Source: Emcibacter sp. SYSU 3D8
GTDB lineage: Bacteria > Pseudomonadota > Alphaproteobacteria > SMXS01
Assembly: GCF_039655875.1 (NCBI RefSeq)
Contig: NZ_JBBYXK010000001.1
Location: 248,001 to 312,000 of the forward strand
Direction: 5' to 3'
Length of the DNA: 64,000 nucleotides
The translations under genes and the position numbers were made by a program. The notes under the pieces were generated by a model that had not been told where the DNA came from, ran no database searches, and saw only the letters and a list, made by a program, of their open reading frames with translations. The first letter of the stretch is position 1. Each line of letters starts with the position of its first letter. Shown here piece by piece: positions 1 to 64,000 of this stretch.

Positions 1-1671
<1,671 letters not shown>

Positions 1672-1677
1672 GCCGCC

Positions 1678-2955
1678 ATGAGGGAAGGCGCCCGCATCCA
1701 GGCCGCGATCGACCTGGTTGCGGCGGTCGACAACTCCACCCGTGAGGGCGGCGCGGCCGCCGATTCCATCCTGCGCGACTATTTCCGCCAGCGCCGCTAT
1801 GCCGGCTCCAAGGACCGCCGCGCGGTCGGCGACCTGCTCTATGCCGTGCTGCGCCGGCGCGGCGAACTGAACTGGCGGCTGCCCGGAGAAGCCACCCCGG
1901 CCCGCATGGCCGTCCTGCTGCAGGTCATTCTGGATGGCGCGGACCTGGACGGACTCAATGCCCGCTTCGAGGGCGACAGTCACGCGCCAGCGCCTATCAC
2001 CGCCGAGGAAGCCGCGGCGCTGCACGAGGCGGCAGGGGCGGACATCTCCGCCGCGCCCGTCTGGGCCTCGCACAACTTCCCGGCCTGGATGACAGCGTCG
2101 CTCGAGCGCCGCTTTGGCGGCCGCCTGGTCGAGGAACTGGCCGCGCTGGAGGGCAGGGCGCCGCTGGACCTGAGGGTCAACCTGCTGCGCGGCACCGTCG
2201 ACGACGCGCTGAAATTGTTGCCGGACGCAAGCCGCAGCACCAGGCTCACGACCAGCTTGAGGCTGGAAACCGCCATGGATATTTCAAGGCATATCAGCTA
2301 TCTGGGCGGCTTTATTGAAATTCAGGACGAGGGATCGCAGATCGCCTCGCTGCTGACCGGCGCGGCCAGGGGCATGCAGGTACTCGACCTGTGCGCGGGC
2401 GGCGGCGGCAAGACCCTGGCCATCGCAGCGCTGATGGGCAATTCGGGCCAGATCTATGCCTATGACACGGATCGCCGGCGGCTCGACAGGCTGCGTCCCC
2501 GCGCCAAACGGGCCGATGCGCGAACCATCCAGTATGTGGAAAGCCAGGCGAAGCTGCCGCCCGGCATGGACCGGGTGGTTCTCGACGTACCGTGCAGCGG
2601 CACCGGCACCTGGCGGCGCAATCCGGAACTGCGCTGGCGGCTGACGCCGGAACGGCTCACCGAGCTTACGCGGCTGCAGGATACCCTGCTCGATCGCGGC
2701 GCGGGGCTGGTCAAGCCGGGCGGACAGCTGGTCTACATGACCTGCTCGCTGCTGCCCGAGGAAGGCGAGGACCGGATCGCGGCCTTTCTCGAGCGCCATC
2801 CGGACTTTGCGCCAGCCGCCTATTCGGCGTGCTGGCCGGCCACGGAAGGCGGCCCGCCCGCCAGCCTGTCGGCGTCGCCTGACTATCTCGTCCTCAGTCC
2901 CGCAACCCATGATACCGACGGCTTTTTCGTTGCCGTCCTCCAACGCTCGCCATAG
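1678..2955 (+). CDS. RsmB/NOP-family rRNA (cytosine-5) methyltransferase
   Basis: A SAM-dependent RNA m5C methyltransferase of the Sun/RsmB type, probably acting on 16S rRNA. The SAM-binding motif '[10 protein letters not shown]' is at residues 237-246. Both family cysteines are visible: C306 in '[14 protein letters not shown]' (the catalytic-loop cysteine) and C356 in '[11 protein letters not shown]'. The N-terminal ~150 residues are helical and resemble the NusB-like RNA-binding half of RsmB. It is embedded between guaB (6 bp) and guaA (11 bp), a placement seen in many Alphaproteobacteria. The exact target base (C967 in E. coli numbering) is inferred from the family, so no symbol is assigned. 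Confidence 0.9.
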
Positions 2956-2966
2956 GGTCCCAGTCC

Positions 2967-4514
2967 ATGTCTGAACACGTGCTCATCGTCGATTTCGGCT
3001 CCCAGGTGACGCAGTTGATCGCCCGCCGGGTGCGCGAGGCCGGCGTCTATTGCGAGGTCGTGCCGTTCAACAAGGTCGACGGCATGATCGACGATTTCGA
3101 TCCCAGGGGAATCATCCTGTCCGGCGGCCCCGCCAGCGTGATCGAGGCCGACACGCCGCGCATTCCGCAGAAGGTGCTGGACCGGGGCGTGCCGATCTTC
3201 GGCATCTGCTATGGCGAGCAGGCGCTGTGCGCCCAGCTCGGCGGCTCGGTCGAGAAGGCCGACCACAGGGAATTCGGCCGCGCCTGGCTCGACGTGAAGG
3301 AGAACTGCGCGCTGTTCGACGGCGTCTGGGCGCCGGGCGAGCGCCACCAGGTGTGGATGAGCCACGGCGACCGGGTCGATTCCATCCCCGAGGGTTTCCG
3401 GATCGTCGCCGTCAGCGACAATGCACCCTTCGCCGCCATCGCCGACGAGGCGCGCCGCATCTACGCCGTGCAGTTCCACCCGGAAGTGATCCACACGCCC
3501 GATGGCGGCAAACTGCTCAAGAACTTCGTGCTGAACATCGCCGGTTGCCGGGCCGAATGGTCGATGGCCGCGTTCCGCGAGACCAAGATCGCCGAGATCC
3601 GCGCCCAGGTGGGGCAGGGAAAGGTGATCTGCGGCCTGTCGGGCGGCGTCGACAGTTCGGTGCTGGCCGTGCTGCTGCACGAGGCCATCGGCGATCAGCT
3701 CACCTGTGTGTTCGTCGACCACGGCATGCTGCGCGCCGACGAGGCCGAGCAGGTGGTGAGCCTGTTCCGCGGCCATTACAACATCCCGCTGGTGCATGTG
3801 GACGCCGGCAAGCTGTTCCTGGGCAAGCTGGCGGGCGTGTCCGACCCGGAACAGAAGCGCAAGATCATCGGCGCCACCTTCATCGACGTGTTCGAGGCCG
3901 AGGCGCGCAAGGTGGGCGACGCGAAGTTCCTCGCCCAGGGCACGCTCTATCCCGACGTGATCGAAAGCGTGTCCTATAGCGGCGGCCCCAGCGTGACCAT
4001 CAAGTCCCACCACAATGTGGGCGGCCTGCCGGCGCGCATGAACATGGCGCTGGTCGAGCCGCTGCGCGAGCTGTTCAAGGACGAGGTGCGGGTGCTGGGC
4101 CGGGAACTGGGCCTGCCCGAGACGCTGGTCGACCGCCACCCGTTCCCCGGCCCGGGCCTCGCCATCCGCATTCCCGGCACGATCGAGGAAGACCGGATCG
4201 CCATCCTGCAGAAGGCCGACAGGATCTATCTGGAAGAAATCCGCCGCGCCGGCCTCTACGACGCCATCTGGCAAGCCTTCGTCGTGCTGCTGCCCGTGCG
4301 CACCGTGGGCGTGATGGGCGACGAGCGGACCTATGAATATGTCTGCGCCCTGCGGGCGGTGACCTCGACCGACGGCATGACGGCGGATTATTACCCGTTC
4401 GACCACGACTTCCTGGGCCGGGTGTCCAGCCGCATCATCAACGAGGTACGGGGCATCAACCGGGTGGTCTACGACGTGACGTCGAAGCCGCCGGGGACGA
4501 TCGAGTGGGAGTGA
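2967..4514 (+). CDS. guaA: GMP synthase (glutamine-hydrolysing)
   Basis: GuaA aminates XMP to GMP using glutamine and ATP. The N-terminal class-I glutamine amidotransferase domain carries the triad C81 ('FGICYGEQ'), H171 and E173 ('FHPEV'). The ATP pyrophosphatase domain has the PP-loop '[10 protein letters not shown]' (about residues 223-232). The C-terminal dimerisation domain ends in a conserved '[11 protein letters not shown]'. At 515 residues it is a normal full-length bifunctional enzyme. It is the last gene of the guaB operon; the 110 bp after it contain no convincing intrinsic terminator. Confidence 0.98.
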
Positions 4515-4624
4515 GGGACGGCCCTCTTCACCATCTTCAGCAACTAGGCTGTGCAGGTAACCGCTGCTCTTCTAACACGATGCAATGAAATTTGACGTAA
4601 TGAGACCATACTCAAAAATGAAAT

Positions 4625-5464
4625 TTACAGAATCATAGCCTGAAAATTGGTCGCGATCAGGGAGACATGGGCTCTCAGCGGCGGACGCAATTCGAACGCG
4701 CGCGGTTCCCTGGAAAAATTCCACAAACGCATCAGACGCCAATCCTCGCATTGGGCATCGGCAACCTCCAGTTCGTTGCGCGTGATGTGAAACGGCGTAC
4801 GTTCCCAGCCATTCGTTGTCTTCACTTCGATCAGCCGTTTGTCGCCGTCAGGTTCGAAGCTTTCGATGTCATAGCCAGCACCATCACCGTCCACATGGGA
4901 TGTCCAACGAACGCGGTTTGCAAGATCGGTTCGCCCAGCGGCGCGCAAATTTGCGTGCTCATGAGCGAGAACACGCTCCTCGCCGGCTGACCCGAGCACC
5001 CGGTTGCGTGCGTCACGTTCCGCCACGTCATATTTTCGCGCGATGGCGGCCATCTGTTCCAGTTCGGCTGGAGGGGGTCGGTTAGTTTGTGTTGGCGGTG
5101 GGCCGATCCAAAGGATCGCCTCTTCGGCAAATACGGCCGGTGCAACGCCTTCGCCGAGCCGCGCAATAGGCACCAGCCAGTCGGGATGCCGGTCGAGCCA
5201 GCGGTTCACCACATCTACCAGAGAGGATTGAAAATTGAAGGCCGGTTTGTAACCGGGTATCCACGTTTCGCCGAGGGCCTGTAGTACGGCGCTGATGTTC
5301 CGGTGCTTGAATTCGATGGAGCCTCGGGCGCGGCCAGTTGCCGCTTGCAACAACCGATTATGTTCGGCCTTGCTATAGGATCGCCCTACTAGGTCGTCGG
5401 CCAACATGGAGAAGTAATCAGCGACGATGGCATCATTCTCTTCATCGGTCCAGTCGGCGGCCAT
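4625..5464 (-). CDS. DUF3883 (NOV_C) domain protein, nuclease-like
   Basis: A 279-residue protein with two parts. Residues 1-95 ('DWTDEENDAIVADYF', 'KAEHNRLLQ', 'RGSIEFKHRNISAVL') form a helical domain seen in other DUF3883 proteins. Residues about 155-265 form the DUF3883/NOV_C domain, a family related to PD-(D/E)xK restriction-like nucleases. 'GYDIESFEPDG' followed by 'IEVKTTNG' places likely catalytic residues at D199, E213 and K215. I chose the ATG at 5464, preceded by AGGA, over a TTG 15 bases upstream. It faces guaA tail to tail and stands alone, next to a short AT-rich segment, which suggests acquisition. Such genes often sit in restriction or defence loci, but no partner is adjacent; a defence role is inference. 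Confidence 0.75.
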   Translation of the reverse strand: MAADWTDEENDAIVADYFSMLADDLVGRSYSKAEHNRLLQAATGRARGSIEFKHRNISAVLQALGETWIPGYKPAFNFQSSLVDVVNRWLDRHPDWLVPIARLGEGVAPAVFAEEAILWIGPPPTQTNRPPPAELEQMAAIARKYDVAERDARNRVLGSAGEERVLAHEHANLRAAGRTDLANRVRWTSHVDGDGAGYDIESFEPDGDKRLIEVKTTNGWERTPFHITRNELEVADAQCEDWRLMRLWNFSREPRAFELRPPLRAHVSLIATNFQAMIL

Positions 5465-5513
5465 TCGTGATCCTGACAACGTACCAGTCTAAGGCAATTT
5501 AGTCTGTCGTTCG

Positions 5514-6239
5514 CTATGGGCCAAGTGCTGCTGGAATGCAGGCCTTAAGTACCTTCCGCAGAGACGCCTCGATCTGGCCGCCGCACCAGGCGTCGCCGTA
5601 TTCCTCCTTCGCCGTCTCCGACAACCTGGCGAGCGGCGGCAGGCCGGCGATCCGGCGCGACAGGGCGGCGGTCAGGGGCGCGGTTTCGGCGAGGATCGCC
5701 CCGATTGCCGGGAAGCGGTCCGCCATAATCGGCCAGAGGGTGGCGGTCACCACGTCGGCGATGCCCGGCGCCGTGCCGCCGAGCAGGACACCTGAGCCAG
5801 GCTGCAGGCCATGGCGGCGGCCGGTTTCTTCCCAGAAACTCATCCACTTCTTCAGGCGAGGGACGAAGGTCCGCCAGCGTTCTGCCGTCCACATCTGGCG
5901 GCCATCGCCGAGCGTGAGTTCATCGAGCACGTCGTTGGCGTCGCACACGATCTTGATGGTCAAAGCGCGCAGGGCCGGGGCGGCCGGCATCAGCTCCAGC
6001 GTCTCGCCCAGATAGAGGATGATGGCGGGCATCTGGGCGATGGCGACATCGGCCTTGGTGTCGACCAGCAGGGGCGGGCCCATGAACGGCACCGGCATCT
6101 GCTCTATCGGCCCATCCTTCAGCGCCGCGATCGCCGCATCGCCGGCTTCCGTCCACGTCTTGCCGGCGAAGGCCAGTACGGCGCGCACGAACTGGCCGCG
6201 AAACGGCAAGGACCAGTAGTAGAACTCATAGTCGGGCAT
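5514..6239 (-). CDS. glutathione S-transferase family protein
   Basis: The N-terminal thioredoxin-like domain begins 'MPDYEFYYWSLPFRGQFVRA'. It includes the cis-proline and glutathione-contact region 'MPVPFMGPPLLV' and the Q-M-P-A-I-I-x-Y-L segment that corresponds to the conserved (E/Q)S-x-A-I-x-x-Y-L of GSTs. The remaining ~150 residues are the helical C-terminal domain. The 241-residue length fits. I use the internal ATG at 6239 because the first 13 codons upstream of it add nothing recognisable to the fold. The tyrosine/tryptophan-rich N-terminus (YYWSLPFRG) replaces the usual catalytic Ser/Cys context, so the substrate class cannot be given. Confidence 0.75.
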   Translation of the reverse strand: MPDYEFYYWSLPFRGQFVRAVLAFAGKTWTEAGDAAIAALKDGPIEQMPVPFMGPPLLVDTKADVAIAQMPAIILYLGETLELMPAAPALRALTIKIVCDANDVLDELTLGDGRQMWTAERWRTFVPRLKKWMSFWEETGRRHGLQPGSGVLLGGTAPGIADVVTATLWPIMADRFPAIGAILAETAPLTAALSRRIAGLPPLARLSETAKEEYGDAWCGGQIEASLRKVLKACIPAALGP

Positions 6240-6388
6240 TTCTGCGACTCCCGGAAGAGGATCGGCATCCATCCACAACGCGGCTGCGCCGGAGCGGTTT
6301 ATGGCCGGTCAGCCATGCGCGCAGCGTTTGATCGTTGCACACCGGGCGGCCACCTGCCAGAACGCGGCATTCCTTCATGGAGACCAGC

Positions 6389-6691
6389 ATGGCCGACGGC
6401 GACGAGTATGTGTACGACGAGGCGACGGGCGAGTGGCGGCCAGCCAGCGAGATGGCTGTGGCCGCCGCCGAAGACGAGATCCAGGTCCGCGACGCGGCGG
6501 GCACCATCCTGGCCGACGGCGACTCGGTTACCCTGATCAAGGACCTGAAGGTGAAGGGCGCCGGCACCACGCTGAAGCAGGGCACGGTGATCCGCTCGAT
6601 CCGGCTGACCGGCGACCCCGACGAGATCGATTGCCGATTTGACGGGATCAAGGGCCTCGTCCTGCGCACCGAGTTCGTCCGCAAGCGCTGA
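6389..6691 (+). CDS. PhnA/YjdM-type domain protein lacking the zinc ribbon
   Basis: The body ('DGDSVTLIKDLKVKGAGTTL', then 'IDCRFDGIKGLVLRTEFV') closely follows the C-terminal PhnA domain of E. coli YjdM, a small SH3-like barrel. YjdM-type proteins normally start with a C-x-x-C ... C-x-x-C zinc ribbon. Here that part is absent: the protein starts MADGDEYVYDEATGEW and its only cysteine lies in the barrel (D-C-R-F). The ATG at 6389 is chosen because GGAG lies seven bases upstream; an ATG at 6377 is possible. The historical link to phosphonate use is weak for this family and no phn genes are nearby, so no function is claimed. Confidence 0.7.
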   Translation: MADGDEYVYDEATGEWRPASEMAVAAAEDEIQVRDAAGTILADGDSVTLIKDLKVKGAGTTLKQGTVIRSIRLTGDPDEIDCRFDGIKGLVLRTEFVRKR

Positions 6692-6806
6692 GACGGCGTC
6701 ATCACCCCGTAATGCCGCCGTGCCCCGCGCCAATAGTCCGGGCGCCGTGATAAACTGACGGGGAATCAATGGCCGGGAGCAGGGCGATAACACGGACAGA
6801 TCACAC

Positions 6807-7052
6807 ATGAGCCGCCGCGACAGCCTTGTCGCCATCGAGCGCCGTATCCGCCGCCTGGTCGTGCGGCGCGGCTGGCACATGCTCAAGGCCGACAATCCGG
6901 ACAAGCGGGTGCAGACGCATGGCGGCTACATGCTGCGCGACCCCGAAACCTTCACCATCGTGTTCGGGGACGCCGAATACCCCTATTGCGCCGACCTGAA
7001 CGATATCGAGGAATTTCTGGCTGGGCTGGATCCGGTGCAGAAGCGGCGCTGA
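6807..7052 (+). CDS. small uncharacterised protein (81 aa)
   Basis: I do not recognise a named family. The protein is basic at the N-terminus ([20 protein letters not shown]), then has a predicted beta-rich part ('[17 protein letters not shown]', '[17 protein letters not shown]'). This layout, a basic helix followed by G-G-Y-x-L and a D-L-x-x-[IV]-E-x-F-L ending, recurs in many small bacterial hypothetical proteins. Codon use matches the neighbours and the frame is open without overlap, which supports it as a gene. No strong ribosome binding site is visible. It stands between the PhnA-like gene and an alpha/beta hydrolase. Confidence 0.55.
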
Positions 7053-7173
7053 CCGGCACGCGGCCGCCACGAAAAATTCACGAAAATGGCTGCCGCGCAT
7101 GGTGGCTGGCCGTCGACAATCGATGGTTTCTCGGCGACAATTGCACGCATTCAACCCGCGCGAGGGAACAGTC

Positions 7174-7998
7174 ATGCCTGTAATCACCACAAGCGACGGC
7201 GCCGAGATTTTCTACAAGGACTGGGGCAGCGGACAGCCCATCGTATTCAGTCACGGCTGGCCATTGTCGGCCGACGACTGGGACGCTCAGATGTTGTTCT
7301 TTGCCGGCAAGGGCTTTCGCGTGATCGCCCATGACCGGCGCGGCCATGGCCGCTCCAGCCAGGTGGCCGACGGCCACGACATGGATCATTACGCCGACGA
7401 CCTTGCCACGCTGACCGCCCATCTCGACCTGAAGGACGCGGTGCATGTGGGCCATTCCACCGGCGGCGGCGAGGTGGTGCACTACATTGCCCGCCACGGC
7501 GAAAGCCGGGTGGCCAAAGCCGCGATCCTGGCCGCGGTGCCGCCGCTGATGGTCAAGACCGAGGCCAATCCGGGCGGGCTGCCCAAGGAGGTTTTCGACG
7601 GCCTGCAGGCGCAGCTTGCCGCCAATCGCGCCCAGTTCTACTACGACCTGCCCGCCGGTCCGTTCTATGGCTACAACCGGCCCGGCGCAAAGCCGTCACA
7701 GGGGATTATCTGGAACTGGTGGCGCCAGGGCATGATGGGCGGCGCCAAGGCGCATTACGACGGGATCGTCGCCTTTTCCCAGACCGATTTCACCGAGGAC
7801 CTGAAGCAGATCACCGTGCCGGTGCTGGTGATGCACGGCGACGACGACCAGATCGTGCCCTATGCGGATTCGGCGCCGCTGTCGGCCAAGCTGCTGCGCA
7901 ACGGTATCCTGAAGACCTATCCCGGCTTTCCGCACGGCATGCCGACAACCGAGGCCGAGACCATCAACGCCGACCTGCTGGCGTTCATCAAGGGCTGA
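7174..7998 (+). CDS. alpha/beta hydrolase (non-haem chloroperoxidase/arylesterase type)
   Basis: A 274-residue hydrolase of the cofactor-free chloroperoxidase/esterase group. The start '[20 protein letters not shown]' and the oxyanion loop '[12 protein letters not shown]' are characteristic. The triad is visible: S95 in 'VGHSTGGGE', D225 in '[10 protein letters not shown]' and H254 in 'GFPHGMP'. The ATG at 7174 is used, with GAGGGA about seven bases upstream; an in-frame ATG at 7099 would add an unconserved leader. Such enzymes hydrolyse esters and can form peracids in vitro; the natural substrate is unknown. It is cytosolic, with no signal peptide. Confidence 0.85.
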
Positions 7999-8097
7999 CA
8001 GGGACGCCAGAAGCGGGCCCGTCACCGGCGATCCGGCAACGGGTGATCCGGCCGGCTAGGGGACGTGGTATCCTTGTCTTTTCCACGGGAGGGATCG

Positions 8098-9642
8098 ATG
8101 GGCAACCTGATCGTCTGCTGCGATGGCACCTGGAACACACCCGGCGACAAGGAAGGCGTCGTGCCGTCGCCGACCAACGTGGTCAAGCTGTACAACGCGC
8201 TGGCTGCGGCCGACGCGGCCGGCGTACCCCAGCAACGCTATTATCATCCCGGCGTAGGCACCGAAGGCAGTATCGTCGACAAGATTGCCGGCGGCGGCAT
8301 GGGCCGGGGACTCGGCCGCAACATCATGAGCGCCTATCGCTGGCTGGCCGGGCATTACCGGCCCGGCGACCGCATCTGGCTGTTCGGCTTCAGCCGCGGC
8401 GCCTACACGGTGCGCAGCCTGGGCGGCATGATCTCGCGCTGCGGCCTGCTGGACGCATCCGGCGGGGACCTGGCCGATGCGGATATCTGGGCCATGGTCG
8501 ATGACCTGTTCGCCGCCTACCGCGACAAGAAGACGCTGAAGCCGACGGCAAGGCGCCGGTTCCACCACACGGCGCATGGCGGCTCGCCCCAGGGTTCCAT
8601 GGACATCCACTTTCTCGGCGTGTGGGACACGGTCGGCGCCCTTGGCGTGCCGGATGACGTGGCCCTGTTCAACCTGCTGGACGATCCTGACAAGCACAGC
8701 TTCCACGATACGGCGCTGAGCCATAAGGTTGCACATGCGCGCCACGCGCTGGCCATCGATGAAACCCGTCAGAGCTTCATGCCGACGCTGTGGACCGGGA
8801 TCGAGGACCGGCCGACGGTAAAGCAGGTGTGGTTCCCGGGCGTCCACAGCGATGTTGGCGGCGGCTACGGCCATTGCGGCCTGTCGGACGGCGCGCTCGG
8901 CTGGATGATCGAGGAGGCGCGGCTTCAGGGCCTGGCGTTCCGCGACGGGATCACCGCACAATTGCAGCCGGATCCCCGGGGTCTGCTGCATGATTCCTGT
9001 GTCGGCGTGTTCGCCAAGCTGAAAACCCGGCCGCGGCAGGTGCCCCGGTTCGGGGAAGCCGCGGTCAAGGCGGATGTGCTTCACGCCTCTGCGCTGGACC
9101 GGCACGTGAACCCGCCGCTGAGCCAGGGCGATTACTGGCCCAGTGCGCATGTTGCACGGGCAAAGCCGGCGCAGCTGAGCATCTATGCGCGGGAGCGGTG
9201 GAATGCGACGGGTCTCTACCTCGAAGCCGGCACGAAATACACGTTCGCGGCGGAAGGCGAGTGGCTCGACGCGTCGGTCCCGAGCGGTCCCGGCGGCACC
9301 AGGGACGGCAAGTTCGCGATCGGCGAAGTCGTCCACCTGGCCGGTTCGATTTTCGGCGCCGCCGAAGATCTGTTCAAGCGGCTGACCCACAACCAGCAGG
9401 CCGATCTGTTCGGCACGCGCCGCGACGAAAGCTGCCCTTGGTTTTCACTGATCGGCATGGTCGCCAACGGCTGGAGGCCGGACGACAAGGGAAACACCCT
9501 GCCGCACCAGACCTTCCTGATCGGCAAGGGAACCACGTTCTCGCCGAAGGCAAGCGGTTACCTCTACTGCTTCGCCAATGACGCCTGGCACTTCTACGAC
9601 AACAATCGCGGCAGCGTCAGGCTCACTGTCAGTCTGGCCTAG
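8098..9642 (+). CDS. DUF2235 phospholipase-like hydrolase with C-terminal lectin-like domain
   Basis: The DUF2235 alpha/beta hydrolase domain covers about residues 1-340: 'LIVCCDGTWNTPGD' at the N-terminus and the nucleophile motif G-F-S-R-G at 97-101 (S99). 'WFPGVHSDVGGGY' probably supplies the catalytic aspartate (D252), and a histidine near 336 is a candidate. The family includes Tle1 type VI secretion phospholipases, but no vgrG, PAAR or immunity gene is nearby. Residues about 370-514 form a separate beta-rich module ('YTFAAEGEWLDASVPSG', 'ASGYLYCFANDAWHFYDNN') that resembles PA-IL/LecA-type galactophilic lectins. GGGAGG precedes the ATG at 8098. No signal peptide. The substrate is unknown. 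Confidence 0.8.
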   Translation: MGNLIVCCDGTWNTPGDKEGVVPSPTNVVKLYNALAAADAAGVPQQRYYHPGVGTEGSIVDKIAGGGMGRGLGRNIMSAYRWLAGHYRPGDRIWLFGFSRGAYTVRSLGGMISRCGLLDASGGDLADADIWAMVDDLFAAYRDKKTLKPTARRRFHHTAHGGSPQGSMDIHFLGVWDTVGALGVPDDVALFNLLDDPDKHSFHDTALSHKVAHARHALAIDETRQSFMPTLWTGIEDRPTVKQVWFPGVHSDVGGGYGHCGLSDGALGWMIEEARLQGLAFRDGITAQLQPDPRGLLHDSCVGVFAKLKTRPRQVPRFGEAAVKADVLHASALDRHVNPPLSQGDYWPSAHVARAKPAQLSIYARERWNATGLYLEAGTKYTFAAEGEWLDASVPSGPGGTRDGKFAIGEVVHLAGSIFGAAEDLFKRLTHNQQADLFGTRRDESCPWFSLIGMVANGWRPDDKGNTLPHQTFLIGKGTTFSPKASGYLYCFANDAWHFYDNNRGSVRLTVSLA

Positions 9643-9649
9643 GCCGGGC

Positions 9650-9958
9650 CTACGGTTTTCCGGTATCGGCGGCCTTGACCTCGACGAAGTTTCCCTGTGC
9701 ATCGAACCTGCACGTGAAGGCTTTGGTATGGCCGTTGCCGTCCGCATAGGTGCCGTTGACCGTGGCGGAACCGTCCTCGGCCGGCATGGCCCTGGTGGAT
9801 TTCACATAACTGGGACGGGCACTGAATTCCTTCGCCGCCTGGCTGCGGCAATAGGCGCCCATATTGCTCGCCGCGACGGGCGCGGCGCTGGCAGCGGATG
9901 CGGCCGCCATCAACATTGAGATACTGATCAGGGTGCAGGCTCGAAACGCTACATGCAT
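9650..9958 (-). CDS. small secreted protein of unknown function
   Basis: A 102-residue protein with a clear Sec signal peptide (MHVAFRACTLISISMLMAAA, then ASAASAAP, cleavage likely after ASAA). The mature part has two cysteines ('MGAYCRSQAAKEF' and 'FTCRFDAQGNFVEV') that could form a disulphide in the periplasm. The pattern of an N-terminal C-R-x-x-A-A-x-E-F helix and a C-terminal F-x-C-x-F-D-x-x-G-x-F strand pair is shared by several short proteobacterial exported proteins, but I know no function. The ATG at 9958 is used because only it starts with the signal peptide. It ends 8 bp from the DUF2235 gene, tail to tail. Confidence 0.6.
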   Translation of the reverse strand: MHVAFRACTLISISMLMAAASAASAAPVAASNMGAYCRSQAAKEFSARPSYVKSTRAMPAEDGSATVNGTYADGNGHTKAFTCRFDAQGNFVEVKAADTGKP

Positions 9959-10135
9959 TGCATTCTCCACTTGGGACCAAGGGAACTGCGACAGGACGGC
10001 GAGGCGTACACCAACGCTGGCTTGGACCGGTGCCCAGGCTAACCGGCCTGGCGCGATGCAACTGTAACCCTCCCGTAACAATGAGCGTGACACCGCTTTC
10101 CCAAGGATACAACGCGTTTCTCGGCGAAGGCCGGG

Positions 10136-10597
10136 TCAGGTGAGGGCGCCCACGATCAGCAATGCACCGCCAACCGCGACAGCGTCTTCGACAAGCGCGG
10201 CCGGAAGGTCCCGGCCGAACATGGCGGCCAGCCGCATCCGGCATGCATGACCGCCAAAAGTCCCGATGGCCGCGCCGGCAATACCCAGAACCAGCCCCGC
10301 GATCAGGATGCCGCCCGTCGCGCCAATAGCCGCGCCAGAAAAGCCACCGGCGATCAGACGGGCAATGAGCGCCATGGGAATCTTGCGGCTGGGCGTTGCC
10401 GGGAGCTTGTCGGTGATCAGTTCGCCCAATGCCAGAATACCGAGGATCCAGGGCGTGATGCCGCGGCCCAGAAACGCAAACGACGTATCCTCAAGCGGCA
10501 TCCAACCGAAATGGACCGCCCACGCCACCGCGGCGGGCGCGGTGAAGCTGCGCAGGCTGGCCACGATTCCGATCAGCAGCGCGAGGAGATAGATCAT
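10136..10597 (-). CDS. DUF4126 family membrane protein
   Basis: A 153-residue integral membrane protein with about four hydrophobic segments (residues 2-22, 48-60, 80-115 and 138-152). The family features are visible: 'LRSFTAPAAVAWAVHFGW' near the N-terminus, 'ELITDKLPATPSRK' after the second segment, and a glycine-rich pair of helices ('SGAAIGATGGILIAG', 'AAIGTFGGHACRMRLA'). DUF4126 proteins have no established function. It is upstream of the secreted protein gene on the same strand but 178 bp away, so co-transcription is uncertain. Confidence 0.75.
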   Translation of the reverse strand: MIYLLALLIGIVASLRSFTAPAAVAWAVHFGWMPLEDTSFAFLGRGITPWILGILALGELITDKLPATPSRKIPMALIARLIAGGFSGAAIGATGGILIAGLVLGIAGAAIGTFGGHACRMRLAAMFGRDLPAALVEDAVAVGGALLIVGALT

Positions 10598-10651
10598 TCG
10601 ACGACCCTACAAGCGCCCGCGGGCGCTGTTCCTGAACACAGCCTCCGGCCG

Positions 10652-11314
10652 CTATTCACCGGCGCCGGCCAGCGGCGGACCGCTGAACTCGGCCTCGATC
10701 ATGACCCTGATTTCGTCGCCCACGCCCATGGTGGTGCCGGGCGCGGGCACACCGTAGGCGATGCCGAAGTCCGACCGCTTGAACGTGCCCTCGGCCGAGA
10801 AGCCGATACGGGCGTGCGGATCCATCGGATGGCCGGCATAGCCGCCATTATAGGTTGCCTCCAGGGTCACCGGCTTCGTCACCCCGTGCAGGCTGAAGTC
10901 GCCGGTGATAGTGGCCGTGTTCTCGCCGGTCGGCTCCACCTTGGTCGACTTGAAGGTGATCGTCGGGTATTTGGCCGTGTCGAGCCATTGCGGCCCCTTC
11001 ATGGTTTCGGTGAAACCCTCGGGCGGTGCGGGCAACTCCAGCGAGTTGGCGTCAATGGTCGCCTCGACCATGCCGGCTTCCGGCTTCGCCGGATCGAACT
11101 GCAGCGCGGCGTCGAAGCGGGTGAATTGCGCCGTATAGAGCGAGAAGCCAAGATGACTGACCGTGAAGGTAAGGCTGGCGTGGCTCTTGTCCAGCGTATA
11201 GGCGCCCGCCGGAACCGGCGCGGCGGCGGCTGGCGGCGCCTGCTGTTCACCGGCGGCGAGGGCAGGCATTGCGGTCAGCATCGCGATGGCGCAGATCGTC
11301 AGCAGTCTCTTCAT
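10652..11314 (-). CDS. YceI family periplasmic lipid-binding-like protein
   Basis: A signal peptide (MKRLLTICAIAMLTAMPALA) precedes a YceI lipocalin-like beta barrel. Family features include 'AYTLDKSHASLTFTVSHLGF' at the domain start, 'FDAALQFDPAKPEAGMVEAT', 'YPTITFKSTKVEPTG' and 'GDFSLHGVTKPVTLEATYN'. The barrel binds polyisoprenoids in structurally known homologues; the ligand here is unknown. The 220-residue length is normal. The ATG overlaps the stop of the upstream SRPBCC gene by 4 bp, so the two are probably translationally coupled. Periplasmic location is inferred from the signal peptide. Confidence 0.88.
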   Translation of the reverse strand: MKRLLTICAIAMLTAMPALAAGEQQAPPAAAAPVPAGAYTLDKSHASLTFTVSHLGFSLYTAQFTRFDAALQFDPAKPEAGMVEATIDANSLELPAPPEGFTETMKGPQWLDTAKYPTITFKSTKVEPTGENTATITGDFSLHGVTKPVTLEATYNGGYAGHPMDPHARIGFSAEGTFKRSDFGIAYGVPAPGTTMGVGDEIRVMIEAEFSGPPLAGAGE

Positions 11315-11853
11315 CCGTGATCTCCCGTTTCCTGATGTTCGGCGTTCTGCCTGATATTGGAAAGGCCGGTCTCGAAATCCTTCCCGACCAGCCTGTCCAT
11401 GCTGAAAAAGATGCTCATTATCCTGGATACCAGAGTCTGCCTGCCGGTCATGGACCAGGTCACGATGGTACCGCCGGCTTCAGGGCGCAGGGAGAATTCG
11501 GCCATATTGCTCGCCTTGAATGGTCTGGTGATGTCCAGCTTGATGGAAACCAGGTGGGGCGGCGTGATACCGACGATCTCCATGCGGCCGGCGACGGCCT
11601 TCTTGCCCTCCCAGGCATAGATAGCGCCCAACCCGTTGTCGGCGCCCGCATAGGTGCGCTTCAGATCGGTATCGAGCTTTTCCCAGGGCGACCATCCGGT
11701 CCAGCGATGGAAGTCGTCGATCATCGGCATGATCGCCTCCGGCGGCGCGCCGACGGCGATGCTGCGGGCCACCCGGAAGGTGTCCGGCTTCATGGCGGCC
11801 ACAAGAAGCACGACAGCGATGAGGGCGGCAACAAGGGCAAGAACGATCCACAT
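11311..11853 (-). CDS. membrane-anchored SRPBCC (START-like) family protein
   Basis: An N-terminal transmembrane anchor (MWIVLALVAALIAVVLLVAA) is followed by an SRPBCC/polyketide-cyclase-like domain. 'FRVARSIAVGAPPEAIMPMI' opens the fold, 'DDFHRWTGWSPWEKLD' is the usual loop, and 'GGTIVTWSMTG' is the conserved late strand. The length is 180 residues from the ATG at 11853, which has GGAGAGG just upstream. SRPBCC domains form a hydrophobic pocket; the ligand is unknown. The gene overlaps the YceI gene by 4 bp, so both products, each with a hydrophobic-ligand fold, are probably made together in the envelope. Confidence 0.75.
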   Translation of the reverse strand: MWIVLALVAALIAVVLLVAAMKPDTFRVARSIAVGAPPEAIMPMIDDFHRWTGWSPWEKLDTDLKRTYAGADNGLGAIYAWEGKKAVAGRMEIVGITPPHLVSIKLDITRPFKASNMAEFSLRPEAGGTIVTWSMTGRQTLVSRIMSIFFSMDRLVGKDFETGLSNIRQNAEHQETGDHG

Positions 11854-12009
11854 GAAACCTCTCCGGGGCGGCGGCTTGCCGTGGGACACTCGTCTTGGAT
11901 CAATTGGCCCGCAATTCGTGCCAACGGTCAAGGCTCTGCATCCAGACCTCATTCATGCCGGCGCGCGTTTCCGGCGCAACATCGACGTGTCCCCACCTAT
12001 GGCAAACAA

Positions 12010-12540
12010 TCAGCCGTTCTGGCCTTCGCTTTGAATATCTTGAAGAAGGGCTGCCAGCTGGTCGTAGGTGCCGCCAAAGCCCTGCCGCATGGAAGCATGC
12101 AAGCCCTTGAAAGCAGCCCATTCGGCCGCCGTCGCGTCGAGCGGCGCGCTCTGCAGTCGCAGGAGAGTGCGGCGGCCATCCTCCCGGAACGTGATCACGT
12201 TGAGGATTTCCAGCGGGAAGTCGGCCATGAAGGGCGCGCGCACGGTTGCGCCCGATGCATCCGAAAACGCGTTCACCCAGACGATCCGCGCCGGTTCCTC
12301 AATCTCCCGGTAGTCGAACTTGCCCCATAATTCATAGCCGTCGCCGCCGCGCATGCAGTAGTGGAACCGGCCGCCGGGGCGGAAATCCAGTGTTCCGCTC
12401 ACCCAGGTCAGCCCCTTCGGACCCCACCAGCGCGCCAGATGCTCGGCCTGCGAATGGAGTTTCCAGACCAGGTCCCTCGGAGCATCAAGGGTGCGGGTAA
12501 TGACAAGATTGCTTGCGATCGCTTCAGTGACGTCCGGCAT
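12010..12540 (-). CDS. SRPBCC (AHSA1-type) family protein
   Basis: A 176-residue soluble protein of the Aha1/CalC-like SRPBCC group: 'NLVITRTLDAPRDLVWKLHS', 'ARWWGPKGLTW' and 'FDYREIEEPARIVWVNAFSD' are standard. AAGGGAG lies six bases before the ATG at 12540. The coding region overlaps the upstream ArsR-type regulator by 17 bp, a very common two-gene unit in which the regulator and the START-like protein are co-expressed. The role of the pair is not established; the ligand is unknown. It probably belongs to the same transcription unit and is controlled by the palindromic operator before the regulator gene. Confidence 0.85.
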   Translation of the reverse strand: MPDVTEAIASNLVITRTLDAPRDLVWKLHSQAEHLARWWGPKGLTWVSGTLDFRPGGRFHYCMRGGDGYELWGKFDYREIEEPARIVWVNAFSDASGATVRAPFMADFPLEILNVITFREDGRRTLLRLQSAPLDATAAEWAAFKGLHASMRQGFGGTYDQLAALLQDIQSEGQNG

Positions 12541-12871
12541 CGGGATCTCCCTTCTGGATGGCCTGCAGATAATCGTCGAGCCGGTCGAGGCTCTCATCCC
12601 AGAACCGGCGGTAGTTCTCCAGCCAGCCCGACACCTCGCGCAGCGGCGCCGCCTCGAGCCGGACGGGACGCCACTGCGCCTCGCGGCCACGAGCGACCAG
12701 GCCGGCGCGCTCGAGCACCTTCAGGTGCTTGGTAATGGCGGGCATGGTCATGTCGAAGGGTTCGGCCAGTTCGGTCACCGAGGCTTCGCCCCGGGTGAGG
12801 CGCGCCATGATCGCCCGCCGCGTAGGGTCGGCAAGGGCGAAAAACGTGTCGCTCAGGCGGTCGGTGGCCAT
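12524..12871 (-). CDS. ArsR family winged-helix transcriptional regulator
   Basis: A 115-residue regulator. 'TFFALADPTRRAIMARLTRG' is the ArsR opening, and the winged helix-turn-helix is at about residues 31-70 ('ASVTELAEPFDMTMPAITKH', then LKVLERAGLV). No metal-binding cysteine motif (ELCVCDL) is present, so it is not a classical arsenic sensor; it belongs to the SRPBCC-linked subgroup. The ATG at 12871 is preferred over an upstream one that would start inside the operator. The 3' end overlaps the SRPBCC gene. A perfect palindrome and a flanking inverted repeat directly upstream suggest autoregulation. Confidence 0.88.
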   Translation of the reverse strand: MATDRLSDTFFALADPTRRAIMARLTRGEASVTELAEPFDMTMPAITKHLKVLERAGLVARGREAQWRPVRLEAAPLREVSGWLENYRRFWDESLDRLDDYLQAIQKGDPDAGRH

Positions 12872-12874
12872 GGC

Positions 12875-12908
12875 TTTTACCACATGGTTATATAACTGAC
12901 CGGTAAAA
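12875..12908. promoter_or_regulatory. palindromic operator/promoter of the ArsR-SRPBCC pair
   Basis: A perfect 10-bp palindrome, GTTATATAAC (12887-12896), lies 15 bp before the ArsR-type start. It is framed by a perfect 7-bp inverted repeat, TTTTACC (12875-12881) and GGTAAAA (12902-12908). The site is conspicuously AT-rich in a GC-rich region. ArsR/SRPBCC pairs typically have an ATATAAC-type palindrome bound by the regulator, so this is the likely autoregulatory operator overlapping the promoter. Confidence 0.65.
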
Positions 12909-13036
12909 TATAAATTTTTCGAAAAAGCGTCAACCATCAGGATCGGTCAACTTCGTTGGAGCGACAGCGCACAGATGCTATGAAGGCGCCGGATGTCCGA
13001 TCGGATGTCCCCAGTCAAGACGAACGGGAAGTAGTC

Positions 13037-13852
13037 ATGTCCAAGTTCGAGAGAGAGCGCAATGTCACCGTGCGCGACATCGCGGCGCGCAAGGGCAAGG
13101 AACCAGTGGTCTGCCTGACCGCCTATACGGCGCTCGTTGCCAAGTTGCTCGATCCCTATGTGGATCTTCTGCTGGTCGGCGATTCCGTTGGCATGGTGAT
13201 CCACGGCCTGCCCAATACGGTAGGCGTGACCATGGAAATGATGATCCTGCACGGCCAGGCAGTGATGCGTGGCGCGCCGCGCGCCTGTATCGTCGTCGAC
13301 ATGCCGTTCGGCAGCTACGAGGCTTCGCCGGAGCAGGCGTTCCTCAACGCCTCGCGGATCATGCGCGAGACCGGCTGTGCCGCCGTGAAGCTCGAGGGCG
13401 GCAGGGTGATGGCACCGACCATCGAATTCCTGGTCGATCGCGGAATCCCGACGGTGGCTCACATTGGTCTGCAGCCACAGAAGGTGAACATGCACGGCTA
13501 TGCCGCCAAGGGCCGGCGCCGCGCGGAATGGGAAGATGTGATCGACGACGCCAAGGCAGTCGCCGATGCGGGTGCGTTCGCCACGGTGCTCGAGGCGGTC
13601 GCTGCTGAACTGGGCGAGAAGGTCACGCAAAGCGTCGACAACGTGGTCATCGGCATTGGCGGCGGCGCGGGAACGGATGGGCAGATACTCGTCACCGAGG
13701 ACATGATCGGCCTGTTCGCAACCACGCCCACCTTCGTCAAACGCTATGCCGAATGGGGTGCGGCGATCGACGAGGCGGCCGCCCACTATGCCGAAGAGGT
13801 CAAGGCCAGGCGATTCCCGGCGCGCGAGCATACATATTCTATGCGGGATTAG
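13037..13852 (+). CDS. panB: 3-methyl-2-oxobutanoate hydroxymethyltransferase
   Basis: PanB transfers a hydroxymethyl group from methylenetetrahydrofolate to 2-ketoisovalerate, giving ketopantoate for pantothenate and CoA synthesis. The TIM-barrel magnesium ligands are visible: D49 ('VGDSVGMV'), D88 ('[10 protein letters not shown]') and E120 ('VKLEGG'); the likely catalytic base is E186. The segment '[20 protein letters not shown]' is the family signature with G for the usual A. The start at 13037 has GGGAAG upstream and gives 271 residues, the usual size; an in-frame ATG 81 bases earlier would add an unconserved leader. panC is not adjacent. Expression is not obviously linked to the genes downstream. 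Confidence 0.95.
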
Positions 13853-13944
13853 CCCCGCGACACCGTTTTCGGCCGCCTCAGCGTTTGCGAACCCACGGGC
13901 CGCAAGCTAAGGTAGCCGCCCGTTCCCGAGTAGGAGACCACTGA

Positions 13945-14628
13945 GTGAGCGACATCTTCCGCGAAGTCGATGAGGAAGTCCGCCAAGAGCAGATTGTCAC
14001 TTTCCTGAAGCGCTATGGAAAGTACCTGGCGGCCGTCATCGTGCTGGCCATCGCCCTCGTCGCAGGATACCGCTATTTCCAGGATCAGCAGCGCGCCAGC
14101 CATGCCGCGCAGGGCAACGCGTTCGAAGCGGCCGTCGAACTTGCCGATGAGGGCAAGGCGACCGAAGCCCTGCCCAAACTGCAGGCCCTCGCCGAGGAAA
14201 GCGGGTCGGACAGTTATGGCCTGCTGGGCCGCTTCCGCATCGCCGAATTGCAGCACCAGGCCAAGGACAGCAAGGCCGCGCAGGCAACCTACGATGCCAT
14301 CGTTGCCGATTCCGGCGTCGATCAGGTCTATCGCGACCTGGCGGGCTATTATGCCGCGTCTCTCATGCTTGAAAGCGGCGGCGGACCCGAGCTGGAAAAG
14401 CGGCTGGAGGCCATGTCCGGCAAGGACAACGTTTGGCACCTGTCGGTCACCGAACTCCGGGGTCTCAACCAGTACAAGATGGGGCAACGCGAAGCCGCCG
14501 TGAAAACCTTCAAGGATCTGCTGGGCAATGCACCCGCCGATTCCGGCTTCAAGCTCAGGGCACAGCAGATGCTGGCGGTCCTCGGCGTCCCGGCTGATGA
14601 AATCAAAGCTCAATTGGTTACCGAGTAG
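13945..14628 (+). CDS. YfgM-like TPR membrane protein (ancillary translocon/BamB-linked)
   Basis: A 227-residue inner-membrane protein: cytosolic N-terminus ('SDIFREVDEEVRQEQIVTFL'), one transmembrane helix (about residues 28-47) and a periplasmic helical region of degenerate TPRs ('GRFRIAELQHQAKDSKAAQA'). This is the TPR_21/YfgM family. In E. coli YfgM associates with SecYEG and PpiD. The start is GTG at 13945. bamB starts immediately after the stop with no gap, and der follows, reproducing the yfgM-bamB-der order known from Gammaproteobacteria and common in Alphaproteobacteria. A chaperone-like role in outer membrane protein traffic is inferred from that context. Confidence 0.85.
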   Translation: MSDIFREVDEEVRQEQIVTFLKRYGKYLAAVIVLAIALVAGYRYFQDQQRASHAAQGNAFEAAVELADEGKATEALPKLQALAEESGSDSYGLLGRFRIAELQHQAKDSKAAQATYDAIVADSGVDQVYRDLAGYYAASLMLESGGGPELEKRLEAMSGKDNVWHLSVTELRGLNQYKMGQREAAVKTFKDLLGNAPADSGFKLRAQQMLAVLGVPADEIKAQLVTE

Positions 14629-15996
14629 GTGGTGCGCCTGATGCCGATGTTCCGTAGCAATTCCGGTTCTGCGCACAGCGCTGCCTGGACAGCCGTCACC
14701 ATGGTCGCGCTGGTCGCGCTGCTGTCATCCTGCAGTGGCAAGGAGAAAAAGGTCATCCTCGAGGGTGAGCGCAAGTCCATCGTCGAACTGAACGACGTGG
14801 TCACGCCGGACGAAGCGTTGAAGGCGGTGCCCGTCACCTTGCCGCAACCCTTCGCCAATCCGGACTGGCCTCAGGCCGGCGGCTATGCCAACCATGCGAT
14901 GCATCACCTCGCGCTCGGCGCGGCGCCCCGCATCATCTGGCGCGCTCGCGTGGAAGGTTCCACCAGGAACCGCAATCTGGTGGCGCAGCCGGTTGTCGCC
15001 CAGGGTACGGTGTTCGCCATGGGCTCGGGCTGGGAAGTTTCGGCGTTCAGCGCCGACAGCGGCGCGGTGATCTGGCGCCAGAAGCTGAAGGCGCCCAAGG
15101 AAAAGGAAAAGGAGGATACCGCCTCGGGTGGCGGCATCGCCTTTGACAATGGCAAGCTCTACGTCACGCTCGGCACCGGCGAGGCGCTGGCGCTCGATCC
15201 GCGCACCGGCGGCGAGATCTGGCGGGTCAAATTCGACGTGGCGCTGCGCGGTGCGCCGACCGCCTCGGAAGGGTTCGTCTTCGTCACGACCCACGACAAC
15301 CAGCTTTATGCGCTCAACGCCGAGACCGGCGCCAATGTCTGGCAGCACGTCGCCATCGCCGAAGCGGCGGGGCTGGTCGGTGCGGCGAGCCCTGCGGTGA
15401 TCGGCGGCACGGTCGTCGCGGCGTTCTCCTCGGGCGAGCTGTTCGCGCTACAGGCCAGTAACGGCCGCGTCGCCTGGGCGGATTCGCTCACTCGCGTCGG
15501 GCGCATGACCGCGCTTTCGACGATCAACGACATCGATGGCTCGCCGGTGATCGACCGGGGCTCGGTGTTCGCCGTCGGCCATTCGGGCCGCATGGCCGCC
15601 ATCGACCTGACCACCGGCTCACGCCTGTGGGAAAACGATGTGCCAAGCGCCCAGAAAATCTGGGTTGCCGGCGACTTCCTATACATCGTGACCGCCGACA
15701 ACCAGCTGATGTGCCTCTCGCGCAGGACCGGCAAGGCCAAGTGGGTCACCGACATGCTGCGCTACAAGAACAATAACAAGAAGAAGGCGCTGATCACCTG
15801 GACCGGTCCCGTGCTGGCCGGCGACCGCCTGCTGGTCGTGACCAACAACGGCATGCTGGCGTCGTTCTCACCCTATACGGGCGAGTATCTGGGCGGCATC
15901 GACATTCCCAGCAAAAGAAACTACATCGAACCAGTTGTCGCCAACGGCACGCTCTACTTGATGGGCGACGATGGCGAACTGCTGGCGATGCGGTAA
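14629..15996 (+). CDS. bamB: BamB, outer membrane protein assembly lipoprotein
   Basis: An eight-bladed PQQ-type beta-propeller lipoprotein of the BAM complex, 455 residues. The lipobox is L-L-S-S-C with the lipidated cysteine at residue 35 ('[15 protein letters not shown]'). Repeating blade motifs such as '[20 protein letters not shown]', '[20 protein letters not shown]' and '[15 protein letters not shown]' show the propeller. The start is one of two adjacent GTG codons directly after the upstream stop, so translation is probably coupled; an ATG four codons further in is an alternative. Located in the periplasm, attached to the outer membrane by its lipid. Confidence 0.93.
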
Positions 15997-16006
15997 AGAT
16001 GACGAG

Positions 16007-17359
16007 ATGTCCTTCACCGCAGCAATCATCGGCCGGCCGAATGTCGGAAAATCTACACTTTTCAATCGTTTAACCGGTCGGCGTCTGGCGCTTGTCGACG
16101 ACCGGCCCGGCGTCACCCGCGACCGCCGCGAGGCGGATGCGCGCATCGCCGGCCTCGAGTTCAAGCTGATCGACACGGCCGGTCTTGAGGACGTCAACGA
16201 CGACTCCATGGAAGCGCGCATGCGCCATCAGACCGAACTCGCGGTCGAGTCCGCCGACGTGGTGATGTTCATGATCGATGCCCGCGCCGGCATCACGCCG
16301 CTCGACGAACATTTTGCCCAGTGGCTGCGCGAGACCGGCAAGCCGGTCGTCGTGGTCGCCAACAAGTCGGAGGGGTCGGCGGGCGAGAGCGGTTATCTCG
16401 AAGCATTCGGCCTCGGCCTTGGCACGCCGGTGCAAATCTCGGCCGAGCATGGCCAGGGAATGGGTGAACTCTATGATGCGCTTTCCGATCACGCCGAGAT
16501 CATCATCCCCAACGAGGACGACGAGGACGGTGTAGAGCACGAGGACGGCGTTCTGCATCTCGCCATCATCGGCCGCCCGAATGCCGGCAAGTCGACCCTG
16601 ATCAACACGCTGATCGGCGAGGAACGGCTGTTGGCCGGGCCGGAAGCCGGATTGACGCGGGATTCGATTTCGGTCGAATGGGAATACGACGGCAAGCGGA
16701 TCAAATTGTTCGACACCGCCGGCATGCGCCGCAAGGCGCGGGTCATCGACAAGCTCGAGCGGATGTCGGTGGCTGACGGCCTGCGAGCCGTGAAATTCGC
16801 CCAGATCGTGGTGCTTCTGGTCGATGCCACATCACCGCTCGATCGTCAGGACCGTGTCCTTGCCAATCTGGTGGCCCGCGAGGGCAGGGCGCTGGTCGTC
16901 GCGCTCAACAAGTGGGATCTGGTGGAGAACAAGAAAGACGTTCTCAAGGAAGTCGAGGACATGCTCGATCTGGACATGCCCGAAATCCGCGGGGTGCAGT
17001 TGGTGCAATTCTCGGCATTGACCGGGCGCGGCCTCGACAAGCTGATGCCGGCGGTGATGAAGGCCTATGAGGCATGGGACAGCCGCATCTCGACGGCGCG
17101 GCTCAACCGTTGGCTCGACGCCTCGACCCAGGCCCATCCGCCGCCAGCACCGGCGGGACGCCGCCTCAAGCTGCGCTACATGACCCAGGTAAAGGCTCGT
17201 CCACCTACGTTCGTCTGCTTCTGTTCGCGTCCCGACGAGGTGCCGGAATCCTATATCCGCTACATGCAGAACGGCTTGCGCGATACATTCGACATGTGGG
17301 GAACGCCCATCCGAATCAGGTTAAAGAAGTCGGATAACCCATTCGCCGATAAAGATTAG
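16007..17359 (+). CDS. der: ribosome-assembly GTPase Der (EngA)
   Basis: Der has two tandem GTPase domains followed by a KH-like domain and acts in 50S subunit maturation. The first P-loop is 'GRPNVGKS' (residues 9-16) with G3 'DTAG' near 56-59; the second P-loop is 'GRPNAGKS' (189-196) with 'FDTAGMRRK'. 'NKSE' and 'NKWD' are the two G4 motifs. The C-terminal KH-like part (about 350-450) contains '[20 protein letters not shown]', typical of Der. The ATG at 16007 is 11 bp after bamB and gives the standard 450 residues. An acidic linker joins the two GTPase domains. Confidence 0.98.
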
Positions 17360-17506
17360 TCTGCGCTGCAGATTCGGGGAGATGTCGTCTTGCCGGTCTG
17401 GCGCAGCAATCTGGGGCAGTCACAGGCAGGGTCTCGCCGTGACCGGTCCGGCGATCTGCGGCCTCACGACCCGCCAATGCCGGGACGGTGTCCAAGCAAG
17501 CGCGGG

Positions 17507-18223
17507 TTAACGCATTTCCCGCCAGTTCACCAACTCGCCCTGGCTCGTCCAGTCGGGCGACACCATGCGCACGATAGCCGGCGCGATGTCGGCAGGTTGG
17601 GGCAGGGCGTCCGGATTCTCACCGGGCATGGCCTTGGCGCGCATGGCCGTGCGGGTTGCCCCCGGGTTCAGCAGATTGACCCTGACCTCGGTGTCGTCCA
17701 GTTCGTCGGCATAGGTGCGGACCATCATCTCGACCGCCGCCTTGCTGACGGCGTAGGCGCCCCAGTAAGCGCGCGGCGTGTGGCCGACGGTGGATGTGAG
17801 AAACAGGGCGCGGCCCGCGGGCGCGACGCGAAGCAAAGGGTCGAAGGCGCGGATGAGCCGCCAGTTGGCCGTCAGGTTCACGGCCATGACCTCGTCCCAG
17901 ACCTTGGGCGAGATGTGATTCATCGGCGCCAGTTCACCCAGGATGCCGGCATTGCCGACCAGGATGTCGAGCCTGCCCCAGCGCTCATGAATCGCGCCGC
18001 CGGCCCGGTCGATCAGGTCGCCCTGCTTCAGGTCGAGCGGGGTCAGTGTCGCCGATCCGCCGGCGGCCTGGATTTCGTCGTCCAGTTCCTCAAGGCCACC
18101 GATGGTGCGGGCGACAGCGATGACATGTGCCCCGGCCCTAGCCAGCGCGAGCGCCGCCTGATAGCCGATACCGCGGGAGGCGCCGGTAACGAGCGCGATC
18201 TTTCCGGACAGTGGCTGGGTCAT
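17507..18223 (-). CDS. SDR family oxidoreductase
   Basis: A short-chain dehydrogenase/reductase of 238 residues. The NAD(P)-binding motif T-G-A-S-R-G-I-G is near the N-terminus ('VTGASRGIGYQAALALARAG'), 'GNAGILGEL' replaces the usual N-N-A-G, and the active site is S...Y-x-x-x-K ('LTSTVGHTPRAYWGAYAVSK'). The start overlaps the purF stop by 4 bp, so it is the last gene of the radA-cvpA-purF unit. An SDR directly after purF is common in Alphaproteobacteria, but no purine-related reaction has been assigned to it. The substrate is unknown. Confidence 0.88.
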   Translation of the reverse strand: MTQPLSGKIALVTGASRGIGYQAALALARAGAHVIAVARTIGGLEELDDEIQAAGGSATLTPLDLKQGDLIDRAGGAIHERWGRLDILVGNAGILGELAPMNHISPKVWDEVMAVNLTANWRLIRAFDPLLRVAPAGRALFLTSTVGHTPRAYWGAYAVSKAAVEMMVRTYADELDDTEVRVNLLNPGATRTAMRAKAMPGENPDALPQPADIAPAIVRMVSPDWTSQGELVNWREMR

Positions 18224-19674
18224 GCTTCGGCGAGGAGCGACAACTGGGATTGCTGCCCGCCATCATGGTCGACCAGCCGAATCGGATAATCGCCGGAGAA
18301 GCAGGCGTCGCAATATTGCGGCTGAACCTCGTTACGTCCGGTCTCGCCGACAGCGCGGTAAAGACCATCCATGGACAGGAACGCCAGGGAATCGACGCCG
18401 ATCAGCCGCGCCATCTCTTCATGGGTCATCCGCGCCGCCAACAGCTTGTGCCGTTCGGGCGTATCGACGCCATAGAAGCAGGAATGGGTCGTCGGCGGGC
18501 TGGCGATGCGCATATGCACCTCTCGAGCGCCAGCGCTGCGGATCATTTCCACGATCTTGATCGACGTGGTCCCGCGCACGATGCTGTCGTCCACGAGAAT
18601 GACGCGCTGGCCGGCGATCTGGGCCTTGTTGGCGTTGTGCTTGAGGCGCACGCCCAGATGGCGGATCGAATCCGTCGGCTCGATAAAGGTTCGCCCCACA
18701 TAGTGGTTGCGGATGATGCCCAACTCGAACGGAATGCCGGATTCCTGGGAATACCCTAGCGCCGAAGGCGTGCCCGAATCCGGCACCGGAATCACCAGGT
18801 CGGCATCGACCGGCATCTCTCGCGACAATTCCGCGCCGATCCGCTTGCGTATCTCGTAGACGCTGCCGGTGCGGGTCAGGGTGTCCGGCCTGGAGAAATA
18901 GATATTCTCGAAAATGCACGGCCGCGCCTTCTGCTTCGGGAAGGGATGCAGGCTCTGGATGCCATTTTCTGTAAAGACGATCATCTCGCCCGGTTCGATC
19001 TCGCGCACATACTTGGCGCCGATGATATCGAACGCGACCGATTCCGATGCCAGCACCGGAACGCCTCCCTCCATCTCGCCCAGCACCAGGGGCCGGATAC
19101 CGAGCGGATCGCGGATACCGATCATCTTCTTCTGGGTCAGCATCACCAGTGAATAGGCGCCCTCGATCTGGCGCAGCGCATCGACCACGCGGTCGACCAG
19201 ACGCGGCTGCTGGCTCAGCGCCACCAGATGGATGATCACCTCGGTGTCCGAACTGGCCTGGAAAATGGCGCCCTTGCTGACCAGCATGCGCCGCAGCGTC
19301 ATGGCATTGGTGATGTTGCCGTTGTGGGCGATCGCGAAACCGCCGCCCGACAATTCGGCGAACAGCGGCTGGACATTACGCAGCACGGTGCCGCCCGACG
19401 TGGAATACCGATTATGGCCAATGGCCGAGTCACCGGGGAGGGACGCGATGACGCTTTCCGAACTCAGCGTGTCGCCAACCAGGCCCAGCGCGCGCTCGGA
19501 ATGGAACTGTTTGCCGTCATAGCTCACGACACCGGCCGCTTCCTGGCCCCTGTGCTGCAACGCATGCAGGCCCAGCACAGTCAGCGCTGCGGAATCCGGA
19601 TGGCCGTAGATGCCAAAGACGCCGCACTCTTCATGCAGCTTGTCGTCGTCGAATGGATTGGTGGATACCGTCAC
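18220..19674 (-). CDS. purF: amidophosphoribosyltransferase
   Basis: PurF makes 5-phosphoribosylamine from PRPP and glutamine, the first step of purine synthesis. The Ntn-hydrolase domain begins after a 16-residue propeptide: 'HEECGVFGIYGHPDSA' gives C17 as the N-terminal nucleophile after processing. The phosphoribosyltransferase domain has the PRPP loop 'VILVDDSIVRGTTS'. The sequence resembles the Bacillus type, and a C-terminal four-cysteine Fe-S pattern can be sought among 'CFYGVDTP' and 'YCDACFSGDYP'. 484 residues. It lies 100 bp after cvpA and overlaps the SDR gene by 4 bp. purM and purN sit at 43-45 kb in the same window. Confidence 0.97.
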   Translation of the reverse strand: MTVSTNPFDDDKLHEECGVFGIYGHPDSAALTVLGLHALQHRGQEAAGVVSYDGKQFHSERALGLVGDTLSSESVIASLPGDSAIGHNRYSTSGGTVLRNVQPLFAELSGGGFAIAHNGNITNAMTLRRMLVSKGAIFQASSDTEVIIHLVALSQQPRLVDRVVDALRQIEGAYSLVMLTQKKMIGIRDPLGIRPLVLGEMEGGVPVLASESVAFDIIGAKYVREIEPGEMIVFTENGIQSLHPFPKQKARPCIFENIYFSRPDTLTRTGSVYEIRKRIGAELSREMPVDADLVIPVPDSGTPSALGYSQESGIPFELGIIRNHYVGRTFIEPTDSIRHLGVRLKHNANKAQIAGQRVILVDDSIVRGTTSIKIVEMIRSAGAREVHMRIASPPTTHSCFYGVDTPERHKLLAARMTHEEMARLIGVDSLAFLSMDGLYRAVGETGRNEVQPQYCDACFSGDYPIRLVDHDGGQQSQLSLLAEA

Positions 19675-19774
19675 TTCGGCCCTGACTCCGCCGGTTGCGT
19701 CACTAGCAGGTTCGGTATCTGCTGTTGTCGGGGTGTATATCCCGATTCACGGATCATGTCAGTTCCCGAATGCA

Positions 19775-20341
19775 CTACAGCTCCTTCGTTCCGTGATGGG
19801 AGTCTTGCCGTTTTGCCTTGGCGTCCGGCCGCATGTGTTTCGGCACGAGGCGTTCCAGCGCAGCCGAACCGGCCCTTACATGGGGCATAAGCCGCGAAGT
19901 TTCCACCCATTTGGGAGGATCCGTTTCCTGCTCGCCTTCGCTCCCATAGAGCCCCATGACGTGAACGGTCGCGATATGGACCAGCGCGACCACAACGCCG
20001 CCCCGCAGAATGCCGAAAACCACGCCGAGCATGCGGTTCGCCGGTCCGAGCATGCTGGCGCGCTTGGTATTGCGCGACAGGAAGCCGGCAATGATCAGCA
20101 GCGCCACGAGCACGATCACGAACAGTCCGGCCCCGGCGACGATGCCAGCCCACAATGGATCGTCGATCCAGCGGTTCATCAGCTCCCTGGCTGGTTCGTA
20201 GAGCGTCAGCGCGATCCAGCCCGCACCGATCCATGCCGCCAGCGACAGCAACTCGCGGACCAGTCCCCGGAACATGCCGATGATTGCCGACAGGCCGACC
20301 ACGGCGACAATGATGAGATCAAGGGTGTTGATGCTTTCCAT
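19775..20341 (-). CDS. cvpA: CvpA family membrane protein
   Basis: A 188-residue inner-membrane protein with four predicted hydrophobic segments (about residues 6-22, 27-45, 66-86 and 101-121). Family features are 'TLDLIIVAVVGLSAIIGMFR', then G-L-V-R-E-L-L-S-L-A-A-W, and 'MLGPANRMLGVVFGILRGG'. A hydrophilic C-terminal tail follows. CvpA was named from colicin V production in E. coli and is linked to envelope integrity; the molecular role is unknown. It starts 6 bp after radA and precedes purF, the usual neighbour. Likely co-transcribed with both. Confidence 0.9.
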   Translation of the reverse strand: MESINTLDLIIVAVVGLSAIIGMFRGLVRELLSLAAWIGAGWIALTLYEPARELMNRWIDDPLWAGIVAGAGLFVIVLVALLIIAGFLSRNTKRASMLGPANRMLGVVFGILRGGVVVALVHIATVHVMGLYGSEGEQETDPPKWVETSRLMPHVRAGSAALERLVPKHMRPDAKAKRQDSHHGTKEL

Positions 20342-20347
20342 GATCGT

Positions 20348-21700
20348 TCAGACAACAAACAGATCGTTGACGGCCTGCAGCTTCTCCAGTTCTGTCAGAC
20401 GCAGGCTGGTCTTGGCGGTCTTCGACGAATTTGGCAGCCAGGCGTGGAAAAAGCCGAGCTTTTCCGCTTCCTTGAGCCGCGCGTCGGTCTGTGCCACCGG
20501 CCGAACCTCGCCCGCCAGGCTGATTTCTCCGAAGATCACGGTCTCGGCGGGGACGGGAACATCGGTCAATGAGGATATCAGCGCCGCCGCCACCGCCAGG
20601 TCGGCCGCCGGTTCGCTGACGCGCAGCCCGCCGGCCACATTGAGATACACGTCCTGGCCGCCGAACCCCAGGCCGCAGCGGGCGTCGAGCACCGCCATCA
20701 CCATGGCCAGCCGTCCGGTGTCCCAGCCCACCACCGCGCGGCGCGGCGTGGCCAGTGGCGACGGCGCGACCAGCGCCTGAATCTCGACCAGCACAGGCCG
20801 TGTGCCTTCGATGCCGGCAAAGACCGCCGCGCCACTCACCGGCTCGCGGCGGTTTGTCAGGAACAGCGCCGACGGATTGGGTACTTCCGCCAGGCCCTTG
20901 TCGGTCATCTCGAATACGCCGATCTCGTCCGTACCGCCGTACCGGTTCTTCACCGCCCGCAAGATGCGGAACTGGTGACCGCGCTCGCCCTCGAAATAGA
21001 GCACCGTGTCGACCATGTGCTCGAGCACGCGCGGCCCGGCGATCTGGCCATCCTTGGTGACATGCCCCACCAGGACGACCGTGCACTGGCGCCGTTTGGC
21101 GAACCGTATCAACTCCTGAGCGCAGGCGCGCACCTGGCTGACCGAACCCGGCGCCGATTCCACATTGTCGGCGAACAGGGTCTGGATTGAGTCGATGACC
21201 ACCATCTGCGGCCGGCGCTGTTCCAGCGTGGCCATGACGTTCCGCAGGCTGGTTTCCGAACCCAGCTCGAGCGGCGAATCCGACAGCCCCAGCCGCGCGG
21301 CGCGGGAGCGGATCTGTGCGGCCGCTTCCTCGCCCGAAATATAGACGCAGGCCACGTTCCGGCGGGCGAGCAGGGCGGCCGCCTGCAGCAGGATGGTCGA
21401 CTTGCCGATGCCGGGATCACCGCCCACCAGCAACGCCGATCCGGGCACGAGACCGCCGCCGCACGCCCGGTCGAACTCGGCGATGCCGGTGGCCATCCGC
21501 GGCGCCTGCTCGGTCTCGCCGGTCAAGCCGGTCAGTTCGATGACATTGCCCTTGCCGATGGTCAGCCCGCGCGGGATCGGATCGGCGCCGATTTCCTGCA
21601 CGATGGTGTTCCACTCGTTGCAGCCGTCGCACTTGCCCTGCCATTTGCGGTAGAACGTGCCGCAATTCTGGCAGACGAAATTTTCCGCGGCCTTCGCCAC
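20348..21700 (-). CDS. radA: DNA repair protein RadA (Sms)
   Basis: RadA is a RecA-like, DnaB-type branch-migration helicase in recombinational repair. The N-terminal zinc finger has C10-x2-C13 and C24-x2-C27 ('FVCQNCGTFYRKW', 'KCDGCNEW'). The Walker A is 'GGDPGIGKST' (93-102). The family-specific 'KNRYGGTDEIGVFEM' motif is present, followed by a Lon-protease-like domain with 'VNAGGLRVSEPAADLAV' type features. The start is GTG at 21700, whose first base also ends the mlaF stop, so the two are coupled. 450 residues, full length. Confidence 0.97.
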   Translation of the reverse strand: MAKAAENFVCQNCGTFYRKWQGKCDGCNEWNTIVQEIGADPIPRGLTIGKGNVIELTGLTGETEQAPRMATGIAEFDRACGGGLVPGSALLVGGDPGIGKSTILLQAAALLARRNVACVYISGEEAAAQIRSRAARLGLSDSPLELGSETSLRNVMATLEQRRPQMVVIDSIQTLFADNVESAPGSVSQVRACAQELIRFAKRRQCTVVLVGHVTKDGQIAGPRVLEHMVDTVLYFEGERGHQFRILRAVKNRYGGTDEIGVFEMTDKGLAEVPNPSALFLTNRREPVSGAAVFAGIEGTRPVLVEIQALVAPSPLATPRRAVVGWDTGRLAMVMAVLDARCGLGFGGQDVYLNVAGGLRVSEPAADLAVAAALISSLTDVPVPAETVIFGEISLAGEVRPVAQTDARLKEAEKLGFFHAWLPNSSKTAKTSLRLTELEKLQAVNDLFVV

Positions 21701-22473
21701 TATGTTCTCCGCACGGTCATGGTGATCGGACCCTCGGCGCGGCCGTGGATGAACTGCTCCACATAGGGATTGCCGGAATTATCGACGTCGGCGGCGGGCC
21801 CGATCCAGATGATTCTGCCGCCGTGCAGCATGCCGATCCGGTCGGCGATCTTGCGCGCGCTGGCCATGTCGTGGGTGATGGTCAGCGCCGTGGCGCCAAG
21901 GTCGCGAACCCGCTCGATGATCAGATTGTTGATGACATCGGCCATGATCGGATCGAGACCGGCGGTCGGCTCGTCGAAGAAGATGATCTCCGGGTTGGTG
22001 GCGATGGCGCGGGCCAGCGCCACGCGCTTTTGCATGCCGCCGGACAATTCGGCGGGACGCAGGTCGCCAACTTCGGGGGCGAGACCGACCTTGGCGAGAA
22101 TTTCCACGGCCTGGGCGCGCGCTTCCTGTTTGCGCATCCGGTGTGCCGCGATCAAGCCGAACGAGACGTTGCGCCACACGCGCAGGCTGTCGAACAGGGC
22201 GCCGCCCTGGAACAGCATGCCGAAACGGCGCAGCAACTGCTCCCGCTCCCGTCCATGGATATGGGTGATGTCCTGGCCATCGAGCAGGATGCGGCCGCTG
22301 TCGGGCTGGATCAGGCCAAGGATGCACTTCAGCATCACCGACTTGCCGGTGCCGGACCCGCCCATGATGACCACGGACTCGCCGGCATAGACATCGAGGT
22401 CGATGCCATCCAGAACGACCTTGCTCCCGAACCGCTTGCGCACGTCCTGCAGGCTGAGCTTGGGACTATCCAT
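21700..22473 (-). CDS. MlaF-like ABC transporter ATP-binding protein
   Basis: A 257-residue ATPase of the Mla/Ttg2A lipid-transport group. Walker A is 'GGSGTGKSVMLKCILGL', the signature is 'ELSGGMQKRVALARAIA', and Walker B is 'IIFFDEPTAGLDPI'. The M-Q-K-R-V signature and 'IFFDEPTAGLDP' are typical of MlaF. The true start is the ATG at 22473, overlapping the mlaE stop by one base (TGATG); an open frame continues upstream but belongs to mlaE's shadow. With MlaE it should move phospholipids across the inner membrane for outer membrane lipid asymmetry. No mlaD, mlaC or mlaB follows here; radA does. Confidence 0.9.
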   Translation of the reverse strand: MDSPKLSLQDVRKRFGSKVVLDGIDLDVYAGESVVIMGGSGTGKSVMLKCILGLIQPDSGRILLDGQDITHIHGREREQLLRRFGMLFQGGALFDSLRVWRNVSFGLIAAHRMRKQEARAQAVEILAKVGLAPEVGDLRPAELSGGMQKRVALARAIATNPEIIFFDEPTAGLDPIMADVINNLIIERVRDLGATALTITHDMASARKIADRIGMLHGGRIIWIGPAADVDNSGNPYVEQFIHGRAEGPITMTVRRT

Positions 22474-23258
22474 CAGTCTGTGAACACAATCGACGTGATC
22501 GCGTAGTTGGCTGCCAGTATCAGGATCGACGCGGACACCACGGCGTTGGTGGTCGCGCGGCCGACGCCCTGGGCGCCGCCGCGGCTGTTGAAGCCCTGGT
22601 AACACCCCATCAGCGCAATGATGAAGCCGAATACGGCGGCCTTGATCAGCCCCGAGATGACGTCCCACCATTCCAGGAAATCCAGCGAGCGCTGCAGGTA
22701 ACCCACCGAATTGTACCCGAGCGAGGCCGTGGCCAGCAGCCATCCGCCCATCACGCCGATCACATCGCCGATCAGCACAAGAAGGGGCAGCATCAGTGTC
22801 GCCGCAAGCACGCGCGGCGCGATGAGATACCGGAACGGGTTGGTCGCAAGGGTCGACAGGGCGTCTATCTGCTCGGTCACCCGCATGGTGCCCAGTTCAG
22901 CCGCCATGGCGGCGGCTACCCGCCCGGCCACCATCAGGCTGGCGATGACGGGCCCAAGCTCGCGGGTGATGCCGAAAACGACGATGGTCGGCACCGTCGA
23001 TTCGGCGTTGAACCTGCCGGTGCCGATATAGATCTGCTGCGCCAGCACCGCGCCGGTGAACAAGGCGGTCAGCCCGACGACCGGCAGCGAATAGAACCCT
23101 ACGGACAGCAGTTGCCGGCCCAGATTGGCGAAATAGAAGGGCGGGGTGAACACGGCAACAATCGCCTGCGCGGCAAAAATGCACAGCCGCCCGACATCCG
23201 CGAGGAACTCCAGCGTGGCGCGTCCGACATTGGCGACGGGATTGTTGACTGTGATCAA
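22473..23258 (-). CDS. MlaE-like phospholipid ABC transporter permease
   Basis: A 261-residue permease of the MlaE family with five to six hydrophobic segments. Signature regions are 'GFYSLPVVGLTALFTGAVLA', 'ITRELGPVIASLMVAGRVAA' and 'AAELGTMRVTEQIDALSTLA', followed by 'NPFRYLIAPRVLA'. The E-L-G-x-M-x-V-x-E-Q-I-D-A-L stretch is the diagnostic coupling loop that contacts MlaF. The start overlaps the dnaB stop by 4 bp and the stop overlaps mlaF by 1 bp. So this pair is inserted tightly between dnaB and radA, where many Alphaproteobacteria instead carry alr or both. Confidence 0.92.
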   Translation of the reverse strand: MITVNNPVANVGRATLEFLADVGRLCIFAAQAIVAVFTPPFYFANLGRQLLSVGFYSLPVVGLTALFTGAVLAQQIYIGTGRFNAESTVPTIVVFGITRELGPVIASLMVAGRVAAAMAAELGTMRVTEQIDALSTLATNPFRYLIAPRVLAATLMLPLLVLIGDVIGVMGGWLLATASLGYNSVGYLQRSLDFLEWWDVISGLIKAAVFGFIIALMGCYQGFNSRGGAQGVGRATTNAVVSASILILAANYAITSIVFTD

Positions 23259-24754
23259 AATGTGCGGTCCGGCAAGTGGTCCATCTCGGCGAGATCGCCG
23301 AACTTGGTGGTTTCCTTGGCGAAGTGCAAGCGCGCGACGCCGGTCGGCCCGTGGCGCTGCTTGCCGATAATCACCTCGGCGACACCGCGGATGCGCTCAC
23401 CGCGCTCCAGCCATTCCTGGTGGGCCGGGGTGCCCATCTCGGGCTGCTTGCGTTCGTGGTAGTACTCGTCGCGGTACACGAACATCACCACGTCGGCGTC
23501 CTGCTCGATCGAGCCGGATTCGCGTAGATCCGCAAGCTGGGGGCGCTTGTCCTCGCGCTGCTCGACCGATCGGCTGAGCTGCGACAGCGCCAGTACGGGA
23601 ACATCGAGCGTCTTTGCCAGAGCCTTGAGCCCGCGGGTGATTTCGGAAACCTCCTGAACCCGGTTCTCGGAGCGGGACTGGCCCGATGGCCGCGCCAGCT
23701 GCAGATAATCGATCACCACCATGCCAAGATTGTGCTGCCGCTTCAGCCGCCGGGCGCGGGACATGACGCCCGCGATGGACAGGGCCGGCGTGTCGTCGAT
23801 GAACAGCGGGATGTCTTCGATTTCCTGCGACGCCCGCACCAGGGCGCGAAACTGGTCTGACGTCATGTCGCCGCGCCGCAGCTTCTCCGAGGGAATTTCC
23901 GCCTGCTCCGACAGCATGCGGGAGGCAAGCTGCTCCGCCGACATTTCCAGCGAGAAGAAGCCCACCACCGCGCCGCCGCCCTTGCTCGGGTCTTCGCCCT
24001 CGACCTTCGATCGCTGCCAGCGCCTTGCCGCATTGAAGGCGATATTGGTGGCCAGCGCCGTCTTGCCCATGGACGGGCGGCCGGCGAGGATGATCAGGTC
24101 CGACCTGTGCAGCCCACCGAGCAGATCGTCCATGGCGCGCATGCCGGTGGACACGCCGGTCAGCTTGCCCTCGCGCTTGTGCGCGGCCTCGATGTTCTCG
24201 ATCGCAACGCTCAACGACCGGGAGAACGGTTTGAAGCCCTCCTCGGCCTGGCCGCTCTCGGCCAGATTGAACAGCTTCTGCTCCACATGCTCGATCTGGT
24301 GAATGGCGGGGTTCTCGGTATCGCCGTTGGTGGCGTTCTCGACCGTTTCCTCGCCGATCAGGATCAATTGGCGCCGCAACGACAGATCGTAGATGGTCCG
24401 GCCATATTCCTCGGCGTGGAGCAGGGACGTGCCTGCGGCGGCAAGCCGGGCCAGATATTGCGGGCCGCCCACTTCCTTCAGCCCGGCATCCGCCTCCAGA
24501 TAGGTCTTCAGCGTTGCCGGAATGGCCAGTTGGCCACGCTCGATCAACCGCATGGCGGTCGCGTAAATTCGCTGGTGGAGCGGGTCGAAAAAATGATCGG
24601 CCGTCAGGAAGGACACCCGGTTGGCGGCATCGTTGTTCACAAGGATCGCGCCCAGCAACGCCTGCTCGACTTCCAGGTTATGCGGCAGGCCGACAAATCC
24701 CTCGGGCGAGTCGAGCTGGGCGAGGTGGGCGGTTTCCTGGAATCCTGGCGGCAC
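23255..24754 (-). CDS. dnaB: replicative DNA helicase DnaB
   Basis: DnaB is the hexameric 5'-3' helicase at the replication fork. The N-terminal domain begins 'LPHNLEVEQALLGAILVNND', and the RecA-like domain has Walker A 'AGRPSMGKTALATNIA' and the Walker B region 'LGMVVIDYLQLARPSG'. 'DLRESGSIEQDADVVMFVYR' is the DnaB-specific motif near the C-terminus. 499 residues. The start is a GTG at 24754 with AAGGA about nine bases upstream; no ATG lies near it. A cluster of DnaA-box-like sites 90-125 bp upstream may link its expression to DnaA. The stop overlaps mlaE by 4 bp. Confidence 0.97.
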   Translation of the reverse strand: MPPGFQETAHLAQLDSPEGFVGLPHNLEVEQALLGAILVNNDAANRVSFLTADHFFDPLHQRIYATAMRLIERGQLAIPATLKTYLEADAGLKEVGGPQYLARLAAAGTSLLHAEEYGRTIYDLSLRRQLILIGEETVENATNGDTENPAIHQIEHVEQKLFNLAESGQAEEGFKPFSRSLSVAIENIEAAHKREGKLTGVSTGMRAMDDLLGGLHRSDLIILAGRPSMGKTALATNIAFNAARRWQRSKVEGEDPSKGGGAVVGFFSLEMSAEQLASRMLSEQAEIPSEKLRRGDMTSDQFRALVRASQEIEDIPLFIDDTPALSIAGVMSRARRLKRQHNLGMVVIDYLQLARPSGQSRSENRVQEVSEITRGLKALAKTLDVPVLALSQLSRSVEQREDKRPQLADLRESGSIEQDADVVMFVYRDEYYHERKQPEMGTPAHQEWLERGERIRGVAEVIIGKQRHGPTGVARLHFAKETTKFGDLAEMDHLPDRTF

Positions 24755-24844
24755 GGGGCGGTTTCCTTGGAGCGGAGAATCGAAGCGGGCGATTGAGCCC
24801 GATTATGACGGCCGGGTCATTAGAACATCCTAGGAACATTGATT

Positions 24845-24879
24845 TCATCCACAAGGACTTTATCCACAGCTGTGGAAAA
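24845..24879. promoter_or_regulatory. cluster of DnaA-box-like sites upstream of dnaB
   Basis: TTATCCACA at 24860-24868 is identical to the classical DnaA box. TTTTCCACA, on the opposite strand at 24871-24879, fits the relaxed consensus TTWTNCACA. TCATCCACA at 24845-24853 differs from the classical box at one position. The first and second are arranged head to head (TTATCCACAGCTGTGGAAAA). They lie about 90-125 bp upstream of the dnaB start, so DnaA control of dnaB is plausible. Confidence 0.5.
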
Positions 24880-25013
24880 ACGGGGACATCTTGTCCCGTT
24901 GCCTGGCCCCGATTCACCTGACGGCCCGGCGATGACGCGAGAGCGTTTCAGGCGCCTTCGACGATGCGGCTGCGCCGATGACCCGCAAACCTGCGCGGTA
25001 CAGCGCCCGGCCC

Positions 25014-25038
25014 AAAAAGAAAGGCGGCTTGCGCCGCC
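25014..25038 (-). terminator. intrinsic terminator of the rpsF-rpsR-rplI operon
   Basis: Read on the minus strand, a GGCGGC-GCAA-GCCGCC hairpin is followed by TTTCTTTTT. It lies 80 bp after the rplI stop, so it is well placed to end the ribosomal protein operon and to separate it from dnaB. Confidence 0.85.
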
Positions 25039-25117
25039 CTTCGGGAGTTTCCTCAGTGTTTTTATTGTTTGTTTATTATTGGTTAGACGATGGTTCAAGT
25101 CGTCTTCCCTAAACCTT

Positions 25118-25687
25118 CTATTCCTCTTCGGCCGGCTCTTCCTCGGACAGCTCTTCGGTGGCGTGCTGTGCGAGTTCTTCGTTCTCGAAGACTTCCTCGG
25201 CGCTGACGGCTTCGAGCTTGCGCTCCATGTTTTCGGCATCGGCCTCGGAACGGGCGACGACGACGGCAACGGTAACGGCCACTTCCGGGTGCAGGAACAC
25301 GCGGATTTCATGCCGGCCGGTGGTCTTGATCGGACGATCCAGATCAACCTGGCTGCGCTCGACCGTGTAACCGGCTTCCTGCAGCGCATCGGCAATGTCA
25401 CGAGGACTGACCGAGCCATACAGGTGGTCGCTCTCGCCCGCCTGACGCAGCAGGACGACGCGGGCGCCTTCCATCTTGACCGCGACAGCTTCGGCATCCG
25501 TGCGCCGTTCGAGGTTCGAGGCCTCGAGCTGGGCACGACGTTCCTTGAAGGACTCGAGGTTCTGGGAGGTGGCGCGCAGCGCCTTTTTCTTCGGCAGAAG
25601 GAAATTGCGGGCGAAGCCATCCTTTACGGTGACCACATCACCCATCTGGCCGAGCTTTTCAACCCGTTCAAGCAGTACGACTTGCAT
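25118..25687 (-). CDS. rplI: 50S ribosomal protein L9
   Basis: L9 has two globular domains joined by a long helix and sits at the base of the L1 stalk. The N-terminal domain carries '[20 protein letters not shown]' and '[17 protein letters not shown]', the family signature. The C-terminal domain has '[19 protein letters not shown]'. At 189 residues it is longer than the ~150 of E. coli because of a Glu/Ala-rich tail ('[15 protein letters not shown]'), a common alphaproteobacterial extension. It is the last gene of rpsF-rpsR-rplI, 9 bp after rpsR, and is followed by an intrinsic terminator. Confidence 0.97.
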
Positions 25688-25696
25688 CGGGCTCTC

Positions 25697-25948
25697 CTAT
25701 TGCAGCACGTAGGGAAGCAGGGCGAGATTGCGGGCGCGCTTGATGGCGCGTGCAAGTTCACGCTGCTTCTTGGCCGAAACGGCCGTGATGCGGCTGGGGA
25801 CAATCTTGCCGCGCTCGGAAACATAACGCTGCAGAAGCTTGACATCCTTGTAGTCAATCTTCGGCGCGTTCGGACCGGTGAACGGGCAGCTCTTGCGGCG
25901 GCGGAAGAACGGGCGGCGCGCGGTGCGCGGACGTGCAGTGGTCGACAT
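25697..25948 (-). CDS. rpsR: 30S ribosomal protein S18
   Basis: S18 (83 residues) binds 16S rRNA with S6 in the platform of the small subunit. '[20 protein letters not shown]' near the N-terminus and '[20 protein letters not shown]' are the family hallmarks, with the arginine-rich end '[16 protein letters not shown]'. Its ATG overlaps the rpsF stop by one base (TAATG), so the S6 and S18 partners are translationally coupled. This is the standard operon order. Confidence 0.97.
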
Positions 25949-26313
25949 TAGAAACGTCCTCCTTCGCGGCCACGGCGCTCTTCACGCTCGTCGCGGGTAC
26001 GCAGAACCGGTGACGGCTCTTCGTCCAGCACTTCGACGCGGATGGTCATGGCGCGGATAACGTCCTCGTTGATCTTCTCGAGGCGTTCCATCTCGGCAAC
26101 CGCGGCAGGCGGCGCGTCGATGTTCATCATGATGTAGTGGCCCTTCCGGTTCTTCTTGATCCGGTAGGCGAGGGTCCGCAGGCCCCAGTTTTCGGTCTTG
26201 GTTACCGAACCGCCATTGTTCTGGATGATCCCGGCGAACTCTTCCGCCAGGGTATCGGCCGCTTGGCTGGAAATATCCTGCCGCGCGATCAGCACGTGTT
26301 CGTAATAAGCCAT
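25948..26313 (-). CDS. rpsF: 30S ribosomal protein S6
   Basis: S6 (121 residues) pairs with S18 in the 30S platform. '[20 protein letters not shown]' and '[20 protein letters not shown]' are diagnostic. The C-terminus is a charged tail ('[16 protein letters not shown]') found in Alphaproteobacteria. AAGGAG precedes the ATG. It is the first gene of the operon; about 215 bp separate it from the divergent fabD, where its promoter must lie. S6:S18 leader autoregulation is known in many bacteria, but I could not identify the motif with confidence here. Confidence 0.97.
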
Positions 26314-26458
26314 ATGAACTCCTTCTGGCTGTTACATTGCCTGCCGCCGTTAGGCCGCACAGGCATAGCCGGCAAGTACCGGCAAGGAGCGGTGAAGGCG
26401 CGCAATATACGGAAAAACTTTCCTCTGGCAAGCCCGGACTGCATTCTAAGCCGGGCGC

Positions 26459-26486
26459 TTGACACACGCAGGAGAGACGTTATCTG
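26459..26486 (+). promoter_or_regulatory. probable promoter of fabD
   Basis: A perfect -35 hexamer TTGACA (26459-26464) is followed after 15-16 bp by TTATCTG (26480-26486) as a -10-like element. The fabD start is about 40 bp further on. The spacing is slightly short and the -10 is weak, as in many alphaproteobacterial promoters. Confidence 0.5.
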
Positions 26487-26528
26487 TGGCGCCGTTCTTG
26501 GGGACCCGCAACAACGGAACGGATTTAC

Positions 26529-27470
26529 ATGACCCGAGCTTTCACGTTTCCCGGCCAGGGCAGCCAGGCCGTCGGCATGGGCCAGGCCCTGGCCGAGGCT
26601 TCCGCCACGGCGCGTGAGGTGTTCCAGGAGGTCGATGAGGCACTGGGACAGAACCTGTCGAAGCTGATGTTCGGCGGTCCCGAGGACCAGCTTGTCCTGA
26701 CCGAAAACGCCCAGCCGGCCCTGATGGCGGTAAGTGTCGCCGTGATGCGCATCCTGGCGAAGGAGGGCGGCGTGAACCTGGCCGACAAGGCGCGGTTCGT
26801 GGCCGGCCATTCGCTGGGAGAATATTCGGCGCTGGCAGCCGCAGGCAGCTTGACCCTGGCCGATACGGCCCGGTTGCTGAAGCGCCGCGGTCTGGCCATG
26901 CAGCGCGCCGTGCCGGTGGGCGTCGGCGCCATGGCGGCGCTCCTTGGCGTCGACCTGAACGTGGCCCGGGAGATCGCTGACGAGGCGGCCCAGGGGCAGG
27001 TGTGCACGGCCGCCAACGATAATGCACCGGGCCAGGTGGTGATCAGCGGCCACCGTGAGGCCATTGAGCGCGCCATCGAAATCGGCAAGGAGAAGGGCGC
27101 TCGCCGTTCCATGCTGCTGCCGGTCAGCGCGCCATTCCATTGTTCGCTGATGGCGCCGGCGGCGGAGGAAATGGCCGAGGCGCTCGCCGCCGTGGCCTTC
27201 CGGACGCCTGCCGTGCCGCTGGTCGCCAACGTCATCGCTTCACAGGTCTCGGATCCCGACGAAATCCGCCGCCTGCTGGTCGAGCAGGTTACCGGTTCGG
27301 TCCGCTGGCGCGAATGTGTCGAGTACATGGCCGCCAACGGCGTCACCGAGGTGATCGAGTTGGGCGCGGGCAAGGCGCTGACCGGCATGGCCAAGCGCAT
27401 CAACAAGGACCTGACCGCCAGCGCCGCTGGAACGCCCGACGAAATCGACGCGTTGCTCAAGAATCTGTAG
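26529..27470 (+). CDS. fabD: malonyl-CoA:ACP transacylase
   Basis: FabD loads malonate from CoA onto acyl carrier protein, feeding fatty acid elongation. 'RAFTFPGQGSQAVGMG' opens the fold, the nucleophile S95 is in 'GHSLGEYSAL', and the catalytic histidine is in 'PVSAPFHCSLM' (near residue 204). 313 residues, the usual length. A short gap of 9 bp separates it from fabG. The order fabD-fabG-acpP-fabF is the common bacterial fatty acid cluster; plsX and fabH, often upstream, are not in the window. Confidence 0.97.
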   Translation: MTRAFTFPGQGSQAVGMGQALAEASATAREVFQEVDEALGQNLSKLMFGGPEDQLVLTENAQPALMAVSVAVMRILAKEGGVNLADKARFVAGHSLGEYSALAAAGSLTLADTARLLKRRGLAMQRAVPVGVGAMAALLGVDLNVAREIADEAAQGQVCTAANDNAPGQVVISGHREAIERAIEIGKEKGARRSMLLPVSAPFHCSLMAPAAEEMAEALAAVAFRTPAVPLVANVIASQVSDPDEIRRLLVEQVTGSVRWRECVEYMAANGVTEVIELGAGKALTGMAKRINKDLTASAAGTPDEIDALLKNL

Positions 27471-27479
27471 GAGACCGTC

Positions 27480-28217
27480 ATGTTCGACCTTAACGGCAAA
27501 TGCGCCCTGGTGACCGGCGCGAGCGGCGGCATCGGCCGCGCCATCGCCGAGGCGTTACACGCGCAGGGCTCTATTGTCGCCATCTCCGGCACCCGCGAGG
27601 CGGCGCTTCAGGAAGTCGCCGCGGCGCTGGGCGACCGCGTTCATGTCCTGCCGTGCAATCTGGGCGACGGCGCCGCCGTGGACGCACTGATCGGCCAGGC
27701 GGAAGCGGCGATGGGCCAGGTCGACGTCCTGGTGAACAATGCCGGCGTCACCCGCGACAACCTGACCATGCGCCTCAAGGACGAAGACTGGGACACGGTG
27801 ATCGATGTCAATCTGAAGGCGGCGTTCAAATTGTCGCGCGGCGTGCTGCGCGGCATGATGAAGCGCCGGTTCGGCCGCATCATTTCGATCTCGTCGGTGG
27901 TCGGTGTTACCGGCAATCCGGGACAGGCCAACTACGCGGCCTCGAAAGCGGGGCTGATCGGCATGTCGAAATCGCTGGCGCAGGAAGTGGCGAGCCGCAA
28001 TATCACGGTAAATGCCGTGGCGCCCGGTTTCATCGCGACGGCAATGACCGATGCGATCGCGGGCCCGGCACGCGAGACGCTGATCGGCCGGATCCCGGCC
28101 GGCCGGATGGGTTCGGGACCGGATGTGGCCGCTGCGGTGGTCTATCTGGCGTCGGATGAAGCAGGCTATGTGACAGGTCAAACCCTGCATGTGAATGGCG
28201 GCATGGCGATGATCTGA
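27480..28217 (+). CDS. fabG: 3-oxoacyl-ACP reductase FabG
   Basis: FabG reduces 3-ketoacyl-ACP with NADPH. The Rossmann motif is 'VTGASGGIGRAIAEAL', with 'VNNAGVTRDNLTMRLKDEDW' as the conserved N-N-A-G region. The catalytic residues are S139, Y152 and K156 ('SISSVVGVTGNPGQANYAAS'). The C-terminal 'YVTGQTLHVNGGMAMI' is the exact FabG ending. 245 residues. It follows fabD by 9 bp with AGGAG before the ATG. The partner acyl carrier protein gene is next. Confidence 0.97.
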   Translation: MFDLNGKCALVTGASGGIGRAIAEALHAQGSIVAISGTREAALQEVAAALGDRVHVLPCNLGDGAAVDALIGQAEAAMGQVDVLVNNAGVTRDNLTMRLKDEDWDTVIDVNLKAAFKLSRGVLRGMMKRRFGRIISISSVVGVTGNPGQANYAASKAGLIGMSKSLAQEVASRNITVNAVAPGFIATAMTDAIAGPARETLIGRIPAGRMGSGPDVAAAVVYLASDEAGYVTGQTLHVNGGMAMI

Positions 28218-28219
28218 GG

Positions 28220-28247
28220 TTGCTGGCCAAGGTCGAGGATTTATGAT
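28220..28247 (+). promoter_or_regulatory. probable promoter of acpP
   Basis: TTGCTG (28220-28225) and TATGAT (28242-28247) are 16 bp apart, in the 129-bp gap between fabG and acpP. TATGAT is one mismatch from the -10 consensus. An additional promoter here would explain how acpP is made in large excess over the fab enzymes. Confidence 0.5.
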
Positions 28248-28284
28248 ACGACACGGCAACCAAGGGTAACCTGCAGGGTAAATT

Positions 28285-28303
28285 CTGCCAAAATCTTTGG
28301 CAG
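28285..28303 (+). promoter_or_regulatory. hairpin in the acpP leader
   Basis: A perfect 8-bp inverted repeat, CTGCCAAA-ATC-TTTGGCAG, lies 43 bp before the acpP start and downstream of the probable acpP promoter. It has no run of T after it, so it is not a canonical intrinsic terminator. It may stabilise the acpP mRNA 5' end or be a processing site. Confidence 0.45.
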
Positions 28304-28346
28304 CAAGTTCAACGGTTTAACGACAAACCTTCAAGGGAATACTGAA

Positions 28347-28580
28347 ATGAGCGACGTTGCCGAACGCGTGAAAAAGGTCGTGGTCGAACATCTGGGCGTG
28401 GACGAGGACAAGGTCACCGAAAGCGCAAGCTTCATCGACGATCTGGGCGCGGACAGCCTTGATACGGTCGAGCTGGTAATGGCGTTCGAGGAAGAGTTCG
28501 GCATCGAGATACCGGACGACGCGGCCGAGAAGATTTTGACCGTGAAGGATGCGGTCGATTTCATCGAGCAGGCCAGCTAA
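28347..28580 (+). CDS. acpP: acyl carrier protein
   Basis: The 77-residue acidic four-helix carrier of growing acyl chains. The phosphopantetheine serine is S37 in '[20 protein letters not shown]'. The opening '[20 protein letters not shown]' and closing '[12 protein letters not shown]' match typical bacterial ACP. AGGGAA precedes the ATG. It lies between fabG and fabF, with its own likely promoter and a leader hairpin. It serves FabD, FabG and FabF encoded around it. Confidence 0.98.
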
Positions 28581-28613
28581 ACCCTATTCGGGATCAATGG
28601 AACAGGCAGGGTG

Positions 28614-29879
28614 ATGCGTCGAGTAGTGGTTACAGGCCTGGGGCTGGTTACGCCTTTGGGCGCCGGTATCGAAATTCCGTGGCGTCGGCTGATCGAAGGT
28701 CAGTCGGGTGCACGGGCCATCACCAAGTTCGACACGACGGACTACGTGGCGAAAATCGCCTGCGATGTCCCGATCGGCGACGGTACCGATGGTTCCTTCA
28801 ATCCGGACCAGTGGATGGAGCCGAAGGAGCAACGCAAGGTTGATGATTTCATCCTGTTCGGCGTTGCCGCCGCCGATATCGCGCTTGAGGATGCGGGCTG
28901 GCACCCGACCGACGAGAACGAGCGCGTGCGCACGGGCTGCATGATCGGCTCGGGCATCGGTGGTCTGCCGGGCATCGAGGAAGCCGTCACGACGCTGAAC
29001 GAGAAGGGCCCGCGCCGGGTCAGTCCGTTCTTCATCTCGGGGCGCCTGATCAATCTGGTTTCCGGCCAGATTCAGATCAAGCACGGCTTCAAGGGACCGA
29101 ACCACGCGGTGGTCACTGCCTGTTCGTCGGGCGCCCACGCCATCGGCGATGCCGCCCGGCTGATCATGCTGGATGACGCCGACGTGATGGTGGCCGGCGG
29201 CGCGGAAGCGGCGATCTGCCCCATCGGCATCGCCGGCTTCAGCCAGGCCAAGGCGCTGTCGACCCAGTTCAACGATGCGCCATCCAAGGCGTCGCGTCCC
29301 TACGACAAGGACCGTGACGGTTTCGTCATGGGTGAGGGCGCAGGCATCGTCGTACTGGAAGAGCTTGAACATGCGAAGGCCCGCGGCGCCAAGATCTATG
29401 GCGAAATCGTCGGCTACGGCATGTCGGGCGATGCCTATCACATCACCGCACCGTCGCCTTCCGGCGACGGCGCCTACCGTGCCATGCAGGCGGCGTTGAA
29501 GCGTTCGGGCCTCGGCCTGGACGAAATCGATTACATCAATGCGCACGGTACATCGACGCCACTGGGTGACGAGATCGAGCTCGGCGCGGTGCGCCGCCTG
29601 TTCGGCGCAGCGACCAGCGGGCTGTCCATGTCCTCGACGAAATCGTCGATCGGCCATCTGCTCGGCGCCGCCGGCGCGGTGGAGGCGATCTTCTGTCTGC
29701 TCGCCATGCGCGACCAGATCGTGCCGCCGACGCTCAACCTGGATAATCCGTCCGAAAACTGCATGGATATGGACCTGGTGCCGCACGTGGCAAAGCAGCG
29801 GCAGGTGCGCGCCGTGATGTCCAATTCGTTTGGCTTCGGCGGCACCAACGCCAGCGTGATCTTCAAGCAGTTCGACTGA
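28614..29879 (+). CDS. fabF: beta-ketoacyl-ACP synthase II
   Basis: FabF condenses malonyl-ACP with acyl-ACP in fatty acid elongation. The thiolase-fold active site is C170 in 'AVVTACSSGAHAIGDA', with histidines in 'INAHGTSTPLGDEIE' and 'SSIGHLLGAAGAVEAIF'. The protein begins 'MRRVVVTGLGLVTPLGAG' and ends 'SFGFGGTNASVIFKQ', both typical. I use the ATG at 28614; a GTG just before it is in frame and could be used. 421 residues. It starts 33 bp after acpP and ends 9 bp before mltG. Confidence 0.96.
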   Translation: MRRVVVTGLGLVTPLGAGIEIPWRRLIEGQSGARAITKFDTTDYVAKIACDVPIGDGTDGSFNPDQWMEPKEQRKVDDFILFGVAAADIALEDAGWHPTDENERVRTGCMIGSGIGGLPGIEEAVTTLNEKGPRRVSPFFISGRLINLVSGQIQIKHGFKGPNHAVVTACSSGAHAIGDAARLIMLDDADVMVAGGAEAAICPIGIAGFSQAKALSTQFNDAPSKASRPYDKDRDGFVMGEGAGIVVLEELEHAKARGAKIYGEIVGYGMSGDAYHITAPSPSGDGAYRAMQAALKRSGLGLDEIDYINAHGTSTPLGDEIELGAVRRLFGAATSGLSMSSTKSSIGHLLGAAGAVEAIFCLLAMRDQIVPPTLNLDNPSENCMDMDLVPHVAKQRQVRAVMSNSFGFGGTNASVIFKQFD

Positions 29880-29888
29880 CGGCGGCCC

Positions 29889-30935
29889 ATGGCGGACGAA
29901 CCGACGACCGCTTCAGAGCCTCTTCAGACACCGCCTGAACCCGCCGGGAAACCATCGCGACGGTGGCGCCTCCTGGCCGTGGCGGTAGCCGTGGCCGCTT
30001 TCGTGGCGGTAACCGGCGCCGGCATCTTCGGCCTGTGGTCGTACTATGCGGCTACGGGCCCTGCGCAAGAGACCACCGTTGTCATTCCCAAGGGAGCGGG
30101 TGTGCGCGGGACCGCGTCGGTGCTGGACGCGGCCGGTGTCATCGACAACCGGAAACTGTTCCTCATCGCCACCAAGATCACCGGTGCCGACCGCATGCTG
30201 AAGGCAGGTGAATATCGGATACCGGCATCGTCCAGCATGCGACAGGTCCTGGATCTGCTCCGCTCGGGCAAGACCGTGGTGCGCCGCTTCACCGTCGCCG
30301 AGGGTCTCAGTGTCCGGCAGGTCGACGCGTTGATTCGCGCCGAGCCGGCGCTGGAAGGCGATCCGGGCCCGGTGCCGCCGGAAGGCAGCCTGCTGCCCGA
30401 GACCTATCATTTCACCCTGGGAGACAATCGCCAGACGATCATTGCCCGCATGCGCGCGGCCATGGACTCGAACCTGGCGGTGCTGTGGGACAAGCGGGCG
30501 CCCGACCTGCCGCTGAAGACACCGCAGCAGGCGCTGATCCTCGCGTCAATCGTCGAGAAGGAAACCGGCGTACCGGCCGAGCGGCCGCGCATCGCCGGCG
30601 TGTTCATCAACAGGCTCCGCGCCGGCATGCCGTTGCAGTCCGATCCGACGATCGTCTATGGGATCAAGCGCGGCGAACCATTGGGCCGGCCGATCTTGCT
30701 GTCTGAATTGCAGGGCATAACGCCTTACAACACCTATACTTTTGTTGGCCTGCCGCCGACGCCCATCTCCAATCCGGGACTGGATTCGCTCAAGGCCGTG
30801 ATGAATCCCATGGAAACCTCAGACCTCTATTTCGTCGCCGATGGCAGCGGCGGACATGCCTTCTCCAGCACCTACGCCGAACACCAGCGCAACGTGCAGC
30901 GCTGGCGCAGCTTGGAGCGGCAGGGCGTCCGCTAG
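29889..30935 (+). CDS. mltG: endolytic murein transglycosylase MltG
   Basis: MltG cleaves nascent glycan strands and is thought to terminate peptidoglycan chain growth. A cytosolic proline-rich N-terminus is followed by one transmembrane helix (about residues 28-53, 'LLAVAVAVAAFVAVTGAGIF'), a LysM-like part and the YceG domain. The catalytic glutamate is in 'ILASIVEKETGVPAERP', and 'PLQSDPTIVYGI' and 'SPYNTY'-like 'ITPYNTYTFVGLPPTPISNP' are diagnostic. 348 residues, normal. It lies 9 bp after fabF; in many Alphaproteobacteria yicC follows directly, but here two minus-strand genes intervene. Confidence 0.95.
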   Translation: MADEPTTASEPLQTPPEPAGKPSRRWRLLAVAVAVAAFVAVTGAGIFGLWSYYAATGPAQETTVVIPKGAGVRGTASVLDAAGVIDNRKLFLIATKITGADRMLKAGEYRIPASSSMRQVLDLLRSGKTVVRRFTVAEGLSVRQVDALIRAEPALEGDPGPVPPEGSLLPETYHFTLGDNRQTIIARMRAAMDSNLAVLWDKRAPDLPLKTPQQALILASIVEKETGVPAERPRIAGVFINRLRAGMPLQSDPTIVYGIKRGEPLGRPILLSELQGITPYNTYTFVGLPPTPISNPGLDSLKAVMNPMETSDLYFVADGSGGHAFSSTYAEHQRNVQRWRSLERQGVR

Positions 30936-30941
30936 GAAGCC

Positions 30942-31412
30942 TCAGGCGACGCTGCTGATGTGGTTGGGCTTGATCTGGTCCATCACCTCATTGAGACGGC
31001 TGGCAATCCTGTCCAGCAATTCCAGCGCCGCCTCGGGCGGATTGCGGTGCGCGTAGCGGTCCGGATGACACAGCACCATCTGCTGACGATAGGCGCGCTG
31101 GATGGTTTCCCAACTGTCGGCCCGGCTGACATTCAGCACAACATACGGGTCCGGATGGTGAAAATGACGGGTCACGTTACAGATCTCGTAGACTCGCATG
31201 ATCGATGTCTTGGCATGGATCATGCGCTCGCCGTCGACCACCTCGAACGGCAGGAATGTCCGCTGGTCATTCAGCACATCCGAGATTCGCTCGCTATGAC
31301 CGGCATGAAAGAAGCCGAAAAGACACTCACCCGAGGTGAGTTGCAGGACAACGAGGACCCGCTGCTTCTCGACGTGCTTGTGGTTCTGCATGCTTTCTCT
31401 ATCCAGGATCAT
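30942..31412 (-). CDS. J-domain protein with N-terminal beta-rich domain
   Basis: A 156-residue protein with an unusual order: an N-terminal domain of ~85 residues and a C-terminal J-domain (about 88-146). The N-terminal part ('RVLVVLQLTSGECLFGFFHA', 'DVLNDQRTFLPFEV') looks like a small beta-barrel resembling short alphaproteobacterial proteins of unknown function. The J-domain has 'DPYVVLNVSRADSWETIQRA' and the HPD motif at 116-118 ('LCHPDRY'), so it should stimulate an Hsp70/DnaK. Helix IV and the G/F region are missing. The ATG at 31412 is chosen for its AAGGA site eight bases upstream. It ends 6 bp from mltG, tail to tail, beside an AT-rich gap. Confidence 0.7.
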   Translation of the reverse strand: MILDRESMQNHKHVEKQRVLVVLQLTSGECLFGFFHAGHSERISDVLNDQRTFLPFEVVDGERMIHAKTSIMRVYEICNVTRHFHHPDPYVVLNVSRADSWETIQRAYRQQMVLCHPDRYAHRNPPEAALELLDRIASRLNEVMDQIKPNHISSVA

Positions 31413-31699
31413 GGCGTGTCCTTCCGGCATGAACAACGGGATCGGCAGCATAGAGCTGCCGTGGTGTGCCGGCCCATGGATGCATTGGAATACTCGAGAG
31501 CGGCGTCCCTGCGGCGTCTCGCTCTTTAAGATCAAATTCGAATAAAATATATGGCAATTTTATTTGTTGGTTGGCTTTATGTTTTAAGTGACTTCCTCTG
31601 TCGTATCGGAACACCACCAACCCATCGTCTCCATAATTCTCACTAAATACTGTTAATTCAGCCTATTTTACCGCGCACGTTAAGAATTGTAATATCGGA
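31413..31699. other. AT-rich gap next to the J-domain gene
   Basis: The 287 bp between the J-domain gene and the SDR gene contain no gene I can support. The part at 31535-31700 is clearly richer in A+T than the surrounding chromosome (for example runs such as AATAAAATATATGG and ATTTTATTTG). The promoter of the J-domain gene should lie here on the minus strand. No terminal repeats or transposase remnants were seen. Confidence 0.5.
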
Positions 31700-32455
31700 T
31701 CACTTCCGTGGCGCGCGCCTGGCTGTCCAGTCCAGCGCCCACATGGGGAGGTTGGCCAGGACACGCGCCGCGATCACCATCTGCCACGGGAATGTGATGC
31801 GGCCCCGGTTGCGGGCGAGACCGCGTGCGATGATCCGCGCCGCCCGGTCCGCCGGCATCAGGAACGGCATGGAGAAGGTGTTTTGCGCGGTAATTCGGCT
31901 GACGACGAAGCCGGGGCAAATGACGCTGATCCGGACGCCTTCCGGTTCCAGGTAGCCACGCAGCGCTTCGCCATAGGCTTTCACGGCGGCTTTCGAGGCC
32001 GAATAAGCCGGCGCCGATGCCAGACCCTGATACCCCGCCACCGAACTGACGATGGCGATCTGGCCGCGGCGGCGGCCGCGCATCAAGTCCGCCGCAGGAT
32101 GGGCGGTATGAAAAACCCCGCTGACGTTGATGGCGAAGGTCTGCGCGGCAATCTCTTCCATTGCGCCTTCGCTCTGTCCGATGCCGACACCCGCATTGGC
32201 GAAGACCAGATCCAGCGGCGCGAGACCGTCGCAATGTTCAACCCAAACGCGCACGGCGTCCCTGTCGGCTACGTCGACCACCTCAGCTGAAACAGTGGCG
32301 CCGCGCGCCGCGCTGCGCGATGCCACGCCCTCAAGCCGGGCTCGGTCGCGCCCGCACAGATGCAAGGTGACCCCCGATGCAGCGTAATGGAGCGCCAGCG
32401 CCTCACCGATGCCGCTTGACGCACCGGTTATCAGGATAGATTTGGGGTTTTCCAT
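31700..32455 (-). CDS. SDR family oxidoreductase
   Basis: A 251-residue short-chain dehydrogenase. The coenzyme motif is 'LITGASSGIGEALALHYA', 'FANAGVGIGQSEGAM' replaces N-N-A-G, and the active site is 'SSVAGYQGLASAPAYSASKA' (S...Y-x-x-x-K). The C-terminal part ('RVLANLPMWALDWTARR') is hydrophobic, and the 'PFLMPADRAARIIARGLARN' stretch before it is typical of the DltE-like SDRs that act on hydrophobic substrates. The ATG at 32455 is used rather than an in-frame TTG three codons earlier. It is divergent from yicC, and with the J-domain gene it interrupts the usual mltG-yicC order. Confidence 0.85.
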   Translation of the reverse strand: MENPKSILITGASSGIGEALALHYAASGVTLHLCGRDRARLEGVASRSAARGATVSAEVVDVADRDAVRVWVEHCDGLAPLDLVFANAGVGIGQSEGAMEEIAAQTFAINVSGVFHTAHPAADLMRGRRRGQIAIVSSVAGYQGLASAPAYSASKAAVKAYGEALRGYLEPEGVRISVICPGFVVSRITAQNTFSMPFLMPADRAARIIARGLARNRGRITFPWQMVIAARVLANLPMWALDWTARRAPRK

Positions 32456-32515
32456 CGACGCCAATCATCAGAGGAAGATATAGTTCGCGCCCACCGAAAC
32501 GACCCAGGAGCCCCC

Positions 32516-33406
32516 ATGGCCATCGCCAGCATGACCGGTTTCGCCCGCCTCGACGGCGCGTGGCAAGAATATCGCTGGGTGTGGGAAGTTAAAAGCGTCA
32601 ACGGCAAAGGCCTCGATGTCCGCATGCGGATGCCGCAAGGCATGGAAAGCCTGGATATTCCGGCCCGGGCGCTGATCGCCGAGAGCCTGTCGCGGGGCAG
32701 CGTGAATTGCCTGCTGCAGTTCGACCGGGTCAACGCCAATGCCGGCGTCAGCGTGAACAATCAGGTGCTCGACAGCCTGGTAGAGGCCGCAAAGGCCGCC
32801 GCCGAGCGCCACGGTCTGAAGAAGCCTCGCATCGAAGAGTTGCTGGAACTGCGCGGCGTTATCGAGGTGAAGGACACCAGCCTCACGGACGAGCAGGTGG
32901 CCGAGAGGGACAAGATTTTGCTGGCCGGCCTAGCCGAGGCAGTACGCGGTGTCGTCGCCATGCGCCGGAGCGAAGGCGCCCGCATGGCCGCGGTGCTCCA
33001 CGACGAGGTCCGCGCCATCGGTGAACTGGTCAATCTGGCGCGCGCCATTCCCTCGCAGCAGCCTGGCGCCATGCGCGAACGGCTGCAGAAGCAGATATCG
33101 GACCTGCTCGAAGGCTCGAGCGTGCCCATCGACCAGGACCGTCTGGCGCAGGAAGCAGCCTATCTGGCCGTGAAGGCCGACGTACGCGAGGAACTGGACC
33201 GCTTGAGCGCCCACGTCGTCGCCGCAACCGAGCTGCTGGACAGGGGTGGACCGGCCGGCCGCAAGCTCGATTTCCTGGCCCAGGAATTCAGCCGCGAGGC
33301 CAATACGGTGTGTTCCAAATCATCGGACCCGGCTCTGTCTCGCATCGGCCTGGACTTGAAGTCGGTGATCGATCAGTTGCGCGAACAGGTGGCGAACATC
33401 GAATGA
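32516..33406 (+). CDS. yicC: YicC family endoribonuclease
   Basis: A 296-residue YicC/YloC protein. 'ASMTGFARLDGAWQEYRWVW' and 'EVKSVNGKGLDVRMRMP' form the conserved N-terminus, and the DUF1732 C-terminus reads 'GRKLDFLAQEFSREANTVCS' and 'RIGLDLKSVIDQLREQVANI'. YicC of E. coli is reported to be an endoribonuclease acting on small RNA; the role here is inferred from homology. The stop overlaps the gmk start by 4 bp (ATGA). The yicC-gmk pair is conserved across most bacteria. Confidence 0.93.
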   Translation: MAIASMTGFARLDGAWQEYRWVWEVKSVNGKGLDVRMRMPQGMESLDIPARALIAESLSRGSVNCLLQFDRVNANAGVSVNNQVLDSLVEAAKAAAERHGLKKPRIEELLELRGVIEVKDTSLTDEQVAERDKILLAGLAEAVRGVVAMRRSEGARMAAVLHDEVRAIGELVNLARAIPSQQPGAMRERLQKQISDLLEGSSVPIDQDRLAQEAAYLAVKADVREELDRLSAHVVAATELLDRGGPAGRKLDFLAQEFSREANTVCSKSSDPALSRIGLDLKSVIDQLREQVANIE

Positions 33407-34038
33407 GTGCGCCCATCCTACGCCGCGGGCTGATGCTGGTTCTGTCCTCGCCATCGGGCGCGGGCAAGACCACCCTGTCGCGGCTCCTGCTGGCTCAGGA
33501 TTCCGAGATCACCATGTCGGTATCGGTGACCACGCGCGCCCCGAGGCCGGGCGAGATTGACGGTAAGGACTATTTTTTCGTCGACACCGCGCGCTTCGAA
33601 GCCATGGTCGAGCAGAACGAATTGCTGGAGCATGCCAAGGTGTTCGGCAACATGTACGGCACGCCAAAAGCGCCGGTAGAGGCTGCGCTCCAGGCGGGCA
33701 GGGACGTGCTGTTCGACATCGACTGGCAAGGCACCCAGCAGCTCGGCAGCCAGGTGGCCCAGGACATGGTGAAGGTGTTCATCCTGCCGCCATCCACCGA
33801 GGCGCTGGAGCTTCGGCTGCAAACCCGCGCGCAGGATCCGGCCGACGTGGTCGCTGGTCGCATGGCGAAGGCCGCAGACGAGATGAGCCACTGGAACGAG
33901 TACGATTATGTGGTCATCAACGTGGAGCTGGAGGAAAGCCTGGCGAAACTGAAGGCTATCCTGTCGGCCGAGCGCAGCCGGCGAACCCGGCAGGTCGGCC
34001 TTGCCGACTTCGTCAATCGCCTGCGCGGAGTCGATTGA
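33403..34038 (+). CDS. gmk: guanylate kinase
   Basis: Gmk phosphorylates GMP to GDP with ATP, the step after GuaA in guanine nucleotide supply. The P-loop is '[10 protein letters not shown]' (residues 15-24) and the GMP-binding part reads '[20 protein letters not shown]'. '[13 protein letters not shown]' and '[11 protein letters not shown]' are also conserved. 211 residues from the ATG at 33403. It overlaps the end of yicC by 4 bp. Its last 26 bp overlap the end of rsmA on the other strand, so the two convergent mRNAs share an antisense tail. Confidence 0.97.
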
Positions 34039-34855
34039 GCGAACGGGCCAGCGCGCAGAACTGCGCCACCGACAGAACTTCCGCCCGCCGCGTCGGGTCG
34101 ATTCCGGCACCTTCGATCAGTTTCTCCGAATCGACACCGATGCCCTTCAGGCTGGACCGCAGCATCTTCCGCCGCTGGTTGAAGGCGGCGTCAACGACAG
34201 TCTTGAGGTCGCGCAGCTCCGACGGTGCGACCGGTTCAGGCAACACGGTGAAGTGCACGACCGTCGACGTGATCTTGGGCTGCGGCACGAAGGCCGACGG
34301 CGGAATGTCGAACAGACGCCTCGGTACCGACCGCCACTGGCTGAGCACGGAAAGCCGGCCGAATTCCTTGTTGCCGGGAGCTGCGGTGATTCGGTCGGCC
34401 ACCTCGCGCTGGAACATCAGGGTCAGGCTCGTAAAGAACGGTGGCCAGACCGGCTGCGACAGCCATTTGGCAAGCAGAACGGTGGAGACGTTGTAGGGCA
34501 GGTTGGCCACGACCAACGCCTTGGTGCCGCCAAGCAATTCAGCCTCGTCGACCTTCAGTGCGTCAGCGGGAACCACCGTCAACCGGCCCGGCCAGGCGGC
34601 GTCCACTTCGGCAAGCGCTTCAATGCAGCGGTCATCCTTCTCGACAGCGATTACCGTCGCCCCCGCTTCCAGCAGCGCACGCGTCAGGCCGCCCGGCCCA
34701 GGTCCGACCTCGTAGACCACCGAGCCGGGACCGACCCCCGCGCCGCGGGCGATCCGTGCCGTCAGGTTGAGGTCGAGCAGGAAGTTCTGTCCCAGCGACT
34801 TCTTCGCCGCCAGGCCGTAGCGGGCAATGACATCGCGCAGCGGCGGCAGGCTCAT
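34013..34855 (-). CDS. rsmA: 16S rRNA (adenine1518/1519-N6) dimethyltransferase
   Basis: RsmA (KsgA) dimethylates two adenines in helix 45 of 16S rRNA as a late step of 30S assembly. '[20 protein letters not shown]' is the SAM-binding start, '[16 protein letters not shown]' is motif I, and '[14 protein letters not shown]' carries the N-L-P-Y catalytic motif. 280 residues. The ATG overlaps the pdxA stop by 4 bp; surA-pdxA-rsmA form a tightly packed unit. The coding end overlaps gmk tail to tail by 26 bp. Confidence 0.97.
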
Positions 34856-35898
34856 GAAGCAGCTCGCTTTTTTGCCCGGCCGCGGGCGCGGGAGATGTTG
34901 CCGGCCAGCTTCAACGCGGCGATCAGACTGCGAGGATCGGCCTTGCCGCTACCGGCTATGTCCAGGGCCGTGCCGTGGTCCGGCGAGGTGCGTACGAAGG
35001 GCAGCCCGATGGTGACATTGACGCCCTCGTGGAAATTGACCGTCTTGAGGGGGATCAGCGCCTGGTCGTGATACATGCACAAGGCGGCGTCGTAAGCCGC
35101 GCGTGCCTCCTTGTGGAACATGGTGTCGGCCGGCTTCGGGCCGGCAACGTCGATGCCGTCGTCGCGCAGCGCGGCAATGGCGGGTGCGATGATCTCAACC
35201 TCTTCGCGGCCCATGGTGCCGGCTTCGCCCGCATGCGGGTTGAGGCCCGCCACGGCAAGGCGCGGCACCTGGATGCCGAAGTCGTTTCTGAGCGATGCCG
35301 CGACCGTCCTGCCTGTCCTGACGATCAGGTCGGCGGTCAGCGCCGCGGGCACCGCCGAAAGCGCCTGGTGGACCGTCACCGGCACCACACGCAGACCGGG
35401 GATGGCAAGCATCATCACGGCGAAGGCATCGGGACCGGCAAGGAACTCGAGGAATTCAGTGTGACCGGGATGTTCGAATCCTGCCGCATAGAGCACCGAC
35501 TTCTGAATCGGGTTGGTGACGATGGCCGATGCCTTGCCCTGCCTGAACAGCGCCGTCGCGGTTTCGATGGACTCGAGCACCGCCGCGCCGTTGCCCGGAT
35601 CAGGACTACCCGGATTGGCCCGCACGGAACGCGCGAGCGCGAGCACCGGCAGCGCATTGGGAAATATATCGGCGGCGTCGTCCGGTCGGCTAATCTCGCG
35701 AACCGGCACGTCGAGCTTCAACTGGCGAATCCGCTGCCGGATCAAGTCGGGGCAGGCAAGCAGGAAGAAGGGCGGCACCCTGGCGCGACCGCGCCGCATC
35801 CAGGCGGCAAGGGATATGTCCGGGCCGATCCCGGCGGGTTCACCCATGGTGAGCGCGAGGGGCGGCGCGCGCCTATTTGTAGTCGATGATCGCGTCAC
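34852..35898 (-). CDS. pdxA: 4-hydroxythreonine-4-phosphate dehydrogenase
   Basis: PdxA acts in the DXP-dependent route to pyridoxal phosphate. '[20 protein letters not shown]' opens the protein, and the zinc histidines sit in segments such as '[12 protein letters not shown]', '[19 protein letters not shown]' and '[20 protein letters not shown]'. 348 residues. No ATG exists upstream of the required P-L-A-L strand, so the GTG at 35898 must be the start. It lies inside the end of surA (26 bp overlap), suggesting translational coupling. The stop overlaps rsmA by 4 bp. Confidence 0.95.
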
Positions 35899-37129
35899 GG
35901 CGCAGGTCGCGAAGATAGCGCCGCGCCATCATTGCAAGGCGCTGGTTGCTGAGATAGTCCTCGATCTCGGACGGCGTCGGCTCCTTGACCTCGGAGACGG
36001 TCTTGCCGCAGACCACCAGAACGCGGAAATCGGTGCCGGTGCGCAGCGGCTCGCTGGCCTGCCCGATTTCAAGCGGACGGACGGCATTCTTCACCGGTGC
36101 CGGCAGGTCGCCGAGGCGGACCGTACCCAGGCTGCCTGAATCGGTGGCGCCCAAAGAACTGGCAAGCTGGCCCACGCCGCTGCACTCCTTCAGCGTTGCC
36201 GCCTGCGCCGCAATCCGCTGACGCTGCGCGTCCGGGTCACTGCCGATCTTGACGATGACCTGCTGGAGATCGATCTGGGTGTCGTCGGGGTCGGCGCTCA
36301 GCACCTCCCGCTGATCGCCGAGCGTGACGATGTAGTAACCGGCCGTAGTCCGGATCGGGTCGGAAACCTGACCCTCCTGCAGCTTCAGGACCGCGTCCTT
36401 GATATCGGGATTGATGTGTTCGCCAATCACCCAGCCGGTATCACCGCCGACGGCGCCCGTCGCCACATCGGAAAACTGGCGGGCGACGGCACCGAAATCG
36501 GCGCCTTCCCGAATCTGCCGCACCAGCCGCTCGGCGGTCTGGCGGGCTTCCACGTCCTTGTCGGGCGAATCAACGGCAAGGAAAATCTCGCCGATGCGAT
36601 ATTCCGGCTGGCCCTTGTTGTTCTTCAAATTGTCCAGATAGGTCTTCACCTCGCCATCGCCGATGGCGAGAAACGGCCGCAACCGGGCGTTGATGACCTC
36701 TTCCCAGGCAAGGCCGGCCTTGACCTGGCGCAGGATCATGTCCTTGCTCGCGCCCATGCGCGACAATTCCTGGGTGAACTGATCGGCCGAGATATTGTTG
36801 CGCGCGGCCATGTCGTTGAACCGCTGCTGCACTTCCTCATCGGTGATGTTGATCTTCTGTTCCTTGGCCTCCTGAAGCTGCAGCTTCTCGTCGACCAGGA
36901 GTTGGACCACCGTCTTGCGCAGTTGGTCGTATTCCTCCTGGTTGCGCAAGGCGCCCGTGGTGGAGGTGATCAACTGCATCCGCTCGTTGACGTCGTACTC
37001 CGAGATGATCTCGTCGTTGACGACGGCGACAATCCGCTGCACGTCGCTGTGCGACTGGGCGTAGGCCGCACCGGCCGCGCCGGCGAGCAGCAGCAGAATT
37101 CCAGCTAACGTATTGATACGCAAGGTCAT
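35873..37129 (-). CDS. surA: periplasmic chaperone SurA (peptidyl-prolyl isomerase)
   Basis: SurA escorts outer membrane proteins, including LptD, through the periplasm. A signal peptide ('LAGILLLLAGAAGAAYAQSH') is followed by the SurA N-terminal domain ('IVAVVNDEIISEYDVNERMQ') and parvulin-like PPIase domains (about residues 170-270, 'YRIGEIFLAVDS', 'GGDTGWVIGEHINPDIKDAV'). 418 residues. The start overlaps the lptD stop by 4 bp. This places the chaperone in the same transcript as its main client. The region before the C-terminus ends '[15 protein letters not shown]'. Confidence 0.92.
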   Translation of the reverse strand: MTLRINTLAGILLLLAGAAGAAYAQSHSDVQRIVAVVNDEIISEYDVNERMQLITSTTGALRNQEEYDQLRKTVVQLLVDEKLQLQEAKEQKINITDEEVQQRFNDMAARNNISADQFTQELSRMGASKDMILRQVKAGLAWEEVINARLRPFLAIGDGEVKTYLDNLKNNKGQPEYRIGEIFLAVDSPDKDVEARQTAERLVRQIREGADFGAVARQFSDVATGAVGGDTGWVIGEHINPDIKDAVLKLQEGQVSDPIRTTAGYYIVTLGDQREVLSADPDDTQIDLQQVIVKIGSDPDAQRQRIAAQAATLKECSGVGQLASSLGATDSGSLGTVRLGDLPAPVKNAVRPLEIGQASEPLRTGTDFRVLVVCGKTVSEVKEPTPSEIEDYLSNQRLAMMARRYLRDLRRDAIIDYK

Positions 37130-39411
37130 TCTAGTCCGTTCACCGTTTGCCTGTAATACTTCGACTTGTTCCCGAATGTCGGACTGAAGGGAAGGTCCTG
37201 TAGTTCCGCGTCCTTCGTCCCGGGATCGCTTACCACTTTGAAGATAAGCTGGAAGCCTACCGAGGTCGACGGCCGCACGTCCCGATCATCCGTAAAATCC
37301 CGACGCGCCCGCAGCCGGAACCGGAGACACTCATCTTCGTACGTGAAGCCGCCACCCGCCGTCAAGGCACCACCGTCGCGCTCGAAGTCGTAGGCGAAGT
37401 CGGCGTTCATCGTCCAGTACCGGGACAACTTGATGCTGGCGGCGGTTCGGAGTTCCTTGCGGTCGGGAAGGGTGGGGTCGAAGCCGTTGCGCTTGATGTC
37501 GGTATAGCCCAGCGCGAACCGGTAGTCCGCAGGCCCGAACACGACGAGACCCTCGTTGCGCACGAGGTTGAAGCCATCGTCGTCGAACCGCATGCGGTGA
37601 TAATAATCGAAGAAGCCCGGGATACCGAGCATGGCCGTCATCACCACGTCCGAGGTGCGCTCGCGCAGGCCGGAATCGGCGGGCAGGCTGAAATCCCGGT
37701 TGAAGCGGTAGCTTTCACCGACGGTCACCGACGCCTTGACGCCGTTGTCGGCGTAGTAGCGATAGCGAACGCCATAGGCGATGCGCGTGCCGCCCTCCCA
37801 GCGATCCGAACCGGGAAATCGGTCGATGGCGAAGAGGTTCGAGGTGTCCAGGTCGAATGCCTGGCTGTCCTCGTTGGGAATTTCATCGTTGTTGGCATGG
37901 GCCGGACTGGACACCACGGTGACCATGGGCTCGATGATCTGGTGCGACGTCGTGCCATAGCGGATGAACGGGTAGCGCCATTCCAGCGCGGCATAGGGCA
38001 CGTAGCGGCCCTCGAAGTTGCTGCCGGTCAGCACATCGGGCTGGGCGACGAGATCGGCGGCGGATGGATCCTCCCACCCATGCAGGTAATAGGTGTCGGC
38101 CCGCATGCCGACGGTCAGCTTGTAGATATCGCCCAGCGGCGAGGTGAAAGGCACTTCATAGCGTCCGTCCAGCGACAGGCGGCCGGTGTCGGCGCTGTCG
38201 GTGCGGGTCAGCATCGACATGCTGGCATCGGCGCTGAAATGACCGCCCAGCCAGCTTGGCTTGCCGACGAAATTATACTGGATCAGGGGCAGGGCGATCG
38301 GTGTGGTGCCGCCCATATCCTCCTCGCGCAGGCCCTGGAACGCATAGGCGCCGATATGCAGGTAACTCTGTTCCCAGAACCGCTCGAGGTAGAGATGGTT
38401 GATCAGGCTGTCAGCGCGCGAGATGTCGTAGCGGCGCAGATAGGTATCGTCGGACGCCAGCGCCAGGTCGAATCCCCAGCGCCAGTCCTTGTCGATCTGG
38501 AACTGACCGTTCCCGAAGATGTGGCCGCGGAATTCGTCGCCCGGAATCTGGTTGTTGTCGTCGTCGCGCTTGCTCACATAGGTGCCGCTGCCGTCGAGGC
38601 TGAACTGCCCCGTCCTGGTGCGCTGCCGGTATTCCAGCTTCAGCACGGCACGCTCGCCCGAAGTGATCATGGGCGTGATGGTCATGTCCTTGCTTGGCGA
38701 AATGTTCCAGAAATAGGGAACCTCCGCCGTGAAACCCAGTACCGACGACGTGCCGAAATCCGGCGAAAGGAAACCGCTTGCGCGCTTCACGCTGGCGTCC
38801 GGATGCTTCAGCCAGGGCGTGTAGATGATCGGCAGGCCCATCAGTTCCAGCGTGGCGTTGTGGTAGGTCAGGGTCTTGCGGTTCTCGTCATGGACCACCT
38901 TGATCGCCCTGATCTGCCAAAGCGGCGCCTTGTCGGGTTCGTCCTCGCAAATGGCGCAGGCTGAATAGACCGCATGGTCAAGGATGTTGCGTTCGCCATC
39001 GACCCGGCGGCCGGAATTGGCCGCCAGCCGCTCACCGTCCTTGAACAGCACATACATGCTCTGGACCACGCCGGACTTGAGGTCGCCTGTCAGTTCCAGC
39101 GATGCGCCGGTCGACACGTTGCCGCTCTTGTCGACCAGCCGGATATGGCCATGCGCCACGGCCTTGTCGGCGGTGCGGTCATAGACGATCTCGTCGGCGC
39201 GAAGGGTGATGTCCTCATAGACGATCTCGACATTGCCCTTGCCGGTGATCCTATCGCCCTTGTCGTCCACGACGATCTCGTCGGCGGCCCAGGTCGCCTT
39301 TTTCGGCTCGGCGGCCGGAATTGCCGGCTGGGCCTGGGCGGACAGCACGTTAAAGACGCTGGCGACAGCACCCAAAACCGCCATCCTCCGTAATGTATCG
39401 AGCCAGGCCAT
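37126..39411 (-). CDS. lptD: LPS-assembly protein LptD
   Basis: LptD is the outer membrane barrel that inserts lipopolysaccharide. A signal peptide (about residues 1-28, ending 'LSAQA') precedes the OstA/LptA-like jellyroll ('ATWAADEIVVDDKGDRITGK', about 40-140), and a 26-stranded barrel domain fills the rest. Alphaproteobacterial features such as 'YSACAICEDEPDKAPLWQIR' are visible. The C-terminal aromatic segment expected for BAM recognition is not clear; the protein ends 'YRQTVNGLE'. The ATG at 39411 is used (a TTG precedes it). lptF and lptG, normally just upstream between pepA and lptD, are absent. Confidence 0.95.
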   Translation of the reverse strand: MAWLDTLRRMAVLGAVASVFNVLSAQAQPAIPAAEPKKATWAADEIVVDDKGDRITGKGNVEIVYEDITLRADEIVYDRTADKAVAHGHIRLVDKSGNVSTGASLELTGDLKSGVVQSMYVLFKDGERLAANSGRRVDGERNILDHAVYSACAICEDEPDKAPLWQIRAIKVVHDENRKTLTYHNATLELMGLPIIYTPWLKHPDASVKRASGFLSPDFGTSSVLGFTAEVPYFWNISPSKDMTITPMITSGERAVLKLEYRQRTRTGQFSLDGSGTYVSKRDDDNNQIPGDEFRGHIFGNGQFQIDKDWRWGFDLALASDDTYLRRYDISRADSLINHLYLERFWEQSYLHIGAYAFQGLREEDMGGTTPIALPLIQYNFVGKPSWLGGHFSADASMSMLTRTDSADTGRLSLDGRYEVPFTSPLGDIYKLTVGMRADTYYLHGWEDPSAADLVAQPDVLTGSNFEGRYVPYAALEWRYPFIRYGTTSHQIIEPMVTVVSSPAHANNDEIPNEDSQAFDLDTSNLFAIDRFPGSDRWEGGTRIAYGVRYRYYADNGVKASVTVGESYRFNRDFSLPADSGLRERTSDVVMTAMLGIPGFFDYYHRMRFDDDGFNLVRNEGLVVFGPADYRFALGYTDIKRNGFDPTLPDRKELRTAASIKLSRYWTMNADFAYDFERDGGALTAGGGFTYEDECLRFRLRARRDFTDDRDVRPSTSVGFQLIFKVVSDPGTKDAELQDLPFSPTFGNKSKYYRQTVNGLE

Positions 39412-39642
39412 CAACGGATTCCAACGGGCAGGCAGGTCAGGTGATCCTTATCGGACACGGTCATCGTGCGCCGGTAACTACACGTTCGTAAAGCCGGATG
39501 CTACTGGATTGAAAGCCATGCTGCCCCGCCAAGGGTGTTCCCTTTCAATTTCGTTGCCGTCGGCTAAGATGCAACCGGCGGGACCTTCCGGCGAGTGGGA
39601 AGCCCCATGTCCACGTACCTGAATCAAAAGGTAAGAGTTCCG

Positions 39643-41148
39643 ATGCGCATTTCCTTTACCGACGAACGAAACCAGACTTCCGGCGCGCTGGCGGTCTTTG
39701 CCCTCAAGGGCAAGACATTGACGCCGAGCGCCGAAACGTTCGACGCGCGCACCGGAGGCGCCATCCGGCGCGGCATGGATGGAGCGCGCAACAAGGGCGA
39801 CAAGGGCAAGTCCTTCGAGCTTCTCGCGCCCGCCAATGTGGACGCCCACCGCATCCTGGTTTCGGGCCTGGGTGAGGCCGCTTCCGTGACTGTCCAGGCA
39901 GCGCAAAGCGCCGGCGGCGCGGCGCTGGGCCAGTACAAGACCTCGGGCGAGGAACAGGTGATGATTTTCGCCGATGCGCTCGACGGCGCGGCGCTGTCGC
40001 CGGCGGAATTCGCCGCAAACCTGGCCTATGGCGCCCTGCTCAAGTCCTATTCGTTCGAGAAATACTTTACCAAGAAGAACGAGAATCACTCCCGGGTGAG
40101 CGTCAAGCGGCTGGTGATCGTCACCGACGATCCCAAGGGCGCCAAGAAAGCGTTCGAGCCGCTGGAGAAGATCGCCGAAGGCATCTTCCTGACCCGCGAT
40201 CTGGTCAGTGAACCGGCCAACGTCATCTATCCTGAAACCATGGCCGATGCCTGCCGGTCCCTGAACAAGCTCGGCGTCGATGTCGACGTTCTGGGCGAGG
40301 AGCGCATGGCTGAACTGGGCATGGGAGCGTTGCTCGGGGTGGGCCAGGGAAGCGCCCGCGAGAGCCAGCTCGTCGTCATGGAATGGAACGGCAACAAGGG
40401 CTCGAAGAAGGGTCCGGTGATGTTCGTCGGCAAGGGCGTGACCTTCGACACCGGCGGCATCTCGATCAAGCCGGCAGCCGGCATGGAAATGATGAAGTGG
40501 GACATGGGCGGCGCCGGCGCCGTCATCGGCCTCATGAAGGCGCTGGCCGGGCGCAAGGCCAAGGTGCACGCGGTGGGCGTGGTGGCCCTGGTCGAGAACA
40601 TGCCGTCCAGCACCGCGCAGCGTCCGGGCGATGTGGTGACGTCCATGTCGGGCCAGACCATCGAGGTGATCAATACCGACGCCGAAGGCCGGCTGGTGCT
40701 GGCCGATGCGCTGCATTACGGGCAGGAGTTGTTCAAACCCCAGTTCATCGTCGACCTGGCGACCCTGACCGGCGCCATCATCACCTCGCTGGGCAACGAA
40801 TATGGCGGCCTGTTCTCCAACGACGACGACCTGAGCCGGCTGCTGTCGGCGGCGGGCGAGGCCGAAGGCGAGAAGGTCTGGCGGCTGCCGCTGGGCGACA
40901 GCTACGACAAGATGATCAATTCGCCGATCGCCGACATGAAAAACGTGGGCACAGGCGGCAAGGCTGGCAGCATCACCGCCGCCCAGTTCCTTCAGCGGTT
41001 CATCCGGCGCGGCACGCCCTGGGCGCATCTGGACATCGCCGGCATGGCGTGGGCGGATTCGGAAAACCCGACCGTGCCCAAGGGCGGCACCGGCTACGGC
41101 ATCCGCCTGCTCAACCGCCTGGTGGCGGATCATTACGAGGGCAAATAG
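39643..41148 (+). CDS. pepA: leucyl aminopeptidase (M17 family)
   Basis: PepA is a hexameric two-metal aminopeptidase that also binds DNA in some bacteria. The diagnostic 'NTDAEGRLVLADAL' and 'VGKGVTFDTGGISIKPAAGM' segments supply the metal ligands and active-site lysine. 'TLTGAIITSLGNEYGGLFSN' is also conserved. I start at the ATG at 39643 (GAG five bases upstream), which aligns with the family; an in-frame ATG at 39607, also with a GGAAG site, would add 12 residues. The gene is divergent from lptD and is followed by holC after 9 bp. Confidence 0.95.
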   Translation: MRISFTDERNQTSGALAVFALKGKTLTPSAETFDARTGGAIRRGMDGARNKGDKGKSFELLAPANVDAHRILVSGLGEAASVTVQAAQSAGGAALGQYKTSGEEQVMIFADALDGAALSPAEFAANLAYGALLKSYSFEKYFTKKNENHSRVSVKRLVIVTDDPKGAKKAFEPLEKIAEGIFLTRDLVSEPANVIYPETMADACRSLNKLGVDVDVLGEERMAELGMGALLGVGQGSARESQLVVMEWNGNKGSKKGPVMFVGKGVTFDTGGISIKPAAGMEMMKWDMGGAGAVIGLMKALAGRKAKVHAVGVVALVENMPSSTAQRPGDVVTSMSGQTIEVINTDAEGRLVLADALHYGQELFKPQFIVDLATLTGAIITSLGNEYGGLFSNDDDLSRLLSAAGEAEGEKVWRLPLGDSYDKMINSPIADMKNVGTGGKAGSITAAQFLQRFIRRGTPWAHLDIAGMAWADSENPTVPKGGTGYGIRLLNRLVADHYEGK

Positions 41149-41157
41149 CAGGGGCCG

Positions 41158-41601
41158 GTGACCGAGGTCAGCTTCTATCATCTGTACCGCCGGCTGGAAG
41201 ACTCGCTTCCGAAACTGCTCGAGCGGGTCATCGCCTCCAGCCAGCGCGCCGTGGTGCTGGCCGAAACCGACGAGCGGGTCGAGGCGCTGACCAGCCAGCT
41301 CTGGACCTACAGCCCGGACTCCTTCCTGCCGCACGGCACGGCGCGCGATGCCTTCGCCGCCGACCAGCCCATCTTCCTGACCGCCGCCGAAGAAAATCCG
41401 AACGGGGCCACCATTCTCGTGGTGGTCGACGAGCGCGTGCCGGATTTCATCGGCGGGTTCGCGCGCTGCCTCGATATGTTCACCGACAGCGAGCCCTCCA
41501 AGCAGGCCGCACGCGAGCGGTGGCGTCTCTACAAGAGCGCCGGCCACGACGTGGTGTACTGGCAGCAGGATGAGAACGGCAGGTGGGAGAAGAAGGGCTA
41601 A
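41158..41601 (+). CDS. holC: DNA polymerase III chi subunit
   Basis: HolC (chi) links the clamp loader to single-strand binding protein in E. coli. The 147-residue protein has the family features 'EVSFYHLYRRLEDSLPKLLE', 'LWTYSPDSFLPHGTARDAFA' and 'DVVYWQQDENGRWEKKG' at the end. The start is a GTG directly after pepA (9 bp). pepA-holC is a conserved pair in Proteobacteria. The psi partner (holD) is absent from this window and is usually missing in Alphaproteobacteria. Confidence 0.93.
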   Translation: MTEVSFYHLYRRLEDSLPKLLERVIASSQRAVVLAETDERVEALTSQLWTYSPDSFLPHGTARDAFAADQPIFLTAAEENPNGATILVVVDERVPDFIGGFARCLDMFTDSEPSKQAARERWRLYKSAGHDVVYWQQDENGRWEKKG

Positions 41602-41692
41602 CGGCGCCGCGCCCGCCAAATCTTCCGTTGCCCGGGGCGGGCGATGCGGCTAAGAAGCCGCCGACCCGTGTCCCAACAAGGTAATGAAAATC

Positions 41693-42115
41693 ATGGCTAC
41701 CGAACGCACCCTGTCGATCCTGAAGCCCGACGCGACCCGCCGCAATCTGACTGGCAAGATCAACACCTTGCTGGAAGACGCCGGCCTGCGCATCGTCGCG
41801 CAGAAGCGCATCCAGCTCAGCCGCGCCCAGGCGGAAGGCTTCTATGCCGTGCACAGCGAGCGCCCGTTCTTCAACGACCTGGTCAGCTTCATGATCTCGG
41901 GTCCGGTCGTGGTCCAGGTGCTGGAAGGCGAGAACGCGGTGCAGAAGAACCGCGATGTGATGGGCGCCACCAACCCGGAAAACGCCGCCGAGGGCACCAT
42001 TCGCAAGACCTTCGCCGAGTCCATCGAGGCCAATTCGGCCCATGGTTCGGATTCGCTCGAGAATGCCGCCATCGAAATCGCCTACTTCTTCAGCGGCATC
42101 GAAATCGTCGGCTGA
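41693..42115 (+). CDS. ndk: nucleoside diphosphate kinase
   Basis: Ndk equilibrates nucleoside tri- and diphosphates by a phosphohistidine ping-pong. The phosphorylated histidine is H117 in '[12 protein letters not shown]', and '[20 protein letters not shown]' is the N-terminal signature. The 140-residue length is standard from the ATG at 41693, with AAGG a suitable distance upstream; the ATG 9 bases earlier is too close to that site. A strong 13-bp hairpin lies 13 bp after the stop. It follows holC by 91 bp and faces the MFS gene tail to tail. Confidence 0.97.
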
Positions 42116-42128
42116 TTGCGAAATTGCG

Positions 42129-42156
42129 CTGCCTTCGGGCCGTGGCCCGAAGGCAG
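42129..42156. terminator. strong hairpin between convergent ndk and MFS genes
   Basis: A perfect 13-bp stem (CTGCCTTCGGGCC-GT-GGCCCGAAGGCAG) closes with a two-base gap, so the actual loop will open to four or more bases. It has no run of T on either side, so termination, if any, may be Rho-assisted or simply mRNA 3'-end protection for both convergent transcripts. Confidence 0.5.
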
Positions 42157-42170
42157 AGCGATGATCGACC

Positions 42171-43403
42171 CTAGGCATCCGGCGCCGCTTGCCGGCGTTC
42201 AATGAATGCCGGCAGCTCCAGCGGCGGAAACGCAACAAGACACATCAGGGCGGCGGCATGAACCGCCGTTGCCGCGCCGGCCAACGCCGGCAGGCCCGCC
42301 ATGATGAACGGCGCCAACAGCGCGGTTCCCGCCGTCGACACCGCCATCACTGCCAGGAAAAGCAAGGCCGCGCCCCGCGCGTCGTCGCCCCGCGCGGCGA
42401 CGATGGCCCGCAAAAAGCCGGGCGGACCGCGCAGGCCAAGCCCCAGATTCATCGGCACGAACAGCGCCGTCACCACCAGGGTGTTCATGCCGCCCGCCAG
42501 TCCGTACGCCAGGATCGCCAGCGAGGCGACAAGGGCAAGTGCCGTACCGAACCAGATCAACTGTTCGGTGCCGAAGCGGCCGACCAGGCGTCCAGTGCTG
42601 GTCGTCGCCATGATGAAGCTGGTCACACCGCACAGCTGCAGGACGATGAAATCGGCCAGTTCGCCGCCCATGGCGCGCACGAAAACGGCCGGTGCGCCGA
42701 ACACAAAGATCAGTAATCCGCCCAGCGTAAACGCCTGACTCAGCGTGTAGCGCAGGAAGACACGGTCGCGGAGCAGGGCGCGGTAGCTGCCCTGTTTATG
42801 GCCGGACGTCCCGCCGGGCATCAGCCCTCGTCCCAGAACAATTGCCGCAGCCAGCGCAAATGCGAGCAGGGCGGTCGCCTCGAACGAGGCGCGCCACCCG
42901 AACCACGCCAGCAACCCGCTGCCCGCGATGGGTGCCAGTGCCGGTACGAGTGATTCCAGACTTCCCAGCACGCCGATCGCCTGGACCGCGCCGCGGTCGT
43001 CGAACAGGCCGCGGATCATGCCGGGCGTCAACACCGCGGCTGCCGCGGAAGAAAGCCCCTGCAGGAAGCGCAGGGCGATCAGCGTCTCCATGTCCGGCGC
43101 CCGGGCACAGGCGAATGAAAGTGCTGCGAAGACGGCAAGGGCGGCGCCCAGGATCGACCGGCGGTCGAAGTGGTCGCCAAGGGCTCCAAACACCAGCAGA
43201 CCCAGGGCGATTCCGGCGACGAAGGCCGCGATCACCAGCTGCGCCGCCGCCACGGTGCCGCCCAGCACATCCGGCAGGATCGGAATGGCGGGCAGGACGA
43301 GGTCGATGCCGGTCATGCCGGTGATCGTCGCTCCCACCAGCAGGCCGCACGCCGCCATGGCCCGCCAGCGGGCATGGATGTGGGTTGTGCTGGGGTCGGA
43401 CAC
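42171..43403 (-). CDS. MFS transporter, Bcr/CflA drug-efflux type
   Basis: A 410-residue, 12-helix major facilitator of the Bcr/CflA (DHA1) group. The Bcr-type features are 'GMTGIDLVLPAIPILPDVLG' in helix 1, 'GALGDHFDRRSILGAALAVF' (motif A region) and 'RFLQGLSSAAAAVLTPGMIR' in helix 4. Such transporters export drugs or metabolites with proton antiport; the substrate here is unknown. It is downstream of purN on the same strand (38 bp), which could be read-through from the pur genes. It converges with ndk. Confidence 0.85.
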   Translation of the reverse strand: MSDPSTTHIHARWRAMAACGLLVGATITGMTGIDLVLPAIPILPDVLGGTVAAAQLVIAAFVAGIALGLLVFGALGDHFDRRSILGAALAVFAALSFACARAPDMETLIALRFLQGLSSAAAAVLTPGMIRGLFDDRGAVQAIGVLGSLESLVPALAPIAGSGLLAWFGWRASFEATALLAFALAAAIVLGRGLMPGGTSGHKQGSYRALLRDRVFLRYTLSQAFTLGGLLIFVFGAPAVFVRAMGGELADFIVLQLCGVTSFIMATTSTGRLVGRFGTEQLIWFGTALALVASLAILAYGLAGGMNTLVVTALFVPMNLGLGLRGPPGFLRAIVAARGDDARGAALLFLAVMAVSTAGTALLAPFIMAGLPALAGAATAVHAAALMCLVAFPPLELPAFIERRQAAPDA

Positions 43404-43441
43404 CGGAGCCGCTCCTGAAAATGGGCGGCTACCCTATACCG

Positions 43442-44092
43442 TCAATTGCGCTCGGGACACGGATTCATGAGGCCGTCCTGCAGCGCCAGCGGGGCATCGA
43501 TATGGACGACCTTGCCCTCGACGCGCAGCTTGCCCTCGGCCATGAGGCGCAGCGCGAGCGGATAGAGCTTGTGCTCCCACGCCAGCACCCGGGCGCCGAG
43601 GCTGTCTTCGGTGTCGCCCTCGCGAACCGGCACGCAGGCCTGGAAGACGATGGGGCCTGCATCCATCTCGGGGCGCACGAAGTGCACCGTGCAGCCGGAA
43701 AACCGCACACCGTCCTCCAGCACCCGCTGATGCGTGTGCAGGCCGCGATAGGCGGGCAGCAGGGACGGGTGGATATTGAGGATGCGGTCGCGCCAGCGGT
43801 CGACGAAGTCCGCCTCCAGCAGGCGCATGAAGCCCGCAAGGCAGATCATCTCGGCGCCGCTTTCGACGATTGCCTGATGCAACGCCGCTTCGAAATCGTG
43901 GCGCGAGGGGAAATCCTTGTGGCTGATGACCTTGGTCGGCACGCCGTGGGCCCGGGCAATCTCCAGTCCGGCGGCATCGGCCTTGTTGGAGATAACGATG
44001 GCCGGTTTCGCCGGGTGACCGGGCTCGGCACAGGCTTCAAGCAGCGCCTGCATATTACTGCCCCGGCCGGAAATCAGCGTGGCGAAGCGCAT
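43442..44092 (-). CDS. purN: phosphoribosylglycinamide formyltransferase
   Basis: PurN formylates GAR with 10-formyltetrahydrofolate, the third step of purine synthesis. 'ATLISGRGSNMQALLEA' binds the phosphate, and the catalytic residues N106, H108 ('ILNIHPSLLPAYRGLHTH') and D144 ('RPEMDAGPI') are present. 216 residues. It starts 4 bp after purM, so the two are co-translated. The C-terminus is a short extension ending in 'MNPCPERN'. The purM-purN pair is conserved in Alphaproteobacteria. Confidence 0.97.
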   Translation of the reverse strand: MRFATLISGRGSNMQALLEACAEPGHPAKPAIVISNKADAAGLEIARAHGVPTKVISHKDFPSRHDFEAALHQAIVESGAEMICLAGFMRLLEADFVDRWRDRILNIHPSLLPAYRGLHTHQRVLEDGVRFSGCTVHFVRPEMDAGPIVFQACVPVREGDTEDSLGARVLAWEHKLYPLALRLMAEGKLRVEGKVVHIDAPLALQDGLMNPCPERN

Positions 44093-44096
44093 GGCG

Positions 44097-45149
44097 CTAG
44101 ATCAGGCTGACGGCGGGGTCGCCGTCCTTGCGGGCGCGGATACGGCCGATGTGAAAAACGGTTTCGCCATTCGATTCGAATATGGCTTTCGCCTGCTCCA
44201 CCTTGTCTGCCGGAACGACCACGGCCATGCCGATACCGCAGTTGAACGTGCGGATCATGTCGTCCTCGGGCACATTGCCCTCGTGCTGGAGCCAACCGAA
44301 AACGGCTGGACGGCTCCAGCTGTTCTGCTCGAGTTCGGCGCACAGCGTGCCGGACAACACGCGCGGAATGTTCTCGACCAGGCCGCCGCCGGTGATATGG
44401 GCCAGGGCATGCACCGCGCCTTCACGTATGGCGGCCAGGCAACTCGGCACGTAGATCCGCGTTGGGGTCAGCAGCGCCTCGCCCAGCGACCGCGACGGGT
44501 CGAACGGCGCCGGATCGGCATAGGACAGGCCGCTGCGCTCGACAACCTTGCGGGCAAGGGAAAAGCCATTGGAATGCAGGCCGGTGGATGCAAGGCCCAG
44601 GATCACGTCTCCGACAGCGACCGCGGCGCCGGTAAGCTGCTGGCCGCGTTCCACGGCGCCGACGGCGAAGCCGGCCAGGTCGTAATCTTCGCCCGTATAC
44701 ATGCCCGGCATTTCGGCGGTTTCGCCGCCGATCAGGGCGCAGCCGGCCTGCCGGCAGCCTTCGGCAATGCCGGCGATCACGGCAGCCGCCGCTTCCACGT
44801 CGAGCTTGCCGGTGGCGAAATAATCGAGGAACAGCAGCGGCTCGGCGCCCTGGACCACCAGGTCGTTGACGCTCATGGCGACCAGATCGATGCCGACGGT
44901 GTCGTGGCGGTTGCTGTCGATGGCCACTTTCAGCTTGGTGCCGACGCCATCGTTGCAGGCCACCAGTATCGGATCCTTGTAGCCGGCCTGCTTCAGGTCG
45001 AAGAACGCACCGAAGCCGCCCAGATCGGCGTTGGAGCCGGCACGCCTGGTCGAAGCGGCCAGCGGCTTGATGCGATTGACCAGTTCGTTACCCGCGTCGA
45101 TGTCGACGCCGGCGGTTTTGTAGTTGAGCGGCTCTGTATTGCGGGTCAC
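44097..45149 (-). CDS. purM: phosphoribosylformylglycinamidine cyclo-ligase
   Basis: PurM makes aminoimidazole ribonucleotide from FGAM with ATP, the fifth purine step. '[20 protein letters not shown]' and '[20 protein letters not shown]' form the ATP-grasp-like AIRS fold start; '[17 protein letters not shown]' and '[14 protein letters not shown]' are diagnostic. 350 residues. It is divergent from the DUF2066 gene (124 bp apart), where promoters for both must lie. purN follows on the same strand. Confidence 0.97.
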
Positions 45150-45273
45150 GGCGCTTCCGGGGATGTTTCGGCGGGAACTTACGGATTTACCGGCAGGAAA
45201 TCGACTCCCATATTCTGTGGGGTGCTTCCGTCAGCCTTGGTATAGTGCGGCCATGAGAATTTTCGGAGGGGGC

Positions 45274-46365
45274 ATGGGCCCGAAATCATTCGCCGTCGCC
45301 GCCATCCTGCTATGCGTGAGCGGCTTCCTCGGGGGCGGGCCGGTACAGGCCGCCGACTATTTCAATCCGTTCGAGGTCAAGGAAGTCCCCGTCGACATCA
45401 CCGCAGACACGGCGGCCAACGCGCGCACTATCGCCATCGGGGAAGCCCAGTCGCGGGCGCTCGACCTGTTGTTGCGCCGGATGACGCTGAAGGGAGACCG
45501 GGACCGGCTGCCCAGGCTCGACGGCAACAGCGTCTCGCGGCTGGTGCAGAGCATCCAGTTCGCCGACGAACGTTATTCGAGCACCCGCTACATCGCCAAG
45601 GTCACCGTCGCTTTCAACCCCGGCGGGATTCGATCGTTGCTGGGGCGCTACAACATTCCCTTCGCCGAGGCGCCGGCACATCCGGTTCTGGTGCTGCCGG
45701 TGTTGGACAGCGGTTCATCCCGCATCGCCGCCGAGTCGAATCCCTGGTGGGCGGCCTGGTCGCGGCAGGACTGGCAGGAAAACCTGCTGGCGCTGACCCT
45801 GCCGCAAGCGTCGGACGTGGATGCGTCCGGCCTCAGCGCGGCCGAGGTCATGCAGGGTGGCGGTCCGTGGATAGAAGCGCTGGGCCGCCGGTACGGCACC
45901 AGCGAGGTGGTCGTGCCGTTGGCGACGCTGCGCACAGACGGCGGCGCGGCCAGGCTGATCGTGAGAACGCACCAGTACGGGATCGCCGGCGAACGATCCA
46001 GCACCAGGGAACTGAACCAGCTTCCCGGCGAAACCATCGACAACCTACTGATGCGCGGCGCGCGCGAAATCGGCAACGACCTCACGCAGGAGTGGAAACG
46101 CAATGCCATGGTCGGGCAGGGTGCCCAGACCGACATCCTGGCGGTCATGGATCTTGCGTCGCTGCAGCAGTTGATTACGCTCCAGGACCGGCTCAAGCGC
46201 GTCCCCATGCTCAAGAATGCCACCTTGGCCAGTCTCGCCTCGCACAGGGCGCTGTTCCGGATGACCGTCACCGTGCCGCCCGAGCAGCTTACCCCTGCCA
46301 TGATCCAGTACGGCATCGATCTGGTGCAGCGCGACGGAGACTGGTACGTCTCGCCGCGCCGATAG
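45274..46365 (+). CDS. DUF2066 domain exported protein
   Basis: A 363-residue protein with a signal peptide (MGPKSFAVAAILLCVSGFLG, cleavage likely after PVQA) and a DUF2066 domain. Features include 'NPFEVKEVPVDITADTAANA', 'EAQSRALDLLLRRMTLKGD' and 'STRYIAKVTVAFNPGGIRSL'. DUF2066 has no known function; it regularly lies between purM and hdaA in Alphaproteobacteria, as here. I prefer the ATG at 45274 (GGAGG just upstream) over an ATG at 45253. hdaA starts 2 bp after its stop. Confidence 0.82.
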   Translation: MGPKSFAVAAILLCVSGFLGGGPVQAADYFNPFEVKEVPVDITADTAANARTIAIGEAQSRALDLLLRRMTLKGDRDRLPRLDGNSVSRLVQSIQFADERYSSTRYIAKVTVAFNPGGIRSLLGRYNIPFAEAPAHPVLVLPVLDSGSSRIAAESNPWWAAWSRQDWQENLLALTLPQASDVDASGLSAAEVMQGGGPWIEALGRRYGTSEVVVPLATLRTDGGAARLIVRTHQYGIAGERSSTRELNQLPGETIDNLLMRGAREIGNDLTQEWKRNAMVGQGAQTDILAVMDLASLQQLITLQDRLKRVPMLKNATLASLASHRALFRMTVTVPPEQLTPAMIQYGIDLVQRDGDWYVSPRR

Positions 46366-46367
46366 CG

Positions 46368-47015
46368 ATGCAGCTTGTCTTCGATCTTCCGGCCCGGCCG
46401 GCCATGGACCGCGAGGATTTTCTCGTCGCGGCATGTAATCGCGACGCCGTCAGCTGGATCGACCAGTGGCCGGCGTGGCCCTATCCGGCACTGGTCCTGC
46501 ATGGACCTGCAGGCAGCGGCAAGACACATCTGGCGCGGGTGTGGCAGCAACGCGCGGATGCGGTCTGGCATGACGGCGCCGGCCTCGACTCCCATCTGCG
46601 CGACCGCAGCCAGCCAACGGCGATCTGCATCGACATCAACGGCAGGGTCGAGGACGAAACCGGGCTGTTCCACCTGTTCAATCGCGCCCTCGAGCAGGGT
46701 GGCACCCTGCTGATTACCGGCCGCGCGCCGGTGCGGGACTGGGGCATTGCCCTGCCGGACCTGTTGTCGCGGCTGCAGGCGGCGCCCACCGCGACGCTGT
46801 CGGAACCTGACGACGCCCTGTTGGCCGCCGTGACCGTGAAGCTGTTCGCCGACCGTCAACTTGTCGTCGCACCCGAACTGCTGAACTATATCCTGACCAG
46901 GGTCGACCGTTCGTTCGCCGCGCTGGGCGATGCAGTTTCCCGCCTCGACCGTGCCGCGCTGCGGGAAAAGCGGCCCATTACGCCAAGGTTCGCTAAACGT
47001 ATACTCGGCTACTGA
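46368..47015 (+). CDS. hdaA: DnaA regulatory inactivator HdaA
   Basis: HdaA is an Hda-type AAA+ protein that, with the loaded sliding clamp, drives hydrolysis of DnaA-ATP after initiation. The N-terminal 'QLVFDLP' (residues 2-8) resembles the beta-clamp-binding hexapeptide of Hda. The Walker A is '[10 protein letters not shown]' (45-54); the Walker B is reduced to 'ICIDINGRV', as is common in this group. 215 residues. It lacks the DnaA DNA-binding domain. It sits 2 bp after the DUF2066 gene and before ppk1, the conserved alphaproteobacterial position. Confidence 0.9.
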
Positions 47016-47100
47016 CCAGGAGACGCGGCGGAAGAGCGTCACACAACTGTCACAGGCGGCGACTAGCGTCTGCCGCAGGCTTGAAAGTACGGGGGTTACG

Positions 47101-49272
47101 GTGACCGACAGTTCCACATCCAGAACCGATGCGCTCGAGGACGCCGCGATCGTACCCGCGACCCTGGATATGACGTCTCCCTCCCGTTTCATCAACCGCG
47201 AGCTGTCCTGGCTGGCCTTCAATACCCGTGTGCTCGAAGAGGCCATGAACCCGGCGCATCCGCTGCTGGAACGGGTCAGGTTTCTCTCGATTTCATCCAG
47301 CAATCTGGACGAGTTCTATATGGTCCGCGTCGCGGGTATACGCGGCCAGATTCAAGCCGGCATTGAAACGGTCAGCGATGACGGGCTTACCGCCACGCAA
47401 CAGATCAACGCCATCAACAATCTGGCCAATAGTCTGTTGAACCAGCAGCAGGCGTGCTGGCGTTCGCTCAAGCGGCTTCTGCACGACGTCGATATTACCG
47501 TGATCGATAGTGGCGACCTGACCGCGCAGGAGCGCGCCTGGCTTGAGGACAGGTTCCTCGAGGACGTGTTCCCCGTGCTGACGCCGCTGGCCATCGATCC
47601 GGCGCATCCTTTTCCGTTCATCCCGAATCTGGGCTTCGTGCTGGCCATGCAGCTGCGCCGCGACAGCGATGGCGCGCCCATGAATGCGCTCATTCCCATG
47701 CCGAGGCAGACCGACCGCTTCTTCCGCCTTCCAGGCCAGGCCGTGCGCTTCATTACCCTCGAGAATGTGATTGCCCTGTTCCTGGACCAGCTGTTTCCGG
47801 GCTATTCGCTGATCGGACGCGGCGAGTTTCGCATCGTCCGGGACAGTGACATCGAAATCGAAGAGGAAGCCGAGGACCTGGTCCGCCTGTTCGAGACCGC
47901 GCTGAAGCGCCGCCGCCGCGGCCGGGTGATTCGGTTGAAGATCAGCGCGACCATGCCCGAATCACTGCGCAAGTTCGTGATCGATGAACTCCACGTCAAC
48001 GCCAGCGACGTGTTCGTGGTCGACGGCATTCTGGGTCTTTCGGACAGCAAGCAGCTGATCATCGACGACAGGCCCGACCTGAAGTTCGAGCCGTTCAACG
48101 CACGATTTCCGGAACGCATCCGGGATCACGGCGGCGATTGCTTCGCCGCCATCCAGCAAAAGGACATTATCGTCCATCACCCCTATGAGAGTTTCGATGC
48201 GGTGGTGCAGTTCGTCAGGCAGGCCGCCGCCGACCCCAACGTGGTGGCGATCAAGCAGACGCTCTATCGCACCAGCGACGACTCGCCCATCGTCAAGGCG
48301 CTGATCGACGCGGCCGAAACCGGCAAGTCGGTCACCGCGCTGGTCGAGCTGAAGGCCCGGTTCGATGAAGCCGCCAACATCCAGTGGGCACGCGATCTCG
48401 AGCGTGCCGGCGTTCAGGTGGTGTACGGTTTCCTCGAGTTGAAAACCCATGCGAAGGTTTCGCTGGTGGTTCGCCGCGAGGGCAGGGACTTGCGAACCTA
48501 TGTGCATTTCGGCACCGGCAATTACCATCCGATCACCGCGCGCATCTACACGGACCTGTCGTTCTTCACCGTCGATCCGGTGATCGCCCGCGACGCGACA
48601 CGGCTGTTCAACTATCTGACCGGCTATGCCGAACCCCGCGACTTCGAGAAGATTTCGATCTCTCCGATCAGCCTGGAGCCAAGGCTTCACGAATTGATCC
48701 GGAGTGAAATCGCCCACGCCAAGGCCGGCAGGCCTGCCGAAATCTGGGCCAAGATGAATTCGCTGGTCGATGCCTCGATCATCGACGCCCTCTACGAAGC
48801 CAGTCAGGCCGGTGTGAAAATCGACCTCATCATCCGTGGCATCTGCTGTCTGCGGCCGGGCGTGAAGGGCCTGTCCGAGAACATCAGGGTCAAGAGCATC
48901 ATCGGCCGGTTCCTCGAGCATTCGCGCATCATCTGCTTCGGCAATGGGCACGATCTGCCGTCGAAGGACGGGCTGGTGTTCATTTCGTCGGCCGACTGGA
49001 TGCCACGCAATTTCTATCGGCGGGTCGAAACGCTGATTCCGCTGGAGAATCCGACCGTCCATGCACAGGTGCTCGATCAGGTCATGGTCGCCAGTCTCAA
49101 TGACGAACAGCAGACCTGGTGGCTGCAACCCGACGGCACCTATGTCCGCGAGGATGCCGGCCCACACGGCTTCAACGCGCACAAGTACTTCATGACCAAC
49201 CCCAGCCTGTCGGGCAGGGGGCAGGCGCTGCGCGACAAGCCGACGCCGACCCTGGTCCTCGACGAGGACTGA
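47101..49272 (+). CDS. ppk1: polyphosphate kinase 1
   Basis: PPK1 makes polyphosphate from ATP through a phosphohistidine. '[20 protein letters not shown]' opens the N domain; '[20 protein letters not shown]' and '[19 protein letters not shown]' contain the first HKD-like motif with the autophosphorylated histidine ('KTHAK'), and '[19 protein letters not shown]' follows. I start at the GTG 47101, with GGGGG upstream, giving 723 residues; an ATG at 47170 would shorten the low-complexity N-terminus. ppx, which degrades polyphosphate, is next (85 bp), so synthesis and breakdown are genetically linked. Confidence 0.95.
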
Positions 49273-49357
49273 GAGCCTGCCCTGCGCCAATTGGGGCTTT
49301 CAATACGGGCCCCTCGCCGCTAGGTTGACGCCGCCGGAAAGGAGTGCGCCGAGCCCG

Positions 49358-50890
49358 ATGAACGTCGCCGTTCAACCCTTGACCAGGGAAGTCGTCTGGC
49401 AGGTGCCTTCGCGCATCGCCGTCATCGACGTGGGCTCCAATACGGTCCGCCTCGTGGCGTTCGACCTCCAGGGCCGTATTCCCCAGCTGATCTTCAACGA
49501 GAAGGCATTCTGCGGCCTGGGCAAGTCCATGGCCTCCAGCGGCCGGCTCGATCCAGACGGCATGGAGATGGCGATCGACACCATCCACCGCTACGTGACG
49601 CTGACCGACCAGATGCGGGTGTCACATCTCGACATCGTCGCGACCGCGGCCGTGCGTGAAGCATCCAACCGGGACGAATTCGCCGCGCGCGTCACCGAGG
49701 TCACCGGCGGCCGTTCGTTGCGGATCATCTCAGGCGCCGAGGAAGCCCGTTACGCCGCCCTGGGCGTGATCGCCGCCATCCCCGAAGCCGACGGTATCGC
49801 CGGCGACCTGGGTGGCGGCAGTCTCGAACTGGTCGGCATCCGCAAGGGTGTCGTGATGCAGGGCGAGTCGACGCCGCTCGGCACGCTCCGGCTGATGGAC
49901 GCCCATGGCAATGACGCGGTCGCCACCAACAAGGCAATCGACGCGGCGCTTGTCGGGCACGACTGGATCAAGGAATTCGCCAGGCGCGATTTTTACGCTG
50001 TCGGCGGCACCTGGCGCGCCATCGCCCGTCTGCACATGGCCTACCGCAAATATCCGCTGCGCATTCTGCACAATTACGAAATCGAGCGCGAGGAACTGCG
50101 GCGCTTCCTGCGCGACATCAAGAGCCACGTCAGCGAGGCCGAGATTCTTGCCGCCGGAATCTCCAAGAAGCGCATGGCCATGCTGCCGGTGGCATCGCTC
50201 ATCCTGCAACGGGTGCTCAAGCTTGTCTCGCCCAAGCGGATCGTGATCTCGGGCCTGGGGCTGCGCGAAGGCATCCTGTTCCATCATGCCCCGGACGAGC
50301 TCAAGCTCGCCGATCCGCTGCTGGCGTTCTGCCGCGAGATGGCACTGCGCCGCAGCCGGTTTCCGGAGCATGGCGACGACCTGATGCGCTGGATCGACCC
50401 GTTGTTCCGCTGTGAGAGCGCCCGCGACAAGCGGCTGCGTTACGCCGTGTGCCTGCTCAGCGACATCGCCTGGTCCGGCCACCCCAGTTACCGGGCGGAG
50501 CTGGCCATGGACCAGATCATGCTGGCCCAGGTGCTGGGGACGGACCATCCGGGCCGCGCCTTCATCGGCATGGCGCTTTTCGTCCTCAATGGCGGATCGC
50601 CGGACAACGCCGCGACTGAGCGGGCGAGGGCACTTTTGTGCCCCCAGGAAACCGCCCGTGCCCGAGCCGTAGGGCTGGCGCTGCGTCTGGCCCAGCGCAT
50701 TTCAGGCGGGACCAAGGAATTGCTGGGACTGGCGCATCTCAATGCGACCGATCAGGAAGTGACTCTCGTGGTACAGCCTGACGGCGAGTACATGGCCGGC
50801 GAATCGGTGCAGCGCAGGCTGGACTTGCTGGCGGCCGCACTGGGCAGGCAGTCTGCCATCAGCATCGATGACGGTCCTGCCGCGACCTAG
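49358..50890 (+). CDS. ppx: Ppx/GppA family exopolyphosphatase
   Basis: An ASKHA-fold phosphatase that removes terminal phosphates from polyphosphate or pppGpp. 'IAVIDVGSNTVRLVAFDLQG' and 'GIAGDLGGGSLELVGIRKG' are the nucleotide/phosphate-binding motifs. A C-terminal HD-like helical part extends to residue 510, as in the long Ppx form. The ATG at 49358 is used; the in-frame TTG at 49325 would add an unconserved leader. It is downstream of ppk1, which favours the exopolyphosphatase rather than pppGpp role. Confidence 0.9.
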   Translation: MNVAVQPLTREVVWQVPSRIAVIDVGSNTVRLVAFDLQGRIPQLIFNEKAFCGLGKSMASSGRLDPDGMEMAIDTIHRYVTLTDQMRVSHLDIVATAAVREASNRDEFAARVTEVTGGRSLRIISGAEEARYAALGVIAAIPEADGIAGDLGGGSLELVGIRKGVVMQGESTPLGTLRLMDAHGNDAVATNKAIDAALVGHDWIKEFARRDFYAVGGTWRAIARLHMAYRKYPLRILHNYEIEREELRRFLRDIKSHVSEAEILAAGISKKRMAMLPVASLILQRVLKLVSPKRIVISGLGLREGILFHHAPDELKLADPLLAFCREMALRRSRFPEHGDDLMRWIDPLFRCESARDKRLRYAVCLLSDIAWSGHPSYRAELAMDQIMLAQVLGTDHPGRAFIGMALFVLNGGSPDNAATERARALLCPQETARARAVGLALRLAQRISGGTKELLGLAHLNATDQEVTLVVQPDGEYMAGESVQRRLDLLAAALGRQSAISIDDGPAAT

Positions 50891-50945
50891 AAGGCCCGGC
50901 AAGGGCCGCGGTCCATCTTCGACCCGACCAGCAGGGCAAGGCCAA

Positions 50946-51551
50946 ATGGCGACAGCGAAAGTCCGGTCTCCCAGAACAGGCGCCGCCAGGTGCCTGATCC
51001 TGTTCAACAAGCCCTACGGAATACTCTCGCAATTCACGTCAGGGACTGCCCACGACAGCGATGCGACGCTCTCCGCCTTCGTGACCGTACCCGACGTTTA
51101 CCCGGCTGGACGGCTCGACAAGGACAGCGAAGGCCTTCTGCTCCTGACCAATGACGGCAAGCTGCAAGCGCGTATTGCCGACCCAAGGTTCAAGCTGCCC
51201 AAGACCTATCTCGTGCAAGTGGAAGGTGAGCCGGCGGACGCAAGCCTCGAGCTGCTCCGGCACGGGGTTCCGCTCGACAATCTGATGACCAAGCCTGCAA
51301 GCGTGGAACGGATCGATCCGCCCGGAATCTGGGAGCGCGATCCGCCGATCCGCTTTCGCAAGACAGTTCCGGATTCCTGGCTGAAGGTGACGATTCGCGA
51401 AGGGCGTAACCGTCAGGTCCGGAGAATGACCGCCGCGGTCGGTCACCCCACGCTGCGGCTGGTACGATGGAGCGTGGGGCACTGGAGTGTCGCCGGGCTG
51501 GCCCCAGGACAATGGAAAAAAGCCGACCTTTCACAAGAAAGATCAATATAG
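50946..51551 (+). CDS. RluE/RsuA-type rRNA pseudouridine synthase
   Basis: A 201-residue pseudouridine synthase without the S4 domain, closest to RluE (23S rRNA U2457 in E. coli). 'CLILFNKPYGILSQFTSG' and 'YPAGRLDKDSEGLLLLTNDG' carry the catalytic aspartate, D58 of G-R-L-D. 'IREGRNRQVRRMTAAVGHPT' and 'LRLVRWSVGHWSVAGLAPGQ' are the other family blocks. The start at 50946 has AAGG upstream and begins 56 bp after ppx. It ends 14 bp from rnd, convergent. Confidence 0.85.
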   Translation: MATAKVRSPRTGAARCLILFNKPYGILSQFTSGTAHDSDATLSAFVTVPDVYPAGRLDKDSEGLLLLTNDGKLQARIADPRFKLPKTYLVQVEGEPADASLELLRHGVPLDNLMTKPASVERIDPPGIWERDPPIRFRKTVPDSWLKVTIREGRNRQVRRMTAAVGHPTLRLVRWSVGHWSVAGLAPGQWKKADLSQERSI

Positions 51552-51564
51552 TTGCGGGATTATC

Positions 51565-52713
51565 CTAAAGCTCGGTGAGAATCACGTTGCCGCGTCGGAT
51601 CGACAGCGCCATCTTGCCGTGCTTGAGCGCGAGCGCATCCTTGCCGAAGACGTCATAGCGCCAGCCATGCCGGGCCGGAACGTCGGCCTCGTCGTTGGCC
51701 GCCAGCTCTTCGAGGTCGGACATGTTGGCCACCAGTTTCTGCGCCACGTTCTCTTCCTCGCAGCGCATTTTCAGCAGCACGCGCATCAGGTCGACAATCG
51801 GGCCGATGCCGCGCGGCATTTGCCGGCGCTGCTCGGCGGCCGGCAGCATGTCTTCGGGCAGGGCGCGGGCGTCGTTAAGAGCCTTCAGCAGACTTTCACC
51901 GTTCGGGCCGCGCGCCAGGTTCTCGGCAACGCCGCGCACATTCCTCAATTCGTCGAGACTGGACGGCGGGTGTGCGGCAATTTCCAGCACCACGTCGTCG
52001 CGGATCACCCTGTTGCGCGGCACATCGATCTTCTGAGCACGGTGCTCACGCCATTCGGCGACAGCCCTGACACAGGCCATGAAGCGGCGATTGGAGCTTT
52101 TCGGCTTCAGCCTCAACCAGGCATCCTCAGGCTGGACGACGTAGGTTGCCGGGTCTTCCAGCACGTCCATCTCTTCCTTCAGCCAGGATTGCCGGCCGTT
52201 CTTTTCCAGGATCTTGGCGATGCCCCTGTAGATATCCCGCAGGTGAATCACGTCACCCAGCGCATATTGCACCTGCTTGTTGGTCAGCGGCCGGCGCGAC
52301 CAGTCCGCAAAGCGCGACGATTTGTCCACCCGCGCCTTGGTGAAATGATTGACCAGCGTTTCGTAGCCCACGGAATCTCCGAAACCGGCAACCATGGCAG
52401 CCACTTGCGTGTCGAAGACAGGAACGGGCAGGGCGCCGAAATCGTGCAGGAAAATCTCCATGTCCTGCCGCGCCGCATGCAGCACCTTCAGGATGTTCTC
52501 GTTGGCCATCAATTCAATGAACGGCTCCAGCGATATGCCGTCCGCAAGCGGATCGATCGCCCACGCGCCATCGTCGCCGGCAACCTGGATCAGACACAGC
52601 TTCGGCCAGTAGGTGTTGCTGCGCATGAATTCGGTATCGACGGTCACAAATGCCGAATCGCGCAGCGACGCGCAAATCTCGGCCAGATCGGCAGTCTTCT
52701 CGATTACTTTCAT
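51565..52713 (-). CDS. rnd: ribonuclease D
   Basis: RNase D trims 3' ends of tRNA and other small RNAs. The DEDDy exonuclease motifs are visible: D26-x-E28 in '[17 protein letters not shown]', then '[17 protein letters not shown]', and '[13 protein letters not shown]' with the final Y/D pair. An HRDC domain follows ('[20 protein letters not shown]'). 382 residues. It is divergent from aspS, whose start is 113 bp away. Confidence 0.95.
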
Positions 52714-52826
52714 CGATCGATCCTATACAGCCATTCCTCGGTCCCGTCACCACCCCCGTCCTTGGCTTGACAAAACGCTGGCAAATGTGTGCTTTACGCC
52801 CGCCCGCACTGAAGGAAACCAACACG

Positions 52827-54605
52827 ATGCACGCGTACCGCTCGCACACCTGTAACGACCTGCGCGAAGAAGATGTCGGCCAGATTGTCCGGATCTCCGG
52901 CTGGGTGCACCGCAAGCGCGACCACGGCAATCTGCTGTTCGTCGACCTGCGCGACCATTACGGCCTGACGCAGTGCGTGATCGAGGCGGGCGAGCCCGGT
53001 TTCGGCATCATCGACGGCTCCCGGGCCGAAAGCGTCGTCACGATTGACGGCAAGGTCGTCGCCCGCACGCCGGAGACCATCAACAACGATCTGCCCACCG
53101 GTCAGATCGAGGTCCGCATCCAGGCGGTCACTGTCCAGTCGGCGGCGCAGGAGCTGCCCATGCCGGTGTTCGGCGAGCAGGAATATCCCGAGGACATCCG
53201 CCTGAAGCACCGTTATCTGGATCTGCGCCGCGAGCGCATGCACGCCAATATCGTGCTGCGCTCGAAGATCATCTCCAGCATCCGCCGCCGGATGATCGAC
53301 CAGGGCTTCATGGAATTCCAGACGCCGATCCTGACCGCGTCGTCGCCGGAAGGCGCGCGCGACTTCCTGGTCCCCAGCCGCATCCATCCCGGAAAGTTCT
53401 ATGCGTTGCCCCAGGCGCCGCAGCAATTCAAGCAGCTGCTGATGGTCGCCGGCTTCGACCGCTACTTCCAGATCGCGCCGTGTTTCCGTGACGAGGACGC
53501 TCGCGCCGACCGTTCGCCGGGCGAGTTCTACCAACTCGACATGGAGATGTCGTTCGTCACGCAGGACGACGTGTTCGAGGCCATTGAGCCGGTGATGCAC
53601 GGCATATTCAGCGAGTTCTCGGACCGCACCATCACGCCGGCGCCGTTCCCGCGCATCCCGTACCGCGAATCCATGCTGAAATATGGCAATGACAAGCCGG
53701 ACCTGCGCAATCCGCTGCTGATTACCGACGTGACCGAAGCGTTCCGCGGCTCGAATTTCGGCGTGTTCGCCCGCGCCATCGAAAATGGTTCGGTGGTGCG
53801 CGCGATTCCGGCACCGAAGTCGTCGGATCGTCCACGCAGCTTCTTCGACAAGATGAACGAGTGGGCCCGCAGCAATGGCGCGCCGGGTCTGGGCTATATC
53901 ATCTTCGCCGATGGTGGCGGCAAGGGTCCGATCGCCAACAACCTCGACGCCGACCGGATCGCACAGCTCAAGGCGGCGACCGGCCTGGGCGATGGTGACA
54001 GCTTGTTTTTTGCCGCCGGCACACCTGCAAAGGCCGCCGAACTGGCGGGTCTGGCGCGGACCAAGCTCGGCCAGGACCTCGGCCTGATCGAGGAAAACGC
54101 CTTCCGGTTCTGCTGGATCGTCGATTTTCCGATGTACGAATATGACGACAAGGAGAAGCGGATCGACTTCTCCCACAATCCGTTCTCCATGCCCCAGGGC
54201 GGCATGGAGGCGCTTGAGACCATGGACCCGCTGGACATTCTTGCGTTCCAGTACGACATTGTCTGCAACGGCATCGAGCTCTCGTCGGGCGGCATCCGAA
54301 ACCACAGCCCGGACCTCATGGTAAAGGCGTTCGAAATCGCCGGTTACACGCGCGAGGACGTGGAAAACCGCTTCGGCGGCATGCTCAACGCATTCCGCTA
54401 TGGCGCCCCGCCGCATGGCGGCATCGCGCCCGGTATCGATCGTATCGTGATGTTGCTCGCTGACGTGCCGAATATCCGGGAAGTCATCCTGTTTCCGATG
54501 ACGCAGCAAGCCGAAGACCTGATGATGAGCGCGCCGGCGCCGGCCACCAACAAGCAGCTTCGCGAGTTGCACATCCGGGTCGTGCAGGAAGAAAAGAAGG
54601 CTTGA
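52827..54605 (+). CDS. aspS: aspartate--tRNA ligase (bacterial type)
   Basis: A class II synthetase with an OB-fold anticodon-binding domain ('[20 protein letters not shown]'), the catalytic core and the bacterial GAD insertion. Motif 2 is in '[20 protein letters not shown]' and motif 3 in '[20 protein letters not shown]'. 592 residues. The ATG at 52827 is preceded by AAGGA; the upstream open frame is not conserved. Whether it is discriminating or also charges tRNA-Asn depends on whether the genome has gatCAB; that cannot be judged here. Confidence 0.97.
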
Positions 54606-54733
54606 TACGTGACCGATCGCCAGCAACCCATTTTGGGTGACTGGGGTGTTGGCGGAGTCGGCCGCAACGACGTTAGATGCAGCGTTGCCCTGATGCGGGC
54701 CGCTTATGTTTCGGTTTTATTGGGGGGAGTAGG

Positions 54734-55174
54734 GTGCGCAGCATCGATTTCAGCCCGACCGGCGCGTATTTCGCGACCCTGAGCTCGCGCTTCCAGCGCA
54801 TCGCTCTCGATGCCGTCCGCCAGACAGCCATGCTGAGTTGGTCCGACCGGCTGTTCTTTCTCAGCGCGGCAGGCGACAAGCACGAAGTATGGCGCCTTGC
54901 CTATGATGCCCGCTATGTGGGCGAGCAGGTGCCCGAATGGTCGCGGATCGTCAACGCCGTGATCGAGATATGGAAGCCGGCCCCCATCGCCTGCTTCGAG
55001 ATGGCGGCCATATACTCGCTGTCCGAGGACCCGACCTGGCGCATGGCGGGGGAGGCGTGGTGCCACGCCAACGGATTTGGCGCCGCGCTGGCCGATTATC
55101 GGGCAGACCCGGTCACCTGCGCCGGTGAACTGGTCAAACTGGCGCTTGAACGGCTTGACCGGCTGGCAGGCTGA
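54734..55174 (+). CDS. uncharacterised protein (146 aa)
   Basis: No family is recognised. The best start is the GTG at 54734, directly after GGGGGGAG; a longer frame from an ATG at 54677 lacks such a site. The protein is mostly helical, rich in Trp and aromatic residues ('MLSWSDRLFFLSAAGDKHEV', 'WRMAGEAWCHANGFGAALAD'). No signal peptide or membrane segment is seen. It is alone between aspS and the convergent hydrolase-OsmC gene, and codon use resembles the neighbours. Confidence 0.5.
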   Translation: MRSIDFSPTGAYFATLSSRFQRIALDAVRQTAMLSWSDRLFFLSAAGDKHEVWRLAYDARYVGEQVPEWSRIVNAVIEIWKPAPIACFEMAAIYSLSEDPTWRMAGEAWCHANGFGAALADYRADPVTCAGELVKLALERLDRLAG

Positions 55175-55185
55175 AACGACGGCCG

Positions 55186-56409
55186 TCAGGCTTCCACCGT
55201 CTCGATTCTGATCTCGTTGGTCAGTGTCCGGTGCACCGGGCATTTGTCCGCAATGGCGATCAGTTTTTCCCGCTCCTCGTCCGACAGGTCGCCTTCCAGG
55301 CGAATGGTCCGGCGCAGTACATCGATTTTGACCTCGCGAGTTTCGCAATCGGTGCAATCGGTTGCGTGAATCCGGTCATGCACGACGTCCACAACGATGT
55401 GCCGCAGATCGAATTTCTTTCGATCGGCATAGAGACGCAGGGTCATCGAGGTACAGGTGCCCAGCGATGCCCCGAGCAAATCATACGGGGTAGGGCCGCG
55501 ATCGGCACCGCCGGGAATGGTCGTGGGCTCATCCGCAACAAGATGGTGCCGGCCGACGCGCACATCCTGTTCCAGACGGCCTGGCCCGGTATCCGACACG
55601 CGGACCAGCCCGTCCGGCGGGAACTCGCCTGCATCCGCTTCCGCGCCCTCCATGTAGCGCGAGGCCCAGGCAGCGAGAATGTCGGCGACATAGGCGGCGT
55701 CGGCGACGTTGCTGAGCAGGTGATTGGCGCCGTCCAGCGACACGAAACTCTTGGGATGCCGCGCCGCCAGGAAAATATCGCCGGCATTCTCGATGCCCAC
55801 GGTCTGGTCCAGCGGTGCGTGAAACACGATCAGGGCCTTGTGCAGCCTGCCCAGATAGTCGCTTGGCTGGTGGGTCCTGAGATCGTCGAGAAACCCGGCC
55901 CCGATCTCGAAAGGACGGCCGCCGACATCGACGACCGCCTTGCCCTTGCGCCTGATCTCGTCCTCCGGATCCTTGATCAGGCGCGCCACATGCGCCGGAT
56001 CGGCAGGCGCGCCAATGGTGGCAACCACGTTGGCTTCGGGAATGTCCACCGCCGCACGCAGCATGGCCGCGCCGCCAAGGCTGTGTCCCACCAGGATCGC
56101 AGGCGCCCGGTGCTCGCGCCGCAAGAACTCTGCCGCCGCCAGCAGGTCTTCGACATTCGACGAGAAGCTGGTGTTGGCGAAATCGCCGTCGGATGAACCC
56201 AGGCCGGTAAAGTCGAAACGCAGCACCGCGATGCCGCGCTCCGACAGGCCGCGCGCGATCCGGCTCGCCGCCAGCGCATCCTTGTTGCAGGTAAAGCAAT
56301 GGGCAAAGAGGGCATAGGCGCGCACCTCGCCATCGGGCATGTCGAGACGGGCGGCGAGATCCTGCCCCTGTGTCCCTTTGAACGTGATCTTTCCGCTCGG
56401 CACGGGCAT
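55186..56409 (-). CDS. bifunctional alpha/beta hydrolase-OsmC family protein
   Basis: A 407-residue fusion. Residues 1-255 are an alpha/beta hydrolase with nucleophile S110 in 'LVGHSLGGAAML' and a likely catalytic H230 in 'SLDGANHLLSN'. Residues about 260-407 form an OsmC/Ohr-type peroxide reductase with the two redox cysteines C319 ('LGASLGTCTSMTLRLYADRK') and C390 ('IADKCPVHRTL'). OsmC proteins reduce organic hydroperoxides with dithiol cofactors. This fusion is known in Proteobacteria; the hydrolase substrate is not. It is convergent with the preceding small gene and divergent from the CoA-transferase gene. Confidence 0.88.
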   Translation of the reverse strand: MPVPSGKITFKGTQGQDLAARLDMPDGEVRAYALFAHCFTCNKDALAASRIARGLSERGIAVLRFDFTGLGSSDGDFANTSFSSNVEDLLAAAEFLRREHRAPAILVGHSLGGAAMLRAAVDIPEANVVATIGAPADPAHVARLIKDPEDEIRRKGKAVVDVGGRPFEIGAGFLDDLRTHQPSDYLGRLHKALIVFHAPLDQTVGIENAGDIFLAARHPKSFVSLDGANHLLSNVADAAYVADILAAWASRYMEGAEADAGEFPPDGLVRVSDTGPGRLEQDVRVGRHHLVADEPTTIPGGADRGPTPYDLLGASLGTCTSMTLRLYADRKKFDLRHIVVDVVHDRIHATDCTDCETREVKIDVLRRTIRLEGDLSDEEREKLIAIADKCPVHRTLTNEIRIETVEA

Positions 56410-56491
56410 GGTGATTCCTGTTGGTTTCGATAGGATCGCTTTCTATGGTAGCCGCAAAACAACGGGAACTTCAGGGAAAAGGGAGAATGCC

Positions 56492-57643
56492 ATGGGTCCG
56501 CTTCAGGGCGTCAAGGTCATCGAAATAGCCGGCATCGGACCGGGTCCGTTCTGCGCCATGATGCTGGCCGACATGGGCGCCGACGTCATCCGCATCGACC
56601 GCAAGGATCCGTCGGGCAGGGGTGGCACCACGGCCGGCGGCAACGCCCGGTTTGACGTGCTGAATCGCGGCCGCCGCTCGCTGGCGCTGGACCTGAAGAA
56701 GCCCGAGGCGATCGAGACCGTGCTGAAGCTGTGCGAGACCGCCGACGTGATCACCGAGGGCTTCCGCCCGGGCGTCATGGAACGCCTCGGTCTTGGTCCG
56801 GACGAGGTGATGAAGCGCAACCCGAAGATCATCTATGGCCGGATGACCGGCTGGGGCCAGGAAGGCCCCTATGCGCCCGTTGCCGGCCACGACATCAACT
56901 ATATCGCCCTGTCGGGCGTGCTGCATGCGCTGGGCCGCGAGGACAGCAAGCCGGTGCCGCCCATGAATCTGGTCGGCGACTTCGGCGGCGGCGGCATGAT
57001 GCTGGCATTCGGCATCGCCTGCGCCCTGATCGAGGCCAGCAAGTCCGGCAAGGGCCAGGTGATCGACACCGCCATGGTCGACGGCGCGGCGCTGCTGATG
57101 GCGCCCATGTACGGCATGCAGGCCATGGGCCGCTGGAACGGCGACAAGCGCGGCGTGAACATCCTGGACACCGGCGCCCACTTCTATGAGGTCTATGAGA
57201 CCAAGGACGGCAAATACATCTCGGTCGGCTCCATCGAACCCCAGTTCTACAAGCTGCTGGTCGAGAAATCCGGCATCGATGCCGACGTCTTCTCGGATCA
57301 GCATAACAAAGATAAATGGAGGGGTTACAAGGATACCCTCACAATGGTGTTCAAGACCAAGACGCGGGACGAATGGTGCGCCATCATGGAATACACCGAT
57401 GTCTGTTTCGCGCCCGTCCTGTCCATGAACGAGGTCCACGAACATCCGCACAACAAGGAGCGCGGCACCTTCATCGAAGTGGCCGGCGTCCGTCAGCCCG
57501 GCCCGGCGCCGCGCTTCTCGCGCACCAAGCCGCAGGTCCAGCGCCCGTCGCCCGCACCCGGCGAGCACAATGAGGAAGCGCTGAAGGCCTATGGGTTCAG
57601 CGGCGCCGACATCGAAAAGCTGAAGACGGCCGGCGCGATCTAG
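56492..57643 (+). CDS. CaiB/BaiF CoA transferase family protein (alpha-methylacyl-CoA racemase-like)
   Basis: A 383-residue class III CoA-transferase-fold protein. 'MGPLQGVKVIEIAGIGPGPF' is typical, then 'MLADMGADVIRIDRKDP' and 'VITEGFRPGVMERLGLGPDE'. 'HDINYIALSGVLHALG' resembles the alpha-methylacyl-CoA racemase branch, where a histidine in that loop and an aspartate are catalytic. Racemase versus transferase activity cannot be resolved by reading alone. GGGAGA precedes the ATG at 56492. The stop overlaps the convergent DUF4136 gene by 4 bp. Confidence 0.88.
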   Translation: MGPLQGVKVIEIAGIGPGPFCAMMLADMGADVIRIDRKDPSGRGGTTAGGNARFDVLNRGRRSLALDLKKPEAIETVLKLCETADVITEGFRPGVMERLGLGPDEVMKRNPKIIYGRMTGWGQEGPYAPVAGHDINYIALSGVLHALGREDSKPVPPMNLVGDFGGGGMMLAFGIACALIEASKSGKGQVIDTAMVDGAALLMAPMYGMQAMGRWNGDKRGVNILDTGAHFYEVYETKDGKYISVGSIEPQFYKLLVEKSGIDADVFSDQHNKDKWRGYKDTLTMVFKTKTRDEWCAIMEYTDVCFAPVLSMNEVHEHPHNKERGTFIEVAGVRQPGPAPRFSRTKPQVQRPSPAPGEHNEEALKAYGFSGADIEKLKTAGAI

Positions 57644-58245
57644 CGCGCAGGCTCCACCACGGCGTTCACGGTAATCGTCTTGCCGTTTTCGCCGGGGAAG
57701 CCGGTGAAGATCGCATCGATCATGTAGGGAACCGCGCCGGCAAAATTGCCGGCCGGTCCCACGCTCTGGGCGCGGCCCTCGAACACGCGCGAACCATCGG
57801 CGCGGCGCTCGATCACAACGCTGACCATGCGAAGGGCAAGCGGGTCCCGGTTGCGCCCATCCAGGCTGAAACTGGTGCCCACGCCCATGCCGACCGTTGA
57901 GTGCCCGCCGAACGACGCGCCGCCGATTCCGAGGCTCAGGCGCGGGCTGCTGTCGTCATGCCCGCCTTCGACCGGCTGCTGCCAGTAATCCAGCTGGACG
58001 ACGTAATCCGGCTCGCCACCTGCAGCCAGTTTGAATCCCGCCCCTTGCAGCCGGTCACTGGCCCGCCGGGCATAGAGCCTGAACATGGGGTCGCTCGACT
58101 TGCGCGGGTCAGCGGCAACCAGCAGGGCGGAGCCGCCGGTGGCCGGAAGCTGGTTGAACCGGGTGACTTCGGACCGCATCTGGTCGGGCGCGGCGCAACC
58201 GAGCAAACCAGCCACCAGGGCCATGAGAAAGGTCGATCGCTTCAT
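57640..58245 (-). CDS. DUF4136 family lipoprotein
   Basis: A 201-residue lipoprotein: the lipobox L-L-G-C gives C17 as the lipidated residue ('MALVAGLLGCAAPDQ'). The DUF4136 fold follows, with 'RRASDRLQGAGFKLAAGGEP' and 'DYVVQLDYWQQPVEGG' as the usual first blocks, a glycine-rich middle ('GIGGASFGGHSTVGMGVGTS') and a late 'VVIERRADGSRVFEGRAQSV'. The function of the family is not known; an envelope role is inferred from lipidation. It lies downstream of the solute-binding protein gene on the same strand (38 bp). Confidence 0.75.
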   Translation of the reverse strand: MKRSTFLMALVAGLLGCAAPDQMRSEVTRFNQLPATGGSALLVAADPRKSSDPMFRLYARRASDRLQGAGFKLAAGGEPDYVVQLDYWQQPVEGGHDDSSPRLSLGIGGASFGGHSTVGMGVGTSFSLDGRNRDPLALRMVSVVIERRADGSRVFEGRAQSVGPAGNFAGAVPYMIDAIFTGFPGENGKTITVNAVVEPAR

Positions 58246-58283
58246 GGGCTAACCTCCGGAGCGGTATGTATGGCCGGACGGCG

Positions 58284-60059
58284 CTATTTGCCAGTGGACC
58301 ACCAGGTTTCCGGGGCATAGCCGGTCAGCGGCGTGACGGCCGGCATGGCGATCCTGGTCCAGTATGCGACCCGGTCACCCTTGAGATGATAGAGCGGGAT
58401 CACGTAGACGCCGGCGCGCAGCACCCGGTCGAGCAGCCTCGTGGCCGTCACCAGCCCGGCCCGAGTCCGCGCGGCGGTGATCCGCTGCACCAGCCTGTCG
58501 ATCAGGGGGTCCTTCACGCCCATATAGTTGCGCGTTCCCGGGCTGTCGGCAGCTGCCACACCCCAATAGAATGCCTGTTCGTTGCCGGGTGACAATGACT
58601 GGCCCCAGAAATAGACCGCCATATCGAAATCGTAGGTGGTCATCCGCTCCTGGTATTGGGCGCTATCAACCAACCGGGCGTCGACATGGATGCCCAGGCG
58701 CTCAAGGTCGCGGGCATATTGCTGGGCCACCCGGAGATTGGCGGGATCATCGAGCATGATCTCGAACGTGAACGGCATGCCATCCTGCCCCGTCAGCACC
58801 CCGTTCACGACCTTGTAGCCCAGCGCGTCGAATGCCGTCTTGGCCTTGGCGAGATTGACCCGTCCTCCATCGTCAGGCCCCGACACGGGCGGCGGAGTGA
58901 GTGGCCCGCGCAGGGCAGGGTGGGACGATGCGCCCAGTTCGGCCGCCAGCGCCAGTTCGTCCTTGCCGGGCGTGAGCGGGGCGGACAATTCGGAATTGTC
59001 GAACACGCCCCGGGTCCGTGAATAGGCGCCATAGAACAGCTTCTGGTTCAGCCATTCAAAATTGAAGGCCTCGACCAGCGCCGCCCGCACCCTGATATCG
59101 CGGAACATCGGCCGTCTGGTATTGAACACCAGGCCGTTCAGCCCGGCGGGCAGGCCGTTGGGCAGCACCCGTTTGACAATCCGGCCATCGCGCAATGCCT
59201 TGCTGTCATAAGCGCTTGCCCATTTGCGCGGGCTGCTTTCGGCCCGGAAGTCCACCGAACCTGCCTTGAAGGCTTCCAACGCCATGTCGTCGTCGCGAAA
59301 ATAGTCGTAGCGGACTTCGTCGAAATTAAACCGCCCCCGGTTGATGGGCAGATCGCGCCCCCAATAGCCCGGATCACGGCGATAGGTGATGCTCCGGCCC
59401 GGACTGACGGATTCAACCCGGTAAGGGCCGGTACCCGGGATCACGTCGAGACTCGGACGATCGAACTGCCGGTTGTCGAACCAGTGCCGGGGAAGCACCG
59501 GCAGCAATCCAAGGATCAGCGGCAATTCGCGGTCGGCGGACGCGCCGAAAGTGAACTTCACGCCGCGCGGGCCGACACGGTCAATCCTGGTGACCTGCGA
59601 ATAATAGGTGTGATGGTTGGGGCGGCCATGATCGCGCAATGTTTCCAGGGAAAAGATCACGTCGTCGACCGTCACCGGCTTGCCGTCGTGAAACCGCGCC
59701 TCGGGCCGCAGGCGAAAGATCACCCAGGAGCGGTCGTCAGGCACCTCGATCGATTCGGCAACCAGCCCATAGAGTGTGAACGGTTCGTCGAGGCCGCGCG
59801 TCATCAGCGTATCGAATACCAGCGAGACGCCGTCAGCCCGATTGCCCCGGATAATGAACGGGTTGAGGCTGTCGAACGAACCGGCCCTGGACAGCACCAA
59901 CCGCCCGCCCTTGGGCGCCGCCGGATTGACATAGTCGGTGTGCTCGAAACCCGCGCTGTATTTGGGCGCGCCATGCATGGCGATTCCGTGCATGGGACCG
60001 GCTGCAATGGCCGGCGTGACGATCAGCAATGACAGGAGCACGAGCAACCGAAGGGCCAT
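58284..60059 (-). CDS. extracellular solute-binding protein, family 5 (YejA-like peptide binder)
   Basis: A 591-residue periplasmic binding protein for peptide-type ABC importers. A signal peptide (MALRLLVLLSLLIVTPAIAA) is followed by 'HGIAMHGAPKYSAGFEHTDY', then 'RAGSFDSLNPFIIRG', typical of the YejA branch that imports oligopeptides and microcin C. No permease or ATPase gene is adjacent, so it is an orphan receptor here. An intrinsic terminator and a structured leader RNA lie just upstream (60.1-60.25 kb), suggesting control of its transcription. A DUF4136 lipoprotein gene follows 38 bp later. Confidence 0.88.
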   Translation of the reverse strand: MALRLLVLLSLLIVTPAIAAGPMHGIAMHGAPKYSAGFEHTDYVNPAAPKGGRLVLSRAGSFDSLNPFIIRGNRADGVSLVFDTLMTRGLDEPFTLYGLVAESIEVPDDRSWVIFRLRPEARFHDGKPVTVDDVIFSLETLRDHGRPNHHTYYSQVTRIDRVGPRGVKFTFGASADRELPLILGLLPVLPRHWFDNRQFDRPSLDVIPGTGPYRVESVSPGRSITYRRDPGYWGRDLPINRGRFNFDEVRYDYFRDDDMALEAFKAGSVDFRAESSPRKWASAYDSKALRDGRIVKRVLPNGLPAGLNGLVFNTRRPMFRDIRVRAALVEAFNFEWLNQKLFYGAYSRTRGVFDNSELSAPLTPGKDELALAAELGASSHPALRGPLTPPPVSGPDDGGRVNLAKAKTAFDALGYKVVNGVLTGQDGMPFTFEIMLDDPANLRVAQQYARDLERLGIHVDARLVDSAQYQERMTTYDFDMAVYFWGQSLSPGNEQAFYWGVAAADSPGTRNYMGVKDPLIDRLVQRITAARTRAGLVTATRLLDRVLRAGVYVIPLYHLKGDRVAYWTRIAMPAVTPLTGYAPETWWSTGK

Positions 60060-60107
60060 GGACCAGACTATGGCGCGGCGCTGCCTCGTGCGTAAAGCGC
60101 GGCACTC

Positions 60108-60133
60108 AAAAAAATGGGCGCCATCGGCGCCCA
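60108..60133 (-). terminator. orphan intrinsic terminator upstream of the solute-binding protein gene
   Basis: On the minus strand, TGGGCGCC-GAT-GGCGCCCA (8-bp perfect stem, 60133-60115) is followed by seven T. It lies 48 bp upstream of the solute-binding protein start. There is no minus-strand gene between it and the right-hand genes, which all run on the plus strand. It must therefore end a short RNA that starts in the 60.13-60.31 kb gap. Confidence 0.75.
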
Positions 60134-60252
60134 GTCTGGAGGAATGCGGTCGAATCCCGAGCGGCAGGTCAAATGGGGTTCAAGCGCTCTGGCGCATGAT
60201 GTATGAACCTCTCAGCCGCTGCCTTCGGCTCCTGAAATCAATGGTTGCATGC
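60134..60252 (-). ncRNA. candidate structured small RNA or leader RNA
   Basis: On the minus strand two mutually exclusive folds are visible just before the terminator. Fold 1 pairs 60248-60252 with 60194-60198 (CATGC/GCATG), 60243-60246 with 60206-60209 (GGTT/AACC), and 60232-60236 with 60211-60215. Fold 2 pairs 60204-60209 with 60177-60182 (TGAACC/GGTTCA), 60192-60195 with 60184-60187 (GCGC hairpin), and 60215-60220 with 60160-60165 (GCCGCT/AGCGGC). Together with the terminator this resembles a small RNA gene or a riboswitch/attenuator leader of the solute-binding protein gene. No known riboswitch class matched. Confidence 0.3.
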
Positions 60253-60315
60253 TGACCGCCGACTTGGGCAGGATTTGGGCGAACAGTTTGCTTCCGCGCG
60301 AGAATGGGGAGAATC

Positions 60316-60588
60316 ATGCAGGAGATTCCTGACACCGTCCGTCCGTACCAGAAGACGCAGGTCTACACCGACAAGACCACGCCCGGCATGATGAAGAACG
60401 ACCATCGCGTACGCTCTGGTGTCTGGGCCAAGATCGTCGTCCAGAAGGGCGAGGTGGTCTACGAAATCCCCGAACGGAACGAACAGGTTACGGTAACCGC
60501 CGAGGCGCCGGCCGTGATCGAGCCGGTGGTGATGCACCGCATCCTGCCGCAGGCCGGTTCGCGCTTCTACCTGGAGTATTACCGCTAG
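60316..60588 (+). CDS. DUF1971 family protein
   Basis: A 90-residue cupin-like protein: 'IPDTVRPYQKTQVYTDKTTP', 'MMKNDHRVRSGVWAKIVVQK', 'IEPVVMHRILPQAGSRFYLE' and the final F-Y-L-E-Y-Y-R follow the DUF1971 pattern. In E. coli the same domain is found in YeaR and at the end of some TehB proteins (tellurite/nitrate-related); the exact role is not known. The histidines in 'NDHRV' and 'VMHRI' could bind metal. GGGGAGA precedes the ATG at 60316. It runs opposite to the orphan leader RNA. Confidence 0.78.
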   Translation: MQEIPDTVRPYQKTQVYTDKTTPGMMKNDHRVRSGVWAKIVVQKGEVVYEIPERNEQVTVTAEAPAVIEPVVMHRILPQAGSRFYLEYYR

Positions 60589-60712
60589 GGCACCCCCCAG
60601 ACTGGGGTCCCCCTTTATTGCCTCCAGTGCTGGATACGCTTGCGTAACGGGCATTTCCGGGTCTTGCTTGTCTGCACCTGGGCCGAGTATGTGGCCCGAG
60701 AATGGAGGGGAC

Positions 60713-61933
60713 ATGCCGGAAATACGCTCCGGTGGCGAGCGCGTTGCCGCACAGGAGGTATCTGCCCGCATCCTGACGTTCCGCTACGTCGTCGCGTTGG
60801 CCATCCTCGCCATGATCGCCGTAGCCTCGCATGTCTCGTTCACCCGCGTACTGCGTGAAAATGGCGGCTCGACCTTTCTCAACGTGGTCAGCGGCCAGCA
60901 GCAGACACTCGTGCAGCTCATTGCGCGCTATGCCTCGCAGTACGCAGCCGGCGATGTCAGCGCCCACAATCGCCTGGTACGCGAAATCGACCATCTGTCC
61001 GCCGATCACGACGCGCTGATTGCCCACATGGATGCGGCAAAGCTGCCCGAGGCGGTGATCGCCGCTCTCCGGTCGGTCTATCTCGGGGAAACCAGCCTCA
61101 AGGCTCGAATCGACACCTATGTCGACACGGCACGGCGAGTCGCCGCAGCGCAGCCGGGTTCAGCGGAGATTCATCAGGACCTTGCCCTGGTTCTGGCCGA
61201 TGCCGACGGCGCCGTCTACCAGGGACTGAGACGCATCGTCGACATCTACAACGCCTACACCATCGAGCAATTGCGACGTCTAGAGCGGATGCAGAACTCA
61301 ATGCTGGCCATGGTCTTTCTAACCCTGGCAATGGAAGCCGGGATCATCTTCAATCCCATGGTCAGACGCATCGTGCACTATACGACGGACCTGCTACAGC
61401 TGGCCTCGACGGATCCGCTGACAGGTCTTCTCAACCGGCGCAGTTTCCTCGACAGCGCCTTCGCCGAGGTGCGGCGTGCCCGCCGTGACGGCGCGCCGAG
61501 CGCACTGATGAGCATCGACGCCGATCACTTCAAGCGCATCAACGATACCCAGGGCCATCAAGCCGGCGATGAGGTCCTCATGGCCATGGCGACGGCCCTC
61601 GCGGCGCGCTCCAGAAATTCCGATGTGCTTGGGCGGATTGGCGGTGAAGAATTCGCTATCCTGATGCCCGGCGTGTCGCTCGAGCGCGCAATGCAGATGG
61701 CCGAACGGCTTCGCGGTGACGTGGCCCGGCTTCGAACGCCGACAGAGTCGGGCTTTGTCAGCTTTACCATCAGCATCGGCGTCACCCTTGTCCGGGATGA
61801 CGAGAGCGAACTGACCCCTGCGCTCAACCGTGCCGACAAGGCGCTTTATGCGGCCAAGTCGGCAGGCCGCAACAAGGTCGCCGAGTTCACCGGCGCCGAC
61901 GAACCCATTGCGCTCTCGGAAGGCGCTGCCTAG
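60713..61933 (+). CDS. membrane diguanylate cyclase (GGDEF) with N-terminal periplasmic sensor
   Basis: The protein makes cyclic di-GMP. Transmembrane helix 1 is at about residues 24-44, a periplasmic helical domain of ~150 residues follows (similar to the type IV pilus PilJ sensor), and helix 2 is at about 197-213. The GGDEF domain starts 'ASTDPLTGLLNRRSFLD' and has an intact active site G-G-E-E-F at 310-314. The inhibitory I-site R-x-x-D is R301-D304 exactly five residues before it, so product inhibition is expected. GGAGGGG precedes the ATG at 60713. 406 residues. Confidence 0.9.
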   Translation: MPEIRSGGERVAAQEVSARILTFRYVVALAILAMIAVASHVSFTRVLRENGGSTFLNVVSGQQQTLVQLIARYASQYAAGDVSAHNRLVREIDHLSADHDALIAHMDAAKLPEAVIAALRSVYLGETSLKARIDTYVDTARRVAAAQPGSAEIHQDLALVLADADGAVYQGLRRIVDIYNAYTIEQLRRLERMQNSMLAMVFLTLAMEAGIIFNPMVRRIVHYTTDLLQLASTDPLTGLLNRRSFLDSAFAEVRRARRDGAPSALMSIDADHFKRINDTQGHQAGDEVLMAMATALAARSRNSDVLGRIGGEEFAILMPGVSLERAMQMAERLRGDVARLRTPTESGFVSFTISIGVTLVRDDESELTPALNRADKALYAAKSAGRNKVAEFTGADEPIALSEGAA

Positions 61934-61948
61934 ACAGGGTAGAGCGGA

Positions 61949-62908
61949 TCAGATCAGGCAACGTTCAAGGAAATCGTCAACCCGGTCGCGGAAACGCCGG
62001 GCCAGGGGTCCGCCGAACGCCGGGAAGCCGTGGGTCCCACCAGGGAAGACCTCGAGTTCGGCATGATTGCCCGCCGCAGCCCATTTTGCGTGCATGAACA
62101 AGGTGTCGTCGATCAGCGGATCAAGCGTTCCCACGGTAAAAAGCGCGGGAGGGAAGCCGTGCAGGTCGCCCTGGATGGGAGACACGTCCGGTGTCGGCCA
62201 GGTCGCGGGATCGGTGGCGAACACGTCGCGAAACCAGGTAATCGTATGGGTGTTCAGCACCAGCCGGCGCGCGCCCCAATTGCGCACGCTCGGCGTCAGC
62301 GCCAGATCGAACACGCCATAGACGAGGTTGGCCGCCTGGAACTGGAAGCCGTGGCGGTCGCGCATACGCAACATGGTCACCGCCGCGAGATGGGCGCCTG
62401 CCGATTCACCGCCGATCGCGAACCAGTCGGTTCCAAACTGGGTGGCGGCATGGGCCGCCAGCCAAAGCGCCGCTGCTTCGCAATCGTCAGGCGCGGCTGG
62501 ATAGGGATTCTCCGGCGCGAGTCGGTAGCCCACGCTGACGACAGCCAGCCCGTGGCGGTCGCAGAGATGCTCCAACAAGGGGTCATTCTGATCATTTGCG
62601 CCATTCATCCAGCCACCGCCGTGAATGTGCATATAGACGCCGCGAGGCTGCTCGGGCGCCACCAGTCGCAATTGGATGGGACCGCCGGGCCCCGGAATCT
62701 CGCGTGTCATGGCCCTGGCCGACTTCGGGCGGGCAGGGAAGACGCCATCGCCGCGGGCGCGGGCCTCGCGGATCACCGTGGGCGGCACGGTCTCGATGGG
62801 CGGCGCCTTGGCAAGGGCGGCATCAATGCGGTCGATAACCGCCCGCGTCTCGGCATCGATCAGCGCCTCATCGAACAGCGCCGGTGTCAGATTGGAAGTA
62901 AATGGCAC
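61949..62908 (-). CDS. alpha/beta hydrolase, hormone-sensitive-lipase (acetyl esterase) type
   Basis: A 319-residue esterase of the HSL/family IV group. The oxyanion motif is 'HIHGGGWMNG' (H-G-G-G at 96-99) and the nucleophile is S169 in 'IGGESAGAHLAAV'. 'YRLAPENPYPAAPDDCEAA' is also conserved. I start at the GTG at 62908, which has AGGGGA just upstream; an ATG 111 bases further up would add a leader that reads into the neighbouring promoter. It is divergent from the next hydrolase (85 bp). Confidence 0.85.
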   Translation of the reverse strand: MPFTSNLTPALFDEALIDAETRAVIDRIDAALAKAPPIETVPPTVIREARARGDGVFPARPKSARAMTREIPGPGGPIQLRLVAPEQPRGVYMHIHGGGWMNGANDQNDPLLEHLCDRHGLAVVSVGYRLAPENPYPAAPDDCEAAALWLAAHAATQFGTDWFAIGGESAGAHLAAVTMLRMRDRHGFQFQAANLVYGVFDLALTPSVRNWGARRLVLNTHTITWFRDVFATDPATWPTPDVSPIQGDLHGFPPALFTVGTLDPLIDDTLFMHAKWAAAGNHAELEVFPGGTHGFPAFGGPLARRFRDRVDDFLERCLI

Positions 62909-62993
62909 GACGTTCCCCTGTTTGCCGCTTGCGGCCCCATCATGCCCGGTGCACGCTCGGGCGCAAGGAGAGACAGAGCGCAGGAGAGGGCTC

Positions 62994-63800
62994 ATGCCCT
63001 TCATCCAGGCCGGCAGCATCCGGATTTATTACGAAATGACGGGTAATGGTCACCGGCTGTTGTTCATCAACGGCACCGGCGGCGATTTGCGTAATCCGAT
63101 CGGTCCGATGCAGTCGCCCCTGGCGAAGCAGTTCAACTTGCTGGCCTATGATCAGCGCGGTCTCGGCCAGACGGACAAGCCGGCTGGTCCCTACACCATG
63201 CGTGACTACGCCGACGACGCGGCCCGGCTGCTCAACGCAGTCGGATGGCAGAGTTGCCATGTGCTCGGCTATTCGTTCGGCGGCATGGTGGCGCAGGAAT
63301 TCGCCATCCGTCATCCGGGACGCGTCGACAGACTGGTCTTGTGCGTCACCTCGCCGGGCGGCGCCGGAGGCGCCTCCTACCCGCTGCATGAACTGGCAAA
63401 ACTTGGACCTGAAGAACGTGCGCGGCGCGCCATGGCGCTGGCCGATCTGCGCCGAACACCCGAATGGCAGGCCGCCCATCCCGAAGAGGTGTCCCAGTTT
63501 ATCGGCCAGTCACTGGCGGCCGAACGGCAGCACGCGGACGAGCCCGGCTGGGCCGAGGGCAGGGCGCGGCAACTCGATGCCCGCCGCGGCCACGATACGT
63601 TCGATCGCCTGGACGAAATCCGAGCCCCGACCCTGATATGCGGCGGCCGCTATGATGGCATCGCGCTCGCGGCCACCCAGGAAAGGATGGCCGCGCGCAT
63701 ACCGGGCGCCGAGTTGAAGATCTTCGAAGGCGGCCACCTGTTCGTCATGCAGGACCGCTCGGCCTATCCCGCCATCATGGACTGGCTGAAGCGCGACTGA
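62994..63800 (+). CDS. alpha/beta fold hydrolase
   Basis: A 268-residue hydrolase of the 3-oxoadipate enol-lactonase-like group. The triad is S94 in 'LGYSFGGMVAQEFA', D221 in 'ICGGRYDGIALA' and H248 in 'FEGGHLFVMQD'. The N-terminus 'IQAGSIRIYYEMTGNGHRLL' and 'YDQRGLGQTDKPAGPYTMRD' are family typical. The ATG at 62994 with GGAGAGGG upstream is the start. No pathway neighbours define the substrate. It pairs head to head with another esterase. Confidence 0.85.
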   Translation: MPFIQAGSIRIYYEMTGNGHRLLFINGTGGDLRNPIGPMQSPLAKQFNLLAYDQRGLGQTDKPAGPYTMRDYADDAARLLNAVGWQSCHVLGYSFGGMVAQEFAIRHPGRVDRLVLCVTSPGGAGGASYPLHELAKLGPEERARRAMALADLRRTPEWQAAHPEEVSQFIGQSLAAERQHADEPGWAEGRARQLDARRGHDTFDRLDEIRAPTLICGGRYDGIALAATQERMAARIPGAELKIFEGGHLFVMQDRSAYPAIMDWLKRD

Positions 63801-63848
63801 AGCCGACGGCACTGCCCCGTCAGCATGCCGCGCGAGTGCCCGGCGGAC

Positions 63849-64000
63849 CTATCCGGTAAACGCGTCCGTCTTGTCGAGCGCCGCGATCATTTCCTTGTAG
63901 CGTCCCTCGACCAGGTCGCGAATGTATTCGTGGGTGAACACGTAGAAGTCGCCGGCCTTCACGCCTTCCACCGCCATTCGTCCCACCAGGTCGGCGTCCA
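63849..64000 (-). CDS. SDR family oxidoreductase, C-terminal end only
   Basis: The window ends inside this minus-strand gene; 49 residues and the stop remain. The visible tail ('DADLVGRMAVEGVKAGDFYV', 'FTHEYIRDLVEGRYKEMIAA') resembles the C-terminus of certain short-chain dehydrogenases in which V-G-x-M-[AV]-x-E-G-[VI]-x-x-x-x-x-Y-[VI]-[FL]-T-H precedes a last helix. The coenzyme and active-site motifs lie beyond the window and cannot be checked. Confidence 0.6.
   Translation of the reverse strand, partial: DADLVGRMAVEGVKAGDFYVFTHEYIRDLVEGRYKEMIAALDKTDAFTG

Follow-up and report, generated by a model that had tools for sequence, protein, structure and literature searches.

A conserved minus-strand terminator with an adjoining anti-Shine-Dalgarno motif, between divergent SBP_bac_5 and DUF1971 genes, as the possible 3′ end of an alpha-r8-like small RNA

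Small RNAs of the alpha-r8 family, including MmgR of Sinorhizobium meliloti and SisA-D of Caulobacter crescentus (Rfam RF00519, suhB), carry an anti-Shine-Dalgarno motif, followed by A[AG]ACUUGGGC and then by an intrinsic terminator, an arrangement common to the locus described here. Siblings in this family are known to occur in multiple copies at separate loci with unrelated promoters, an N-formylglutamate amidohydrolase gene is a reported neighbour, and pairing of SisA with the ribosome-binding sites of its targets lowers translation (PMC12559287). In AbcR1/2 (alpha-r15) and NfeR1 (alpha-r14) of rhizobia, unpaired CU-rich anti-Shine-Dalgarno motifs repress translation, often that of ABC-transporter binding proteins (PMC8844928, PMC10746234); AbcR1/2 lower translation by pairing with target ribosome-binding sites (PMC8844928).

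The locus lies in an intergenic gap of the window (the whole 64-kb stretch of DNA analysed, by whose positions all features are numbered) and comprises the following features:

58284-60059, minus strand: gene for an SBP_bac_5 extracellular solute-binding (peptide-binding) protein, SBP (Pfam PF00496, E 3.7e-68), ATG at 60059
60060-60303: intergenic gap between divergent genes, the SBP_bac_5 gene on one side and the DUF1971 gene on the other
60067-60096, minus strand: SBP promoter-like site, TTTACG (60096-60091), 18 bp, CATAGT (60072-60067), 7 nt before the ATG
60108-60133, minus strand: intrinsic terminator, a perfect 8-bp stem (60133-60115) and T7 (60114-60108)
60133-60145, minus strand: conserved 13-nt motif ATTCCTCCAGACT abutting the terminator on its 5′ side, identical in all five genus members with the terminator
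60144-60138, minus strand: anti-Shine-Dalgarno UUCCUCC, part of ATTCCTCCAGACT, resembling the alpha-r8 3′ module
60146-60233, minus strand: presumed small-RNA body (putative extent), poorly conserved in sequence and structure
60234-60281: 48-bp element immediately ahead of the DUF1971 gene, strongly constrained at the DNA level (of 48 columns in a six-genome comparison, 34 are invariant)
60245-60250 and 60269-60274, plus strand: possible DUF1971 promoter within the 48-bp element, TTGCAT, 18 bp, CAGGAT
60304-60588, plus strand: gene for a DUF1971 protein (Pfam PF09313, E 4.8e-16)

As the earlier note on this DNA had it, no minus-strand gene precedes the terminator, the neighbours being the two divergent genes. 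For the DUF1971 gene, a start at ATG 60316, which is preceded by GGGGA, appears more likely than one at 60304, judging also from the alignment of starts across genomes. A tRNA/tmRNA search found none, and a literature search on DUF1971 yielded nothing useful. The search of the order took in ten genomes, seven of which belong to one genus, in addition to the match lines of the window itself; the locus could be put into an alignment for six genus members, and three further family members were compared (handles such as G000 denote genomes).

On the minus strand the terminator reads TGGGCGCC-GAT-GGCGCCCA and then T7, and it ends 48 bp before the SBP start codon. Its GC-rich hairpin, folded alone, reaches -15.4 kcal/mol (z -3.7), and it is the sole perfect stem of at least 8 bp with at least 6 T in the following 8 positions in the whole window, where 0.1 would be expected from a first-order Markov simulation. 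The 8-bp hairpin with seven T that had been described before the SBP gene is thus borne out. Terminator and T tract are present in 5 of the 6 same-genus genomes holding the locus (G000, G001, G003, G004 and G006) and in G007 from another genus, that is in six species of two genera, and are absent from G002 of the same genus and from G008 and G009, in which the gap is only about 60-70 bp. A single C to T substitution in the G006 stem gives a U-G pair in the minus-strand RNA and an A-C mismatch in the plus-strand RNA. Because this substitution pairs only on the minus strand, and because the T run is conserved on that strand only, the terminator is assigned to the minus strand. The stem is otherwise nearly invariant among relatives and therefore provides little covariation evidence; the stem pair counts do not constitute covariation support, their alignment having included an unrelated terminator-like site at window position 25014.

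To which transcript the terminator belongs is suggested by the SBP promoter-like site. In 9/9 genomes, going by the printed sequences, the SBP start codon is preceded at 6-7 nt by a TTTACG-18-CATAGT-like pair, whose -35 is weaker in G009. This pair ranks first or shares first place among promoter-like pairs of that strand in the five scanned gaps, and it persists in the three genomes without the terminator. In G007, moreover, a glycosyltransferase gene (L062 1126-155, minus strand) lies between the terminator and the SBP gene. Since the promoter-like site lies between the terminator and the gene and is still present in genomes lacking the terminator, and since a gene intervenes in G007, the terminator most likely belongs to the unit upstream of it and not to an SBP leader. 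In a riboswitch or attenuator, the terminator forms part of the 5′ leader of the regulated gene, whereas here the predicted promoter intervenes in nine genomes. The SBP mRNAs look near-leaderless in all nine family genomes, only 6-7 nt separating a -10-like hexamer from the ATG. We also observed that AGTCTGG in the promoter-like site (60063-60072, minus strand) is a perfect complement of CCAGACT, which precedes the terminator (60132-60138, minus strand), in all genus members having both, a complementarity not kept in G007 and possibly due to chance.

Upstream of the hairpin, two mutually exclusive sets of helices had been proposed. Such pairings can be drawn, but the 203-nt region folds no better than its shuffles (z -0.67; -1.54 for a 127-nt version), and the pairings are not conserved. 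Consensus folding of a five-species alignment gave no conserved structure apart from the terminator, with an unfavourable covariation term of +2.3; most upstream pairs that vary in the alignment are broken, and the hairpins predicted upstream of the motif differ from species to species, none being conserved. Compared with shuffled sequence, the candidate RNA has only a slight folding advantage in the genus (z about -0.5 to -2.1). No riboswitch class was matched, as in the earlier reading, when Rfam was scanned at gathering and relaxed thresholds; the only hits were sub-threshold ones to small RNAs.

Conserved along with the terminator is the sequence abutting its stem. The anti-Shine-Dalgarno motif AUUCCUCCAGACU shows no variation among the five terminator-bearing genus members; in predicted folds it is unpaired in the short 42-nt version of G000, largely unpaired in the longer versions of G001, G004 and G006, and partly paired in G003 and in the 127-nt version of G000. 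G002 has lost the module. Together with the terminator, UUCCUCC-AGACUUGGGC closely resembles the 3′ module of the alpha-r8 small RNAs (MmgR, SisA-D), which likewise end in a rho-independent terminator. This resemblance was tested after being noticed. In G003 and G006 the module reads UUCCUCCAGACUUGGGC and attains a motif score of 13, for which the chance is about 2.6e-7 per position; the score of 10 in the window (about 6.5e-6 per position) is matched elsewhere in the 64 kb and so is not exceptional alone. The strength of the resemblance lies in the G003 and G006 orthologs and in the fixed place of the motif beside the terminator.

The genomes of the order also carry the standard alpha-r8 gene. 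It scores over the cut-off in all ten (53.7-65.5 bits), its 3′ module there being UUUCCUCCCUAAACUUGGGCC plus terminator, and in G000 (G000:C2:671530-671608, 64.3 bits) it adjoins an N-formylglutamate amidohydrolase gene. The pattern CCTCC-N0-3-ARACTTGGGC found the alpha-r8 gene in 10/10 genomes and, in addition, two alpha-r8-like siblings (one in G001 and the second G007 gene), the SBP/DUF1971 locus in G003 and G006, and two other places in G007. The latter, which carry CCTCCCCAAACTTGGGC (L150 about 390-480, minus strand, and L151 about 420-490, plus strand) and were judged by eye, are perhaps more alpha-r8-like siblings; at the L150 place a hairpin and a T-rich tail follow CCTCCCCAAACTTGGGC. 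A further locus in G004, G001, G002 and G005, as well as the second over-cut-off gene in G007, carries CUCCCUAAACUUGGGCC.

Four species, the window copy being left out, supplied a covariance model for the 3′ module; run over the order, this model recovered the window copy (41.5 bits) and that of G007 (32.6 bits). Orthologs aside, the best full-length matches of the model fell in a second locus, seen in G006, G000, G002, G004 and, with a weaker match, G001. At this second locus a hairpin whose loop is of the CCCUCCC type is followed by ACUCCCCCAGACUUGG and a terminator, and the locus has the same CCAGACUUGG-terminator end as the SBP/DUF1971 locus. Its copies are alpha-r8-like, with 20.9-31.6 bits against Rfam suhB/MmgR, and one of them folds at z -6.7. 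In five genomes it has the look of an unannotated small-RNA gene in its own right, combining an anti-Shine-Dalgarno loop with a CUCCCCC motif and a terminator (L095 about 1390-1549, plus strand, corresponding to G000:C2:723306-723354 and upstream; L094, L090, L096 and L147), and is preceded by TTAA-N7-TTAA, which resembles a CtrA site.

We favour, with a probability of roughly 55%, the view that the terminator is the 3′ end of a trans-acting anti-Shine-Dalgarno small RNA, probably a diverged alpha-r8-like sibling. A stand-alone small RNA had been held at least as likely as a leader in the earlier note, and it is supported by the conserved motif with its terminator, by the likeness to alpha-r8 and by retention away from the SBP gene. 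The minus-strand transcript would begin between the conserved 48-bp element and the motif and end at 60108, and the UUCCUCC seed, adjoining the U-tailed terminator, would pair with the ribosome-binding sites of target mRNAs and reduce their translation. Hfq binds U-tailed terminators of this type. On the model of MmgR, SisA and AbcR, the RNA would work in trans and probably employ Hfq. A role in trans is more likely than one on the neighbouring SBP gene, because the SBP mRNA is predicted to be leaderless and would therefore offer no Shine-Dalgarno target. Against the small RNA speak its unconserved body, the loss of the module in G002, the lack of a promoter common to the species in a sigma-70-type scan of five gaps, and the weak folding of the candidate RNA, unlike that of siblings (z -4.7 and -6.7).

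The invariant columns of the 48-bp element include TTGGGCAGGATTTGG, it contains two TTGGGC repeats 11 bp apart, and 12 of its 16 putative third codon positions are invariant, as against 25% in the adjoining DUF1971 gene. A class-wide pattern search found it only in the window's genus. A small plus-strand peptide (EINGCMLTADLGRIWA) was considered and rejected: because start codons and frames are unconserved and third positions unusually invariant, the stretch was treated as a DNA element. It is possibly the DUF1971 promoter with a site for a regulator, and it may control the minus-strand RNA too. More tentatively, one could picture a lineage-specific anti-Shine-Dalgarno small RNA that split from alpha-r8, kept the seed-terminator module while its 5′ body evolved freely, and came to share a divergent control element with the DUF1971 gene, which would give it its own expression condition within a SisA-D-like network of siblings.

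Another explanation would be that the terminator is an insulator which halts antisense or pervasive minus-strand transcription coming from the DUF1971 side before it reaches the SBP promoter, with no functional small RNA involved. Conservation of terminator and T run, but not of the body, and the failure to find a small-RNA promoter would fit such a role. However, it leaves unexplained both the invariant 13-nt anti-Shine-Dalgarno motif before the stem and its match to alpha-r8-like ends, and G007 retains the terminator at a distance from the SBP promoter; we regard it as unlikely. Less probable still is that the locus is decaying, being either a former alpha-r8-like gene that lost its promoter and body in the genus or, where G007 is concerned, a small mRNA encoding a hydrophobic peptide of 24 residues, of which only the 3′ module is left. 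The unconserved body, the missing module in G002 and the G007 ORF VSAYVLAFVSAAGIIGSVLWLLST before the terminator agree with decay, whereas an invariant 13-nt motif, stem and T run in five species, in which only 25% of DUF1971 third codon positions are invariant, do not. There is little to recommend a plus-strand reading, in which the hairpin and GGAGGAAT would form a structured leader of the DUF1971 mRNA that includes a ribosome-binding site for a short leader peptide: GGAGGAAT is a good plus-strand Shine-Dalgarno sequence and is followed by short ORFs in some species, but start codons and frames vary between species, the G006 stem would contain a mismatch as plus-strand RNA, and it is the minus strand that has the conserved T run. 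Finally, the premature-termination leader (riboswitch or attenuator) of the SBP gene that the earlier note put forward is contradicted and most improbable, for although the terminator stands on that gene's strand, 48 bp ahead of it, and alternative pairings can be drawn, the SBP promoter-like site stands between it and the gene in 9/9 genomes, it is missing in G002, G008 and G009 and distant from the gene in G007, and neither a conserved upstream fold, nor terminator/anti-terminator pairing, nor an Rfam riboswitch was found. An isolated terminator before a gene should not be taken for a riboswitch.

Returning to the small RNA, its recognition places an unannotated candidate in a little-studied alphaproteobacterial order, whose genomes carry further alpha-r8-like loci besides the standard alpha-r8 gene. 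If it is real, the question of sibling small RNAs raised by SisA-D in Caulobacter becomes testable in another lineage.

Among known small RNAs other than alpha-r8, AbcR1/2 and NfeR1 have three stem-loops and two or three anti-Shine-Dalgarno motifs, whereas the putative RNA of this locus has one motif, and the SBP mRNA beside it is predicted to be leaderless and so to lack a Shine-Dalgarno site. Full-length matches to BjrC1505 (RF02356) in G007 (31.6 bits, E 2e-4, cut-off 50) and to Atu_C4 (RF02499) in the window (20.7 bits, E 0.06, cut-off 80) both end exactly at the terminator, are sub-threshold, and consist largely of CUCC and the terminator; across the order BjrC1505 gave sub-threshold matches only, G007 being the best. 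The stretch matched in G007 (L062:1245-1319, minus strand) is also that of the ORF for the 24-residue peptide, which lies upstream of the terminator with GGGAG before it. As for alpha-r8 itself, the locus does not carry the single-stranded 10-mer UUUCCUCCCU which in that family stands next to the terminator on the 5′ side, and by means of which these Hfq-binding RNAs repress translation: its core is AUUCCUCCAG, which matches at 7/10 positions through the seven contiguous bases UUCCUCC and whose flanks depart from those of the 10-mer in all five genus members. The spacing from seed to AGACUU is two bases shorter than in alpha-r8, there is no conserved 5′ hairpin, the hairpins predicted where alpha-r8 has a weak one, immediately before its 10-mer, vary with the species, and the neighbours are SBP_bac_5 and DUF1971 genes instead of the FGase gene. 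With Rfam suhB (cut-off 41 bits) the orthologs of the locus score at noise level (15.8-21.3 bits), and the window copy is unlisted. Because of the Rfam cut-off, the noise-level scores and the 7/10 core, we do not file it as a member of the family; its RNA would work like an anti-Shine-Dalgarno small RNA, and 'alpha-r8-like' is the strongest statement justified.
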